DNA from: an uncultured Actinomycetes bacterium
Lineage (GTDB): Bacteria; Actinomycetota; Actinomycetes; Actinomycetales; Microbacteriaceae
DNA length: 64,000 nt
Assembly (NCBI GenBank): GCA_903920435.1
Contig: CAIXMB010000098.1
Location: 1 to 64,000, forward strand
Direction: 5' to 3'
In this document: positions 1-64,000 of the stretch, piece after piece
Layout: each line of letters opens with the position of its first letter
Numbering within the stretch: the stretch's first letter is position 1
The notes under the pieces: generated by a model
Database searches by the model: none
What the model saw: the letters and a program-made list of their open reading frames with translations, nothing else
What the model was told of the DNA's origin: nothing
Program-made: the position numbers and the translations under genes

Positions 1-29
1 CAAGACCGGGGCGCTTCGCACGAGGGGTG

Positions 30-368
30 TTAGCCGCAGGTGATGGTGACACCGTTGTCGAGCTCGTGCACGCCGCTGCCGAGCTCGGCGCACTGGCCGG
101 CGAGGGCCGCTGCGCCACCGGCGACCACGACGATGATGATGACGGTGGCGATGATGCCGAGGATGCCGAGGACGATGCCCACGGTCGCGGGGGTGTTCTT
201 GAAGCCGGCCTTCTTCGACTGGCCGCGGGCGACGATACCCAGGATGAGGCCGATGAGCGAAAGGCCGAGCGGGACGGTGAGAAGGATGGAGACGATCCCG
301 AGAACCTTGCCAGGAACGGTCGCGGGAGCGGCGGGGGCCGGGGCAGCTGCAGTCATTGATTTCTCCAT
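30..368 (-). CDS. small membrane protein, DUF4190-like
   Basis: Two hydrophobic helices with a GIVARGQSKKAGFKNTPATVGIVLGILG linker; internal ATG at 368 preferred to the longer ORF. Confidence 0.7.
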   Translation of the reverse strand: MEKSMTAAAPAPAAPATVPGKVLGIVSILLTVPLGLSLIGLILGIVARGQSKKAGFKNTPATVGIVLGILGIIATVIIIVVVAGGAAALAGQCAELGSGVHELDNGVTITCG

Positions 369-489
369 GAGAGTTCGCGGACTCCACGTTGGCGTCCGTC
401 GGCATGACTCTAGTAGCCGCAAGGTCGTTCGAGATACGTATGAAACGCCGCGGGTGAATCGAATTTGCAGCATGCGCCATGATTGATTC

Positions 490-1515
490 ATGGCAATCGG
501 CATCCTCACCAGCGGCGGCGACTGCCCCGGGCTCAACGCTGTCATCCGCGGCGCTGTGCTCAAGGGCACCCAGATCTACAAGCAGGAGTTCGTGGGCTTC
601 CGCGACGGCTGGCGCGGCGTAGTCGAGGGTGACGTGATTCCCCTCGAGCGCAAAGACATCCAGGGCATCGGCAAGCAGGGCGGCACCATCCTCGGTACGT
701 CGCGCACGAACCCCTTCGAGGGCAACGGCGGCGCCGACGTCGTCAAGGCGAACATGGACCGCCTGGGCGTCGACTCCCTCATCGCCATCGGCGGCGAGGG
801 CACGCTCGCGGCAGCCAAGAGACTGACGGATGCCGGCATCAAGATCGTGGGCGTACCGAAGACCGTCGACAACGACCTGTCCGCCACCGACTACACCTTC
901 GGCTTCGACACCGCGACGCAGATCGCCACCGACGCCATGGACCGCCTGCGCACCACCGGTGACTCGCACGGCAGGTGCATGGTGGCCGAGGTCATGGGCA
1001 GGCACGTGGGCTGGATCGCCCTGCACTCGGGCATGGCGGCGGGCGCGCACGCGATCCTCATCCCCGAGCAGAAGACGAGCATCGAGCAGATCTGCGAGTG
1101 GGTGCAGTCGGCCCGCAACCGCGGGCGGGCACCGCTCGTCGTCGTCGCCGAGGGCTTCAAGCTCGACACCATGGACGACGCGCACTCGGAGCGCGGGCTC
1201 GACGCGTTCGGCCGCCCGCGCCTCGGCGGCATCGGCGACCTGCTCGCGCCCGAGATCGAGGCCCGCACCGGCATCGAGACGCGCGCGACGACGCTCGGCC
1301 ACATCCAGCGCGGCGGAACCCCGACGGCATACGACCGCGTGCTCGCCACCCGGTACGGCATGGCCGCCGTCGACTCGGTGATCCACGGCCGCTGGGGCCG
1401 GATGGTGTCGCTCAGCGGCACCTCGATCACGCACGTCGCCTTCGAAGACGCGCTCGGCAAGCTCAACACGGTGCCGCAGTCGCGCTACGACGAGGCAGCG
1501 ATCCTGTTCGGATAG
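490..1515 (+). CDS. pfkA: 6-phosphofructokinase
   Basis: GILTSGGDCPGLNAVIRG, IGGEGT, PKTVDND and GHIQRGGTPTAYDR motifs. Confidence 0.95.
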   Translation: MAIGILTSGGDCPGLNAVIRGAVLKGTQIYKQEFVGFRDGWRGVVEGDVIPLERKDIQGIGKQGGTILGTSRTNPFEGNGGADVVKANMDRLGVDSLIAIGGEGTLAAAKRLTDAGIKIVGVPKTVDNDLSATDYTFGFDTATQIATDAMDRLRTTGDSHGRCMVAEVMGRHVGWIALHSGMAAGAHAILIPEQKTSIEQICEWVQSARNRGRAPLVVVAEGFKLDTMDDAHSERGLDAFGRPRLGGIGDLLAPEIEARTGIETRATTLGHIQRGGTPTAYDRVLATRYGMAAVDSVIHGRWGRMVSLSGTSITHVAFEDALGKLNTVPQSRYDEAAILFG

Positions 1516-1531
1516 TGGCACACTGGCGAAC

Positions 1532-1933
1532 ATGACCGTTTTCGCCATTATCGGATCGATCTTCGTCTTCATCGCCGCGGTGATCCACGTGCTCATCTTC
1601 TTCCTCGAGAGCGTGCTCTGGTCGAAGCCGTCCACGTGGAAGCGCTTCGGGCTCAAGACTCAGGCCGAGGCCGACATCGTGCGGCCCATGGCGTTCAACC
1701 AGGGCTTCTACAACCTGTTCCTCGCCATCGGCGTCGGAATCGGCCTCGTGCTGATGGGCGTCGTGGGGGCCAAGCAGCCCGGCATGGCCATTGCGCTGTT
1801 CTCGGCGCTCAGCATGGTGCTCGCCGCGCTCGTGCTGGTGACCTCGTCGCCCAAGCTCGCGCGCTCGGCGGCGATCCAGGGCATCGCACCGCTGATCGGT
1901 GTGATCTTCCTGACCGTCGCCCTGCTGAACTAG
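1532..1933 (+). CDS. DUF1304-type integral membrane protein
   Basis: 133 aa, four predicted TM segments, AFNQGFYNLFLAIG motif. Confidence 0.75.
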   Translation: MTVFAIIGSIFVFIAAVIHVLIFFLESVLWSKPSTWKRFGLKTQAEADIVRPMAFNQGFYNLFLAIGVGIGLVLMGVVGAKQPGMAIALFSALSMVLAALVLVTSSPKLARSAAIQGIAPLIGVIFLTVALLN

Positions 1934-2694
1934 GCGGTGTCCTCGCGGGTCGCGTACTCGACGAGCGCGGCCACCAGCGAGTCGGCGGAGCGGTCCTCCG
2001 CGATGAGGTCGACCGTGAGCCCCGCCGCGCGGGCGTCGAACGCCGTGCGCGGGCCGATGCACGCGACGAGCGTGCCCTCGGGCAGCGGAGCGAGCTGAGC
2101 GGCGATCTGCCGCGCGACCGAGCCCGAGCTCACGAGCAGAGCGCCGATGCGGCCGGATGCCACGTCCGCGACGACGTGCTCCGCGACGGGTACCCCCACC
2201 GTGCGGTACGCCGCGATGAACTGCACGTCGAGGCCGAGCTTGCCGAGCCCCGACACGAGGTTCGGCTCGGCGATGTCGGACTGCGGCACGAGCACGCGAC
2301 CGCGGATGTCGGACTGCGGCCACTCCTTCACGAGACCCCGCGCCGAGTTGTCCCCCGCGGGCACGAAGTCGACCCGGTAGCCGGCGAGGGTCAGGGCGGC
2401 GGCGGTCGTCTCGCCCACTGCCGCCACCTTGGTGGTTGCCGGAATCGTCGCGCCCTGGCCGACGAAGACGTCGACGGTGGTCGCGCTCGTGACCACGAGC
2501 CAGTCGAACTGACCGTCCTTGAGCTCGTGCAGGGCGTTCGCGAGGGCAGCACCGTCATCGGCGCTTGCGAAGTTGATCATGGGCGCGATCACCGGGATCG
2601 CGCCGTAGCTCCGGAGGGTTGCCGCGACGCCGTCCCCCCACTTTCCGCCTCGGGGAACGAGCACGCGCCAACCGCCGAGCGGTTTGGCTGCCAT
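1930..2694 (-). CDS. hemD: uroporphyrinogen-III synthase
   Basis: HemD-like fold sequence (LVVTSATTVDVF, VAAVGETTAAAL, ALLVSSGSVARQ); near hem cluster. Confidence 0.85.
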   Translation of the reverse strand: MAAKPLGGWRVLVPRGGKWGDGVAATLRSYGAIPVIAPMINFASADDGAALANALHELKDGQFDWLVVTSATTVDVFVGQGATIPATTKVAAVGETTAAALTLAGYRVDFVPAGDNSARGLVKEWPQSDIRGRVLVPQSDIAEPNLVSGLGKLGLDVQFIAAYRTVGVPVAEHVVADVASGRIGALLVSSGSVARQIAAQLAPLPEGTLVACIGPRTAFDARAAGLTVDLIAEDRSADSLVAALVEYATREDTA

Positions 2695-2771
2695 GTGCCT
2701 ATCCTCCCCGACCGCGCCGGAGGACGCGAATCGAGGAGGTCACGACTGGCTAACGTGCGCGGGGACGAGAA

Positions 2772-2999
2772 CTACTCGTCGTCCCCGCTGAGGAGTGCCC
2801 ACGCGACGATGCCGGCGACGGCGACGGCCGCCGCGACACCGCCGATGATCCACGGCAGGGGGTTCTTCTCGTACGACGCCTTCACGGTGTCGGTGAGCTC
2901 GCCGAACCGCTTGGGAACGTTGAGCTTGTCCTCGATGGCGTCGAGGGTGGCTTCGAGATCGGCGCGCGCGCTGGCCACGCGGGAGGAGGTGTCGCTCAT
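2772..2999 (-). CDS. DUF3618-type membrane protein
   Basis: RADLEATLDAIEDKLNVPKR followed by one TM helix. Confidence 0.75.
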   Translation of the reverse strand: MSDTSSRVASARADLEATLDAIEDKLNVPKRFGELTDTVKASYEKNPLPWIIGGVAAAVAVAGIVAWALLSGDDE

Positions 3000-3412
3000 G
3001 AGTTGACTCGCTTTCCGGTGCCCTTGATCACGCGGACATCCTTCTTGATGCTCTTGATGGTTTCGGTGGGCGCCGGGGGCACGCCCTTCTTCAGGCTCGA
3101 GATTCCGATGAGCGCGAGGATCACGGCGATGACGAGGATTCCGCCACCGACGATGAGCGCCGCCGCCCAGGCGGGCAGCACCGTGGCGAGGCCGAGGACC
3201 GCCGCGGCCAGGAACACGAGCAGCGCGAAGAACAGGAACGTCGCGGCGCCGACGAGCAGCCCGATGCCGACACCGGCGAGCTTGAGCTTGCCGATCAGCT
3301 CCTGCTTGAACGACTCGATCTCCCCACGGACCAGGTCCATGAGCAGGCTCGGGATGTCGGCGATGAGCTTGAACAGCCCGCGTCGCTGCACGGGCTCCGG
3401 GGTGCCGGTCAT
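2996..3412 (-). CDS. Holin-X / phage-holin-superfamily membrane protein
   Basis: Amphipathic N-terminus plus two TM segments; overlaps the DUF3618 gene by 4 bp. Confidence 0.7.
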   Translation of the reverse strand: MTGTPEPVQRRGLFKLIADIPSLLMDLVRGEIESFKQELIGKLKLAGVGIGLLVGAATFLFFALLVFLAAAVLGLATVLPAWAAALIVGGGILVIAVILALIGISSLKKGVPPAPTETIKSIKKDVRVIKGTGKRVNS

Positions 3413-3419
3413 CGCCGGC

Positions 3420-3740
3420 CTACTTCGCGGTCGTTGTCTTCGACGCCGCCGGCTTCTTCGCGGGTGCCTTCGAACCCGACACCTGCGATACCACCTTCTT
3501 CGCGCCGTCCGACAGGAACTCCGCGACCTCGGGGGCCTTGTCCTTCACGAACTCCTCGGCGTTGTTCACCTGCTTCTGCACGCGCGGGTCGTTCCACAGC
3601 TTCTGAGCGGTGGCCTTCATCTGGTCGTACTTCTCGCGGCCGGCGCGCGTGCCGAGCACGTAGCCAATGCCGATTCCGACCACCAGCAGGATCTTGCCTT
3701 TCACGGTGTTCTCCGTTTCGTCGTGACGTCTGGTTCCCAC
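3420..3740 (-). CDS. YtxH-like membrane protein
   Basis: GKILLVVGIGIGYVLGTRAGREKYDQM, Lys/Ala-rich tail; true start may be an internal GTG. Confidence 0.65.
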   Translation of the reverse strand: MGTRRHDETENTVKGKILLVVGIGIGYVLGTRAGREKYDQMKATAQKLWNDPRVQKQVNNAEEFVKDKAPEVAEFLSDGAKKVVSQVSGSKAPAKKPAASKTTTAK

Positions 3741-3848
3741 AGTAGACCGCGGCCCTCACAGGAACTCTTGGGTTACGCGACAGCGTCGGCGCGACTAAGG
3801 TACATCCTCGCGCATCCATGCCCAGCGCGGAATACGTCAGCGCATGCG

Positions 3849-3926
3849 GGTTGAGTAGGCCGCCCGCGGCCGTATCGAAACCGGTGGTGAGGTTTCGATA
3901 CGCGCGCCAGGGCGCGCTACTCAACC
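3849..3926. repeat. REP-like inverted pair: GGTTGAGTAGGCCGCCCGCGGCCGTATCGAAACC (3849-3882) and GGTTTCGATACGCGCGCCAGGGCGCGCTACTCAACC (3891-3926)
   Basis: Direct reading; the two arms are inverted copies sharing GGTTTCGATACG...CTACTCAACC ends. Confidence 0.9.
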
Positions 3927-5213
3927 AGCCTTGGCGGATGCCGCGGCGCCTGCCGCGGCGGGCAGCGCGTCGAGGATCCGGCCCACTACCGTCGAGTCGT
4001 GCGCCGCCGACACGAACCACGCCTCGAACACGCTCGGCGGGAGGGAGACTCCGGCGTCGAGCATGGCGTGGAAGAACGGCGGGTACCGGAACGCCTCCTG
4101 CGCCTTGACCTGCGCGTAGTCGCGCGGCGGGGTGTGGCGGAACGACACCGAGAACAGGTTCCCTGCGTGCTGGACGGAGTGCGCCACGCCCTCCGCGGCC
4201 AGAGCATCGGAGAGTGCGCCCGAGATCGTGGCCGCCGTCGCGTCGAGGTGCGCGTAGACCGCGGCATCCGTGAGTCGCAGGGTCGCGAGGCCCGCCGCGA
4301 CCGCGACCGGGTTACCGCTCAGCGTGCCCGCCTGGTAGACCGGGCCGAGCGGGGCGAGCAGGTCCATGATCTCGGCGCGACCGCCGAGCGCCGCCAGGGG
4401 GAGGCCGCCGCCGATGACCTTGCCGTACGTGACGAGATCGGGCAGGTACGACGTGTCGAGGCCCCACCAACCGGCCGGGGAGACTCGGAAGCCGGTGAGC
4501 ACCTCGTCGAGGATCACGAGGGCGCCGTGCTCGTGCGCGAGCCGCGTGAGTTCGGCGTTGAAGCCCGGGTCGGGCGGCACGACGCCCATGTTCGCCGCGG
4601 CGGCCTCGACGATCACCGCGGCGATCTCGCGCGTCTCGAGCACCTCGCGCACGGCGTCGAGGTCGTTGTAGGGGATCACGATCGTCTGGGCCGCGATCGC
4701 CTCCGGCACCCCCGCGGAACCCGGGATGGCGAGCGTCGCGAGGCCGGAACCGCCCTCGGCGAGCAGCCCGTCGGAGTGCCCGTGGTAGTGCCCGGCGAAC
4801 TTCACGAGCAGGTCGCGGCCGGTGGCTCCGCGCGCGAGCCGGATCGCCGTCATCGTCGCCTCGGTGCCGGTCGAGACGAGCCGCACCTTCTCGACGAGTG
4901 GGCCCACGCGGTCGCGCACGACCTCGGCGAGCTCAGCCTCGCCGGGCGTCGACGCCCCGAAGCCGAGACCCTTCGCGGCGGCGGCCTGCACGGCGGCGAT
5001 GACCTCCGGATGCGCGTGCCCCAGGATCGCCGGACCCCACGCGCTCACGAGGTCAACGTACTCGGTGCCCTCGACGTCGGTGACGTACGCACCGCGCGCG
5101 CTCACCATCGACCGCGGGGAGCCGCCGACCGAGCCGAAGGCCCGCACGGGGGAGTTGACCCCGCCGGGCAGCACGGCGCGGGCGCGCTCGAAGGCCTGGT
5201 CGTTGGTGGTCAT
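3921..5213 (-). CDS. hemL: glutamate-1-semialdehyde 2,1-aminomutase
   Basis: [49 protein letters not shown] motifs; internal ATG at 5213. Confidence 0.95.
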
Positions 5214-6169
5214 AGTGACCGTGCGATCTCGGCCGCGAAGTAGGTGAGCACGGCGTCGGCGCCCGCTCGCCGAATGGAGACCACGGACTCGTGGATAGCG
5301 CGGCTGCGGTCGATCCAGCCGTTGGCCGCGGCGGCCTCGATCATCGCGTACTCGCCAGACACCTGGTAGGCCCACACCGGCACGGGGGAGAGGGCCGCGG
5401 CGTCGGCGAGCACATCCAGGTAGCTCATCGCGGGCTTGACCATGAGGATGTCGGCGCCCTCCTCGATGTCGAGGAGCAGCTCGCGCGTGCCCTCGCGTCG
5501 GTTGGCCGGATCCTGCTGGTACGTCCTGCGGTCGCCGACGAGCGAGGACTGCACGGCCTCGCGGAACGGCCCGTAGAACGCCGAGGCGTACTTGGCCGAG
5601 TAACCGAGTATGGGGGTTTCGTCGAAGTCGTTGCTGTCGAGCACGTCGCGCACCGCGGCGACCTGGCCGTCCATCATGCCGCTGAGGCCGAGGAGCTGCG
5701 AGCCGGATGCGGCCTGCGCGAGCGCCATCTCCCGGTAGCGCTCGAGCGAGGCGTCGTTGTCGACCCTCCCCCGCGAGTCGAGAACGCCGCAGTGCCCGTG
5801 GTCGGTGAACTCGTCGAGGCACAGGTCGGTCTGCACGACGAGCGCGTCTCCCGCCTCCGCGACGGCGACGCGCGTTGCGACGTTCAGGATGCCGTCCGGA
5901 TCAGTGGCACCGCTGCCGACGGCGTCCTTGTGCTCGGGCACACCGAACAGCATGACTCCGCCCAGCCCGAGCTCCGCTGCCTCCGCGACCGCGCCCTTGA
6001 GCGAGTCGAGCGAGTGCTGCACGACCCCCGGCATCGACGAGAGCGGGATGACCTCCGTGGTCCCCTCCCGAACGAAGAGCGGGAGGATCAGGTCGGCCGG
6101 GTGCAGCCGGGTCTCCGCGACGAGGCGGCGCATCGCGGGGGACTGGCGGAGCCGGCGGGGGCGTTCCAT
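5210..6169 (-). CDS. hemB: delta-aminolevulinic acid dehydratase
   Basis: [41 protein letters not shown] motifs. Confidence 0.95.
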
Positions 6170-7113
6170 CAGGACCCTCCTGAGGCACTCGAAGGGGCCA
6201 TCAACTCCCGTGCCCCCAGGTCGAACAGCTCGTTCGAGACGCGCACGGCGAGGTCGCCGGCCGGGTCTTTCACGTCGTCGACGTAGAGGGCGTGCGAGCT
6301 CGTGAGGCGCTCGGTCCCGTCCAGGGTGTACACCCGGGCCGAGAGGAACAGCATTCCGTCGTCGATGAGCGCGTGCGCGCCGACCGGAGCGGAGCATCCG
6401 GCCTCGAGCAGCGCCAGGGTCTGGCGCTCGGCCTCGACGATGATGCGCGTGGTCTTGTGGTCGAGCGCGGCCACGAGCTTCTCGTCGCCCGCGCGCACCT
6501 CGATCGCGAGCGCGCCCTGGCCGGGCGCCGTGGGCCAGCCATCGATCCCGAGGAACTCGGTGATGGCGTCGAGCCGGCCGAGCCGCTCGAGCCCAGCGGC
6601 CGCGAGCACGACGGCATCGAGCTCGCCCGACGCGACCTTCCCGAGGCGGGTGTCGACATTGCCCCGGATGCCGACGACCTCGAGATCGGGCCGGCGGGCC
6701 CTCAGCTGCGCGACCCGTCGGGGCGAGCCCGTACCGACGCGGGCGCCGGGCGGCAGCGTGTCCATCGTCAGGGAGTCCCGCGCGCACAGCGCGTCGCGGG
6801 CATCCGCGCGCTTGGGGATCGCGGCGATGACCAGGCCGGGGTGCGGTGCCGTGGGCAGGTCTTTGAGCGAGTGCACGACCACGTCCACGGTGCCGGCGAG
6901 CAGGGCGTTGCGCAGCGCGGTGGCGAAGACGCCCGTGCCACCGAGCTCGGCGAGCGGGGCGGTCGAGGTGTCGCCCTCCGTCGAGATCGTGACGATCTCC
7001 ACGGTCGCGCCCTTGGCGCCGAGGGCCGACGCGATCGTGTTCGTCTGGGCCACCGCGAGGGCGCTGCCGCGGGTGCCGATCCGCAGCACCGTCCCCTGAG
7101 CTTGAACGGTCAC
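6169..7113 (-). CDS. hemC: hydroxymethylbilane synthase
   Basis: RIGTRGSALAVAQT, VVHSLKDLPTAPHPGL, AAGLERLGR; GTG start at 7113 overlapping hemH stop. Confidence 0.93.
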   Translation of the reverse strand: MTVQAQGTVLRIGTRGSALAVAQTNTIASALGAKGATVEIVTISTEGDTSTAPLAELGGTGVFATALRNALLAGTVDVVVHSLKDLPTAPHPGLVIAAIPKRADARDALCARDSLTMDTLPPGARVGTGSPRRVAQLRARRPDLEVVGIRGNVDTRLGKVASGELDAVVLAAAGLERLGRLDAITEFLGIDGWPTAPGQGALAIEVRAGDEKLVAALDHKTTRIIVEAERQTLALLEAGCSAPVGAHALIDDGMLFLSARVYTLDGTERLTSSHALYVDDVKDPAGDLAVRVSNELFDLGARELMAPSSASGGS

Positions 7114-8252
7114 GGCTGCAGCCCCGCGAGCGCAGGCTTGAACCCGAGCCGCACGTTCTCGCAGCAGCCCGGGCGGCACACGTCGTACCAGGGGCCGAGG
7201 TCGGTGAGGGCGGGGCGCTCCGCGGTGGGGACGCCGTCGCGACGCTCGAGCACCAGGTCCACGAGCCCGCTCACGAATGCCGCGTGCACGCCGGGCGTGG
7301 GGACGCGCACGGCGAAGACACCGTGCTCCTCAGCGGTCTCGAGGGCCTCGGTGTCGAGATCCCACTTCACCTCCATGTGGTCGGAGATGAAGCCGAGCGG
7401 CACGATGACGACGGCCTTCGTGCCCGCGCCGGCCAGCTCGGTGATGCGGTCGTTGATATCGGGCTCGAGCCACGGCTGCGTGGGCGGGCCGCTGCGCGAC
7501 TGGTACACCAGATCCCAACCGACACTCGGGTGGTCGAGCATGATCACCTCGGCGACCGCGAGGTGCTGCGCCTGGTACGCGTTGCCCTGCGGCCCACTCC
7601 GCTCGGCATCGGCGGTCGGGATCGAGTGCGTCGCGAAGAGCACGTGGGTGTCTTCCGGCCGGATGCCCTGCGCCGCCGCATCCGTGAGCCCCTGTGCCAC
7701 GCCCTCGATGAAGGGCTCGACGAACCCGGGGTGGTCGAAGAACTGCCGAACCTTGTCGATCTGGATGACGCCCTCGAGGCCGGTCTCGGCAAGGGCCATC
7801 GCGTAGTCCTCGCGGTACTGGCGGCAGCTCGAGTACGACGAGTAGGCCGAGGTGCCGATCGCGATGAGCGTCGTGAAGCCGCGCTCGTGCGCCTCGGTCA
7901 GGGCGTCGCGCACGTAGGGGTTCCAGTTGCGGTTGCCCCACAGCACGGGCAGGTCGACGCCGCGACGGGCGAGCTCGGCCTCGAGCGCGGCCTTGAGCTC
8001 GCGGTTCTGGTCGTTGATCGGGCTCACGCCGCCGAACGCGCGGTAGTGGTGGGCGACCTCCTCGAGGCGCTCCTCGGGTATTCCACGGCCGCGCGTGACG
8101 TTGCGCAGGAATGGGATGACGTCGTCCTGCCCTTCCGGCCCACCGAAGCTCGCGAGCAGGATCGCGTCGTAGGCGACGGGCTCCTCGACGTGCTCGGGGC
8201 CGTGCTGGGCGGCGGGGGTGGCTCCGGGTACGAGGCCGTTCGTGATCGTCAC
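7110..8252 (-). CDS. hemH: coproporphyrin/protoporphyrin ferrochelatase
   Basis: ILLASFGGPEGQDDVIPFLRNVTRGRGIP, LFATHSIPTADAE; GTG start at 8252. Confidence 0.93.
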   Translation of the reverse strand: MTITNGLVPGATPAAQHGPEHVEEPVAYDAILLASFGGPEGQDDVIPFLRNVTRGRGIPEERLEEVAHHYRAFGGVSPINDQNRELKAALEAELARRGVDLPVLWGNRNWNPYVRDALTEAHERGFTTLIAIGTSAYSSYSSCRQYREDYAMALAETGLEGVIQIDKVRQFFDHPGFVEPFIEGVAQGLTDAAAQGIRPEDTHVLFATHSIPTADAERSGPQGNAYQAQHLAVAEVIMLDHPSVGWDLVYQSRSGPPTQPWLEPDINDRITELAGAGTKAVVIVPLGFISDHMEVKWDLDTEALETAEEHGVFAVRVPTPGVHAAFVSGLVDLVLERRDGVPTAERPALTDLGPWYDVCRPGCCENVRLGFKPALAGLQP

Positions 8253-8938
8253 TTCAGGATCTCCGCGACCTCGGCGGCGGCGATGCGGCGGCCGGCGTAG
8301 AACGGGATCTCCTCGCGCACGTGGCGGCGGGCATCCGTCTGACGCAGGTGGCGCATGAGGTCGACCAGGTCGACCAGCTCGGGGGCTTCGAGCGCGAGGA
8401 TCCACTCGTAGTCGCCGAGCGCGAAGCTCGCGACCGTGTTGGCCAGCACCTGCCGGTACTCGGAGCCCTTGCGGCCGTGCTGGCCGAGCATCGCCCGGCG
8501 CTCGTCGTCGGGCAGGAGGTACCACTCGTACGAGCGCACGAACGGGTAGACCGTGAGCCACTGCTCGGGCTCGGCGCCGCGCATGAACGCGGGCAGGTGG
8601 TTGGCGGTGAACTCGGCGTCGCGGTGCACACCCATCGCGTTCCACGTCGGCAGCAGGGTCGGCAGCGCGCGGCGCAGCTCGCGGAGGGCCCACTGCAGCG
8701 TCTCGGGGGTGTCGCCGTGCAGCCAGATCATGAGGTCGGCGTCGGCCCGCAGGCCGGAGACGTCGTAGAAGCCGCGGATGGTCACGCCCGCGCCCTCGAC
8801 CGCCGCGATGGCGGGCTCGAGGTCGACGGACGCCACCGGCCGGATCGGGTCTCGGCGGAGCACGGCCCAGAGTGCGTAGCCGAGACCTTCGGGAGCCTCA
8901 GGAACCGCCGCGGGCCGGGTCTCAGCGCTGTCGCTCAT
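8249..8938 (-). CDS. hemQ: coproheme decarboxylase (chlorite dismutase-like)
   Basis: YPFVRSYEWYLLPDDERRAMLGQHGRKG motif; position between hemH and cgoX. Confidence 0.9.
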   Translation of the reverse strand: MSDSAETRPAAVPEAPEGLGYALWAVLRRDPIRPVASVDLEPAIAAVEGAGVTIRGFYDVSGLRADADLMIWLHGDTPETLQWALRELRRALPTLLPTWNAMGVHRDAEFTANHLPAFMRGAEPEQWLTVYPFVRSYEWYLLPDDERRAMLGQHGRKGSEYRQVLANTVASFALGDYEWILALEAPELVDLVDLMRHLRQTDARRHVREEIPFYAGRRIAAAEVAEILK

Positions 8939-8986
8939 AGCTCTATCCTCCCCCACGGCGGCTGGGAGTCCGACCGGGAGCAGGGC

Positions 8987-9072
8987 GTCAACAACTCAGG
9001 AAATTCGACGCGGGCGAGCTCGGTCAAGCGCTCGACGGGCCTTTCAGGCGAGATTCTGCCTGAGTTGTTGAC
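8987..9072. repeat. 86-bp element bounded by perfect 14-bp inverted repeats GTCAACAACTCAGG / CCTGAGTTGTTGAC
   Basis: 8987-9000 is the exact reverse complement of 9059-9072. Confidence 0.9.
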
Positions 9073-9076
9073 CGAG

Positions 9077-9664
9077 TCAGTCCTCGCGCACCTGCAGCCC
9101 GAACGCCCCCGCGATCACGATCGCCTGCCGCTCGGTGATGATCGCGCCCCGCAGCGAGACCGTCGCCGGGTCGAAGGCGGAGAGGTCGCTGCCGCGCAGG
9201 TCGGCGAGGTCGAAGTCGGCCTTGGCCACCGACGCTCCGGAGAGGTCGCACGAGAGGAACGAGGCACCCGAGCAGCGCGCCCCGGTGAGGTCGGCCTCGC
9301 GCAGCGTGACCCCGTCGAAGGCCGCCCCGCCGAGCCGCGCACCCGCGAGCGAGACGAAGCCCCAGTTGCCCCCGTCGACCTTCACGATGTCCCACGAGCA
9401 CTCGCGGAACGAGCTGCCCGTGAGCTTGCACCGCGTGAACGTGGCGTCGAAGAAGTTGCAGCCGCGGAAGGTGCAGTTCACGAACGCCGCGTCGGTGTGG
9501 CTCGACACGTTGAACTTCATGTTGACGAAACTGCACTCCTGGAAGATCGTGCCCGCCGTCGTCAACTCGGTGAAGTCGACGTCGATGAACTCGGTGTTCG
9601 CGAAGGTCTCGCGCCCGAGCTCGCGGCCGTACCAGTCTTCGCCGCGCACCGTCTGCTCGATCAC
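9077..9664 (-). CDS. pentapeptide-repeat protein
   Basis: A(D/N)L/F-type repeats (FVNCTFRGCNFFDATFTRCKLTGSSFRE, LREADLTGARCSGASFLSCDLSGAS); GTG start at 9664 overlapping cgoX stop. Confidence 0.85.
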   Translation of the reverse strand: MIEQTVRGEDWYGRELGRETFANTEFIDVDFTELTTAGTIFQECSFVNMKFNVSSHTDAAFVNCTFRGCNFFDATFTRCKLTGSSFRECSWDIVKVDGGNWGFVSLAGARLGGAAFDGVTLREADLTGARCSGASFLSCDLSGASVAKADFDLADLRGSDLSAFDPATVSLRGAIITERQAIVIAGAFGLQVRED

Positions 9665-10848
9665 GCGAGCAGCTCCGCGGCCTTGGCCTCGGCCTGCGCG
9701 ACGATGCCCGCGAGGCCCGTTCCGGCCACCGACTCGCCCACATCGGCCGCACCCTCGAGCGAGCGGGTCCACTCCACGCGGGCGAGGTCGACGGGTGCGG
9801 GCAGCCGCACACCGAGCAGCGCCGAGGCGTCCTGCAGCGCCACCGCGGCGAGGTCGGCGGGCTCGTCGTCGTACGACAGGCGCAGCACATGGCGGCCGTG
9901 CGCCCGCTCGCGCAGCCAAGCCCACTTGGCGGTCGAGTGCGTCAGCGCCCTGGCCCGGATGCCCGCCGCCCCCCGCGCGACGAGCACGCCGGTGCCCCGG
10001 GGTGCGCCGTCGAGCTCCGGTGCCTCGACGACGAGCGTCACGAGCACGACCTTCCTCCCACCGGAGGGCCGCAGCGGCGCAGCCAGCACGACCTCGCCGT
10101 CGAGGCCGGCGGTCGAGCTCACGCGCCTGCCGAGCTGCACGTCGACCCCGTAGGTCTCGAGGTCGGCGACGAGCTCGGTCACGAGCCGGTGCACGCCGCC
10201 GCGGATTCCCGCCACCGCGGATCCCGGGGGAGCGGCCTCGCGCAGCGACCGCACTGCAGCGGCGAGCGAGCCCTCGTGCCGCACGGCGGCGCGCAGGCCC
10301 GGGGCCGCGCGGTCGGCGAGGAGGGCATCCGGATGCACCGAGTGCACCCCGTGCACGACGGGCGCCACGAGCTTGTCGAGCACCGCTGAGCCCATGCGCC
10401 GGCGCACGAGCATGCCGAGCGTGAGTGACGGCGCGGTGGCGAGCGAGGGCAGGAGGGCGTCGAGCTGCGCGCGCAGTGCACCGCCCAGGCCGACGACCGC
10501 GATGACGTCGCGGGCGAGGGGAGTTGCGGGGATTCCCAGGATGCTCGTGGCGGGCAGTCGCACCGCCGGTCCGTGCACGGGCTGGAGCCACGCGCCCGCA
10601 TCGGAGGGCGCGACGAGCTCGGGCCCGAGACCGATCTCGCGCGCGAGTGACTCGACGACGCCGCCGCGCGCCGCGAAGCTCTCGGCGCCCGCGTCGAGAT
10701 CGATGCCGCCCACGATGTGGCTCGCGACGGTGCCACCCAATCGACCGGATGCCTCGAGCAGCGTGACCCTCCGGCCCGCCTTCGCGAGCCTGCGGGCCAC
10801 AACGAGCCCGCCGATGCCTCCGCCGACGACCGAATAGCTAGAGGCCAC
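9661..10848 (-). CDS. cgoX: coproporphyrinogen/protoporphyrinogen III oxidase
   Basis: GGGIGGLVVARRLAKAGRRVTLLEASGRLGG FAD motif; hemE neighbour. Confidence 0.88.
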   Translation of the reverse strand: MASSYSVVGGGIGGLVVARRLAKAGRRVTLLEASGRLGGTVASHIVGGIDLDAGAESFAARGGVVESLAREIGLGPELVAPSDAGAWLQPVHGPAVRLPATSILGIPATPLARDVIAVVGLGGALRAQLDALLPSLATAPSLTLGMLVRRRMGSAVLDKLVAPVVHGVHSVHPDALLADRAAPGLRAAVRHEGSLAAAVRSLREAAPPGSAVAGIRGGVHRLVTELVADLETYGVDVQLGRRVSSTAGLDGEVVLAAPLRPSGGRKVVLVTLVVEAPELDGAPRGTGVLVARGAAGIRARALTHSTAKWAWLRERAHGRHVLRLSYDDEPADLAAVALQDASALLGVRLPAPVDLARVEWTRSLEGAADVGESVAGTGLAGIVAQAEAKAAELLA

Positions 10849-11893
10849 CGTGCACCAGCTCGACCATGCGCGTGAGCACGTCGGGGTCGGTCTCCGGCGG
10901 AACCCCGTGGCCGAGGTTCACCACGTGCGCGGGGGCGGACTCGCCGCGCTCCATCACGTCGCGCACGTGCGCCTCGAGAATGCGCCACGGCGCACCGAGC
11001 AGGGCGGGGTCGATGTTGCCCTGCAGGGGAACGCCCGGGATGCGCCGGGCGGCCTCATCGAGGGGCAGGCGCCAGTCCACTCCCATGACGTCCGCGCCGA
11101 TGCCGTGCATCGCACCGAGGAACTCGCCGCCACCGAGGCCGAAGTGCACCTTAGGCACGTCGAACCCGCGCAGGTGCGACAGTGCGCGCTTCGAGTGCGG
11201 CGCCACCCGGCGCACGTACTGCTGCTCACTCAGCGAGCCGACCCAGGAGTCGAAGAGCTGGATCGCGGATGCCCCGGCCTCCACCTGGGCGACGAGGAAC
11301 TCGCCCGCGATGTCGGCGCACCAGTTGAGCAGGCTGGCCCACACCTGCGGCTCGGTGTACATCAGGGTGCGGGTGCGCAGCTGGTCCTTCGACGGGCCGC
11401 CCTCGACGAGGTACGACGCGAGGGTGAAGGGCGCTCCGGCGAATCCGATGAGGGGGGTCGAGCCGAGTTCGGTGACCGCGCGGGCGACGGCCTCGCGGAT
11501 CGGTGCGAGGGAGTCGGGGTCGAGGGGGCGCAGCGCCGCGACATCCGTCGCCGTGCGGATGGGGTTGGCGAAGACCGGACCGCGACCGGGCACGATCTCG
11601 ACCTCCACGCCCGCGAGCTTGGCGGGGATGACGATGTCGCTGAAGAAGATCGCGGCGTCGACCCTGTGCCTGCGCACGGGCTGCAGCGTGATCTCCGCCG
11701 CGAGCTCGGGGGTGAGGCAGGCCTCGAGCATCTCGTTGCCCACGCGCAGCTCGCGGTACTCCGGAAGGGAGCGGCCGGCCTGGCGCATGAACCACACCGG
11801 GGTCGTCTCCGGGCGGTCGCCGCGGTACGCGCGGACGAGCGGGGAGGTGCCGGTGCGGCCGTCGAGGAGCGGATGGTCAGCGGTCAGGGGCAC
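10838..11893 (-). CDS. hemE: uroporphyrinogen decarboxylase
   Basis: PVWFMRQAGRSLPEYRELR, IGFAGAPFTLASYLVEGG, NLGHGVPPETDPD. Confidence 0.96.
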   Translation of the reverse strand: MPLTADHPLLDGRTGTSPLVRAYRGDRPETTPVWFMRQAGRSLPEYRELRVGNEMLEACLTPELAAEITLQPVRRHRVDAAIFFSDIVIPAKLAGVEVEIVPGRGPVFANPIRTATDVAALRPLDPDSLAPIREAVARAVTELGSTPLIGFAGAPFTLASYLVEGGPSKDQLRTRTLMYTEPQVWASLLNWCADIAGEFLVAQVEAGASAIQLFDSWVGSLSEQQYVRRVAPHSKRALSHLRGFDVPKVHFGLGGGEFLGAMHGIGADVMGVDWRLPLDEAARRIPGVPLQGNIDPALLGAPWRILEAHVRDVMERGESAPAHVVNLGHGVPPETDPDVLTRMVELVHGGL

Positions 11894-11898
11894 GGGGT

Positions 11899-11906
11899 TA
11901 ACATTA
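11899..11906. promoter_or_regulatory. overlapping divergent -10 elements for hemA (TAACAT, + strand) and hemE (TAATGT, - strand), both apparently leaderless
   Basis: Only 17 bp between the divergent GTG starts (11893 and 11911); 6-7 nt from each -10 to each start. Confidence 0.55.
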
Positions 11907-11910
11907 GGTC

Positions 11911-13122
11911 GTGCTCCTGTGCCTCAGCTCGAACCATGGCAACGCGAGCTTCGAGCTACTCGAGCAGCTGTCGTTCGTGGCTCCCGGGGCAACAGCAGCA
12001 CTCGTCGACTCGACCGCGTTCGTGAGCGGTGCCGTCGTGCTCGCCACGTGCAACAGGTTCGAGGCGTACCTCGACATCGACGAGCCGCTCACCGCCGCGA
12101 CCACCGTCGCCGTCGAGTCGATGCTCACGACGCTCTCCGACGCGAGCGGCATCCCCGCCGCCGAACTGCGCGCGGGCATCACCGTGCACGAGGGTCCGGA
12201 TGTCGCGGCGCACCTGTTCGCCGTCACGAGCGGACTCGAGTCCGTCGTCGTGGGGGAGGACGAGATCGCGGGCCAGGTCGGCCGCGCTCTCGACCGTGCG
12301 CGGCGGGAGGGCACGACGAGCCGCGACCTCGAGCGCCTCTTCCAGCGCGCCACCCACACCAGCCGCGACGTGAAGAACCTCACCGCCATCGGGGGCGCGG
12401 GCCGCTCGCTCGTCCGGCTCTCGCTCGAGCTGGCCTCGAGCCGCGTGGGGGACTGGGCCGATGCCCGGGTGCTCCTCATCGGTACGGGGCAGTACGCGGC
12501 CACCACGGTCGCCGCGCTGCGCGACAAGGGCGCGCGCGACATCCGTGTGTTCAGCCGCACGGGCCGCGGGCCGGCCTTCGCGGCGAAGCACGGTCTCACG
12601 CACGACCACTCGTTCGATGTCGACGTCGTCATCGCGTGCACGGCCAACACGGTGATCGGCCCCGAGCTCTTCACCGGCACGCACCGCCGTCTGGTGATCG
12701 ACCTCGGCCTGCCCCGCAACATCGACCCGGCGGTCGGCCAGGTGGAGGGCGTCGAGCTCCTCGACCTCGAGACGGTGCGGCTGCACGCCCCGCTGGAGCA
12801 GCTCTCCGAGAAGGCCCACGACCTGGTGCGCACCGCCGCGGCGGAGTTCACCGCCGCGAGCGCAGCGGAGCCCGCCATCGTCGCGCTGCGCACCCACGTG
12901 TTCGAGCTCCTCGACGCCGAGATCGCGCGCGCCCGGTCGCGCGGCGCCGGGGACGAGACCGAAGCCGCGCTGCGCCACTTGGCGGGGGTGCTCCTGCACG
13001 AGCCATCCGTGCGCGCTCGCGAACTGGCAGCGCAGGGCCGGCTCGCCGACTTCGTCGCGGGGCTCGACGCCCTGCACGGGGTTCGACCCGCGGAGGCCGA
13101 GCGCAAGGCGGAGACGGCGTGA
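11911..13122 (+). CDS. hemA: glutamyl-tRNA reductase
   Basis: ATCNRFEAYLD, VTSGLESVVVGEDEIAGQV motifs. Confidence 0.95.
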   Translation: MLLCLSSNHGNASFELLEQLSFVAPGATAALVDSTAFVSGAVVLATCNRFEAYLDIDEPLTAATTVAVESMLTTLSDASGIPAAELRAGITVHEGPDVAAHLFAVTSGLESVVVGEDEIAGQVGRALDRARREGTTSRDLERLFQRATHTSRDVKNLTAIGGAGRSLVRLSLELASSRVGDWADARVLLIGTGQYAATTVAALRDKGARDIRVFSRTGRGPAFAAKHGLTHDHSFDVDVVIACTANTVIGPELFTGTHRRLVIDLGLPRNIDPAVGQVEGVELLDLETVRLHAPLEQLSEKAHDLVRTAAAEFTAASAAEPAIVALRTHVFELLDAEIARARSRGAGDETEAALRHLAGVLLHEPSVRARELAAQGRLADFVAGLDALHGVRPAEAERKAETA

Positions 13123-13673
13123 TCCCCTGGGACTTCGAGCCCATCACGACCGAGCGGCTCACCCTACGGCTCATGGTCGACGCCGACCTCGACGACGTGC
13201 TCGCCTGGATGTCTGACGAGGAGGTCACGCGCTACCAGCTCTACGATCCCCGCTCGCCGCAGCAGGTGCAGGAGCACATCGACAAGGTCAAAGACGCGCG
13301 CCACCTCGAGAACGACGACGACTTCGTCGAGTTCGCGCTCGACCTCAACGGCACAGTGATCGGCTGCCTGTACTTCGTGCTCAAGAGCGCGGAGAACGAG
13401 ACCGTCGAGCTCGGGTGGGCGCTCACCGCGGCCTATCAGGGCAAGGGCTACGCGTTCGAAGCGGCGCGGGCGGGGCTCGAGCTCGCCTTCGACCGGATGC
13501 GCGCGCACCGCGTCACCGCGGAACTCGACCCGCGCAACTCCCCCTCGATCGCACTGTGCCACCGCCTCGGCATGCGCGAAGAGGCGCACTACGTCGAGGA
13601 TCTCAAGTTCAAGGGCGCCTGGGCCGACACCGGCGTGTACGCGATCCTCGACCGCGAGTACCGCGCCCGGTAG
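13119..13673 (+). CDS. GNAT-family N-acetyltransferase
   Basis: ITTERLTLRLM, GYAFEAARAGLELAFDRMRAHRVTAELDPRNSPSIALCHRLGM; GTG start overlaps hemA stop. Confidence 0.85.
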   Translation: MIPWDFEPITTERLTLRLMVDADLDDVLAWMSDEEVTRYQLYDPRSPQQVQEHIDKVKDARHLENDDDFVEFALDLNGTVIGCLYFVLKSAENETVELGWALTAAYQGKGYAFEAARAGLELAFDRMRAHRVTAELDPRNSPSIALCHRLGMREEAHYVEDLKFKGAWADTGVYAILDREYRAR

Positions 13674-13774
13674 GCGCCCGGGGCGGCCGTCGCTCCCGCC
13701 GTGGCTCCGGCCATCGGCGTGCATTGAGTCTGACGCACAGTGCTGCGCCGGAAAGCCCCGACTGATCCCATGAA

Positions 13775-13810
13775 TTGTACGGTGTACAACGTCAATTGTA
13801 CCGTGTCCAA
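13775..13810. promoter_or_regulatory. two tandem operator-like palindromes: TTGTAC-GGT-GTACAA (13775-13789) and TTGTAC-CGT-GTCCAA (13796-13810)
   Basis: Direct reading; spaced 21 bp start to start; TetR-operator-like. Confidence 0.65.
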
Positions 13811-13866
13811 TACATAACGACTCGCGTTCTCGCGGGCACGCTGAAGAGCGCCGTGACCAGCACTTC

Positions 13867-16104
13867 TTAGCGGCGACGGAAGAGGCTCGCGACACCCCGG
13901 ACGACCGGGTTGTTCGCCAGGGCGATGAGCACGCCCACCCGCTTGAACGATTCGCCGACGCCCGGGAAGCGCATGAGGCGCCGCATCGGCATCGACGCGA
14001 CCATCCCCAGGAGGTTGGTGCTCTCGCCGTCCTCGGCTCCGCCCGCGGCCCGCGCGAGGATCGGACCGGTGACCGGATGCCCGAGGAAGTCGCTCACGCG
14101 CGAGTCGAGGGTGAGCCGTTCCGGCCGCGGTGGTGCCAGTTCCACGGGCGCAGAGGCGACGATGTCGTGCGCCGAGCGCCCGATTTCCACGAAATAGCGC
14201 CCGCCGGCGACCACCCAGGCCTTCCTGGAGACGTCCCAGTGGCTGAAAGCGCGATTTTCGAGCTCGAAATGCACGCGGATCGCCTCAGAAGGCTCCAGGG
14301 AGATCTTCTCGAAGCCCTTGAGCTCCCGTTTCGGCACCGGTACGCCACCCGCCGGGGCCGCCACGTAGAGCTGCACGACCTCACGACCGGCACGGTCGCC
14401 GGTGTTCGTGACGGTGACGGCCGCCGTGCGTCCGTCTGCCGACACCTCGAGGTCGGTGTACGAGAACGTCGTGTAGGTGAGGCCGTGCCCGAACGGGTAG
14501 CGCACCGGGAGGTCGACGGTCTCGTAGTAGCGGTACCCGACGAAGATGCCCTCGCCGTAGCGCACGGTGTCGCCCTCGCCCGGGAAGTTCAGGTACGACG
14601 GGGTGTCTTGCAGGCGCAGGGGGATGCTCTCCGCCAACCGCCCCGACGGTGCGACCCGCCCGAACAGCACGTCGGCCACCGCCGAGCCCCCGGCCTGGCC
14701 GAGCAGCCACGCCTCCACGATCGCGGGCACGGAATCGTGCCACGGCTCGAGCGACACCACTCCGCCGTTGGTGAGCACGACGGCCGTGCGCGGGTTGGCC
14801 GCGGCGACGGCGCGGATGAGCCGCACCTGTGCCGCGGGCAGGTCGAGGTCCGTGCGGTCGTAGCCCTCCGACTCGTCACGCGCCGGCAGCCCCACGAACA
14901 GCAGCACGGCATCGGACCGGGCGGCGACCGCGACCGCCTCGGCGATGAGCGGCTCGGGGTGGACGCGGGGGTCGAGGCTGTAGCCGGGCGCGAACTCGAC
15001 GGGCGCGACGGCGCCGATCGACTCGAGTGCGCTGTCGACGCGCGTGGCGTTGACCTGCGACGAACCGGCCCCCTGGATGCGCGGGGTGCGGGCGAACTCG
15101 CCGATGACACCGATCGCCTGCGCGGTGTCGAGGGGGAGGAGCGCGCCCTCGTTGCGCAGCAGCACCATCGACTCGGCGGCGGCCTCGCGCGCGAGGGCGT
15201 GGTGCGCGCCCTGAGGCACTCGAAGGGGGTCGGGTTCGTCGAGCTCATTCGAGAGCCTCAGGGAGCGCTCGGCCAACGCCCGCACCCGCCGGACGGCGTT
15301 GTCGAGCACCTCGGTGCGCAACTCACCCGAGCGCACGGCGGCCACGATGGCGGCCGCGCTGTCGCCCTGCGGGCCGGGCATCTCGAGGTCGAGCCCCGCC
15401 GTGAGCGCGGGCACGCGGTGCTCGACCGCTCCCCAGTCGGAGACGACCAGCCCGCGGAATCCCCACTCGTCGCGCAGCACCTCGGTGAGCAGCCAGTGGT
15501 TCTCGGCGGCGGCGACCCCGTTGATGCGGTTGTACGAGGACATGACCGTCCACGGCTGCTCGCGCGTCACCACGCGCTCGAACGCGGGCAGGTAGATCTC
15601 GCGCAGCGTGCGCTCGTCCACCTCCGCGCTGACCGTCATGCGGTTGGTCTCCTGGTTGTTCGCGGCGAAGTGCTTGAGCGACGCACCGACGCCGCGCGAC
15701 TGGACGCCGCGCACCCACGCGGCGCCGAGCTCGCCGCTCAGCAGCGGGTCCTCGGAGAAGTACTCGAAGTTGCGCCCGCACAGCGGCGAGCGCTTGATGT
15801 TGACGCCGGGGCCGAGCAGCACGCCCACACCCTCCGCCCGGGATTCCTCGCCGAGCGCGACACCCACCCGCTCGACGAGCGCCGGGTTCCAGCTCGACGC
15901 GAGGCCCGCCGCCGGGGGGAAGCAGGTGGCGGGAACGCTCTCGCCGATACCCAGCGCGTCGCCGCCCGCGCGCTGCAGACGCACTCCGTGGGGTCCGTCC
16001 GTGATGACGACGGCGGGGATGCCCGCACTCTCGACCGCGACGGTGCTCCAGAAACCGGCCCCGACGACGAGCGCGGCTTTCTGCTCGAGCGTGAGGTCCT
16101 GCAT
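13867..16104 (-). CDS. glycoside hydrolase family 3 (beta-glucosidase type)
   Basis: GFRGLVVSDWGA nucleophile region, KHFAANNQETNR, C-terminal fibronectin-III-like domain. Confidence 0.93.
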   Translation of the reverse strand: MQDLTLEQKAALVVGAGFWSTVAVESAGIPAVVITDGPHGVRLQRAGGDALGIGESVPATCFPPAAGLASSWNPALVERVGVALGEESRAEGVGVLLGPGVNIKRSPLCGRNFEYFSEDPLLSGELGAAWVRGVQSRGVGASLKHFAANNQETNRMTVSAEVDERTLREIYLPAFERVVTREQPWTVMSSYNRINGVAAAENHWLLTEVLRDEWGFRGLVVSDWGAVEHRVPALTAGLDLEMPGPQGDSAAAIVAAVRSGELRTEVLDNAVRRVRALAERSLRLSNELDEPDPLRVPQGAHHALAREAAAESMVLLRNEGALLPLDTAQAIGVIGEFARTPRIQGAGSSQVNATRVDSALESIGAVAPVEFAPGYSLDPRVHPEPLIAEAVAVAARSDAVLLFVGLPARDESEGYDRTDLDLPAAQVRLIRAVAAANPRTAVVLTNGGVVSLEPWHDSVPAIVEAWLLGQAGGSAVADVLFGRVAPSGRLAESIPLRLQDTPSYLNFPGEGDTVRYGEGIFVGYRYYETVDLPVRYPFGHGLTYTTFSYTDLEVSADGRTAAVTVTNTGDRAGREVVQLYVAAPAGGVPVPKRELKGFEKISLEPSEAIRVHFELENRAFSHWDVSRKAWVVAGGRYFVEIGRSAHDIVASAPVELAPPRPERLTLDSRVSDFLGHPVTGPILARAAGGAEDGESTNLLGMVASMPMRRLMRFPGVGESFKRVGVLIALANNPVVRGVASLFRRR

Positions 16105-16108
16105 CCGG

Positions 16109-17344
16109 CTACTTTACGGCGCGGATCGGTGCGATCAACCCCGCACCGAGCAACGACAGCACCGCACCGGCGAGGAAGAGCGCCGTGTAGTTGCCGCCGC
16201 CACCGATGGCGAGGAACAGCGGTGCCATCGCCGGCGCCACCGACTGGGGCAGCGAGTTGGCGATGTTGAAGATACCCATGTCTTTCGCCGCGGCGTGCTC
16301 CTTGTCGGGCAGCACGTCGGTGATGAGCGCGAGGTCGACGGCGAAGTAGGCGCCGATGCCGACACCCATCACCACCGCCGCGACGTAGAAGGCGGGCAGC
16401 GAAGCCGTGAGTGCGAGCATCGCCAGCGCGACGGCGACGATGGCCGCGGCCCCGAAGACGAACGGCTTGCGCCGGCCCGTGCGGTCTGACGCGCGGCCGC
16501 ACAGCACGGCGCTCACGGTGAGCGACGCCGCGAAGATGAGCAGCGCGATGAGCTGCTGGAGGATGAGGTCGGCTTCCGCGACCCCGAGCCGGTCGGTGAT
16601 GAAGTACGGCTGGTAGGTCGTGTAGACGGCGAACCCGAGGATGACGAAGAACCTGCCGAACCACGTCCACGCGACGTCGTAGCGCTTGCCCTTCGGTATC
16701 GCGAAGCCACGGATGAACGCCCCGAGCGAGAACGGCGGTACCGCGTCGTGCGGCACATCCCGGATCATGACGGCCAGCAGGATCATGAGTGCGGCGCCCA
16801 CGATGCCCGGGATGAGGATCTGGTTGGCGATGCCGAGGCCGGTCACACCGTAGGCGAGGCCGATGCCGACGACGGGCGAGACCTGCTGCGCGATGCCGAG
16901 CACGGCACTCACCCGCGCGCGCTGCTCGAGGGGAACCTGATCGGGCAGCAGCGCCTGCAGCGCGGCGAGCACCATGTTGAGGGTGAGTTGCGCGAGCGCC
17001 CACCCCACGGCGACGACCGCGAGGTTGGGCGCGTAGCCCATGACGGCGAGGGCGCCGACCCCGCCGAGGGCGCCACCGATGATCCACGGGCGGCGGCGGC
17101 CGAGGCGCGACGTGGTGCGATCGCTCGCGGCGCCCGTGAGGAGGTTGGAGAAGATCGCGACGAGGGCGCCGAGCGCGGCGATAAGCCCGAGGCTCGTCTC
17201 CTTGCCGACGGGGTCGAGGTCGGCGACCTTGAGGGCGAGGGTCGTGACGACGGGAGTGATGAGCGCGACGTACGCCCCCACGTACCCGATCGCGTAGAGC
17301 GCGATGAATCGCGGACGGGCAACGGGTATCGACGTCGTCGTCAT
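16109..17344 (-). CDS. MFS transporter (sugar-transporter-like)
   Basis: 12 hydrophobic segments; LTGAASDRTTSRLGRRRPWI motif; 4 bp upstream of the GH3 gene. Confidence 0.88.
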   Translation of the reverse strand: MTTTSIPVARPRFIALYAIGYVGAYVALITPVVTTLALKVADLDPVGKETSLGLIAALGALVAIFSNLLTGAASDRTTSRLGRRRPWIIGGALGGVGALAVMGYAPNLAVVAVGWALAQLTLNMVLAALQALLPDQVPLEQRARVSAVLGIAQQVSPVVGIGLAYGVTGLGIANQILIPGIVGAALMILLAVMIRDVPHDAVPPFSLGAFIRGFAIPKGKRYDVAWTWFGRFFVILGFAVYTTYQPYFITDRLGVAEADLILQQLIALLIFAASLTVSAVLCGRASDRTGRRKPFVFGAAAIVAVALAMLALTASLPAFYVAAVVMGVGIGAYFAVDLALITDVLPDKEHAAAKDMGIFNIANSLPQSVAPAMAPLFLAIGGGGNYTALFLAGAVLSLLGAGLIAPIRAVK

Positions 17345-17384
17345 GATCTCGAATGTAGACCCGCGCGCCCCGGAAACGCGGGAA

Positions 17385-17408
17385 GGCCCCGGTACGAATA
17401 CCGAGGCC
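17385..17408 (-). terminator. putative intrinsic terminator (GGCCcCGGTA-CGAA-TACCGaGGCC)
   Basis: Imperfect hairpin downstream of the LAYTG protein gene; no strong U tract. Confidence 0.45.
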
Positions 17409-17432
17409 CTCCCTCCCCTGTGAGGCGGTGTG

Positions 17433-19226
17433 TTACTCCGCCTCGACCTTGCTCTCGGTCCACTTGCGGCGGGCGATGAAGAGGCCGCCGATGCCGATGA
17501 AGACCATGCCGCCCGCGAGACCCAGCTGGCCGATCGAGCCGGAGCCCGTGTAGGCCAGCGTCTCGAGCTCGCAGCCGATGCTCGCGGCCGGGAACTTCAG
17601 TACGGTCGGGTTCGCCCAGGCCGGGTCGAGCCCGTTCTTGGGGTCGGTCGGCGCGGCGACGAGCGTGACGTCACCGGCCGTCGTGACCTTGTAGGTACCG
17701 GCAGCGGCAGGGGTGCCGTTGACGGTCCAGGTCACGGTGCCGGGGGTGACGGCCCCGATCGTGTAGGTCGCGGCCGAGGTGCAGGTGGCGGGCGTCTGCG
17801 AGACCGTGGGGGTCACGATCGCCAGCGTGGGCGGGTCGCACTTCGAGTTGTCCTGCACGAAGAACGTCCAGGCACGCGATGCCGTCGGCTGCAGCTCGTA
17901 GCCCGTCGCGGCAACCGCCGAGACGATGTACTTGCCCGCGTCGACCGCCGTGTACTGCGCGGTGGGGGTCGTGACGACACCGGTCACGGTGTTGGTGATC
18001 GTGTAGACGACGCGCGGGTCGATTCCGACCTGGATCCAGCTCGTGAGCGCGGTGTTGGGGTCGGTGATGAAGCACTGCGAGGCGCTGGGGTCGGTGCTGA
18101 CCTTCACACCGCACTCCGACGAGACCTCCGCTGCGGTGAGCGGGCGGTGACTGATGACCGGCGCGCCCTTGACCTCGGCCTGCTCGACCCACTCGAGCTT
18201 CGTGGTGTCGAAGGCGTAGTCGGTCGTGTAGGTGATGGTCGTGACGGTGGCGTCGTTCGCCGTGCAGTCGTAGAGGGCCGTCGACTCGTCGCGCTGCTTG
18301 GGCGTCGGCTTGTCGTACGGGGGGCACGGGCTGGCGACGAGGTCGAACGTCGCGCTGTCTGCGGTCACCTGGTAGGTGACCCCGGCGGCGGGCGCGTTCG
18401 GCAGGTCGACGGTCACGCTCTTGCCTGCGGCGACGGTGGTGTCGTACGCGGGGTAGCCGACCACCTGGAACAGCACCGCCTTGTTGCTCTGGGTGTTGTC
18501 GAAGGTGATCGAGAACGTGCGGTCGCCGGCGGTGCCGGCGGCCGTGTAGACGCACTCGCCCACGACGGCGACCGGTCGCGGCTTCACGTTGCAGTCGTAG
18601 GTGACGCCCACGTTGCCGGTGAAGGTGATGACCTGGTCTGCGTCACCCTTGAAGAAGTAGCCCGTGGCCGGCGTCGCGGTGACCGTGTAGTCACCGGTCT
18701 TCGGCTCGAACGCGACGGCGTACACGACGCCCTCGGTCGTTGCGGGAGTGACGGAGCCCTGCGTGCCGCAGTCGGTGACCTTGACCACGTCGGGGGCGAC
18801 GGGGGTGACGTCCTTCGGTCCGCAGTCGGCCGGGAACGTGCTGAACGTGAGGTTCTGCGAGTTGGTCGGAGTGTTGTTCGTCTTGAACCAGCTGACCGTG
18901 ATCGCGAGGTTGACGGCCGCATTGGTCGTGACGTGCTGCACGTACGTGGTCGGCACGGACTTCGTCTTGTCGGCGCCGTAGTAGTTGGGGTTCGCGGGGA
19001 GGATCGTTCCTACGGGAACTGCCGCGTTGTTCGACGAGGTGACCTTGCCCTCGAAGTTCTCGGAGTTCATCACGCTCCACGTGATGTCCCACCCGCCGCC
19101 GGTGTTGCACACGGCGGTCGCGGTGAGGTCTGTGTGGTGCGCGGACGCGGGGGCGGCCACCGCAACGAGGGCGAGGCCTCCGGCGATAAGCAGCGCGGAC
19201 GCTACTGCAAGGAATTTCTTGAACAC
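17433..19226 (-). CDS. secreted, sortase-anchored surface protein (LAYTG)
   Basis: Signal peptide MFKKFLAVASALLIAGGLALVAVAAPASA; C-terminal LAYTG, hydrophobic helix, RRKW; GTG start 19226 with upstream GGAG. Confidence 0.85.
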   Translation of the reverse strand: MFKKFLAVASALLIAGGLALVAVAAPASAHHTDLTATAVCNTGGGWDITWSVMNSENFEGKVTSSNNAAVPVGTILPANPNYYGADKTKSVPTTYVQHVTTNAAVNLAITVSWFKTNNTPTNSQNLTFSTFPADCGPKDVTPVAPDVVKVTDCGTQGSVTPATTEGVVYAVAFEPKTGDYTVTATPATGYFFKGDADQVITFTGNVGVTYDCNVKPRPVAVVGECVYTAAGTAGDRTFSITFDNTQSNKAVLFQVVGYPAYDTTVAAGKSVTVDLPNAPAAGVTYQVTADSATFDLVASPCPPYDKPTPKQRDESTALYDCTANDATVTTITYTTDYAFDTTKLEWVEQAEVKGAPVISHRPLTAAEVSSECGVKVSTDPSASQCFITDPNTALTSWIQVGIDPRVVYTITNTVTGVVTTPTAQYTAVDAGKYIVSAVAATGYELQPTASRAWTFFVQDNSKCDPPTLAIVTPTVSQTPATCTSAATYTIGAVTPGTVTWTVNGTPAAAGTYKVTTAGDVTLVAAPTDPKNGLDPAWANPTVLKFPAASIGCELETLAYTGSGSIGQLGLAGGMVFIGIGGLFIARRKWTESKVEAE

Positions 19227-19389
19227 GGTCGATCTCCAGGGGGAAGGAGTTCGGGCACAACCGTATGACGCTCGCGGTTTCGGGACGCGATCGTGAATTC
19301 GGGTACTCGACTGCACCGTTTCGGATCTCCTGCAGGGGTTTCGGGCTCGGCAGGAGCGGCGCAAGATCAGGTTAGGGTGTCCCCCCTAA

Positions 19390-19421
19390 TGCGGACAAAA
19401 CCCCAATAAGGGGGGTCCGCA
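19390..19421 (-). terminator. putative hairpin/terminator TGCGGAC...GTCCGCA with nested C4/G4
   Basis: 7-bp stem downstream of the serine hydrolase gene and upstream of the surface-protein gene. Confidence 0.45.
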
Positions 19422-19441
19422 CTTTGGGGGACTGTACCCCT

Positions 19442-20350
19442 TCAGTGAACGTACTCGAGAAGGTCGTAGCCGACGGTGCGCATGGCGTCGAGGACGCGCA
19501 TCCGTGCCGCAAGCCCGTCATCGTTGAACTGCACGGACACGGCGTACGACACGGCACGGCGACCGCCGCGCAGGGCGCCGGCCTCGGCTCGTACCCCGAT
19601 GTCGGTGCCCGTCTTGTTCACGAGGAGGGTCGCGTGGTCCGTACCCCGGTGCGAGAGGGGGTCGAGGCCGAACGCGCTCGCGACCATCGACAGGTCGCTG
19701 TTGAGCGAGAGCCAGCCCATGACGCGCTGGCTCGTGAGGGAGTCCACGATCTCGTTACGGGCGAGCGCGCCGAAGAGCCAGCTCAGCTCGGCGGTCGAAC
19801 CGACGGAGAGTTGCGGCGCGTCATCCGGCCCCCTGCTGTCGCGCACGAGGTCGAGGAGCGCGGTCCGCATGAGGCCGAGCGACTCGGTTCGGGCGCGCAC
19901 CGCGGCGAGGCCCACCTGGCGCAGCAGCACGTTGGTCGCGAGGTTGTCGCTCGTCGAGCCGACGAGGGTCGCGAGGTCGGCGACCGGCAGCGACGGCGCC
20001 TGCAGGTGCTGCCAGATGCCGGAGTCGCCGACGGCGTCGCGCGGCGTCTTGTCGAGGATGCCGAACCCCGAGAAGTCGCGCGAGGTCAGTCGTGCCGAGA
20101 CTTCGATGAGCAGGAGGATCTTGCCGATGCTCGCCGTAGGCAGCACGATGCGGTCGTCGATGGCGAGCAGCGTCTTGCCCGAGTTCAGGTCGACGGCGCT
20201 GGCCGAGACCTGGGCGCCCTCATAGGCGAGCCTTCCGAGCGCGGCAAAGGTGCTGGCGAAGTTCGCGACGTCGCCAGCACCAGCGTGACGGGCGGGCCTG
20301 GGGGCGCGCACCCGTTCGCTGCGTTCACGGATTCGGGCTGTTTCTACCAA
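19442..20350 (-). CDS. class A beta-lactamase-like serine hydrolase
   Basis: LPTASIGKILLLIEV (SxxK motif), LLVNKTGTD (KTG motif). Confidence 0.8.
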   Translation of the reverse strand: MVETARIRERSERVRAPRPARHAGAGDVANFASTFAALGRLAYEGAQVSASAVDLNSGKTLLAIDDRIVLPTASIGKILLLIEVSARLTSRDFSGFGILDKTPRDAVGDSGIWQHLQAPSLPVADLATLVGSTSDNLATNVLLRQVGLAAVRARTESLGLMRTALLDLVRDSRGPDDAPQLSVGSTAELSWLFGALARNEIVDSLTSQRVMGWLSLNSDLSMVASAFGLDPLSHRGTDHATLLVNKTGTDIGVRAEAGALRGGRRAVSYAVSVQFNDDGLAARMRVLDAMRTVGYDLLEYVH

Positions 20351-22311
20351 ATAGTGACGCGTTCTTTCGGGTCAAGCCAGAGAGAGTCAGTTTCGGTTAC
20401 GGCAAATGTCTCATAGAACTCGTCGATGTTGCGGACGATTTGGTTGCATCTGAACTCATTGGGCGAGTGCGGGTCGATCGAGATGAGACGGATGACCTCC
20501 TCATCCCGCGCTTTCAGCTGCCACGCCTGCGCCCACGACAGGAAGAACCGCTGTGCCCCGGTGAGCCCGTCGATCACGGGCGGCTCGGCGCCGGCGAGGG
20601 AGAGCAGGTACGCCTTCCACGCGATGCTCAGGCCGCCCAGGTCGCCGATGTTCTCGCCGATGGTGAGGGCGCCGTTGACGTGGTGGTCGGGCACCTGCGC
20701 CGGCGCGAGGGCGTCGTACTGCGCGATGAGCGACTTCGTGCGCTCCTCGAAGGCCGCGCGGTCGGCGGGCGTCCACCAGTCGGTGAGGCGGCCGTCGCCG
20801 TCGTACTTGGATCCCTGGTCGTCGAACCCGTGCCCGATCTCGTGCCCGATGACGGCGCCGATGGCGCCGTAGTTCGCCGCGGCATCCCTCGTCTCGTCGA
20901 AGAACGGGAACTGCAGGATGGCCGCGGGGAACACGATCTCGTTGAAGCCCGGGTTGTAGTACGCGTTGATCGTCTGCGGGGTCATGAACCACTCGTCGCG
21001 GTCCAACGGCTTGCCGATCTTGCCGAGCTCGCGCTGGAACTCGTACTCGCTCGTCGCGCGCACGTTGCCGATCAGGTCGGTCGCGTCGATCGACAGCGAC
21101 GAGTAGTCGCGCCACTTCACCGGGTAGCCGATCTTGGGCGTGAACTTGTCGAGCTTGTCGAGCGCCCGCGTCTTGGTGTCTGCCGTCATCCAGTCGAGGG
21201 CGATGATCGACTGGCGGTAGGCCTCGACGAGGTTCGCAACGAGCACGTCCATCGCGGTCTTCGCCGCGTCGGGGAAGTGGCGTTCGACGTAGATGCGGCC
21301 GACGGCCTCGCCGAGCGCACCCTCGACGAGCGAGACGCCGCGCTTCCAGCGGGCGCGCAGCTCGGGCGTGCCCGTGAGGGTCTTGCCGTAGAAGTCGAAG
21401 TTCGCGTCCACGAAGTCCTGCGAGAGGTACGCGGCGTTCGAGCGGATGACCTGCCAGGCCAGCCAGTCCTTCCACGACTGAAGGTTTGCCTCCTGGAGCA
21501 CGGACTCGAGGCCCGTCATGAAGGTGGGCTGGCGCACGACGACCTCGGCGAACGACTTGTCGGGCACACCGAGGGCGTTCAGCCAGATGTCGAGGTCGAC
21601 GTCGCCCACGAGGGCGTTCGCGGCAGACCACGCCATGGGGTTGTAGGTCTTCTCGCTGTCGCGCGTCGCGACGTTGTCCCAGTGGTGCGAGGCGATCTGG
21701 GTCTCGAGGGCGACGATCCGGGCGGCACGAGCAGCGGCATCGTCGAGACCGGCGAGGGTGAGCATCCGTTCCAGGTACGCGACGTACTTCTCACGGATGT
21801 CGGCGAACTTCTCCTCGCGGTAGTACGACTCGTCCGGCAGGCCGAGCCCGCCCTGCTCGACGAAGACGAGGTAGCGCTCGGGCTCGCCCGGGTCGTTGTC
21901 GACGAAGAGCTGGAAGAATCCGCTCGCCCCGCCGCGCTCCAGGCGACCCAGGGTCTCCAGCAGCGAGTCGATCGAGGTGACGGCTGCAGCTTCGGCGAGC
22001 GCCGGCTGAATGGGCTGCGCGCCGAGCGCGTTGACGCGGGCCTCATCGAGGAAGCTCGCGTACAGATCCCCGACCTTGCGGCCCTCGGTGCCGGGCGCCG
22101 CGGACTGCGACTCGATGATGATGTCGCGAACCGCCTTCTCCGCCTCCTCCGCGAGGAGGTAGAACGAGCCGTAGCGGGCCTTGTCACTCGGGATCTCGGT
22201 GCGGGCTATCCACTTGCCATTGACGTGGCGGAACAGGTCGTCCTGAGGGCGGATGGCGGAGTCGAGCTCCTCCTGGTCGATACCTGACGAGAGGGAACTA
22301 TCGAGACTCAT
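20344..22311 (-). CDS. M13-family metallopeptidase
   Basis: AVIGHEIGHGFDDQGSKYDGDGRL; NAYYNPGFNEIVFPAAILQFPFF. Confidence 0.95.
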   Translation of the reverse strand: MSLDSSLSSGIDQEELDSAIRPQDDLFRHVNGKWIARTEIPSDKARYGSFYLLAEEAEKAVRDIIIESQSAAPGTEGRKVGDLYASFLDEARVNALGAQPIQPALAEAAAVTSIDSLLETLGRLERGGASGFFQLFVDNDPGEPERYLVFVEQGGLGLPDESYYREEKFADIREKYVAYLERMLTLAGLDDAAARAARIVALETQIASHHWDNVATRDSEKTYNPMAWSAANALVGDVDLDIWLNALGVPDKSFAEVVVRQPTFMTGLESVLQEANLQSWKDWLAWQVIRSNAAYLSQDFVDANFDFYGKTLTGTPELRARWKRGVSLVEGALGEAVGRIYVERHFPDAAKTAMDVLVANLVEAYRQSIIALDWMTADTKTRALDKLDKFTPKIGYPVKWRDYSSLSIDATDLIGNVRATSEYEFQRELGKIGKPLDRDEWFMTPQTINAYYNPGFNEIVFPAAILQFPFFDETRDAAANYGAIGAVIGHEIGHGFDDQGSKYDGDGRLTDWWTPADRAAFEERTKSLIAQYDALAPAQVPDHHVNGALTIGENIGDLGGLSIAWKAYLLSLAGAEPPVIDGLTGAQRFFLSWAQAWQLKARDEEVIRLISIDPHSPNEFRCNQIVRNIDEFYETFAVTETDSLWLDPKERVTIW

Positions 22312-22320
22312 GCCGAAAGC

Positions 22321-22779
22321 CTAGTTCGGGCGACTACCCCGCATGGCGTTCCACTCGTCGAGTACCTGCGGCAGTCGCGCCTGCAGGAACTCGAAGAAGG
22401 CCGCCATCTCGTCCATCTGCGCCGAACCGCGCGGTCCGAGCGTCGCCGACGCCCTGCGCGCGAGGTCGACGATGACCCCGTAGAGCTCGTTCTTGCCGAT
22501 CGAGACGGTGTACCACGGATGCTCCGGCAGCTCGTAGACGTAGCGGCGGCTGCCCGGCAGAACGTGACGGCGGACCATGCCGATCGTCGTGAGGTAGCGC
22601 ACCGCCCCCGAGATCGCCGCGGGACTCGACTGCGTGCGCTCGGCGAGCGCCTCCGCGGTGAGCTCGCCCTCCTCGCTCGTCATGAGCGTCATGAGCACGC
22701 TTGCCGGCAGGCGCGGGAAGCCGTTGGCGGCGAGCGCGCTCACCGCCTGCGCGACGGGGTCGTCTTTCAGTGCGCTCAT
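22321..22779 (-). CDS. GbsR/MarR-family transcriptional regulator
   Basis: Winged helix LTAEALAERTQSSPAAISGAVRYLTTIGMVRR; same operon as the ABC exporter. Confidence 0.85.
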   Translation of the reverse strand: MSALKDDPVAQAVSALAANGFPRLPASVLMTLMTSEEGELTAEALAERTQSSPAAISGAVRYLTTIGMVRRHVLPGSRRYVYELPEHPWYTVSIGKNELYGVIVDLARRASATLGPRGSAQMDEMAAFFEFLQARLPQVLDEWNAMRGSRPN

Positions 22780-24377
22780 GCAGTCAATTGTCGCCTGCGG
22801 AGGGCAAGTACCGAGATCGCCACGACTACGACCGAGACGGCGGTGACCACGAGCGCCGGACCCCAGTCGGCGTCAGCGCCGGGCACCTGAGGCGTGTGGG
22901 CGAACGGGCTCGCGTCGCGCACGGCGTCGGGCAGCCCCACGAGCGCGCCGAACTGGCCGACGAACGCGCCGAGCGACACGAGACCCCATCCGGCGGCGAC
23001 GGTGAGGCGCGGCAGTACAGCGAAGACGAGCGCCGTGACGGCGGTGAAGGCGAACGCCGCCGGCAGCTGGGCGACACCGGCAGCCAGGCTCGACCCGAAC
23101 CGGTCGGGGTCGCCCGCCGCGACGAACGACAGGCCGGCGCCGAGCCCAGCGGCGAGCGCGACCGCCGCAGCCGACACGAGCGCGACGAGCACGTAACCGA
23201 GGAGCCACCCGGCGCGGGTCACCGGCGCCGCGAGCACGAGCTCGGCGCGGCCGTCGGCCTCCTCACCGCGGGCCCGGATGACCGCCTGCGCGCCCGCAAA
23301 CGCGGCGAGGATCCCGGCGACCCCCACGACCGCGATGACGAGCATGTCGGTGAGCTGCCCCTTCCCACCCGGTATGAACAGCTCGAGGATGCGCTGGAGT
23401 TGGGCGCTCAGGTCGCCCGCACTCACGATGCTGCCCGACAGCGTGCCCGCGAGGGACCCGAGGACGAGACCGCCCACCGCCCAGCCGACGACGCTCGGCC
23501 ACTGCAGGCGCCAGGCGAGGCCGATGCTCGAGGTGATGCGGCCCTCGGCGCGGCCGCTGCGCTCGCGCAGCACGCTCGACCCGAGGTCGCGCCGCGACTG
23601 CGCGGCGAGCGCGGCGGCAGCGCTGACGACGGCGAGGGCAACCGACAGGAGCAGGGGTGCGAGATCCGCACGCGTGAACGCGAAGACGTGCTGGCCCCAG
23701 CCGATGGGCGAGAGCCAGCTCGGCCACGCGCTCGTGACCGTGATCGCGTCGGGGTCGGGCGTGCCCGTGGCATCCCCGACCGCCCGCAGCACGAAAGCGA
23801 CGCCGACGAGCGCCGCGGAGGTGCCGTTCGCCCCGCGGGACGTGGGGGCGAGCTGCGCGACCACCGCCGCGACACCGACGAACGCGAGACCGGTGGCGCC
23901 GGTGGCGAGACCCGCTGCCCACGACCCCTGAGCCGGAAGCCCACCGCCCTGCAGTCCCAGCGCGACCAGCACCGCCAGCGCCGCGTTGGCGAGCACGCCC
24001 CACGCGAGAGTCGCCGCGAGCGGAGCCGCCCTGCCGACGGCGGTCGCGCCCACGAGCTCGAGCCGACCGCGCTCCTCGTCGGCGCGGGAGTGCCGCGTGA
24101 CGAGGAACGTGCTCATGAGCGCGGCCATGATCGCGAGATAGCAGAACACCTGGAAGTAGACGTAGGCCCCGAGGGTCGCGCCGTCGGGGAGGCCGCGGAG
24201 GGCGAGGAGCGAAGGCGTCACGACCGCGATCTGCAGCACGGCACCGCGATCGGCGTCCGTCGGGAACTCGGTCTGCACGCCCGCCGCCCCCGCGTAGGCG
24301 AGCAGTGCCGTGGCGGCCACCCACACCGGCACGATCACGCGGTCCCGACGGGCACGCGCGAGGAGGAGGAGCAGCAT
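22776..24377 (-). CDS. ABC exporter permease (large two-module type)
   Basis: About 530 aa, multiple TM segments; overlaps ATPase stop. Confidence 0.85.
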   Translation of the reverse strand: MLLLLLARARRDRVIVPVWVAATALLAYAGAAGVQTEFPTDADRGAVLQIAVVTPSLLALRGLPDGATLGAYVYFQVFCYLAIMAALMSTFLVTRHSRADEERGRLELVGATAVGRAAPLAATLAWGVLANAALAVLVALGLQGGGLPAQGSWAAGLATGATGLAFVGVAAVVAQLAPTSRGANGTSAALVGVAFVLRAVGDATGTPDPDAITVTSAWPSWLSPIGWGQHVFAFTRADLAPLLLSVALAVVSAAAALAAQSRRDLGSSVLRERSGRAEGRITSSIGLAWRLQWPSVVGWAVGGLVLGSLAGTLSGSIVSAGDLSAQLQRILELFIPGGKGQLTDMLVIAVVGVAGILAAFAGAQAVIRARGEEADGRAELVLAAPVTRAGWLLGYVLVALVSAAAVALAAGLGAGLSFVAAGDPDRFGSSLAAGVAQLPAAFAFTAVTALVFAVLPRLTVAAGWGLVSLGAFVGQFGALVGLPDAVRDASPFAHTPQVPGADADWGPALVVTAVSVVVVAISVLALRRRQLTA

Positions 24378-25264
24378 CACTGCTCCTCGCCGTAGTGGCG
24401 CAGGAAGAGCTCCTCGAGCGACGGGGGTGTGACTGTGAGGGAGTGCACGGGGCGCTTCGTGAGCTGCGCGAGGGCGGCGGCCGTGGCATCCGTCTCGACG
24501 TCGAACAGCAGGGCGTCGCCGTCGCGGCGCACGTGCAGCACGCCCGGGATCGACTCGAAGGCGTCGACGGGCGCGTCGGTGACCGCGCGCACGGCGTTGC
24601 TGGTGAGGTGCCGGAGGTCGGCTAGCGTGCCGCGCTCGACCGCCTTCCCCGCCCGGATGATCGTGACGCGGTCGCACAGCTCCTCGACCTCGCTCAGGAT
24701 GTGGCTCGAGAGCAGCACCGTCGCGCCCTCCGCCGTGACGCGCTTCACCTGAGCGCGGAAGACCGCCTCCATCACCGGGTCGAGTCCGCTCGTGGGCTCG
24801 TCGAGCACATAGACGGATGCCCGGCGCGCGAACGCCGCGACGAGGGCGACCTTCTGCCGATTGCCCTTCGAGTAGCTGCGGCCCTTCTTGCGCACGTCGA
24901 GCTCGAAGTCGTCGATGAGCCGCGCCCGCAGCTGCCTGTCGGCCCCGCCACGGAGGCCCGTGAGCAGGTCGATCGTCTCGCCACCGGAGAGGTTGGGCCA
25001 CAGGCTCACATCGCCCGGGACGTACGCGAGCTCCCGATGGATCGCCACGGCGCTCGACCACGGGTTCTTGCCGAGCACGGCCACGTCGCCCCCGCTCGCG
25101 CGCATGAGGCCCAGGAGCACCCTGATGGTCGTGGACTTGCCCGCGCCGTTCGGCCCGAGGAAGCCGTGCACCTCGCCAGCGTCGACCGACAGGTCGAGCC
25201 CGTCGAGGGCGTGCACACTACCGAAGTTCTTGCGGAGGCCCGTGGCCTCGATCACTGCTGCCAT
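24377..25264 (-). CDS. ABC transporter ATP-binding protein
   Basis: GPNGAGKSTTIRVLLG Walker A, VYVLDEPTSGLDP Walker B. Confidence 0.95.
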   Translation of the reverse strand: MAAVIEATGLRKNFGSVHALDGLDLSVDAGEVHGFLGPNGAGKSTTIRVLLGLMRASGGDVAVLGKNPWSSAVAIHRELAYVPGDVSLWPNLSGGETIDLLTGLRGGADRQLRARLIDDFELDVRKKGRSYSKGNRQKVALVAAFARRASVYVLDEPTSGLDPVMEAVFRAQVKRVTAEGATVLLSSHILSEVEELCDRVTIIRAGKAVERGTLADLRHLTSNAVRAVTDAPVDAFESIPGVLHVRRDGDALLFDVETDATAAALAQLTKRPVHSLTVTPPSLEELFLRHYGEEQ

Positions 25265-25302
25265 GAGCGCGATGCTACGCCCGATTCATAATTTTGTGAA
25301 TG

Positions 25303-26385
25303 TTATGAAATTGCCGGGCCGGTCGTGTTGCCCACCCGGAACTCGCTCGTGAACGCGCGCGGCGCCGGGGTCTGCCCGGCGAGCAACTCCACGATCGCCG
25401 ACCCGGCCGCGCGGCCCTTCTCGACCGCGGGCTGCACGAGGGTCGTGAGCTCGTACGGGGCCGCGCCCTCGATGCGCACGCCGTCGAAGCCGACGACGCT
25501 CAACTCCTCGGGCACCCGGATGCCCCGCTCCTGGGCCGCGCGGATCACCCCGAGCGCGAGCAGGTCGCTCTGGGCGATGACCGCGGTGGGGGCATCCCCC
25601 GAGCCGAGCAGCTCCCGCCCGGCGATGAGCCCCTCCTCGACGGAACTCCCGGCCGCGACCACGCCGCCGATGGCGGGGAAGACGTCGCGCGCCCCGCGGA
25701 TCCGCTCGCGCGAGGTGAACGCCGTGGAGGCGGCGATGCGCTCCTCGGTGAGTGCGCCCCGGGGGTGCGTGGGCTCGAGCGGGAGGGTCACCAGGGCCAC
25801 GCGGGTGTGGCCGAGCTCGTGGAGGTGGCGGGCGGCGCGGGCCGTGGCATCCCTGTTGTCGAGGTCCACGGCGAGCACGTCGACCATGGGCTCCGCCTCG
25901 ATCGCGACGACGGGGATGCCGCGCTGGTGCAGGGCCACAACCGATCTGTCGAGCTGCGTGCTGCAGCCGACGAGCACGACGGCATCCATGGGTGCGAGCG
26001 AGAGCTCGGGCCCGCCGCTGCCCGGCTCGGTGAGGAGCAGGAGCCCCAGCCCGGCGGTGCCGAGCTCGTCAGCCAGTCCGTCGAGCATGGCGACGTTCAT
26101 CGGATCGCGGAATGCCTCGCGCAGGCGATCCTCCATGACGACGCCGACGATGCCCGAGCGGCCGCGCCGCAGCGATTGCGCGCGCGGGTCGGGCCCGCCG
26201 TAGTTGAGCTGCTCGGCCGCCGCGAGGACCTTGGCGCGCGTCGCGTCGGAGACGGGGCCGGCGCCGCTGAACGCGAGCGAGGCCGTGGACGCCGAGACTC
26301 CCGCGAGCGCGGCGACGGCGGCGAGATTGGGTCTCGCGGCGCTGTTCTTGCCGCCTGCACGCGTGGCGCTTGCTCCGGCCTCCAT
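25303..26385 (-). CDS. LacI-family transcriptional regulator
   Basis: NLAAVAALAGVSASTASLAFSGAGPVSDATRAKVLAAAEQLNYGG; ATG at 26385. Confidence 0.93.
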   Translation of the reverse strand: MEAGASATRAGGKNSAARPNLAAVAALAGVSASTASLAFSGAGPVSDATRAKVLAAAEQLNYGGPDPRAQSLRRGRSGIVGVVMEDRLREAFRDPMNVAMLDGLADELGTAGLGLLLLTEPGSGGPELSLAPMDAVVLVGCSTQLDRSVVALHQRGIPVVAIEAEPMVDVLAVDLDNRDATARAARHLHELGHTRVALVTLPLEPTHPRGALTEERIAASTAFTSRERIRGARDVFPAIGGVVAAGSSVEEGLIAGRELLGSGDAPTAVIAQSDLLALGVIRAAQERGIRVPEELSVVGFDGVRIEGAAPYELTTLVQPAVEKGRAAGSAIVELLAGQTPAPRAFTSEFRVGNTTGPAIS

Positions 26386-26400
26386 GGCGTTGTAGCTTAG

Positions 26401-26428
26401 TCGAATCGAATCGATCGAATCGATTCGA
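26401..26428. promoter_or_regulatory. candidate LacI operator; perfect 14-bp palindrome TCGAATCGATTCGA (26415-26428) next to TCGAA direct repeats
   Basis: Located between divergent LacI and MFS genes, with central CG. Confidence 0.65.
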
Positions 26429-26445
26429 GAACGACTGGGAGAAGC

Positions 26446-27702
26446 ATGAGCAACACCACCGCCGCACTGACGCGGCCGCAGATCGTCGCCTGGCGCAACG
26501 CCGTCTTCGCGATCTTCGTGCTGCCCGGAATCGCGATCTCGAGCTGGGTGGCCCGCCTCCCCGCCGCGCGCGACGCGCTCGAGGTCGGGCCGGCCCAGGT
26601 CGGCTTCCTCATCTTCGGCATCGCCGCCGGCTCGATCGTGGGCCTCCTCGCCTCGAGCCACATCGTCGCGCGCTTCGGCGCACGGGCGACGATCGCGGGC
26701 GGCATGATCGCCAACGCGCTCGGCCTCGCGATCGCCGGCTTCGGCGCGACCTTCGGCCCCAGCTTCGCCGTGGCCTTCGCCGGCCTCTTGGTCTTCGGCG
26801 CGGCGGCAGGCTGCACGGATGTCGCGATGAACATCTCCGGTGCGGCGAACGAGCGCGCCCTCGGTCGGGCGATCATGCCCGTCTTCCACGCGTTCTTCAG
26901 CTTCGGAACGATGATCGGTGCGGGCCTCGGCGCCCTCGCCGAGGCGCTCGGCGTGCCCATCGCCCTGCACCTCGGCCTCATCGCCGTCATCATGATCGTC
27001 GGCACGCTGGTGACGCGACCGTTCGTGCAGGACGAGCACGTGCTCGGCGACGACGGCGAGCCCGTGCCTGACGACGACCACTCCAAGACCTGGCGCGGGC
27101 GCCTCGCCATCTGGAAAGACCCGCGCACGATCCTCATCGGCGTGCTCGTGCTCGGGGCGGCGTTCGCCGAGGGCTCGGCCAACGACTGGCTCGCAATCGC
27201 CATGGTCGACGGCCACGGCGTCTCCAACGCCACCGGCGCCCTCGTCTTCGGAATCTTCGTCACGGCGATGACGGTGGGCCGCCTCACCGGCGTCTTCCTG
27301 CTCGACAAGTTCGGTCGCGTGCCCGTGCTGCGGGGCTCGTTCCTGCTCGCGTCGGCCGGCCTTCTCGTCGTCATCTTCGTGCCGAACCCCTACATCGCCA
27401 TGGGCGGCGCCGTGCTCTGGGGCCTCGGCTCCGCGCTCGGGTTCCCCGTGGGCATGTCGGCCGCGGCCGACGACCCGCGCACCGCCGCCGCACGCGTGAG
27501 CGCGGTCGCGACGATCGGCTACTTCGCGTTCCTCGTGGGCCCGCCCGTGATCGGTCTCATCGGCGAGCACACGGGGGTGCTCCGTGCCCTGCTCGTGGTG
27601 CTCGTGCTGTGCGCCGTAGGCGCCATCGTGGCGGGCGGGGCTCGCGAGCCGAAACTGCGGGCCGCGGCATCCGTCGACACCTTCGCCGACCCGCAGTCGT
27701 AA
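26446..27702 (+). CDS. MFS transporter
   Basis: 12 TM-type sequence; GLGSALGFPVGMSAAADDP motif. Confidence 0.9.
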   Translation: MSNTTAALTRPQIVAWRNAVFAIFVLPGIAISSWVARLPAARDALEVGPAQVGFLIFGIAAGSIVGLLASSHIVARFGARATIAGGMIANALGLAIAGFGATFGPSFAVAFAGLLVFGAAAGCTDVAMNISGAANERALGRAIMPVFHAFFSFGTMIGAGLGALAEALGVPIALHLGLIAVIMIVGTLVTRPFVQDEHVLGDDGEPVPDDDHSKTWRGRLAIWKDPRTILIGVLVLGAAFAEGSANDWLAIAMVDGHGVSNATGALVFGIFVTAMTVGRLTGVFLLDKFGRVPVLRGSFLLASAGLLVVIFVPNPYIAMGGAVLWGLGSALGFPVGMSAAADDPRTAAARVSAVATIGYFAFLVGPPVIGLIGEHTGVLRALLVVLVLCAVGAIVAGGAREPKLRAAASVDTFADPQS

Positions 27703-27711
27703 TCTGAACGG

Positions 27712-28104
27712 ATGCTCGTAGACAACGCCGCCCTTCGCGAGGCGATGGCGCGAGGGGCATCGAGCGACGAGCTGTTCGCGCTGCTCGGTGAGGGCGACCT
27801 CCTGCTCGACATCACCGGATCGTCGATCGAGCACACGACCGTCGAGGGCGGGCCCGCGATCGCCGCCGGTTCCACGTTCCGCGTGCACGAGGCGGAGCGC
27901 GACGACGGGTCGCGCATCCTGTTCGCGTTCACGCGGCAGGAGGAGGTGATCCGGATGCACGCCGAGACCCCGAACGACGTGCAGACCCTGGGCCAGCCCG
28001 CATCCGGACTGCTCGAGTTCGCCGCCTCCCAGGGCTACCGCTGGCTGTACCTCGACCCGGAGAGTCCCGCGACCGCCGCACTCGACCTCGCGCGCCGAGG
28101 ATGA
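27712..28104 (+). CDS. SseB-like small protein
   Basis: FAFTRQEEVIRMHAETPNDVQTLGQPASGLLEFAASQGYRWLYLDP. Confidence 0.55.
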   Translation: MLVDNAALREAMARGASSDELFALLGEGDLLLDITGSSIEHTTVEGGPAIAAGSTFRVHEAERDDGSRILFAFTRQEEVIRMHAETPNDVQTLGQPASGLLEFAASQGYRWLYLDPESPATAALDLARRG

Positions 28105-29255
28105 CTCGCTGGCGCGCCGCGGTGGTGCTGCTGTTCCTGTTCAACGGGATCGGCACGGGCACGTGGGCGTCGCGCACCCCGGCCATCGCCGACGGGCTCG
28201 GGATCGGCGTCATCCACATGGGCGGGCTCATCACGGGCATGCCAGTCGGGTCGATCATTGCGATCCTGGTGTCGAGCCACGTGCTGCACGCGCTCAAGGT
28301 GCGCTGGACGATGCGGATGTCCCTGCTCATCTCGGCGCTCGGGCTCGCCACCGTCGGCATCGCCGCGGGCATGCTCGGCAGCTACGCCCTGTGCTTCGCC
28401 GCTTTCGTCGTCTACGGCTTCGGCAACTCGCTGTCGAACATCTCGCTCAACGTCGAAGCCGCCGAGATCGATCGGGCGGGTGCGCGCACGCTCCTGCCCC
28501 TCTTCCACGCGACCTGGTCGATCGGCACGTTCGCGGGGTCGGGCCTCGGCGCCCTCGCGACTCTCGGCGGGCTCGTGCTGCCCGCGCATCTCGGACTCGC
28601 CGCCGCCCTCCTGCTCGCGGGCGCCGGCCTCTTCGTCTCGCTCTTCCCCGCCGTGGACGTCGACGCCCCCCGGCACGCGCCCACGACCTTCGCGGAGCGC
28701 ACGAAGGTGTGGGTGGAGCCGCGCACGCTCCTCATCGGCGTCATGGTGCTCGGGGCCGCCTTCACCGAGGGGACCGCGACCAACTGGCTCGCGCTATCGC
28801 TCTTCCAGGAGCGCGCGTTCACGGCGAGCGCCGGCGCGGCCTTCCTCGCAGTGTTCACGGGAGCGATGACGATCGGGCGCTTCGTCGGGGGCCCGATCGT
28901 GGATCGCATCGGGCGGGTGGCGACTCTGCGCGCCTGCTTCGCCCTGGCGGCCGCGGGGGTACTCGTCGTGGTGCTCGTTCCGTCGCCCGTCGCTATCTTC
29001 GTGGGGGTCGTGCTGTGGGGGCTCGGTGCGAGCCTCGGCTACCCGCTCGGCATCTCCGCCGCTGCGGACAACCCAGTGAACTCGGCCGCGCGGGTGAGCG
29101 CCGTCGCCGCCCTCGCCTCGATCGCGTTCCTCTCCGGCCCGTCGATCATCGGTCTGCTCGGCGAGCACGTCGGGCTGCTCGGGGCGTTCCTCTTCGTGGT
29201 GGGGCTACTGGTCGTCGCGCTGTCGGTGTCCAGTGCCGCGAGGCGCCCCGCATAG
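28101..29255 (+). CDS. MFS transporter, paralogue of 26446-27702
   Basis: [30 protein letters not shown] resembles the upstream MFS protein. Confidence 0.9.
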
Positions 29256-29265
29256 ACTCGACGCC

Positions 29266-29961
29266 GTGCGTCTCGTCATTGCCCGCTGCTCCGTCGATTA
29301 CGCGGGCCGGCTCAGCGCGCACCTCCCGCTCGCCACGCGCCTGCTCCTGGTGAAGGCCGACGGCTCGGTGCTCGTGCACAGCGACTCGCTGAGCTACAAG
29401 CCGCTCAACTGGATGAGCCCGCCCTGCACCCTCACCGTCATGGAACCCGAACCCGAGCAGGCCAATGCCGGCGTCGTCGAACTCTGGCGCGTCGCCCAGG
29501 CGAAGACCGCCGACCTGCTCGTCATCTCGATCCACGAGATCGTGCACGACAGCGCGCACGAGCTCGGCGTCGACCCCGGCCTGCAGAAGGACGGCGTCGA
29601 GGCGCACCTGCAGAAACTCCTCGCCGAGCAGATCGAGCTCCTGGGCGACGGGCACCGGCTGGTACGGCGCGAGTACATGACCGCGATCGGCCCCGTCGAC
29701 ATCCTCGCCACGGATGCCACCGGCGCCAGCGTGGCCGTCGAGATCAAGCGGCGCGGCGACATCGACGGCGTCGAACAGCTCACTCGCTACCTCGAGCTCA
29801 TGAATCGTGACCCGCTGCTCGCCCCCGTGACCGGGGTGTTCGCGGCCCAGGAGATCAAACCGCAAGCACGCACCCTGGCCCAGGACCGCGGCATCCGGTG
29901 CCTGCTTCTGGACTACGACGCGATGCGCGGGCTCGACGACGCGGACTCGCGCCTGTTCTGA
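29266..29961 (+). CDS. nucS: mismatch endonuclease NucS
   Basis: [47 protein letters not shown]. Confidence 0.95.
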
Positions 29962-29968
29962 TCAGGCC

Positions 29969-30002
29969 GGTTGAGTAGGCCGCCCGCGGCCGTATCGAAA
30001 CC
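29969..30002. repeat. second copy of the REP-like repeat, identical over 34 bp to 3849-3882
   Basis: GGTTGAGTAGGCCGCCCGCGGCCGTATCGAAACC. Confidence 0.92.
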
Positions 30003-30373
30003 TAGCCGACATACGTGTCGTGCGCGTTGTTCGAGATGCCCGTCAGCAGCAGGATCGCCACTCCCGCCACGATCTGCACGGCGAGGATCAGGAAGGGCAG
30101 CTTGAGAGTGTCGAGCGACCGCGACTGGCGGTAGGCCAGCACGAAGAGCACGACGATCACGATCACGATGAGCCCGAGTGAGCCGAAGCCGAACCCGAGC
30201 AGCTCGCGCAAGTAGGCCAGGCCGTTGGTGATGTCGACCTCAGCGGGGTTGCCCGCGAAGAGAGCCGCCTTCACGAGCGAGCTGACGAGAAGGGGAAACG
30301 CGATGAGCAGTGAGCTCGCGAGAGTGGCAAGGTCATGCAGCCGGCGACGGGGAGTGTGCGTGGTGTCTGACAT
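30002..30373 (-). CDS. hypothetical membrane protein
   Basis: Three hydrophobic segments; internal ATG MSDTTHTPRRR. Confidence 0.65.
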   Translation of the reverse strand: MSDTTHTPRRRLHDLATLASSLLIAFPLLVSSLVKAALFAGNPAEVDITNGLAYLRELLGFGFGSLGLIVIVIVVLFVLAYRQSRSLDTLKLPFLILAVQIVAGVAILLLTGISNNAHDTYVG

Positions 30374-30420
30374 GCCCCCACGGTAAGCCCCGGGTGCCCT
30401 CACGCGGTTAGGCTTACCCG

Positions 30421-31074
30421 GTGCCACAGTTCAGCTGTATCCTGTTCGACCTCGATGGCACGATAGTCGACTCGGCCCCCGGTATCACGGCCACCCTCGC
30501 CTACACGTTCGAGCAGCTCCGCCTCCCTGTGCCGAGCCCCGCGGAACTCGTCGCCTACGTCGGCCCGCCCATCCTCGACTCGTTCCGCGATCTCGCGCGC
30601 TTCACCCCCGAGCAGTCCCAGCGCGCCCTCGAGATCTACCGCGTGCAGTACCTCAAGACCGGGGTGTTCGACGCGACCGTGTATCCGGGCGTCGCCGACG
30701 TGCTGAAGGCCATCCGCGCGCACGACGTGCCGCTCTCGCTCGCAACGTCGAAGCCCGAGACACCCGCGACGCTCATCCTCGAGCACTACGACCTGCTCAA
30801 GTACTTCGATGTCATCACCGGCGCCTCCGACGACGAGAAGCGCAGCGCGAAGGCCGACGTGGTCGAGGAGGCACTCAAGCGGCTCACGGAGCACGGCGCC
30901 GACATCTCGCGGCCCGTCATGGTCGGTGACCGGCACCACGACGTCGTCGGCGCGGCCGCGCACGAGGTGCCGACGATCTTCGTGCGGTGGGGCTACGGCG
31001 CGCCCGCCGAGGAGGTCGGCACGATCGGCGTGGTCGACTCCGCCGCCGAGCTGCAGCGGCTGCTACTGGGCTAG
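30421..31074 (+). CDS. HAD-family hydrolase (phosphoglycolate phosphatase-like)
   Basis: ILFDLDGTIVDSAPGI, MVGDRHHDVVGAAAHEVPTIFVRWGYG. Confidence 0.9.
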   Translation: MPQFSCILFDLDGTIVDSAPGITATLAYTFEQLRLPVPSPAELVAYVGPPILDSFRDLARFTPEQSQRALEIYRVQYLKTGVFDATVYPGVADVLKAIRAHDVPLSLATSKPETPATLILEHYDLLKYFDVITGASDDEKRSAKADVVEEALKRLTEHGADISRPVMVGDRHHDVVGAAAHEVPTIFVRWGYGAPAEEVGTIGVVDSAAELQRLLLG

Positions 31075-31076
31075 CG

Positions 31077-31283
31077 TCAGGCGGCGACCGGGCAGTGCAT
31101 CCGGGTCGCGTGGTGGTCCTGGCTGCGCTCGAAGGTGTGCCCGCTCATGGGCATGCCGCACAGCGGGCACGGCTTCTCAGCGACCGAGGGCAGCGGCGGT
31201 TCGTCGAACGGCCCGAGTTGTGCCGGGCCCAGGTAGGGGAAGAGCGCCTTGTTGAGGCGCTGCCACCACAGTAGTTTGCTCAC
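31077..31283 (-). CDS. small Cys/His-rich (probable zinc-binding) protein
   Basis: PCPLCGMPMSGHTFERSQDHHATRMHCP; GTG start (VSKLLWWQRLNKALF). Confidence 0.65.
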   Translation of the reverse strand: MSKLLWWQRLNKALFPYLGPAQLGPFDEPPLPSVAEKPCPLCGMPMSGHTFERSQDHHATRMHCPVAA

Positions 31284-31285
31284 GA

Positions 31286-31305
31286 ATAGATAGTACACTA
31301 ACTAT
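31286..31305. promoter_or_regulatory. MarR/OhrR operator candidate ATAGATAGTACACTAACTAT overlapping -10 TACACT
   Basis: Imperfect palindrome with one mismatched pair ending immediately before the ATG at 31306. Confidence 0.65.
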
Positions 31306-31734
31306 ATGACGGATGCCCTCGCCCTCGACCGCCAGGTCTGCTTCGCCCTCGCTGCCGCCTCCCGCAGCGTGATCGGCCTGTACCGCCCGGTGCTCGAGCC
31401 CCTGGGGCTCACGCATCCGCAGTACCTCGTCATGCTCGCCCTCTGGGAGCGCAGCCCGCGCACCGTGCGCAACATCGGCGAGGCGCTCTACCTCGAGCCC
31501 GCGACCCTCTCGCCGCTGCTCAAGCGCCTCGAGTCGGCCGGGCTCCTCACGCGCGCACGCAGCAGCACGGATGAACGCGCCCTCGATGTGGCACTCACCC
31601 CCGCCGGGGCTGCCCTGCGCACCGAGGCGGAGAAGGTGCCCGCGCAGATCGTCGCACGGCTCGGCATGCAGGTCTCGGAGCTGGAGGCGATCCGCGACGG
31701 TCTCACCCGGTTGCTCGCCGCCTCTAGCGCCTGA
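31306..31734 (+). CDS. OhrR-like MarR-family regulator
   Basis: QVCFALAAASRSVIGLYRPVLEPLGLTHPQYLVMLALWE with the OhrR-type N-terminal Cys. Confidence 0.85.
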   Translation: MTDALALDRQVCFALAAASRSVIGLYRPVLEPLGLTHPQYLVMLALWERSPRTVRNIGEALYLEPATLSPLLKRLESAGLLTRARSSTDERALDVALTPAGAALRTEAEKVPAQIVARLGMQVSELEAIRDGLTRLLAASSA

Positions 31735-31752
31735 CCCCCTCGGCCCGTCAGG

Positions 31753-32634
31753 ATGGGCGCCATGGGATCAGCGTTGACCACCATCGGATTGCCCGTCGCC
31801 TTAGGCATCATCATGTTCGGCCTGGGCCTGAGCCTCACCCCCGCGGACTTCGCGCGGGTGGCGAAGCATCCCAAGGCGGTGATCATCGCCCTGGTGTGCC
31901 AGCTCGTGCTGCTGCCGGCCCTGTGCTTCGGGCTCGTGCTGCTCTTCCGCCTCCCGCCCGTGCTCGCGGTCGGCATGATGATCCTCGCCGCGTCGCCCGG
32001 CGGCACCACCGCGAACCTCTACAGCCACCTGTTCCGCGGTGACATCGCCCTCAACATCTCGCTCACGGCGATCAACTCCGTGATCTCCGTGGTCACGCTG
32101 CCGTTCATCGTCAACCTCTCGCTCGGGTACTTCTACCCCGCGGGCGGCCAGGTCGGCATCGATGTGGTCGAGGCCCTCAAGGTATTCGCGATCGTGCTCG
32201 TGCCCGTCGTGCTCGGCATGCTCGCCCGCCGCGCCAACCCCCGGTTTGCCGACCGCATGGACAAGCCCGTGCGCATCGCCTCGATCGTCATCCTCGTCAT
32301 CGTGATCGCCGGCGCCGTGGTCGCCAACCTCAAGCCCCTCATGGAGAACATCGGCGCGCTCGCTGGCATCACCGTGGTGTTCTGCCTCGCCTCGCTCACC
32401 CTGGGCTTCGTCATCCCGCGGCTGTTCCGCGTGAACCGCCCGCAGGCTGTGGCGAGCTCGTTCGAGATCGGCATTCACAACGCGACACTGGCGATCGTCA
32501 TCGCCCAATCGGTGCTCGGCAACTTCGAGATGTCGCTTCCGGGCGCCGTCTACGGGGTGCTGATGTTCTTCATCGCGGCCGCGTTCGGGCTCGTGCTCAC
32601 CCGGGTCGTGGGCCGCGCTCCGGCGCCGGCCTGA
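31753..32634 (+). CDS. bile acid:sodium symporter (BASS) family transporter
   Basis: MILAASPGGTTANLYSHLFRGDIALNISLTAINS. Confidence 0.9.
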   Translation: MGAMGSALTTIGLPVALGIIMFGLGLSLTPADFARVAKHPKAVIIALVCQLVLLPALCFGLVLLFRLPPVLAVGMMILAASPGGTTANLYSHLFRGDIALNISLTAINSVISVVTLPFIVNLSLGYFYPAGGQVGIDVVEALKVFAIVLVPVVLGMLARRANPRFADRMDKPVRIASIVILVIVIAGAVVANLKPLMENIGALAGITVVFCLASLTLGFVIPRLFRVNRPQAVASSFEIGIHNATLAIVIAQSVLGNFEMSLPGAVYGVLMFFIAAAFGLVLTRVVGRAPAPA

Positions 32635-32661
32635 GGCGCCCGCGCGCAACAGCGACTCCTG

Positions 32662-33678
32662 CTAGCGCGCGAGCCGCTCTACGACCGACCCGTACAGCCC
32701 GGGCAGCGCGCGCGACAGCGGCACGATCGCGCCCCGAGCCGGCGAGGTCGCCGCGAGCACGAGCCGCGAGGTGAGCATTCGGAAGTCGCGGGTCGTGCGG
32801 CGCCACTGACGGTCGTAGTCGCCAGTCCCGAGCGCGTGCGCGACGGCGAGCCGCGCCTGGTCGAACCCGAGCCGCAGCCCCTCGCCCGTGATCGCGTCCA
32901 CGTACCCTGAGGCATCGCCCACCAGCAGCACCCGCCCGCGCGAGGGCGCCACGGCCCGCTGCCGGAACGGGCCCGCTCCCTTGAGCTTCGTCGACGACTC
33001 ACCGAGGTGCGCGAGCGCCGGGATCCCGGCGACCGTCTCATCGAAGTCCGTGCGCGGTGCCCCGAGCAACGCCACCCCGACCAGGTCGGGCGCGAGCGGC
33101 GTGACGTACACCTCGGCGCGCGGCGCCCAGTGCACCTCGATGAGGTCGCTCCACGGCTCGACGGCGAAGTGCCTCGTGATGCCGAACCGGCGGCGGGCGC
33201 GCGGCGCTCCGCGATCGAGGCCCGCGAGCCGTCGCACAGTCGAGTGCAGCCCGTCGGCCCCGAAGAGCCACGAGCCACGGATGCCCGCGGCAACGACCCC
33301 GTCGGCATCCGTCTCGACGCTCTCGACCCGGGCGTCCACCCGCTCCACACCGAGCTCGGCAGCGCGCGCCGCCAGCGCGGAGTGCAGCACGGTCCGGCGC
33401 ACGCCGCGCCCGATGCCCGTCGCGAACACGTGATCCGCCCGGCGCCCGCGCGCGTTGTAGCTGACCCCGCGCAACGGCATGCCCGCGGGGTCGACGCCGA
33501 GGCGCGCGAGCAGCGGCAGCGCCCCGGGCATGAGGCCCTCGCCGCACGCTTTGTCGATGACTCCCTCGCGCGGTTCGACGAGCGCGACCGTCAGGCCGGC
33601 AAGCCGCGCCTCGATGGCCGACGCGAGCCCCACCGGCCCGCCACCCGCCACGATGACGTCGACGTCAGCCGAGCTCAC
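32662..33678 (-). CDS. FAD-dependent oxidoreductase (geranylgeranyl reductase-like)
   Basis: VIVAGGGPVGLASAIEARLAGLTVALVE; VLLVGDASGYVDAITGEGLRLGF. Confidence 0.9.
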   Translation of the reverse strand: MSSADVDVIVAGGGPVGLASAIEARLAGLTVALVEPREGVIDKACGEGLMPGALPLLARLGVDPAGMPLRGVSYNARGRRADHVFATGIGRGVRRTVLHSALAARAAELGVERVDARVESVETDADGVVAAGIRGSWLFGADGLHSTVRRLAGLDRGAPRARRRFGITRHFAVEPWSDLIEVHWAPRAEVYVTPLAPDLVGVALLGAPRTDFDETVAGIPALAHLGESSTKLKGAGPFRQRAVAPSRGRVLLVGDASGYVDAITGEGLRLGFDQARLAVAHALGTGDYDRQWRRTTRDFRMLTSRLVLAATSPARGAIVPLSRALPGLYGSVVERLAR

Positions 33679-34186
33679 GCAGCGCCCGATCCTCGGTGGG
33701 GATGCGGAAGCCCAGCAGCAGCACGGCGTTCAGCACCGTGAAGGCGATGGCGGTGACCCACGCGGTGTGCACGAGCGGCAGGGCGACGCCCTCGATCGCG
33801 ACGATCACGTAGTTGGAGTGCCGCAGGAACCGGTACAGGCCGCGCGCCGTCACCCGCCCGGCACCGGGGACGACGATGACCCGCGTGTTCCACTGCGGGC
33901 CGAGCGAGCTGATCACCGAGTAGCGACCGACCTGGCACAGCAGCGCGATCACGAGCATGGGCCAGCCGAGCCACGGGATGAACGGCCGCGCGGCGAACAC
34001 GACCTCCGCGATGCACGCGAGCAGGAGCCCGGTGTGCAGCACGACCATGAACGGGAAGTGCCGCAGCCCGTACTCCTTGCCGCCGCGGGCCATCGCCGCT
34101 GCCGCATTGCGCTTCGAGATGACGAGCTCGACGATGCGCTCCCCGCCCGTGAGCAGGATGAAGATCACGTAGAGAACGACGCTCAC
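33665..34186 (-). CDS. isoprenylcysteine carboxyl methyltransferase-family protein
   Basis: ERIVELVISKRNAA, GPQWNTRVIVVPGA, GLYRFLRHSNYVIVAIE; GTG start at 34186. Confidence 0.85.
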   Translation of the reverse strand: MSVVLYVIFILLTGGERIVELVISKRNAAAAMARGGKEYGLRHFPFMVVLHTGLLLACIAEVVFAARPFIPWLGWPMLVIALLCQVGRYSVISSLGPQWNTRVIVVPGAGRVTARGLYRFLRHSNYVIVAIEGVALPLVHTAWVTAIAFTVLNAVLLLGFRIPTEDRALRELG

Positions 34187-35229
34187 GGCCACTCCAGGAG
34201 CACGAACTCGGCGCTCACCCCGGGGCCGAGCGCGAACAGCAGTCCGCGCGCGCCTGCCGGCTGCTGCCACATGTCGGCCAGCACGTGCAGCACGGCCGCG
34301 GAGGAGAGGTTGCCCACGCGATCCAGCGTCGCCCACGACGTGCGGAACGCCTCTGCGGGAACGTCGAGCGAGTGCGCGAACGCGTCGAGCACGCGCGGCC
34401 CGCCCGGGTGGGCGACCCAGGCCGTGACATCCGTGGTCTGCAGTCCGTGCTCGCCGAGGAACGCGGCGACCTCCGACGGGAAGTGCCGCTCGATCACATC
34501 GGCGACCCCCGCCGTGAGCACGATCTCGAAACCGGTGCCGCCCACGTGCCAGCCGATCACATCGGTGGTGTCGGGGTAGAAGCCCGAGCGGGTGTCGACG
34601 ATACGGATGCCCGGCTCCTGCCGGTCGTCGCCCACGAGCACGACGGCCGCAGCCCCGTCGCCGAAGAGCCCGGTCGCGACGAAGTTGGCGATCGTCTCGT
34701 CGTCGCGCTGGAGGGTGAGCGAGCACAGCTCGACGCTCAGCAGCACTCCGACCTCGTCCGGATGCCCGGCCAGGTAGTCGTTGACGCGCGCGATGCCCGA
34801 CGCTCCCGCGACGCACCCCAGGCCGAACGACGGCATGCGCTTCACGTCCGGGCGCAGCCCGAGGCGGGAGACCAGGAGCGCGTCGATCGACGGCGCCGCG
34901 ATTCCGGTCACCGAGGTGAACATCACGAAGTCGACGTCCGGCGGCTCGAGGCCCGCGTCGGCGAGCGCCGTGCGCAGTGCGCGCTCGGCGAGATCGGTGG
35001 CAACCTCGATGAAGATGTCGTTGGACTCCCGGAACGTGCCGAGGTCGCGGTAGCGCTCGATCGGCAGCGCGGTGTGCCGCGTGCCGATGCCGCTCGCGGC
35101 GTGCATCCGTTCGAGAACGGCGCGCTTGCCGGGCACCGACGAGATCAACGGGGCGAGCTCATGCGTGATCTGCGCCTGGGTGTAGACGTGCTCGGGGAGC
35201 ACGGGCGCCACCGCCACTATTCGGGACAT
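34183..35229 (-). CDS. type III polyketide synthase
   Basis: SFGLGCVAGASG (Cys nucleophile), AWVAHPGGPRVLDAF (His), GNLSSAAVLHVL (Asn). Confidence 0.95.
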   Translation of the reverse strand: MSRIVAVAPVLPEHVYTQAQITHELAPLISSVPGKRAVLERMHAASGIGTRHTALPIERYRDLGTFRESNDIFIEVATDLAERALRTALADAGLEPPDVDFVMFTSVTGIAAPSIDALLVSRLGLRPDVKRMPSFGLGCVAGASGIARVNDYLAGHPDEVGVLLSVELCSLTLQRDDETIANFVATGLFGDGAAAVVLVGDDRQEPGIRIVDTRSGFYPDTTDVIGWHVGGTGFEIVLTAGVADVIERHFPSEVAAFLGEHGLQTTDVTAWVAHPGGPRVLDAFAHSLDVPAEAFRTSWATLDRVGNLSSAAVLHVLADMWQQPAGARGLLFALGPGVSAEFVLLEWP

Positions 35230-35273
35230 TTGCTGACGGTAGCACCGCGCGTGGGGTTCCCCTTAGCGCTTGA

Positions 35274-35678
35274 CTACCGGCCGGAACCGCCGAGGTTTCC
35301 GCCGGCCGGAACGGGTGTCACCTTGAGCGTGAACACGACGTTCTGGATGCCGCCGTCCTTGTTCGAGAGGGTGACCTCGGTCTCGCCCACCTTCTTGGGA
35401 GTGATGCCGGGGTTGAAGGTCGCGGAACCGTCCTCCTTGCCCTGCACGAACTCGCCGATCGACGGGTCGGCGATCTCGGCGGTGTAGCTGTCGACGGCGA
35501 GCGAGCCCGTGTTGATCACGAGGGTGCTGTTGAGGGGAACGGTGACGACCGAGTCCTGGATGTCGCCGGCGTTCACGACGACCGGCGTGACGACTGGGGT
35601 GTTGCCGGCACAGCCCGCGATACCGACGAGCAGAACGGATGCCGCGGCGGCAGCCGCGAGAAGGCGACGGAGTCTCAT
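35274..35678 (-). CDS. secreted lipoprotein, Ig-like/I42-like domain
   Basis: Lipobox VGIAGC; single small beta-rich domain. Confidence 0.65.
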   Translation of the reverse strand: MRLRRLLAAAAAASVLLVGIAGCAGNTPVVTPVVVNAGDIQDSVVTVPLNSTLVINTGSLAVDSYTAEIADPSIGEFVQGKEDGSATFNPGITPKKVGETEVTLSNKDGGIQNVVFTLKVTPVPAGGNLGGSGR

Positions 35679-35838
35679 GCCGCAAGTATGGCGCCGAGGT
35701 TGGGCGCGGGCAATGGGCGGGTTGCGCCTCAGTCGAGCGGCAAGCGCGGCCCACGCGCCGGTTTCGGGCCCGCGCGCCCACGCGCGTCGGCGCGTTCGCG
35801 AGAAAGCGGCGCGGGGCCGCGCGCCCGTCGGTTAAACG

Positions 35839-35870
35839 AGAGAAGGACGCCTCACTGGGCGTCCTTCTCT
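35839..35870 (-). terminator. 13-bp-stem hairpin downstream of tRNA-Leu
   Basis: AGAGAAGGACGCC-TCACTG-GGCGTCCTTCTCT. Confidence 0.75.
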
Positions 35871-35874
35871 TTGG

Positions 35875-35958
35875 TGCGCGAGGGGGGACTTGAACCCCCA
35901 TGCCCTCACGGGCACACGGACCTGAACCGTGCGCGTCTGCCAATTTCGCCACTCGCGC
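35875..35958 (-). tRNA. tRNA-Leu (CAG); CCA is encoded at 35872-35874
   Basis: GCGCGAGUGGCGAAAUUGGCAGACGCGCACGGUUCAGGUCCGUG...GGGGGUUCAAGUCCCCCCUCGCGCA; long variable arm. Confidence 0.95.
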
Positions 35959-35996
35959 TCACCTGCCGGTAGCGAGCCACCGACTGAGCGAGATTA

Positions 35997-36704
35997 TCAC
36001 AGTGCGAGGAGTTCATCCCCGACGGAGATCGGCCCCGGGTTGAGCACGGATGCCCCGACCGCTAGCTTGCCGCCGCGCTCACGGTGGATGGTGCGCAGCA
36101 CGTCGAGATCCTTGTCCACGCCGCCCGGCTGGGGGCGGGTCACCATGACGCACCTGCCCACCCGCTTCGTGATCTCGACGACGGCGCCACCGAGGCTCGC
36201 CCGGGTGCCGACGAGGTCGTCCTCACCGGAGTCGCTGAGCAGGACGTTCGACCGGAACCGCCGGCGGTCCCAGCCGTGCAGCGTGCCCTCCGAGACCAGC
36301 GAGACCACGGTCGCCTCGCTGTCGCGGAACGACCCCGAGGCGCCCTCGAAGGGGTCCCAATCCGCGTCGTTCTCGAAGTCGTCCGGGCTCTCGTAGCGGC
36401 GCGAGACGTTCTCGTCCGTCGAGCGCAGGGTCACCGCGCGGCCGAGCCAGTCGCTGAGCGCAGCGTCATCCGTCGCGATCTCTCCAGAAGGCAGCACGAT
36501 CTCGAGGGCACCCGAGGCCGAGTAGCGCGCGGCGCCGAACAGCAGCTCGGGCACGCGTCGGCCGGTGAGCCCGAAGCCCGACTCGACATCGAAGATCGCG
36601 TACCGGCGGTCGCCCTCGACGCCCTGCGGGGTGAGTGCCGCCGACTGCAGCAGCTCGCCCTGCAGCGACTTGACCGGATATCGCCACAGTTCCTGAACGC
36701 GCAC
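35997..36704 (-). CDS. MOSC-domain protein
   Basis: ELWRYPVKSLQGELLQSA; GGVDKDLDVLRTI. Confidence 0.88.
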   Translation of the reverse strand: MRVQELWRYPVKSLQGELLQSAALTPQGVEGDRRYAIFDVESGFGLTGRRVPELLFGAARYSASGALEIVLPSGEIATDDAALSDWLGRAVTLRSTDENVSRRYESPDDFENDADWDPFEGASGSFRDSEATVVSLVSEGTLHGWDRRRFRSNVLLSDSGEDDLVGTRASLGGAVVEITKRVGRCVMVTRPQPGGVDKDLDVLRTIHRERGGKLAVGASVLNPGPISVGDELLAL

Positions 36705-36730
36705 CCCACAACGGTAGCGTTGTGAGAACT

Positions 36731-37912
36731 ATGGCAGTGGGCACGCGCGGCGTCGCGATCAACGCGACCCTCATCGTGATCGCGCAGAGTACTCAAGCCA
36801 TCGCGGTCGGTGCGATAGCGCTGTTCCTGCCGCTGATCCGCTCCGACCTCGGCCTGACCTTCACGCAGGCCGGATTGCTCGCCGCCGTCGCGACGCTCTC
36901 CTACGCCCTCATGCAGGTACCCGCGGGGGTGCTCGCCGACCGCGTCAGCCCCAAGAAGCTGTTCGTGATCGGTGTGCTCGGTGCCAACGCGTTCGCGATC
37001 CTGTTCGCGCTCGCCAACGACTTCGCGCTCATGCTCGTCATCCAGGCCGTGGCGGGCATCTTCCGCGCGGCGATGTTCATCCCCGGAATGCTGCTCATGA
37101 CGCGGCACTTCTCGCAGAAGCGCCGGGCGACCGCCATGGGCCTGTTCGTGGCTGGCGGCTTCTCCTCCAACATCGTCATCAACCTCATCGGCCCGCTTCT
37201 CGTGGGCCCGCTCGGCTGGCAGGGCGTGATCGTCGCCTCGTCGATCGTGGGACTGCTGTTCGCCGCGGCGCTCTGGTTCTTCGGCGACGACGTGCCCGCC
37301 CACGAGACGGATGCCCCGGCGCCGACGAAGTGGGTCTGGCGCACTCCGGCGTGGTGGCTCCTGGCGGTCATCCAGTTCGCGCGCCTAACGGCGGTCTCGG
37401 GCTACGGCCTCTGGCTGCCCGCCTTCCTCATCGAGGAGCGCGGCCTGCCGCTGGCCACGGCCGGACTGATCGTCGCCGTCTCGGCCGCGATCACCGCGCC
37501 GAGCAACATCGGCGGCGGCATCCTCTCCGACCGGCTGGGGCGGCCACTGCTCGTGATCGCCGTCTCGCTCGTCGCGCTCACCGTGCTCTTCTCCGTCGTG
37601 GGCGAGGTGACGAGCATCCCCCTCCTCCTGATCGTCATGGGGCTCATCGCCGTCTTCATCCAGCTCTACTTCGGGCCGCTGTTCGCGATTCCGCGCACGC
37701 TGTTCGGCCCGGGGCTCGCGGGGCTGAGCTCGGGCTTCGGCAACTTCACCGCAAACCTCGGCGGGTTCTCGGCGGCGTTCATCCTCGGCCTACTCAAAGA
37801 CGTCACCGGCGACTTCACCGCGGGCTTCTACTACCTCGCGGCGGTGGTGCTCGTGGGGGCCGTCGCGGCCCTCGTGCTGTGGCGACAGCCCTCGCCACGG
37901 CCCACCAGCTAA
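36731..37912 (+). CDS. MFS transporter
   Basis: 12 TM-type; MQVPAGVLADRVSPKKL motif; start could be GTG at 36722. Confidence 0.9.
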   Translation: MAVGTRGVAINATLIVIAQSTQAIAVGAIALFLPLIRSDLGLTFTQAGLLAAVATLSYALMQVPAGVLADRVSPKKLFVIGVLGANAFAILFALANDFALMLVIQAVAGIFRAAMFIPGMLLMTRHFSQKRRATAMGLFVAGGFSSNIVINLIGPLLVGPLGWQGVIVASSIVGLLFAAALWFFGDDVPAHETDAPAPTKWVWRTPAWWLLAVIQFARLTAVSGYGLWLPAFLIEERGLPLATAGLIVAVSAAITAPSNIGGGILSDRLGRPLLVIAVSLVALTVLFSVVGEVTSIPLLLIVMGLIAVFIQLYFGPLFAIPRTLFGPGLAGLSSGFGNFTANLGGFSAAFILGLLKDVTGDFTAGFYYLAAVVLVGAVAALVLWRQPSPRPTS

Positions 37913-37949
37913 CATTCGTCTTACCGACACGAGCAATCTTGGGAGAGCT

Positions 37950-38621
37950 GTGGGCCTGCTGGACAACTTCGAGAAGGGTCTCGAGCGTGCCGTCAATGGC
38001 GCCTTCGCCAAGACCTTCAAGAGCGGTCTGCAGCCCGTCGAGATCACGGCGGCCCTCCGGCGCGAGCTCGACACCAAGGCCGCGGTCGTCGCGCGCGACC
38101 GCATCCTCGTGCCCAACACCTTCACCGTGCGGCTGTCGAAGACCGACTACGACCGCATGATCGCGCTCGGTTCGACGCTCACCGACGAGCTCACGCAGCT
38201 CGTGCAGCGCCACGCCGCCGCGCAGCACTACTCCTTCGCGGGCGGCATCTCCATCACCCTCTCCGAGGATCCGAGCCTCAGCGCCGGCATGCTCGAGATC
38301 CGCTCCGCCAATGAGCAGGGCGAGGTCGCGTGGACGCCCGTGCTCGAGATCAACGGCAAGAACCACCCCATCGTGCACTCGCACACCGTGATCGGGCGCG
38401 GCAGCGACGCCGACATCACGGTCGACGACACGGGCATCTCGCGCCGGCACGTCGAGATCCTCTGGGACGGCACCCGGGCCCAGGTCAACGACCTCGGCTC
38501 GACGAACGGCTCGCTGCTCAACGGCAATCGCGTCTCGAAGGCGCCCCTCCCGCCCGACTCGGTGATCGACATCGGCCGCACGCGCATCATCTTCCGCGTG
38601 CTCGCACAGGCGAGGTCGTAA
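37950..38621 (+). CDS. fhaA: FhaA (DUF3662 + FHA domain)
   Basis: MGLLDNFEKGLERAVNGAFAKTFKS; FHA VIGRGSDADITVDDTGISRRHVEI. Confidence 0.93.
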   Translation: MGLLDNFEKGLERAVNGAFAKTFKSGLQPVEITAALRRELDTKAAVVARDRILVPNTFTVRLSKTDYDRMIALGSTLTDELTQLVQRHAAAQHYSFAGGISITLSEDPSLSAGMLEIRSANEQGEVAWTPVLEINGKNHPIVHSHTVIGRGSDADITVDDTGISRRHVEILWDGTRAQVNDLGSTNGSLLNGNRVSKAPLPPDSVIDIGRTRIIFRVLAQARS

Positions 38622-39136
38622 TGGGCGAACTCACCCTCCTCATCCTGCGCGTGGCGTTCCTCGTGGTGCTGTGGGCGTTCGTCTTCGCGATCGTCTACGC
38701 GCTGCGCTCCGACCTCTTCGGCCAGAAGGTGCGCCGGATGCCCGCCCCGGTCGCCGCGCCGGCACCCCAGGTCACGGCTCCCGCGGCCCCCGTCGCTGCG
38801 GCGCCCAGGCCCGCGGTCGCGCGCCCCCAGCCCGGATCGTCGCTCGACGCGAAGCGCCTCGTCATCACGTCCGGCGCGAAGGAGGGGCTCGAGATCGACC
38901 TCCCCGACGAGCTGCTCACCATCGGCCGGTCGAATGAGTCGGGGCTGGTCATCCGTGACGACTACACCTCGACGCACCACGCACGCCTGCTTCTCTGGGC
39001 CGACGGCTGGGTAATCCAGGACCTAGACTCGACGAACGGCACGTTCCTCGACGGAACCCGAGTGATTGTTCCCACGCAGGTGCCGCTCAACACGCCGGTC
39101 AAGATCGGTACGACAAGTTTCGAACTCCGGCGGTAG
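38621..39136 (+). CDS. fhaB: FhaB/FipA-type FHA protein
   Basis: N-terminal TM; TIGRSNESGLVIRDDYTSTHHARL; DLDSTNGTFLDG. Confidence 0.93.
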   Translation: MGELTLLILRVAFLVVLWAFVFAIVYALRSDLFGQKVRRMPAPVAAPAPQVTAPAAPVAAAPRPAVARPQPGSSLDAKRLVITSGAKEGLEIDLPDELLTIGRSNESGLVIRDDYTSTHHARLLLWADGWVIQDLDSTNGTFLDGTRVIVPTQVPLNTPVKIGTTSFELRR

Positions 39137-39140
39137 GTGA

Positions 39141-40385
39141 ATGGCGACTACGGGCAAGAGCGCCGCCGTCTCCCACGTCGGGAAGATCCGCTCCAACAAC
39201 CAGGACAGCGGATACGCCGGCCGGTACCTCTTCGTCGTCGCCGACGGCATGGGCGGCCACGCGGGCGGCGATGTCGCCTCGGCAATCGCGGTCAAGCGCA
39301 TAGCGGAGACCGACCGCCAGTACGCCTCGCCCAACGACGCGGAGTTCGCCCTGCGCTCGGCGCTGTTGGCCGCGAACTCGCTGCTCGCCGAGACCGTGTT
39401 CGAGCACGGCGAGCTCACGGGCATGGGCACGACGGTGAGCGGTATCGTGCGCGTCGACGACCATGTGGCCATCGCGCACATCGGCGACTCGCGCATCTAC
39501 CTGTTCCGGGGCGGCGTGCTCCAGCAGATCACCGCCGACCACACCTTCGTGCAGCGCCTCGTCGACAGCGGCCGCATCACGCCCGAGGAGGCGGCCGTGC
39601 ATCCGCGGCGCTCGGTGCTCATGCGCGTGCTCGGCGACGTCGACGCGTCGCCGGAGATCGACACGACGGTCATGAAGACGCAGCCCGGCGACCGCTGGCT
39701 CATCTGCTCCGACGGCCTCAGCAGCTACGTCGCCGAGGAGAAGATCCAGGCGGTGCTCACCGCGATCCCCACCGCGCAGGATGCCGCGGAGCGACTGATC
39801 AAGGAGAGCCTCGATCAGGGCGCCCCCGACAACGTGACGATCGTGCTGCTCGATATCGACGAGACCGGCGATTCCGCGCACGAGCCGCCCGTGACCGTGG
39901 GGTCGGCCGCCGTGCCGCTCGTGTTCGAGACCGACAGCGTGCGCCGTCCGCTTCGCCTGCCGAGCCTTCTGCTGCACCCGTTGAAGGCGACCCCCGCCGA
40001 CGACAGCCACTTCGAGCCGGAGTCGGACGAGTACCTCGATGCGCTGATCCTCGAAGACCGTCGTCGGGCGCGCAAGCGCCGCATCTCGTGGCTCGCGTTC
40101 GTGCTCATCGTCATCGCGGTCATCGTCGCGGCGGGCATCCTCGGCTACCAGTTCACGCAGCGCCACTACTACGTCGGCGCCGACAACGGGCGGGTGGCGA
40201 TCTTCCAGGGCGTGCAGCAGGACATCGGTCCGATCAAGCTCTCGCACGTCTACTTCACGTCCACCCTGAGCCTCGACGACCTCTCGCAGTACCAGCAGCA
40301 GCAGGTCGAGGGAACCATCAACGCCACGGACCTGGCCAACGCCAAGGACATACTGGAGCAGCTCTCGGATGCCCGAAAGCCCTAG
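39141..40385 (+). CDS. pstP: PP2C Ser/Thr phosphatase
   Basis: FVVADGMGGHAGGDVAS; ICSDGLSSYV; C-terminal TM. Confidence 0.95.
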   Translation: MATTGKSAAVSHVGKIRSNNQDSGYAGRYLFVVADGMGGHAGGDVASAIAVKRIAETDRQYASPNDAEFALRSALLAANSLLAETVFEHGELTGMGTTVSGIVRVDDHVAIAHIGDSRIYLFRGGVLQQITADHTFVQRLVDSGRITPEEAAVHPRRSVLMRVLGDVDASPEIDTTVMKTQPGDRWLICSDGLSSYVAEEKIQAVLTAIPTAQDAAERLIKESLDQGAPDNVTIVLLDIDETGDSAHEPPVTVGSAAVPLVFETDSVRRPLRLPSLLLHPLKATPADDSHFEPESDEYLDALILEDRRRARKRRISWLAFVLIVIAVIVAAGILGYQFTQRHYYVGADNGRVAIFQGVQQDIGPIKLSHVYFTSTLSLDDLSQYQQQQVEGTINATDLANAKDILEQLSDARKP

Positions 40386-41811
40386 CAGCGCGGCCGCGAC
40401 CGGCACCCTGTCGACGTTCACGTCGACGATTCGACTCCGCCTGAAAGTGCCGGCCAAGCTGCGCAATCTCGAGCTCGTGCTGCTCGTCCTGGCCCTCGGG
40501 CTCGACCTCGGGGCGATAGCCCTCGTGCAGCTCGGTGTCTTCGGTTCCCTCGGCTTCGGCATGCTCGGCATGTTCGCCCTGGTGGGCGTGCTCATCCTCG
40601 GCATGCACTTCGCGATGCGTGTCGCTGCACCGGATGCCGACCCGCTCATCCTGCCCGTCATCACCGTGCTCAACGGCCTGGGCATCGCGATGATCTACCG
40701 CATCGATCTCGCCTACGGCCTCTCCGGTTGGGACAACGGAGGGGTGCGCCAGCTCGCCTGGACGGCCCTCGCCGTCACCATCGCGATCGTCGTGCTCCTG
40801 GGCGTGCGCAACCACCGCGTGCTGCAGCGCTACCGCTACATCGCCATGCTCGCCGGCATCGTGCTGCTCATCCTCCCCGCGCTGCCCCTGATCGGAAGCG
40901 ACCTCGGCACGAGCGCGCGGCTGTGGATCGCCGTCGGGCCATTCTCGTTCCAGCCCGGCGAGCTCGGCAAAGTCGCCCTCGCCATCTTCTTCGCGGGCTA
41001 CCTCGTGACCGCCCGTGACTCGCTCTCCATGGTGGGCAAGCGGATCCTCGGGATGCGCTTCCCGCGCGCCCGCGACCTCGGGCCCATCCTCGTGGTCTTC
41101 GCCGCCTCGATGCTCGTACTCGTCTTCCAGCGCGACCTCGGCACGGCGCTTCTCTACTTCGGACTGTTCCTCGTCATGCTCTACGTGGCGACGGGCCGCT
41201 CGAGCTGGATCGTGCTCGGGCTCACCCTGTTCGGCATCGGCGCGTTCACCGCCTCGCGGCTGCTCAGCTACGTGGGCGGCCGTGTCGATGCCTGGCTCAA
41301 CCCGTTCGACCCCGACATCTACGACGCCTTCGGCGGCAGCTACCAACTGGTGCAGGGTCTCTTCGGCCTCGCCGACGGCGGTCTCATCGGCACGGGCCTC
41401 GGCCGGGGCAGCCCCGACATCACTCCCCTCGCCGAGAGCGACTACATCATCTCGGCCCTCGGCGAGGAGCTGGGGCTGGTCGGCCTGTTCGCGATCCTCG
41501 GGCTCTACCTGCTCTTCGTGTCGCGCGGCTTCCGCATCGGCTTCGCCGGTCAGGACGACTTCGGCCGCCTCCTCGGTGTCGGCCTCTCGTTCGTCATCGC
41601 CCTGCAGGTCTTCGTCGTGATCGGCGGCGTCACGCGCGTGATTCCGCTCACCGGGCTCACCACGCCGTTCCTCGCCGCCGGTGGCTCGTCCCTCGTCGCC
41701 AACTGGATCATCGCGGCGCTGCTGCTGCGCCTGTCGGACACGGTGCGGAATCAGCCGCGCCTCGTCGTCGATGAGCTCGCGCCATCCGACCGATTGGTGG
41801 TGGGCCAGTGA
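40369..41811 (+). CDS. rodA: FtsW/RodA/SpoVE SEDS protein
   Basis: GSPDITPLAESDYIISALGEELGLVG; pst/pbp context. Confidence 0.95.
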   Translation: MPESPSSAAATGTLSTFTSTIRLRLKVPAKLRNLELVLLVLALGLDLGAIALVQLGVFGSLGFGMLGMFALVGVLILGMHFAMRVAAPDADPLILPVITVLNGLGIAMIYRIDLAYGLSGWDNGGVRQLAWTALAVTIAIVVLLGVRNHRVLQRYRYIAMLAGIVLLILPALPLIGSDLGTSARLWIAVGPFSFQPGELGKVALAIFFAGYLVTARDSLSMVGKRILGMRFPRARDLGPILVVFAASMLVLVFQRDLGTALLYFGLFLVMLYVATGRSSWIVLGLTLFGIGAFTASRLLSYVGGRVDAWLNPFDPDIYDAFGGSYQLVQGLFGLADGGLIGTGLGRGSPDITPLAESDYIISALGEELGLVGLFAILGLYLLFVSRGFRIGFAGQDDFGRLLGVGLSFVIALQVFVVIGGVTRVIPLTGLTTPFLAAGGSSLVANWIIAALLLRLSDTVRNQPRLVVDELAPSDRLVVGQ

Positions 41812-43262
41812 ACAAGGAGCTCAAGCGGGTCAGCACCGTCGTGCTGCTCATGTTCCTCAGCCTGTTCCTGTCGACGACCATCATCCAGGTCGTCACCGCA
41901 GACTCGCTCAAGGCCGACGGCCGCAACGCACGCACCCTGTACGCGAGCTACTCGGCCGAGCGGGGGCCGATCCTCGTCGATGGCCAGCCCATCGCCTACT
42001 CGCAGCCCGTCGACGACGACTACAAGTTCCAGCGCGTCTACGCGAACGGGCCGCTTTACGCGCCGGTGACCGGATACCTCACGCTCAACCAGGGCAACAC
42101 GGGAATCGAGAGCGCGCTCAACAGCTACCTCACGGGCACGTCGAACGACCAGTTCTTCGACCAGATCAACGCGGTACTGACGGGACAGAACCCGAAGGGC
42201 GCCTCCGTCGAGTTGACCATCGACCCCGCAGTCCAGCAAGCGGCGTGGGACGCGCTCGGCGACTACCAGGGCGCCGTGATCGCGATCAAGCCGAAGACGG
42301 GCGAGATCATCGCCATGGTCTCGAAGCCCACGTTCGACCCCAACCTGCTCGCGGTGCACGACACCGACCAGGTGATCGACACCTACAACCAGCTGCTCGA
42401 CGACCCGCTCGACCCGCTCATCAACCGCACGCTCGCGGGGGCGCTCGACCCGCCCGGTTCCACCTTCAAGCTCGTCGTCGCGTCGGCCGCTCTCGAGAGC
42501 GGCAAGTACACCGCCGCCAGCGAGTTCCCCAACCCTGCGACGCTCACGCTGCCCGAGACGAACTTCGACATCAGCAACTCCGACGAGGGAACGTGCGGGC
42601 CGGGCGAGAACGCGACCATTGCCACCGCGATTCGGCTCTCGTGCAACATCCCGATGGCCGAGCTCGGCGCGCAGCTCGGGTACCGGGCGATCCTCGACCA
42701 GGCGAACAAGTTCGGCTTCAACGAGTCGATCGACGTTCCCCTCACCTCGACCGAGAGCGTCTACCCGCGCGTGCTCGACGCTCCGCAGACCATGCTCTCG
42801 GCGTTCGGGCAGTCGGATGTGCGGGCATCCCCGCTGCAGATGGCGATGGTCTCGATGGCGATCGCGAACGGCGGCACGATCATGAAACCCAACCTCGTCG
42901 AGAGCGTGGTCTCGTCGAACCTCACGACCATCCAGTCGTTCCAGCCCGAGGTCTACAAGCAGGCGATCAGCCGCGAGACGGCCGCCGCCATGACCCAGAT
43001 GATGGTCGATGCAGTAGCCAACGGCGCGGCGAGTAATGCCACAATAGACGGAGTCGCAGTCGCCGGTAAGACGGGTACAGCACAGAACGACGGCGACAAT
43101 CCGTACACGCTCTGGTTCACGGGGTTCGCTCCGGCAGATGACCCGGAAGTCGTCGTCGCGGTTGTTGTGCAAAACGGAGGCGGTCTCGGCCAAGACGGGA
43201 CCTCGAGTGGGATCTCGGCTCCGATCGGCAGGAAAGTACTAGAGGCGGTGCTAGGCAGATGA
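41808..43262 (+). CDS. pbpA: penicillin-binding protein (PbpA)
   Basis: PPGSTFKLVVA, AGKTGTAQN motifs. Confidence 0.95.
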   Translation: MNKELKRVSTVVLLMFLSLFLSTTIIQVVTADSLKADGRNARTLYASYSAERGPILVDGQPIAYSQPVDDDYKFQRVYANGPLYAPVTGYLTLNQGNTGIESALNSYLTGTSNDQFFDQINAVLTGQNPKGASVELTIDPAVQQAAWDALGDYQGAVIAIKPKTGEIIAMVSKPTFDPNLLAVHDTDQVIDTYNQLLDDPLDPLINRTLAGALDPPGSTFKLVVASAALESGKYTAASEFPNPATLTLPETNFDISNSDEGTCGPGENATIATAIRLSCNIPMAELGAQLGYRAILDQANKFGFNESIDVPLTSTESVYPRVLDAPQTMLSAFGQSDVRASPLQMAMVSMAIANGGTIMKPNLVESVVSSNLTTIQSFQPEVYKQAISRETAAAMTQMMVDAVANGAASNATIDGVAVAGKTGTAQNDGDNPYTLWFTGFAPADDPEVVVAVVVQNGGGLGQDGTSSGISAPIGRKVLEAVLGR

Positions 43263-44917
43263 GACCCTCCAGTGGCCTCACGTTCGGGGGCAGGTACCAG
43301 CTCTCCAGTCGCGTTGCGATCGGGGGCATGGGCGAGGTGTGGCAGGCCACAGACCTCGTTATCGGCCGCACCGTTGCCATCAAGATCCTCAAGGACGAGT
43401 ACCTGGGCGACCCCGGCTTCCTCGAGCGCTTCCGCGCGGAGGCCCGGCACGCCGCGCTCGTCAACCACGAGGGCATCGCCAACGTCTTCGACTACGGCGA
43501 AGAGGACGGCAGCGCCTACCTCGTCATGGAGCTCGTTCCGGGTGAGGCACTGAGTGCCGTGCTCGAGCGCGAACGGCAGCTCCCGCCCGACCGGGTGCTC
43601 GACATCGTCGCCCAGACGGCGATGGCGCTGCAGGCGGCCCACGCCGCCGGACTCGTGCACCGCGACATCAAGCCGGGCAACCTGCTGATCACCCCCGACG
43701 GCCGTGTCAAGATCACCGACTTCGGTATCGCGCGCATCGCCGACCAGGTGCCCTTGACCGCCACCGGGCAGGTCATGGGTACCGTGCAGTACCTCTCTCC
43801 CGAGCAGGCGAGCGGGCATCCGGCCTCGCCCACCACCGACATCTACTCGCTCGGCATCGTCGCCTACGAGGCCCTCGCCGGCCGACGCCCGTTCACGGGT
43901 GAGTCGCAGGTCGCGATCGCGATGGCCCAGATCAACGAGACGCCGCCCGAGCTGGCGTCGACGATCCCGGAGCCGGTGCGCAACCTCGTGTACGCGTGCA
44001 TCGCCAAGAACCCCGCCGACCGCCCGGCGTCGGCAGCTCACCTCGCTCGCGCAGCCCAGGCCCTCCGGCGCGGCGACGTGGAGGCGGCCGCCGCGGCGGT
44101 CCCGGGAATCCTCGGAGCCGGGCACGCCGCCACCATCGGGCCGAACTACGGGCAGAACACCCAGGTCACCCGCGCGCTTCCTGCGAACGGACCCGTGACG
44201 ACGCCGGCCCTGCCCACCGAGGTGAAGCGCCGCAACCCGTGGACGTGGCCGCTCGTTGCCCTTGTCTCCCTGCTGGCGATCGTGCTCATCGGCACGATCA
44301 TCGCGCTGCTCGCGACGCCGCAGGACGGTGACGCGAACCCGTCCGGTTCGCCCAGCAGCTCCCAGACCAAGCCGACCCCGTCGACCACACCGACGGGCAG
44401 CAACCTCGTGCTGCTCGACGACACCCAGGTCATCGGCCGCACACAGGACGTGGTGGCCGACTACCTCGCGAGCCTCAAGCTCAACCTCGTGCCCAAGGTC
44501 GGAACCGTCGCCCCGACCGAAGACCAGGTGGGCCTCGCGTACAGCGTGAACCCCAAGGGCAACGTGCGCGTCGGCGAGAACATCACCGTGTCGTTCTACG
44601 CCGAGATCCCGCCGCCCGCCGAGGCCACCAAGCCCAGCGCGATGACGGTCTCGGCCGGCCCCTACACCGTGGGCGGCACCGTCACTTTCAGCTGGACGAG
44701 CTACAACGGATGCCCCGCCGGCCAGAGCCTCAACGGGTTCAGCGTCCAGGTGCAGAACGGCACGTTCGTCACCGGCAACGCCAACCGTCCCGCGACCGAT
44801 ACCTCCGTGGACATCGTGCTCACGGGGCCGGCCGGAACGCCGACATCCGTGACGTACTCGGCGCTGTGCAGCGAGGTCGAATCGCCCCAGTCCGACCCCG
44901 TGAGCGCAACTCCGTAG
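43259..44917 (+). CDS. pknA: Ser/Thr protein kinase with a C-terminal PASTA-like segment
   Basis: GGMGEVWQATD, VHRDIKPGNLLI, DFGIARIAD. Confidence 0.93.
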   Translation: MRPSSGLTFGGRYQLSSRVAIGGMGEVWQATDLVIGRTVAIKILKDEYLGDPGFLERFRAEARHAALVNHEGIANVFDYGEEDGSAYLVMELVPGEALSAVLERERQLPPDRVLDIVAQTAMALQAAHAAGLVHRDIKPGNLLITPDGRVKITDFGIARIADQVPLTATGQVMGTVQYLSPEQASGHPASPTTDIYSLGIVAYEALAGRRPFTGESQVAIAMAQINETPPELASTIPEPVRNLVYACIAKNPADRPASAAHLARAAQALRRGDVEAAAAAVPGILGAGHAATIGPNYGQNTQVTRALPANGPVTTPALPTEVKRRNPWTWPLVALVSLLAIVLIGTIIALLATPQDGDANPSGSPSSSQTKPTPSTTPTGSNLVLLDDTQVIGRTQDVVADYLASLKLNLVPKVGTVAPTEDQVGLAYSVNPKGNVRVGENITVSFYAEIPPPAEATKPSAMTVSAGPYTVGGTVTFSWTSYNGCPAGQSLNGFSVQVQNGTFVTGNANRPATDTSVDIVLTGPAGTPTSVTYSALCSEVESPQSDPVSATP

Positions 44918-44981
44918 GCCGTCAGGCTCAGCGGTTACACTGGCTGGGGCATAGTCCGGCTGACGGTGCCATCGGTAAGGG

Positions 44982-46712
44982 GTGATTGTCGTGGTCGAAG
45001 GCGTTGCACAGGGCGTGCGCCAGCTCGCTGGTCGCTACCAGGTCGGCGAACTGATCGGTCGCGGCGGCATGGCCGACGTGCACGTCGGCCAAGACACCCG
45101 TCTCGGTCGTCGCGTGGCGATCAAGCTGCTCAAGCCGGCGCTCGCCAACGACCCGGCCTTCCGCACGCGCTTCCGCCGCGAGGCGCAGGACGCCGCCAAA
45201 ATGGCGCACCCCACGATCGTGCGCATCTTCGACGCCGGCGAGGAGACCGTGCGCGACGCCAACGGCGCCGAGAGCCTGGTGCCGTTCATCGTCATGGAGT
45301 ACGTCGACGGCCGCCTGCTCAAAGACATCATCGCCGAGGGCCCGCTCGAGCCGGCCGAGGCGTGCCGCATCATCGAGCAGGTGCTGACGGCACTCGAGTA
45401 CTCGCACCGTGCTGGGGTCGTGCACCGCGACATCAAGCCCGGCAACATCATGATCGCCTCCAACGGCCAGGTGAAGGTCATGGACTTCGGCATCGCGCGC
45501 GCGATCTCCGACTCGTCGGCGACCATCGCCGAGACGAGTGCGATCGTCGGCACCGCCTCCTACTTCTCACCGGAGCAAGCGCGCGGCGAGACGGTGGATG
45601 CCCGCACCGACCTGTACTCCACCGGCATCGTGTTCTTCGAGCTCCTCACCGGTCGCGCACCGTTCCGCGGCGACAACCCCGTCGCCGTCGCGTACCAGCA
45701 CGTCAACTCGGAGGCCGTGCCGCCGAGCTCACTCAACCCGAGGGTCTCGCCGGCACTGGACGCCGTGGTACTGCGCGCCCTGTCCAAAGACCGTTTCGAG
45801 CGCTACCAGAGCGCTAGCGAGTTCCGGGAGGATGTCGAGTCGGCAGCCGCCGGCTCGGTGCCCGCGCGCAAGCAGGTAGCGGTCAGCGACTTCAACGCGA
45901 CGCTCTTCGGCGTCAACCCGAGCTCGGTCGCGGGCTCCGAAGCGGCGCTGCGCCAGCTGACCGTCGATGAAGACGAGCGTCTGGTCCGCACGCAGAACCG
46001 CCCGCCCGTCGCCTGGATCTGGGCCGGAATCGCGAGCATGGTGGTCATCATCGTCGCCGTCGTGTTCTGGACCTTCAACCTCCAGCCCCAGCAGCTCGCG
46101 CCCAACGTCTCGACGGAGGTGCCGAGCGTTACCGGTCAAACCTTCGAAGACGCCTCGGCCGCGCTCGACAAGGCCAAGCTGCAGGTGACACGCGTCGACG
46201 AGTCGAGCACGACAGTCGCCGAGGGCGTCGTGCTGCGTACCGATCCGGAGGCGGGCACGACCGTCGCCCCGAACTTCACCGTCAAGGTCTATGTCTCGTC
46301 CGGCCAGGTGTCGGTGGCCGTACCCGACGTCACCCGCATGACCGAGGCCGATGCCATCAACGCACTGAAGGCCGCCAAGCTCACCTACGGCACTACGACG
46401 CTGTCGTACTCGCCCGACCTCGCCCAGGGCGTCGTCATCGGGTCCGACCCCGCCGCCGGCGCGACTGTAGCGGGCGGCAAGCCCATCCGCGAGGGCTCGA
46501 CCGTCAACCTCTCGGTCTCCAACGGCCTGGTGAATGTGCCGGATGTCACAGGGCAGGCCATCGCCGCAGCCAATGCCGCGCTCAGCCCCCTGCAGCTCAA
46601 CGTCAAGGTGACCGTGGACACGAGTTGCACGGGCGGCACAGTGGCCTCGCAGTCGATTGTGGGCGATCAGGCCCAGAAGTCGACGATCACGCTCGTCTAC
46701 TGCGGCGGCTAG
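44982..46712 (+). CDS. pknB: PASTA-domain Ser/Thr protein kinase
   Basis: VHRDIKPGNIMI, DFGIARAI, TM plus several PASTA repeats (VPSVTGQTFEDASAAL, VPDVTRMTEADAINAL, VPDVTGQAIAAANAAL). Confidence 0.95.
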   Translation: MIVVVEGVAQGVRQLAGRYQVGELIGRGGMADVHVGQDTRLGRRVAIKLLKPALANDPAFRTRFRREAQDAAKMAHPTIVRIFDAGEETVRDANGAESLVPFIVMEYVDGRLLKDIIAEGPLEPAEACRIIEQVLTALEYSHRAGVVHRDIKPGNIMIASNGQVKVMDFGIARAISDSSATIAETSAIVGTASYFSPEQARGETVDARTDLYSTGIVFFELLTGRAPFRGDNPVAVAYQHVNSEAVPPSSLNPRVSPALDAVVLRALSKDRFERYQSASEFREDVESAAAGSVPARKQVAVSDFNATLFGVNPSSVAGSEAALRQLTVDEDERLVRTQNRPPVAWIWAGIASMVVIIVAVVFWTFNLQPQQLAPNVSTEVPSVTGQTFEDASAALDKAKLQVTRVDESSTTVAEGVVLRTDPEAGTTVAPNFTVKVYVSSGQVSVAVPDVTRMTEADAINALKAAKLTYGTTTLSYSPDLAQGVVIGSDPAAGATVAGGKPIREGSTVNLSVSNGLVNVPDVTGQAIAAANAALSPLQLNVKVTVDTSCTGGTVASQSIVGDQAQKSTITLVYCGG

Positions 46713-46715
46713 CCC

Positions 46716-47351
46716 CTACAGCTTGACGAGGGGCGTGAGCCCGCGCGCGGTCTCGGCAGCCTCGGGAAGTCCGGCGACGGCGAGCCAGTTGCCGAGCATC
46801 CGATAGCCGCCCTGGGTGAGCACCGACTCGGGGTGGAACTGCACGCCGTAGATCGGGGCGGTCTCATGACGCAACCCCATGATCACGCCGCCCTGGGTGC
46901 GCGACGTGACGATGAGCTCACGCGGCACGGTCGAGTCGACGACGGCGAGCGAGTGGTACCGCGTGGCGGTGAAGGGCTGGGGCACCCCGTCGTAGAACGC
47001 GCTGTCATCGTGTTCGATGAGCGAAGTCTTGCCGTGCATGAGTTCTTCGGCGTGCGTGACCGTGGCGCCGAGCGCCTCGGCGATCGCCTGGTGACCGAGG
47101 CACACGCCGAGCAGCGGTTGACCCGACTCCAGCGCCGCGGTGACGATCGGGATGCTCACGCCTGCGGCCGCCGGAGTTCCGGGGCCGGGGGAGAGCAGCA
47201 CGGCGTCGTACTCCGCGATCACGTGCGCCGCGTCATCCGTGCTGAAAGCGTCGTTGCGCAGCACCGTTGTCTCGGCGCCCAGCTGGATGAGGTACCCGTT
47301 GAGCGTGTAGACGAAGCTGTCGTAGTTGTCGATGACGAGTACGCGGGTCAT
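46716..47351 (-). CDS. anthranilate/aminodeoxychorismate synthase glutamine amidotransferase
   Basis: DNYDSFVYTLNGYL, LLGVCLGHQAIAEALGA, GVQFHPESVLT. Confidence 0.93.
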   Translation of the reverse strand: MTRVLVIDNYDSFVYTLNGYLIQLGAETTVLRNDAFSTDDAAHVIAEYDAVLLSPGPGTPAAAGVSIPIVTAALESGQPLLGVCLGHQAIAEALGATVTHAEELMHGKTSLIEHDDSAFYDGVPQPFTATRYHSLAVVDSTVPRELIVTSRTQGGVIMGLRHETAPIYGVQFHPESVLTQGGYRMLGNWLAVAGLPEAAETARGLTPLVKL

Positions 47352-47509
47352 GGTGTTTCTACAGTAACGTCCTGCGGCGTGATGAATTGATCGACGAAGG
47401 GGAAGACGAAGGTCACGAGTGCTGCGGTGATGGCGGCCACCATGACGAGCACGATGATGAGCCGCACCCACCAGGGGCCGGGCAGGACTCGCCAGAGTGC
47501 ACCGTACAT
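47348..47509 (-). CDS. small single-TM membrane protein
   Basis: MYGALWRVLPGPWWVRLIIVLVMVAAITAALVTFVFPFVDQFITPQ; overlaps both neighbours. Confidence 0.65.
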   Translation of the reverse strand: MYGALWRVLPGPWWVRLIIVLVMVAAITAALVTFVFPFVDQFITPQDVTVETP

Positions 47510-48267
47510 CAGCTCGACGCTCCCACGAGTGCGGCGATCTCGGCCGGCGCGCCACTCGCGCGCGGGTACCACGTGTCGTAGACGCCGTACACGACGATGC
47601 GCTCGGAGGCCGTGAACACCGGGTTGCAGCTGGTGAGGGTCAGGATGCGGTCGGTGGGCTCTACCCCGGGCAGCTGCGGAACGGGCGCGAGCACGCCTAC
47701 GCCCGTCGGCTGCACGTACTCGAGACTGCGGACGCTGTACTGGTACCAGCCGGCCTCCGTCTCGAGGTAGACGTGGTCGCCGAGCTGCAGCTTCTCGATA
47801 TCGAAGAAGGGCGAGCCGTGACCCGTGCGGTGGGCGGCGAACGCGGTGTTGCCCACGGCGCCCGGCATCGCGGTACCGGGGTAGTGGCCCACCCCGTAGC
47901 GCAGTACGTCGTCTACGCCGATGCCCTCGGCGATCGGCCGGATGTAATCGGCGCCGAAGCGCGGGATGATCATGTTGCCGAACTGCTCGGCGTTGCCCGG
48001 GGCGGTCCCGACGACGGGAGGGCCGGGGTCGGGTCGCTCGTTGGTGGCGGCGACCGGCTTGTCACCCTTGTTCCACGTCTGGCTCAGCGCTACGGATTCG
48101 TCCTTCTGCGCGTTGCCGTCGATGAGGTTGCCGAGCCACACCTGCCAGCCGAGGAACATCAGCACGAGCACGCCGGCGGTGATGAACAGCTCGCCCAGGA
48201 CCCCGACGACGCTCACCCGGCGACGCGGCGGCCGTGCGCGCCGAGTGCGCTTCTCCTCGATGGCCAT
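47509..48267 (-). CDS. class E sortase
   Basis: TLTSCNPVFTASERIVVYG catalytic Cys/Arg region; AFAAHRTGHGSPF. Confidence 0.92.
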   Translation of the reverse strand: MAIEEKRTRRARPPRRRVSVVGVLGELFITAGVLVLMFLGWQVWLGNLIDGNAQKDESVALSQTWNKGDKPVAATNERPDPGPPVVGTAPGNAEQFGNMIIPRFGADYIRPIAEGIGVDDVLRYGVGHYPGTAMPGAVGNTAFAAHRTGHGSPFFDIEKLQLGDHVYLETEAGWYQYSVRSLEYVQPTGVGVLAPVPQLPGVEPTDRILTLTSCNPVFTASERIVVYGVYDTWYPRASGAPAEIAALVGASS

Positions 48268-48349
48268 AGGGTCGATTGTAAGCCGTCACCTCGTTCCGGT
48301 ACCTCCCCCGAACAGGCCACTCCTAGGGGTTCACGCTAAGATCGTCGCC

Positions 48350-48595
48350 ATGGCCCGTACGACAGCACGCACCAAGACCGCCCGTCCCGTCGAGGCTCGC
48401 TCCGGCGAGCAGGCTCCCAACCCGGTGTGGTTCAAGCCGGTCATGTTCGGGTTCATGCTGCTCGGGCTCATCTGGATCATCGTGTTCTACGTGAGCGGCA
48501 ACACCCTGCCCATTCAGTCGCTCGGGCCGTGGAACATCCTCGTCGGCTTCGGCATCATGTTCATCGGCTTCCTCATGACGACGCGCTGGCGCTGA
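48350..48595 (+). CDS. crgA: cell division protein CrgA
   Basis: NPVWFKPVMFGFMLLGLIWIIVFYVSG; NILVGFGIMFIGFLMTTRWR. Confidence 0.95.
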   Translation: MARTTARTKTARPVEARSGEQAPNPVWFKPVMFGFMLLGLIWIIVFYVSGNTLPIQSLGPWNILVGFGIMFIGFLMTTRWR

Positions 48596-48662
48596 TCGGG
48601 CCGAGTTACACGGGTGTAGTTATACCCACTGTGGAGGAGCCTGTGGATAACTTCCGAGCTTC

Positions 48663-49514
48663 TCAGACTCCCGCGTAGACGGCCAGCAGAAGTCTGATCG
48701 CCACGATCGCGATGAGGGCCGCGACGATGAGCACGACGAGGCCCACCTGCAGAGTGCGCTGACTGGCCTTCCGGGTCCGCAAGTACACGAAGGCGACCGC
48801 GGCGCCGGCGATCAAACCGCCGAGATGGCCCTGCCACGAGATGTTCGTCCCCGGCAGGAACCCGATCGCGAGGTTGAGGCCGATCAGGATGAGCAGTTGG
48901 GTGGTGTTGCCGCCCAGCTTCCTCTGGATGATGAAGACCGCACCCAGCAGGCCGAAGATCGCACCGGATGCCCCGACCACCGAGCCGCCCGGCGCGAGCA
49001 GGAGTACGGCGACCGCGCCGCCGATGGCGCTCACCAGGTAGAGGGCGAGGTACCGGATCTTCCCCACGGTCTGCTCGAGCACCGGGCCGAACAAGAACAG
49101 CGACAGCATGTTGAGCCCGATGTGGGCGATGCTGCCGGGGGAGTGCACGAAGGCGTAGGTGATCATGCGCCACGGCTCGGTCGCCGCGTATGGCAAGCCC
49201 GCGAGATAGGCGAGCGCCCCGGTCACGGGGCTGCCCGGCAGGATCTGCAGGATGTAGATCACCACGCAGAGCGCCATGATCGACCACGTCACCCACGGCT
49301 GGTCGCCGCCGCGAAGTCGCGCGAGGGGGTTCCATTGCGTGCGCGGCGCGCTCGCTCGACCCTCGCGCACGCACTCGGGGCAGTGCACCCCCACAGCGGC
49401 CTGAGTCTGGCACTGCGGGCAGATCGTGCGGCCGCAGCGCTGGCAGAGGATGAAGCTCTGCCGATCAGGGTGCCGGTAGCAGTAGTTGGCCGAGGAACTC
49501 GGCGCGCTCGTCAC
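48663..49514 (-). CDS. rhomboid-family serine protease with N-terminal zinc-binding domain
   Basis: CYRHPDRQSFILCQRCGRTICPQCQ; GASGAIFGLLGA. Confidence 0.93.
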   Translation of the reverse strand: MTSAPSSSANYCYRHPDRQSFILCQRCGRTICPQCQTQAAVGVHCPECVREGRASAPRTQWNPLARLRGGDQPWVTWSIMALCVVIYILQILPGSPVTGALAYLAGLPYAATEPWRMITYAFVHSPGSIAHIGLNMLSLFLFGPVLEQTVGKIRYLALYLVSAIGGAVAVLLLAPGGSVVGASGAIFGLLGAVFIIQRKLGGNTTQLLILIGLNLAIGFLPGTNISWQGHLGGLIAGAAVAFVYLRTRKASQRTLQVGLVVLIVAALIAIVAIRLLLAVYAGV

Positions 49515-49520
49515 CGAGGA

Positions 49521-50054
49521 TCAGGCCTCGTCGATCGTGATGCTCTCGATGACCACGTCGGTCAGAGGCTTGTCACGGCCATCCGTCTCGACTGCCTCGA
49601 TCGCGTCGACGACGCGCTTGGACTCCTCGTCGGCCACGACGCCGAAGATCGTGTGCTTGCCCTGGAGCCACTGGGTCGGCACCGTGGTGATGAAGAACTG
49701 CGAGCCGTTGGTGCCCTTGCCACCGCGGATGCCAGCGTTGGCCATCGCGAGCACGTACGGCTCGTTGAAGGTGAGCTCGCCGTTGATCTCGTCGTCGAAC
49801 TCGTAGCCCGGTCCGCCGATGCCCTGACCCAGCGGGTCGCCGCCCTGGAGCATGAACTGCTTGATGATGCGGTGGAAGATCACGCCGTTGTACAGCGGGT
49901 CGGTGGAGGTCTTGCCCGTCGCCGGGTGCGTCCACTCCTTCGTACCCGTGGCGAGACCCGTGAAGTTCGCAACGGTCTTCGGCGCGTGGTTGCCGAAGAG
50001 GTTGAGCTTGATGGTCCCGAGGTTGGTCTTCATGGTGGCGACGGCGGTATGCAT
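49521..50054 (-). CDS. ppiA: peptidyl-prolyl cis-trans isomerase (cyclophilin)
   Basis: YNGVIFHRIIKQFMLQGGDPLGQG; GSQFFITTVPTQWLQGKHTIFG. Confidence 0.95.
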   Translation of the reverse strand: MHTAVATMKTNLGTIKLNLFGNHAPKTVANFTGLATGTKEWTHPATGKTSTDPLYNGVIFHRIIKQFMLQGGDPLGQGIGGPGYEFDDEINGELTFNEPYVLAMANAGIRGGKGTNGSQFFITTVPTQWLQGKHTIFGVVADEESKRVVDAIEAVETDGRDKPLTDVVIESITIDEA

Positions 50055-50167
50055 ACAGCAAGCGTACCGTTAGCACCCTGCTAGCCCACTGGCAATGCTT
50101 TCGCCCGGATGCGGGTGCCGTGCCAGTATGGGAACCACGGATTTGATACCCCACTGGAGGTTTCCCC

Positions 50168-50722
50168 ATGGCACTATCGCGCAAGCGCCGGAAAGAGCTC
50201 AACCGGCTGAAGAGCCAGGCAGAGGATCTGTGGGAGGACCAGAAGGAACTCCTCGATCACGCATCGAAGGTCGTTCGTGACGCGAGCCGCCAGGCTGCGC
50301 ACTATGCCCGGGAGGAAGTCGGGCCCCGAGTGCGCGACACCTTCGAGGACACGGTGCGCCCCGCGGTGAGTTCCGGCTTCCGCACCGCACGATCCGCGGC
50401 CGAGAGTGGTCGCGAGCGGCTCGTGAGCGATGTGCTCCCGGCGATGAGCTCGGCCCTCGGCACCGCCCTCGCGGCGATCGAGGTGGCGAAGAACCGCCAG
50501 GTGCGCGACGCCCTCAGCCGCGCGACCAAGATCGGAACGGATGTCGGCACGAGCGTCGGCATCATCAAGCCCAAGCCCGCCGGCCCCGGCCGGTACATCC
50601 TCATCGGTGTCGGCGTCGTCGCATTCGCCGCTGTCGCCTACGCGGCCTGGCAGACGCTGCGCGCCGACGACGATCTCTGGATCGACGACGAGCCGGAGAC
50701 CCCGCTGGCCGACGAGGCCTGA
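50168..50722 (+). CDS. hypothetical coiled-coil/TM protein
   Basis: Clean ORF with upstream GGAGG; Lys/Arg-rich N-terminus, helical, one TM. Confidence 0.7.
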   Translation: MALSRKRRKELNRLKSQAEDLWEDQKELLDHASKVVRDASRQAAHYAREEVGPRVRDTFEDTVRPAVSSGFRTARSAAESGRERLVSDVLPAMSSALGTALAAIEVAKNRQVRDALSRATKIGTDVGTSVGIIKPKPAGPGRYILIGVGVVAFAAVAYAAWQTLRADDDLWIDDEPETPLADEA

Positions 50723-50728
50723 CAAGTA

Positions 50729-50742
50729 GTTCCACGTGGAAC
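50729..50742. promoter_or_regulatory. candidate parS site GTTCCACGTGGAAC
   Basis: Perfect 14-bp palindrome with CACGTG core, about 10 kb from oriC. Confidence 0.65.
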
Positions 50743-50766
50743 GCCGGCCCCTCGGGGTCGGCGTTC
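50739..50766 (+). terminator. hairpin GAACGCCGGCCC-CTCG-GGGTCGGCGTTC
   Basis: 12-bp stem with one G.T pair downstream of 50168-50722. Confidence 0.7.
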
Positions 50767-50781
50767 TTCGCGTTTGTGGCC

Positions 50782-50997
50782 CTACTTCTCGGGCTGGGCG
50801 GCGAATCCCCAGCCCTTGCCGGCACCCCATCGCCACACGACGAGCGTCGCGATCGTCCAGAAGGTCAGCGACTCGAGGTTGGCTACGATCTGCCCGCCCG
50901 ACAGGATCGGCACGAGGACCATGGTCAGCCAGATGATCGCGGACACGGCGAAGAGCAGCATCGCCGTGAAGCCGATGATGGTGCGGAGCTGGCGCAT
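50782..50997 (-). CDS. small membrane protein
   Basis: MRQLRTIIGFTAMLLFAVSAIIWLTMVLVPILSGG; two TM. Confidence 0.65.
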   Translation of the reverse strand: MRQLRTIIGFTAMLLFAVSAIIWLTMVLVPILSGGQIVANLESLTFWTIATLVVWRWGAGKGWGFAAQPEK

Positions 50998-51058
50998 CTG
51001 CTGATCCTGATCGCCGTCGCTGGGAAGTCGCTGGGGCCGGGGTACCGGGTTAGACGAA

Positions 51059-51085
51059 GAACGCCGCCAAGACCTGGCGGCGTTC
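51059..51085 (-). terminator. hairpin downstream of tRNA-Ala
   Basis: GAACGCCGCCA-AGACC-TGGCGGCGTTC, 11-bp perfect stem. Confidence 0.75.
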
Positions 51086-51094
51086 TCTGGTTTG

Positions 51095-51167
51095 TGGAGC
51101 CTAGGGGAATCGAACCCCTGACCTCCTGCTTGCAAAGCAGGCGCTCTACCAATTGAGCTAAGGCCCC
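51095..51167 (-). tRNA. tRNA-Ala (TGC)
   Basis: GGGGCCUUAGCUCAAUUGGUAGAGCGCCUGCUUUGCAAGCAGGAGGUCAGGGGUUCGAUUCCCCUAGGCUCCA. Confidence 0.97.
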
Positions 51168-51191
51168 ATGGCCCTGGAAGTGAAGTACTAA

Positions 51192-51212
51192 GGAACCTCT
51201 TGTGGAGGTTCC
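51192..51212 (-). terminator. hairpin between tRNA-Ile and tRNA-Ala
   Basis: GGAACCTC...GAGGTTCC, followed on - strand by TTAGTACTT. Confidence 0.6.
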
Positions 51213-51214
51213 AG

Positions 51215-51288
51215 TGGGGATACGAGGACTTGAACCTCGGACCTCTTCGTTATCAGCGAAGCGCTCTAACCGCCTGAGCTATATCCCC
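51215..51288 (-). tRNA. tRNA-Ile (GAT)
   Basis: GGGGAUAUAGCUCAGGCGGUUAGAGCGCUUCGCUGAUAACGAAGAGGUCCGAGGUUCAAGUCCUCGUAUCCCCA. Confidence 0.97.
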
Positions 51289-51337
51289 TTGAGACCCATA
51301 AGAACTTACCCCATGGGACTTCGTTTGGCGTAATCGT

Positions 51338-51745
51338 CTAGTTGTTGGTGAAACCGACCAGGAGTCCACCGGTGAGGCGAACGCTGAAGTTGTACAGCAT
51401 GCTCGCGATTGCGCCGAGAGCGGTGCCGACCACGACGTTCAACACCGCGATGATGAACGAGAACAGCGCAACGGTGCCGAGTGAGAACGTGCTCGTGACG
51501 CTGAACTTCGGGTCACCGAGGATGTCGACCATGATGCCGTTGAGGCTCGAGAAGATGCCCGTCGAGTTGAGGACGATCCACACCAGGATCGACGCCACGA
51601 TGAGCACGATACCCAGGGATACCGCGATCAGGAACGAGAGCTTGACCGCCGACCAGAAGTCGACATAGACGAGCTTGAGGCGCACCTGCTTCACTGCCAC
51701 CTGGCGCTGGTTCTTGCGCTGGAGTTTCTCCGCGACACTACTCAT
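51338..51745 (-). CDS. DUF3566 membrane protein
   Basis: [31 protein letters not shown]; gyrA neighbour. Confidence 0.9.
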
Positions 51746-54308
51746 CTACTGACTCGTCCTTCCCAGTGGTCTCGATGTCATCCTGCTCGGCAGGCTGGTC
51801 GAGATCCGGATTCTCCACATTACGTTCACTGTTTTTGGCGATCGCGATGATCCTGTCGTCCTCGGCGAACCGGGCGAACACCACACCCATGGTGTCACGA
51901 CCCTTGGCCGGAACCTCAGCGACAGACGAGCGTACCACCTTGCCGCTGGCAAGAACCACGAGAACCTCGTCGTCCTCGTCCACGATGAGGGCGCCCGCGA
52001 GGATGCCACGATCGTCGTTGAGCTTGGCGACTTTAATGCCCAGGCCTCCGCGATTCTGTGCGCGGTACTGGTCGACCGAGGTGCGCTTCGCGTAGCCGCC
52101 CTCGGTGACCACGAACACGAAACCGGAGTCTGTGACGACGCTCGCCGAGAGCAGTGTGTCATCCTCGCGGAAGTCCATGCCCTTCACGCCCGACGTCGAT
52201 CGACCCATGGGGCGCATCGCGGAGTCGGAGGCGAGGAAGCGGATCGACTGGCCCTTGCGCGAGACCAGCAGCACCTCGGAGTCGTTCTCGACGAGCATCG
52301 CCGAGACCACCTCGTCGTCTTCGCGGAGGTTGATGGCGATGATGCCGCCCGTGCGATTCGTGTCGTACTCGCTGAGCTGCGTCTTCTTGACGAGACCGCC
52401 CCTCGTGGCCAGCACGAGGTACTTGGCTGCGGTGTAATCCCTGATGTCGAGAATCTGCGCGATCTCCTCGCCCGGCTGCATCGCGAGCAGGTTGGCCACG
52501 TGCTGGCCCTTGGCATCGCGGCCGGCTTCCTGCAGCTCGTAAGCCTTGGCCCGGTACACGCGACCGGTGTTCGTGAAGAACAGCAGCCAGTGGTGGGTCG
52601 TCGTCACGAAGAAGTGGTCGACGACGTCGTCGGCGCGTAGCTGCGCACCGCGAACGCCCTTTCCGCCGCGGTGCTGGCTGCGATAGTTGTCGCTCCGCGT
52701 GCGCTTGATGTAGCCGCCGCGGGTCACGGTGACCACCATCTCCTCCTCGGGGATGAGGTCTTCGACGCTCATGTCACCGTCGAACCCGAACATGATCTCG
52801 GTGCGGCGGTCGTCCCCGTACTTCGCGATGAGCTCGGTGAGCTCCTCACTCACGATGTCGCGCTGGCGCTGCGGGCTCTCGAGGATCACCTTGTACTCGG
52901 CGATCTCGACCTCGATCTCGGCCAGCTCGTCCATGATCTTCTGGCGCTCGAGCGCCGCGAGCCGGCGCAGCTGCATCTCGAGGATGGCGCGCGCCTGCAG
53001 CTCGTCGATGTCGAGGAGCTTGATCAGCCCGTCGCGCGCGTCCTCGACGGTGGCCGAGCGACGGATGAGGGCGATGACCTCGTCGAGCGCATCGAGCGCC
53101 TTGACGTAGCCGCGCAAGATGTGGGCCCGCTCCTCGGCCTTGCGCAAGCGGAACCGCGTACGCCGCACGATGACTTCGATCTGGTGCTCGGCCCACGCCG
53201 TGATGAACCCGTCGAGTGCGAGCGTGCGCGGGATGCCATCCACGATCGCGAGCATGTTCGCGCCGAAGTTCTCCTGCAGCTGCGTGTGCTTGTAGAGGTT
53301 GTTGAGCACGACCTTCGCCACGGCGTCGCGCTTGAGCACGATGACCAGGCGCTGACCGGTGCGGCCGGATGTCTCGTCCCTGATGTCTGCGATACCGGAG
53401 AGCTTGCCCTCCTTCACCAGGTCGGCGATCTTGAGGGCGAGGTTGTCCGGGTTCACCTGGTAGGGGAGCTCGGTGACCACGAGGCACGTGCGCCCCTGGA
53501 GTTCCTCGACGGTGACGACGGCCCGCATCGTGATCGAGCCGCGGCCCGTGCGGTAGGCATCCTGGATTCCCTTGATCCCCAGGATCTGCGCACCGGTGGG
53601 GAAGTCGGGGCCCTTGACGCGCTGGATGAGCGCGTCGAGGAGCTCCTCGCGCGAGGCATCCGGGTGCGCAAGGTGCCAGAGCGCGGCCTCGCCCACCTCG
53701 CGCAGGTTGTGCGGGGGGATGTTGGTCGCCATGCCAACCGCGATGCCGACCGACCCGTTGACGAGCAGGTTCGGGAAGCGGCTGGGCAGAACCGTCGGCT
53801 CCTGGGTCCGGCCGTCGTAGTTGTCCTGGAAGTCGACGGTCTCTTCCTCGATGTCCCGGACCATCTCCATGGCCAGCGGCGCCATCTTGGTCTCGGTGTA
53901 CCGGTGGGCGGCGGCACCGTCGTTGCCGGGCGAGCCGAAGTTGCCCTGACCCAGCGCCAATGGGTACCGCAGGCTCCAGGGCTGCACGAGTCGCACGAGC
54001 GCGTCGTACACCGACGAGTCACCGTGCGGGTGGAATTGGCCCATGACGTCGCCGATGACGCGGGTGCACTTCGAGAAGCCCTTGTCGGGGCGGTAACCGC
54101 CGTCGTACATCGCGTAGATCACGCGGCGGTGCACGGGCTTGAGCCCGTCGCGCACCTCGGGCAGGGCACGGCCGACGATGACGCTCATCGCGTAGTCGAG
54201 GTACGACCGCTGCATCTCGAGCTGCAGGTCGACCTGCGAGATCTTGTCGTGGGCCGTGTCGACGACGCGGTCGTCGAAGGTCGGCTCTTCAGGAGTTACG
54301 TCAGCCAT
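51738..54308 (-). CDS. gyrA: DNA gyrase subunit A
   Basis: [52 protein letters not shown]. Confidence 0.98.
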
Positions 54309-54348
54309 GGGCTACTTTCGGTGATCGAGCGAAGTCGAGATCAAGAGA

Positions 54349-56403
<2,055 letters not shown>

Positions 56404-56564
56404 TTAGGCTCCTGCCACTTGGTATCACGGCCATTCGGGGAGATGAACTCCACAAGGGGAGGGTCGCCCGACAGCGCTTTCTATCCTACCAAATCGCACG
56501 CCCCGGGGCCCGTGAATCGGCGATCTGGGGACTTTTCCCGGCCCGAGTGACCAGATTTGCCTGT

Positions 56565-57065
56565 CTAGCCGTAAGTATCGCGCGGTCCCCGGCCTGGAAT
56601 CGATCTGGGGCCGCGTTTCCAGGACGGGGCGTTGGGGCCGTCAAAGCGCACCGACTCGATCCCGGCGTCGGGGAACCGCTGGGCGATGGTAGTCGTGACC
56701 TGCGCCCGCATGAGCCGCAACTGGGTCGCCCACGCGGTCGAGTCGCAGCGCACGGCGAGCACACCATCCTCGATACCCACCGGTTCGGAGTGCTCTGCGG
56801 TCTCGTCGCCGACTATCGAAGCCCACGACGCGAGGAGCTCCGACTTGGCGAGCGACGACGTCCACCCCATCTTGAGAGCGAGCCCGTCCATGACGTCGCC
56901 GAGGCCGTGCGGATCGCGCCCGGGAGCGAAGGGCACGCTCGCGCCCTCCTTCTTGGTCTTCCGCTTGCGGGCCATCACCGAGCGACCGGTCGCGTCGCCG
57001 AACACCCGGCGGAACCTCAAGTACACGGCGACGTGCTCTTCCCGCTCGAGATCGTCGTCACTCAT
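56565..57065 (-). CDS. dciA: DciA-like (DUF721) protein
   Basis: WASIVGDETAEHSEPVGIEDGVLAVRCDSTAWATQLRLM; recF-gyrB interval. Confidence 0.88.
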   Translation of the reverse strand: MSDDDLEREEHVAVYLRFRRVFGDATGRSVMARKRKTKKEGASVPFAPGRDPHGLGDVMDGLALKMGWTSSLAKSELLASWASIVGDETAEHSEPVGIEDGVLAVRCDSTAWATQLRLMRAQVTTTIAQRFPDAGIESVRFDGPNAPSWKRGPRSIPGRGPRDTYG

Positions 57066-58212
57066 CGTCCACCACCGCACCGGCACGAATACGGATGACG
57101 TGCGACGCGAGCTCGTCGGGAACATCGTCGAACACCGCCGCGGTGATGAGCACCTGCTCGAAGTCCGCGACGGCGGCCGCGAGTCGCCCGCGACGGGATT
57201 CGTCGAGCTCGGCGAACACGTCGTCCAGGATGAGCACGGGGTCGCCCGCGCTCGCCTCCCGGCGCAGCACAGCGGCCGACGCGAGCTTCAGCGCCAGCGC
57301 GAATGACCAGGATTCGCCGTGGCTCGCATACCCGCGTGCGGGCAAGTCGTTCAGTTCGAGCACGAGATCGTCGCGATGGGGGCCCGCGAGAGTCACACCG
57401 CGGTCAAGTTCTGCGCGCCGGAGGCGCGCGAGCGCGGAGCGGAAGCCCTCGACGACCGCGGGGAGCTCGAGCGGTCCCGCTCGCGTGGCCGCGGCATCCG
57501 GCACATCGTCGTCGGTCGTGGAGGAGAAGATGCTGAGCTGACTGGAGAGCCGCGCCGCGTGGTCCGCGCCCGCGATCGCGGAGTAGGCACTGGTCACCTC
57601 GGGACTGAGCTCGTCGACGAGCCAGCTTCGGGCGATGATGATCTCGGAACCGAGGGCCACCAGCCGGTCATCCCAGATCTCGAGCGTCGACAGGTCGCCG
57701 CGCGCATTACGGGCCGTCTTCAGCAGGGTGTTGCGCTGGCGGAGCACGCGCTCGTAGTCGGCCACCACGGCACTCATCCTCGGCGTACGCAGAATCAGCA
57801 GCTCGTCGAGGAAGCGGCGCCGGCCGGACGGCTCGCCGCGTACCAGCGCCAGATCCTCCGGAGCGAACAGCACGCTCGAGAAGTAGCGCGGCAGCTCGCG
57901 CGTCTTGATCGCCGACCTGTTCACCTGCGCGCGATTGGCACCCGATCGGTTGATCTGGACCTCGGCCAGGATCTCGCGATCGTCATGGGAGAGCCGGGCG
58001 CGCACGATCGCGGCATCCTGGCCCTGGCGGATCATCGCGTGGTCGACCGAGACGCGGTGCGAGCCCAGTGTGCTCAAGTAGCCCAGCGCTTCGACGAGGT
58101 TCGTCTTGCCCTGCCCGTTGCTGCCGACGAAGAGGTTCGCGCCGCGGCGCAACTCCACGTCCAGGTGGGCGTAGTTCCTGAAATCCGTCAGGTTGAGATG
58201 AGTGACGATCAC
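57058..58212 (-). CDS. recF: DNA replication/repair protein RecF
   Basis: THLNLTDFRNYAHLDVELRRGANLFVGSNGQGKTNLVEALGYLS; GTG start at 58212. Confidence 0.96.
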   Translation of the reverse strand: MIVTHLNLTDFRNYAHLDVELRRGANLFVGSNGQGKTNLVEALGYLSTLGSHRVSVDHAMIRQGQDAAIVRARLSHDDREILAEVQINRSGANRAQVNRSAIKTRELPRYFSSVLFAPEDLALVRGEPSGRRRFLDELLILRTPRMSAVVADYERVLRQRNTLLKTARNARGDLSTLEIWDDRLVALGSEIIIARSWLVDELSPEVTSAYSAIAGADHAARLSSQLSIFSSTTDDDVPDAAATRAGPLELPAVVEGFRSALARLRRAELDRGVTLAGPHRDDLVLELNDLPARGYASHGESWSFALALKLASAAVLRREASAGDPVLILDDVFAELDESRRGRLAAAVADFEQVLITAAVFDDVPDELASHVIRIRAGAVVDDE

Positions 58213-58225
58213 GGCGTGAGCGCGC

Positions 58226-59110
58226 TCAGCTCTTTCGAACGGCGTGGCCACCAAACTGGTTGCGGAGAGCAGCGACGGCCTTCATCGACGGCGAATCCTT
58301 CTGGCGCGACACGAACCGCGCGAAGATAGCCGCACTGATCGTCGGCACCGGAACCGCACGGTCGAGTGCGTCGTGCACGGTCCAGCGGCCCTCCCCGGAA
58401 TCTTCGACGTAGCCGGCGATGTCCTTGAATTCCGGATCTTCCTCGAGCGCCTTGACGAGCAGGTCGAGAAGCCACGACCGCACGACAGTGCCGCGCTGCC
58501 AGGCCTTGAACGATCCCGTGACGTCGGTCACCAGGTCCTTGCGGCTGTCGAGGAGCTCGTAACCCTCGGCCCAGGCCTGCATAAGTGCGTACTCGATGCC
58601 ATTGTGAACCATTTTCACGTAATGGCCGGCGCCGATCGGACCCGCGTGCACGAAGCCCTCCTCGCGGGGGCCCTCCGGCCGCAGGCCGTCGAAGATCGGC
58701 ATCGCGCGTTGCACATCGTCGGCGTCTCCGCCGGCCATGAGGCCGTAACCGTTCTCAAGCCCCCAGATTCCGCCGGACACTCCGACGTCCATGAACTTGA
58801 TCCCCTTGGTCGCAAGGAATTCGCCGTGAATCGCGTCATCGGTGAAGCGCGAGTTGCCGCCGTCGATCACGAGGTCACCCGGCTCGAGTACCTCGGCCAC
58901 GTTGTGGATCACCTGGTCGGTGATCGCGCCCGACGGCACCATCACCCACACGATGCGCGGCGTGGGCAGCGCGGCCGCGAGATCCTGGAGCGAGGCGACA
59001 TCCGTCACCGCGGGGTTCGGGTCGAAACCCGTGACCTCGACGCCGTTCTTCTGGAGCCGGGCACGCATGTTGTTGCCCATCTTGCCCAGGCCGATGATGC
59101 CGATGTGCAT
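58226..59110 (-). CDS. gnd: 6-phosphogluconate dehydrogenase, decarboxylating
   Basis: IGIIGLGKMGNNMRARLQKNGVEVTGFD; DGGNSRFTDD; GHYVKMVHNGIEYALMQA. Confidence 0.95.
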   Translation of the reverse strand: MHIGIIGLGKMGNNMRARLQKNGVEVTGFDPNPAVTDVASLQDLAAALPTPRIVWVMVPSGAITDQVIHNVAEVLEPGDLVIDGGNSRFTDDAIHGEFLATKGIKFMDVGVSGGIWGLENGYGLMAGGDADDVQRAMPIFDGLRPEGPREEGFVHAGPIGAGHYVKMVHNGIEYALMQAWAEGYELLDSRKDLVTDVTGSFKAWQRGTVVRSWLLDLLVKALEEDPEFKDIAGYVEDSGEGRWTVHDALDRAVPVPTISAAIFARFVSRQKDSPSMKAVAALRNQFGGHAVRKS

Positions 59111-59127
59111 CGATACTTCCTTATTGG

Positions 59128-60291
59128 TCAGCGCAGGAGAAGGTTCGGCTGCAGCAGGTACTTGTAGTTGTCGGCGCCCGGCTGGTCTTTCGACGACTGG
59201 CTCGTGATGAGCACGGGGCCGGGCTTGTTCGGGTTCTCGGTCTTGGTGAACGAGATGCGCACGAACTCCGAGTGCACCGAGCTCAAACCGTCGAGCAGGA
59301 ACTGCGGCTTGAGCGAGACGACAGTGTCTGTTCCGGTGAGGAATGCGTCGATCGACTCGGATGCCTGGGCCTGCTCCGAACCGATTGCCTCGAGGGTCAC
59401 GCCCTCGATCGTGAAGGTGAACCGCAGGGCCGCCTCGCGCTCAAGCACGAGTGACACGCGGCGGACGGCCTCAATCAGCTCAGCGGTGTTGATCACCGCA
59501 TAGTTGTCGACGACCTCGGGGAAAAGTCGCTTGACCGGGGGGAAGTTGCCCTTGATGAGCAGCGACGTGACGGTCTTCTTGTCGGCCTGGAAGGCGATGA
59601 GCTCGCGGTCGTCGGTGCTCGTGATCGCGACGGAAACCGTGCCGCTGTGACCGAAGGTCTTGCCGATCTCGATCAGCGTGCGCGACGGCACGAGTGCGGT
59701 CGCGGTCTCGAGACCGGAGTTGCCGGCATCCCAGGCGATCTCGCGGACCGCGACGCGGTACCGATCGGTGGCAACGAGGGAGATGCTGTTCTCGGAGACC
59801 TCGAGCTGCACGCCCGTGATGACCGGAGTCACGTCGTCCCGCGAAGCGGCGACGGCGACTTGCGAGATCGCGGCGGCGAAGTCCTCCGCCTGGAGCAGGC
59901 CCGCACGGTCGGATACCTGGGGGAGGGTCGGGTACTCATCGACGGGCATGCTCAGGAGGGTGAACTGGCCGGCGCCGCAGGCCACGGTGATACGGCCCTC
60001 GTCGGTGGAGAACGTCACGGGAGCGTTCGGGAGGCGGCTGGCGATGTCGGCGAGCAGGCGACCCGAGACGAGAACGCGCCCCGGCTCCTCGACCTTCGCG
60101 CTGATCTCGGTACGAGCAGATACCTCATAGTCGAACGACGAGAGGACCAGCCCATCGTCGGATGCCTCGATGAGAACACCGCTCAGAATGGGGAGCGTGG
60201 TGCGCTGGGGCAGCAACTTGACGGCGAACGAAACGGCCTCGCTGAAGACGTCGCGATTGACCTGGAACTTCACTTCATTCACCCCTGACAC
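59128..60291 (-). CDS. dnaN: DNA polymerase III beta sliding clamp
   Basis: KFQVNRDVFSEAVSFAVKLLPQRTTLPILSGV; start may be an internal GTG. Confidence 0.96.
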   Translation of the reverse strand: MSGVNEVKFQVNRDVFSEAVSFAVKLLPQRTTLPILSGVLIEASDDGLVLSSFDYEVSARTEISAKVEEPGRVLVSGRLLADIASRLPNAPVTFSTDEGRITVACGAGQFTLLSMPVDEYPTLPQVSDRAGLLQAEDFAAAISQVAVAASRDDVTPVITGVQLEVSENSISLVATDRYRVAVREIAWDAGNSGLETATALVPSRTLIEIGKTFGHSGTVSVAITSTDDRELIAFQADKKTVTSLLIKGNFPPVKRLFPEVVDNYAVINTAELIEAVRRVSLVLEREAALRFTFTIEGVTLEAIGSEQAQASESIDAFLTGTDTVVSLKPQFLLDGLSSVHSEFVRISFTKTENPNKPGPVLITSQSSKDQPGADNYKYLLQPNLLLR

Positions 60292-60617
60292 GGATCGGTG
60301 GTCTGGGCGTTAATACTGGCACAGCCGGGTGGGCCGCGGACCATGGGTTGTCTCGCTCAAGAATCTGTTCTTTAAAGGGACAACATTCTTAACCGCTGTG
60401 CGAACTGTGAGTAACTCAGCCGAGCACGCTCAAGTGTTGGGAACTACAACGGTGTGAGATGTGGGCGACGCCGTCGAAATGTCGCACAGTCGCGGGGACG
60501 CTGAGGTGAACGCGATTCGTTTTCCACAGAAACGAATTCTGAATGAACAGGTTGTCCGGTGTGTCGCCCTAGTTATCCACAGGTTCTGCACACTGTGTGT
60601 AAACCGCTGCTTGAGAC
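60292..60617. other. oriC: probable oriC (dnaA-dnaN intergenic)
   Basis: DnaA box TTATCCACA at 60573-60581, variant TTTTCCACA at 60520-60528, AT-richer tract 60359-60390. Confidence 0.75.
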
Positions 60618-62030
60618 CTAGCCCTTGTAGCGGTGGTTCTGCTTGATGCGGCTCGTGAGCTCGGTGACCTGGTTGTAGATCGAGCGGCGCTCTTTCATGA
60701 GCTCGGTGATCTTCTTGTTCGCGTACATCACCGTGGTGTGGTCGCGGTTGCCGAACAGCTGGCCGATCTTCGGCAGCGACAGGTTCGTCATCTCACGGCA
60801 GAGGTACATCGCGATCTGTCGTGCGGTGGCCACGGCCTGCGAGCGCGACGAGCCGTACAGGTCGTCGACCGTGAGCTTGAAGTACTCCGCGGTGTGGTTG
60901 ATGATGTCGACCGGTGCGATGACGTTGTCTTCGTCGAGAGTGATGAGGTCTTTGAGCACCGTCTGCACGAGAGCGAGATCGACGGCCGTCTTGTTCAGGC
61001 TCGCGAAGGCGGTGACCCGAATGAGTGTGCCCTCGAGCTCACGGATGTTCGACGACACCTTGGTCGCCATGTACTCCAGGATGTCGTTGCCGATCTGCAG
61101 CTTCTCGCTCTGGGCCTTCTTGCGGAGGATGGCGATGCGGGTTTCGAGATCGGGCGCCTGCACGTCGGTGATGAGGCCCCACTCGAAGCGCGAGCGCATC
61201 CGGTCCTCGAAGCCGGTGAGGTGCTTGGGCGGCAGGTCGCTGGTGATGACCACCTGCTTGTTGTGGTCATGCAGTGTGTTGAACGTGTGGAAGAACGCCT
61301 CCTGCGTCGAATCCTTGCCCTGGAGGAACTGGATGTCGTCGATCAGGAGGATGTCGATCTCGCGGTAGCGCGACTGGAACACCGAGGCCCGGTTGTTCGC
61401 GATCGAGTTGATGAAGTCGTTGGTGAACTCCTCGGAGCTGACGTACCGAACACGGATGCCCGGGTAGAGGCTCTCCGCATAGTGGCCGATCGCGTGCAGG
61501 AGGTGGGTCTTGCCGAGGCCGGACTCCCCGTAGATGAAGAGCGGGTTGTAGGCCTTCGCGGGTGCTTCGGCCACGGCCACGGCGGCCGCGTGCGCGAAGC
61601 GGTTGGAGCCGCCGATGACGAAGTTATCAAAGCTGTACTTGGGGTTGAGCCTCGAGTCCGACCGGCGCGCCTGGCTGTCGATGGGAGGAACAACGGTGGG
61701 CTCGATGTACGGCTGGGAGTCGACGGGATCGATGCTCTGCTCGAGGACGTCGTGCTGGATCTCCGGGTTGACGACAATCGCGAAGTTCGACACCTCCTCG
61801 TCGTCGCTCAGGCCGGCGATGGCGTTGAGCAGGGGCATCCGGATGCGCTGCTCCAGCATGCCGCGGGTGAGCTCGTTGGGCACCTCGAGATAGAGGGTTC
61901 CTGCCATGATGCCCTTGGGCTCGACGAGGTTGATGAAGCCGAGGAGCTGCGGAGTGATGCGGTCATCGGACGTCAGGCGCGACAGCACTGACTGCCAGAT
62001 GCCTCTCGTCGTGTCCGGGGTCTCCGACAT
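60618..62030 (-). CDS. dnaA: chromosomal replication initiator DnaA
   Basis: NPLFIYGESGLGKTHLLHAIGHYAE; IDDIQFLQGKDSTQEAFFHTFN; FGNRDHTTVMYANKKI. Confidence 0.98.
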   Translation of the reverse strand: MSETPDTTRGIWQSVLSRLTSDDRITPQLLGFINLVEPKGIMAGTLYLEVPNELTRGMLEQRIRMPLLNAIAGLSDDEEVSNFAIVVNPEIQHDVLEQSIDPVDSQPYIEPTVVPPIDSQARRSDSRLNPKYSFDNFVIGGSNRFAHAAAVAVAEAPAKAYNPLFIYGESGLGKTHLLHAIGHYAESLYPGIRVRYVSSEEFTNDFINSIANNRASVFQSRYREIDILLIDDIQFLQGKDSTQEAFFHTFNTLHDHNKQVVITSDLPPKHLTGFEDRMRSRFEWGLITDVQAPDLETRIAILRKKAQSEKLQIGNDILEYMATKVSSNIRELEGTLIRVTAFASLNKTAVDLALVQTVLKDLITLDEDNVIAPVDIINHTAEYFKLTVDDLYGSSRSQAVATARQIAMYLCREMTNLSLPKIGQLFGNRDHTTVMYANKKITELMKERRSIYNQVTELTSRIKQNHRYKG

Positions 62031-62087
62031 TGCTGCACTTCCTCTTTTGCTACGTGTATTGCTACGTGATTGCTACCGGACCGCTGC

Positions 62088-62203
62088 GTGTCCACAGGTT
62101 TATCCACCGTTGGGGATGGCCACCCGACCCCCGAAACGGCTGGGTTTCACCTTAGTTCTCCACAGGGTGTCGTTACCAACCCCAGTTACTCTGGTGTGGA
62201 TAA
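62088..62203. promoter_or_regulatory. DnaA-box cluster upstream of dnaA
   Basis: GTGTCCACA (62088), TTATCCACC (62100), TTCTCCACA (62156), TGTGGATAA = reverse TTATCCACA (62195-62203). Confidence 0.7.
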
Positions 62204-62225
62204 TGCGAATCCAGGCCCGCAAAGT

Positions 62226-62254
62226 TTGACCGCGTGGGTTTAACGCCGTACTTT
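62226..62254 (+). promoter_or_regulatory. putative rpmH promoter TTGACC-17-TACTTT
   Basis: Sigma70-type spacing upstream of rpmH. Confidence 0.6.
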
Positions 62255-62328
62255 TAATCAGTTGACTTCCAGCCTTCGGGCTTACCCCTTCTTTCCGGCC
62301 TTCAGAGCTGGGCTTTGGAGATACCGCT

Positions 62329-62466
62329 ATGAGCAAGAGAACTTTCCAGCCGAACAACCGCCGTCGTGCGAAGGTTCACGGCTTCCGCCTCCGCATGCGC
62401 ACCCGCGCGGGCCGTGCCATCCTTGCTGCTCGTCGCCGCAAGGGTCGCACCGAACTGTCCGCGTAG
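62329..62466 (+). CDS. rpmH: 50S ribosomal protein L34
   Basis: [45 protein letters not shown] (absent from the ORF track because short). Confidence 0.98.
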
Positions 62467-62475
62467 TACCTTCGC

Positions 62476-62814
62476 GTGCTCGCCAGGGCGAACCGGGTAA
62501 CTCTTCCCGCCGACTTCCGCACCGCGGTTCGTCGCGGTCGTCGGGTCGGTACGTCTGCGGCAGTGCTTCACATCCTGGAACGGCCCGGCTCTGAGCCGAG
62601 CCGTTTCGGCTTTATCGTGACGAAAGCCGTAGGCAACGCCGTGACTCGCAACCTCGTGCGCCGCCGGCTGCGGTCTGTGGGCCGCGAGGTGCTCGCCGAG
62701 TCGCCCACCGGAACCGATGTGGTCATGCGTGCGCTGCCAGGTTCCGAGCAGGTTCCGTGGGCTACCCTGCACGCGGAGATCTCCGACGGTCTCAGGAAGC
62801 GGTCGAGAGCATGA
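62476..62814 (+). CDS. rnpA: ribonuclease P protein component
   Basis: GFIVTKAVGNAVTRNLVRRRLR; rpmH neighbour; GTG start. Confidence 0.95.
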   Translation: MLARANRVTLPADFRTAVRRGRRVGTSAAVLHILERPGSEPSRFGFIVTKAVGNAVTRNLVRRRLRSVGREVLAESPTGTDVVMRALPGSEQVPWATLHAEISDGLRKRSRA

Positions 62815-63137
62815 ACCCCACGGTGGCGTTCGTCCTCCTCGCACCTCGCAATGTCTGTGTCGCGATTCTCAAGGTCTACCGCACGGTGATCTCCCCCCTG
62901 TACGGCGACGTCTGCCGCTACTACCCGACGTGCTCGCACTACGCGATGCAGGCCATCCAGCAGCACGGAGTCGTGCGCGGGGTCTGGCTGGGCACCCGCC
63001 GTATCGCGCGCTGTCATCCGTGGGCGGAGGGCGGCATCGACGATGTCCCCGAGCGCGCCCACGACCGCTACTCGATCACGCGCTTCGGCTTCGTGGTCGC
63101 CAATCCCCACTTCGCCAGTAGCCACGGAAAGGGCTGA
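62811..63137 (+). CDS. yidD: membrane protein insertion efficiency factor YidD
   Basis: VYRTVISPLYGDVCRYYPTCSHYAMQAIQQHG. Confidence 0.95.
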   Translation: MNPTVAFVLLAPRNVCVAILKVYRTVISPLYGDVCRYYPTCSHYAMQAIQQHGVVRGVWLGTRRIARCHPWAEGGIDDVPERAHDRYSITRFGFVVANPHFASSHGKG

Positions 63138-63142
63138 CCCGC

Positions 63143-64000
63143 ATGCCGGACTTTATCGGAACAATTCTCTGGCCCATCAAATGGGTCATCGAGGCGATCC
63201 TCGTCGCCTTCCACTGGTTCTGGAGCGAGGTCATCGGCCTCGATGCCACCGCCGGTATCACCTGGGTGCTCTCGATCGTCGGCCTCGTGCTCGTGGTGCG
63301 TGCGGCCCTCATCCCGATCTTCGTCCGCCAGATCAAGAGCCAGCGCCGCATGCTCGAGGTGGCGCCGCAGCTCAAGAAGATCCAGGACAAGTACAAGGGC
63401 AAGAAGGATCAGTTCTCCCGCGAGGCGATGTCGCGCGAGACCATGGAGATGTACAAGAAGACGGGCACCAACCCGCTCGCCTCGTGCCTGCCGCTCCTCA
63501 TCCAGATGCCGATCTTCTTCAGCCTCTTCTCCGTGCTCCAGGAGGCGAACAAGGGCCAGACCGGTATCGGCTTCCTGACGAAGGACCTCTCCGAGAACTT
63601 CGGCAAGGCCTCGCTGTTCGGCATCGCACCCCTCCACGACAGCATCCAGAGTGCCGCCGCCAAGAACCCGGTGGAGGTGGTTGTCATTGTCATCGCCGTG
63701 GTGATGGTGATCATCATGACCGCGTCGCAGTTCATCACGCAGCTGCAGATCATGTCGCGCAACCAGTCGGCCGAGATGAAGGCCAGCCCGATGTACCGCC
63801 AGCAGCGCATCCTGCTGTACATCCTCCCCCTCGTGTTCGCGTTCTCCGGTTTCGCCTTCCCCATCGGCGTCATGTTCTACTGGCTCACCTCGAACATCTG
63901 GACCATGGTCCAGCAGTTCCTCGTCATCCGGAACATGCCCACGCCCGGCAGCGAGGCCGCCCTCGCCCGTGAAGCGCGACTCGCCAAGCGGGCCCAGCGC
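63143..64000 (+). CDS. yidC: membrane protein insertase YidC (truncated by window end)
   Basis: LIPIFVRQIKSQRRMLEVAPQLKKIQDKYKG; LPLLIQMPIFFSLF; open at 64000. Confidence 0.95.
   Translation, partial: MPDFIGTILWPIKWVIEAILVAFHWFWSEVIGLDATAGITWVLSIVGLVLVVRAALIPIFVRQIKSQRRMLEVAPQLKKIQDKYKGKKDQFSREAMSRETMEMYKKTGTNPLASCLPLLIQMPIFFSLFSVLQEANKGQTGIGFLTKDLSENFGKASLFGIAPLHDSIQSAAAKNPVEVVVIVIAVVMVIIMTASQFITQLQIMSRNQSAEMKASPMYRQQRILLYILPLVFAFSGFAFPIGVMFYWLTSNIWTMVQQFLVIRNMPTPGSEAALAREARLAKRAQR

Follow-up and report, generated by a model that had tools for sequence, protein, structure and literature searches.

The window, a stretch of 64,000 nucleotides of contig C98 in a 3.16-Mb draft genome (204 contigs, 96% complete), contains a perfect 14-bp palindrome, GTTCCACGTGGAAC, with the core CACGTG at positions 50729-50742, exactly as described in an earlier note that had proposed it as a candidate parS site. 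The palindrome lies within a 59-bp gap between two convergent genes, which extends from the stop codon at 50722 to approximately 50782, and begins 6-7 nt past the stop codon of the forward-strand gene at 50168-50722; its intergenic position is thus borne out. The placement near dnaA, about 10 kb from oriC, also agrees with the annotation, in which dnaA occupies 60618-62030 on the reverse strand and DnaA boxes are found at 60573, 62100, and 62195. The features of the locus are as follows.

50168-50722, + strand: 184-aa gene, identified as an open reading frame; no Pfam or NCBIfam match
50729-50742, no strand: putative parS site GTTCCACGTGGAAC (C/C variant of GTTYCACGTGRAAC), assigned by sequence match, genome scan, and the orthologous GTTTCACGTGGAAC in the sister genome
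50739-50766, + strand: GC-rich hairpin with a 12-bp stem and a 4-nt loop, identified by folding; pairing kept in the sister genome
50782-51135, - strand: small convergent open reading frame, with a likely product start near 50998; it matched no family and was unaligned in the sister genome
60292-62250, no strand: oriC region, comprising the dnaN-dnaA gap, dnaA, the dnaA-rpmH gap, and DnaA boxes
C98:65351-66268: parA
C98:66268-67218: parB, approximately 15.5 kb from the palindrome

The palindrome is the sole exact match to the parS motif GTTYCACGTGRAAC in the window, and all 14 of the 14 core positions fit, although its outer bases are A..G and not the T..A of the 16-bp parS consensus TGTTNCACGTGAAACA. 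Its last four bases, GAAC, are simultaneously the first four bases of the hairpin stem. The hairpin folds strongly (z of -5.3 for 50735-50775); its tail, TTCGCGTTT, forms a weak T-tract, and the hairpin was not listed by a consensus terminator scan that needs five T in eight positions. Of the claim in the earlier note that the palindrome overlaps the base of a strong terminator hairpin, the overlap and the strong hairpin therefore stand, and the structure is best regarded as a probable terminator of uncertain strength between the convergent genes. A second hairpin in the window, at 51058-51086, has a very similar foot (AGAACGCCGCC), lies next to a tRNA-Ala/tRNA-Ile pair, and is kept in several relatives; the hairpin beside the palindrome may be related to it.

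Genomic distribution and conservation

A scan of the whole draft genome for GTTYCACGTGRAAC with at most one mismatch yielded three sites, all on C98, although a further site could be missed in a draft. These comprise the C/C form at 50729 and two copies of GTTTCACGTGAAAC at 64647 and 65344, which lie 14-15 kb from the palindrome and flank rsmG just upstream of parA-parB, the former between jag and rsmG and the latter between rsmG and parA. The scan had been proposed earlier as a means of telling clustering from scatter, and it gave clustering: all three sites fall in a 14.6-kb stretch around dnaA and parAB, and at the same threshold the draft contains no site outside this cluster. By chance, approximately 0.023 copies of GTTCCACGTGGAAC are expected per genome and 0.037 copies of the four-member motif GTTYCACGTGRAAC (a Markov estimate from the window), and a Markov estimate for the 15 kb around the two parA-side sites gives approximately 0.0004. 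The palindrome thus belongs to an oriC- and parAB-proximal cluster of a sequence that is rare elsewhere, as is characteristic of parS.

The same pattern extends to the genus, in which 92 parS-motif sites were found among 27 genomes, 91 of them within 20 kb of the cluster of their own genome. The sole outlier is one GTTCCACGTGAAAC at G025:C1:1840782, approximately 170 kb from the parS cluster. A pair of sites approximately 700 bp apart, like the pair flanking rsmG, recurs in most of the genomes.

An orthologue of the 184-aa gene is present in all 27 genomes of the genus. In the closest relative, Leifsonia sp. SCN 70-46 (record MEFY01000002.1), GTTTCACGTGGAAC lies directly behind this orthologue at near-equal spacing and is fused to the same hairpin. 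It is identical to GTTCCACGTGGAAC at 13 of 14 bases, the single change falling where the motif is degenerate. The fourfold-site identity of the adjacent gene between the two genomes is 64%, from which an identity of at least 13/14 under neutral drift has a probability of approximately 0.017. The bases between the stop codon and the site, as well as those beyond the hairpin, have diverged, and substitutions within the stem keep its pairing, such that a G-U pair here corresponds to G-C in the relative and a C-G pair here to U-G. Among the 25 other congeners, no parS was found at the orthologous place, and within the genus the C/C form is confined to this genome. The site is dispensable, since these congeners lack it; parS and hairpin both look to have been maintained, but solely in the small lineage formed by this genome and its closest relative.

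The cognate ParB and related parS systems

The ParB of this genome is a protein of 316 aa with ParB_N, HTH_ParB, and ParB_C domains and a GERR motif; among solved structures it matches the Caulobacter ParB (6t1f) best. R173 and G201 (Caulobacter numbering) are invariant in ParB and set the preference for parS over the Noc binding site, NBS (PMC7383237). The equivalents here are R181 and G209, so the genome encodes a cognate ParB with parS-type specificity residues; additionally, the equivalents of Caulobacter Q162, G170, S172, N178, and R204 are kept, while K171 is replaced by R. An assignment of the palindrome to NBS (TATTTCCCGGGAAATA, with a CCCGGG core) was rejected, since the core here is CACGTG and the ParB has R and G, not the Noc-type Q/R; a Noc model scores the ParB below its cut-off. 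A second ParB_N match (39.8 bits) was observed outside the origin contig, at G000:C48:2485-2685 (L036), in an open frame of 524 aa, and is perhaps a plasmid- or element-type ParB.

The C/C form is an established parS variant. In P. aeruginosa, parS2 and parS3 are TGTTCCACGTGGAACA, the best-bound sites of that organism, with the same core as GTTCCACGTGGAAC; parS1-parS4 (TGTTCCACGTGGAACA / TGTTCCACGTGGAACC) share with the present site the identical 14-bp core and the clustering near oriC, but belong to another phylum and differ from it in the outer bases, which are A..G here (PMC4368675). The M. xanthus consensus, TGTTCCACGTGGAACG, is fitted by GTTCCACGTGGAAC and has the same core and the same 3' G, although 22 sites are found there as opposed to one C/C site here (PMC7022226). 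A further comparison is C. glutamicum, likewise an actinobacterium with mostly intergenic sites, all near oriC; however, its ten sites spread over 35 kb in a cluster that lies 73 kb from oriC, whereas the three sites here lie within 15 kb straddling dnaA, and against its TGTTNCACGTGAAACA the present site carries the right arm GTGGAAC (PMC7083940). Bases common to parS and a transcription signal are also known from M. bovis BCG, in which parS upstream of gidB lies over a promoter -10 element; there the signal is a promoter beside gidB/rsmG, while here it is a hairpin that resembles a terminator and lies on the opposite side of dnaA (PMC2346475).

Elsewhere in the Microbacteriaceae, C/C sites occur beside parB, rsmG, parA, or ddl in several genera, with at most four per genome. 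Some other genera of the family have single C/C copies away from parAB, a few of them apparently inside coding sequence; place therefore counts besides sequence in recognizing parS. In one genus of the family (L131-L135), a recurring pair of C/C 14-mers is separated by hundreds of kb, and from the L131/L132 flanks at least one of the two seems to lie within ABC-transporter-like coding sequence, so that these copies may reflect coding constraint rather than parS. The off-cluster C/C copies were considered as a sign of another regulator, a view that was discarded, as some are in coding sequence and no common operator was seen.

The fusion of a parS site to a hairpin is unusual but not unique: within the order, a few further parS sites are likewise part of hairpins, a minor pattern that is possibly of interest. 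Among 165 unique, partly related parS-like sites from relatives, compared with transplanted positions as a control, three lie in extended palindromes, against 0.18% of controls (approximately 0.3 expected). Edge hairpins accompany 5.5% of sites and 3.0% of controls, several of the former being merely two neighboring parS copies; the control is imperfect, since most of its positions fall in coding DNA and terminators abound in intergenic DNA. The enrichment of hairpins at parS is accordingly suggestive, a lead only. The individual cases in other actinobacteria are the following inverted repeats.

L025:1483-1530: parS at the tip of a perfect inverted repeat
L115:1490-1525: parS at the tip of a perfect inverted repeat
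L022:1491-1524: parS at the tip of a perfect inverted repeat
L014:2920-2965: parS abutting a 13-bp stem

The first three repeats are 34-38 bp long; the repeats are long and GC-rich, and two of the four parS sites are C/C. Like the present palindrome, that of L025 is a C/C site, lies apparently between convergent genes, and stands away from the main cluster of its own genome, in its case by 30 kb. No description of such an overlap was found among the search matches in the literature on parS and terminators. A general proposal, that the fusion of parS to a terminator hairpin, or its nesting within one, recurs among actinobacteria, arising from the easy conversion of a terminator palindrome into parS or from mutual help between ParB loading and termination, is regarded as doubtful.

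Interpretation of the palindrome

In ParABS systems, ParB that has nucleated at parS turns into a CTP-dependent clamp that spreads, and the complex so formed is acted on by ParA and SMC. We propose, with a probability of roughly 0.93, that the palindrome is a chromosomal parS that would be bound by the ParB of this genome and, with both sites flanking rsmG, would make the origin the handle for segregation. The candidate status given to it by the earlier note is supported by the clustering near dnaA and parAB and by the retention of the site in the closest relative.

The palindrome could instead be an incidental extension of the hairpin base that happens to match parS and has no ParB role: GAAC in the right arm is shared with the stem, so the hairpin explains part of the symmetry, and 14-bp palindromes of any sequence are common in this GC-rich DNA, with 20 in the window. 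This is very unlikely given the approximately 0.0004 motif sites expected near the other two parS, and given that the left arm, GTTYCAC, is unneeded by the hairpin and yet is preserved in the sister genome, unlike the diverged bases immediately upstream; a chance match was ruled out by this rarity and conservation. An operator through which some other DNA-binding protein regulates the flanking genes would likewise be palindromic, and copies of the same 14-mer do occur off-cluster in other genera; however, the site follows the stop codon of the first gene and lies 3' of the other, a promoter scan gave no match at the palindrome, the fit to the ParB motif is exact, and the genome has only the palindrome and two obvious parS copies, making an operator extremely improbable.

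A further suggestion, which builds on the remark in the earlier note that ParB binding could affect termination, adds to the parS assignment instead of replacing it, namely that bound ParB blocks RNA polymerase or alters termination, thereby coupling its loading to the expression of the convergent genes. The overlap of parS and hairpin is kept in two species, similar fusions are found in other lineages, and P. aeruginosa ParB at the intergenic parS3/parS4 represses adjacent genes (PMC5521831). Against this, the T-tract of the hairpin at 50739-50766 is weak, and in B. subtilis without Spo0J the expression of parS-adjacent genes is unchanged (PMC7022226); such tuning is considered unlikely.

We therefore return to parS as the preferred assignment. 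The palindrome is almost certainly an ordinary parS, judged by its sequence and context, that is, a well-known kind of element with the small twist of bases common with a hairpin. The clustering, the orthologue in the sister genome, the established C/C form, and the specificity residues of ParB all argue that it is, more precisely, a putative lineage-specific accessory parS to the left of oriC. The site, at the foot of the hairpin between the convergent genes, would have arisen or persisted solely in the lineage that unites this genome with its closest relative. We infer ParB binding, clamp loading, and a role in segregation along the following lines: a ParB dimer would bind the palindrome through its helix-turn-helix domain and convert to a sliding clamp that depends on CTP and spreads along the adjacent DNA, and the palindrome and the two sites flanking rsmG would together turn the origin region into the handle at which SMC is loaded and segregation is driven by ParA. 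As the only parS on the gyrA/gyrB side of dnaA, the palindrome would extend ParB loading across oriC. In C. glutamicum, one parS suffices and ParB spreads up to approximately 16 kb on either side (PMC7083940); comparable spreading from 50.7, 64.6, and 65.3 kb would cover the whole oriC region. The extra site probably makes the system more robust and carries ParB loading over to the gyrA side of dnaA.

For this environmental lineage of the Microbacteriaceae, the analysis provides a compact map of putative parS, in which three sites straddle dnaA, and an example of a parS that appears limited to one small lineage. The bases common to the site and the hairpin would make a clean test case for a possible interaction between termination and the loading of ParB.
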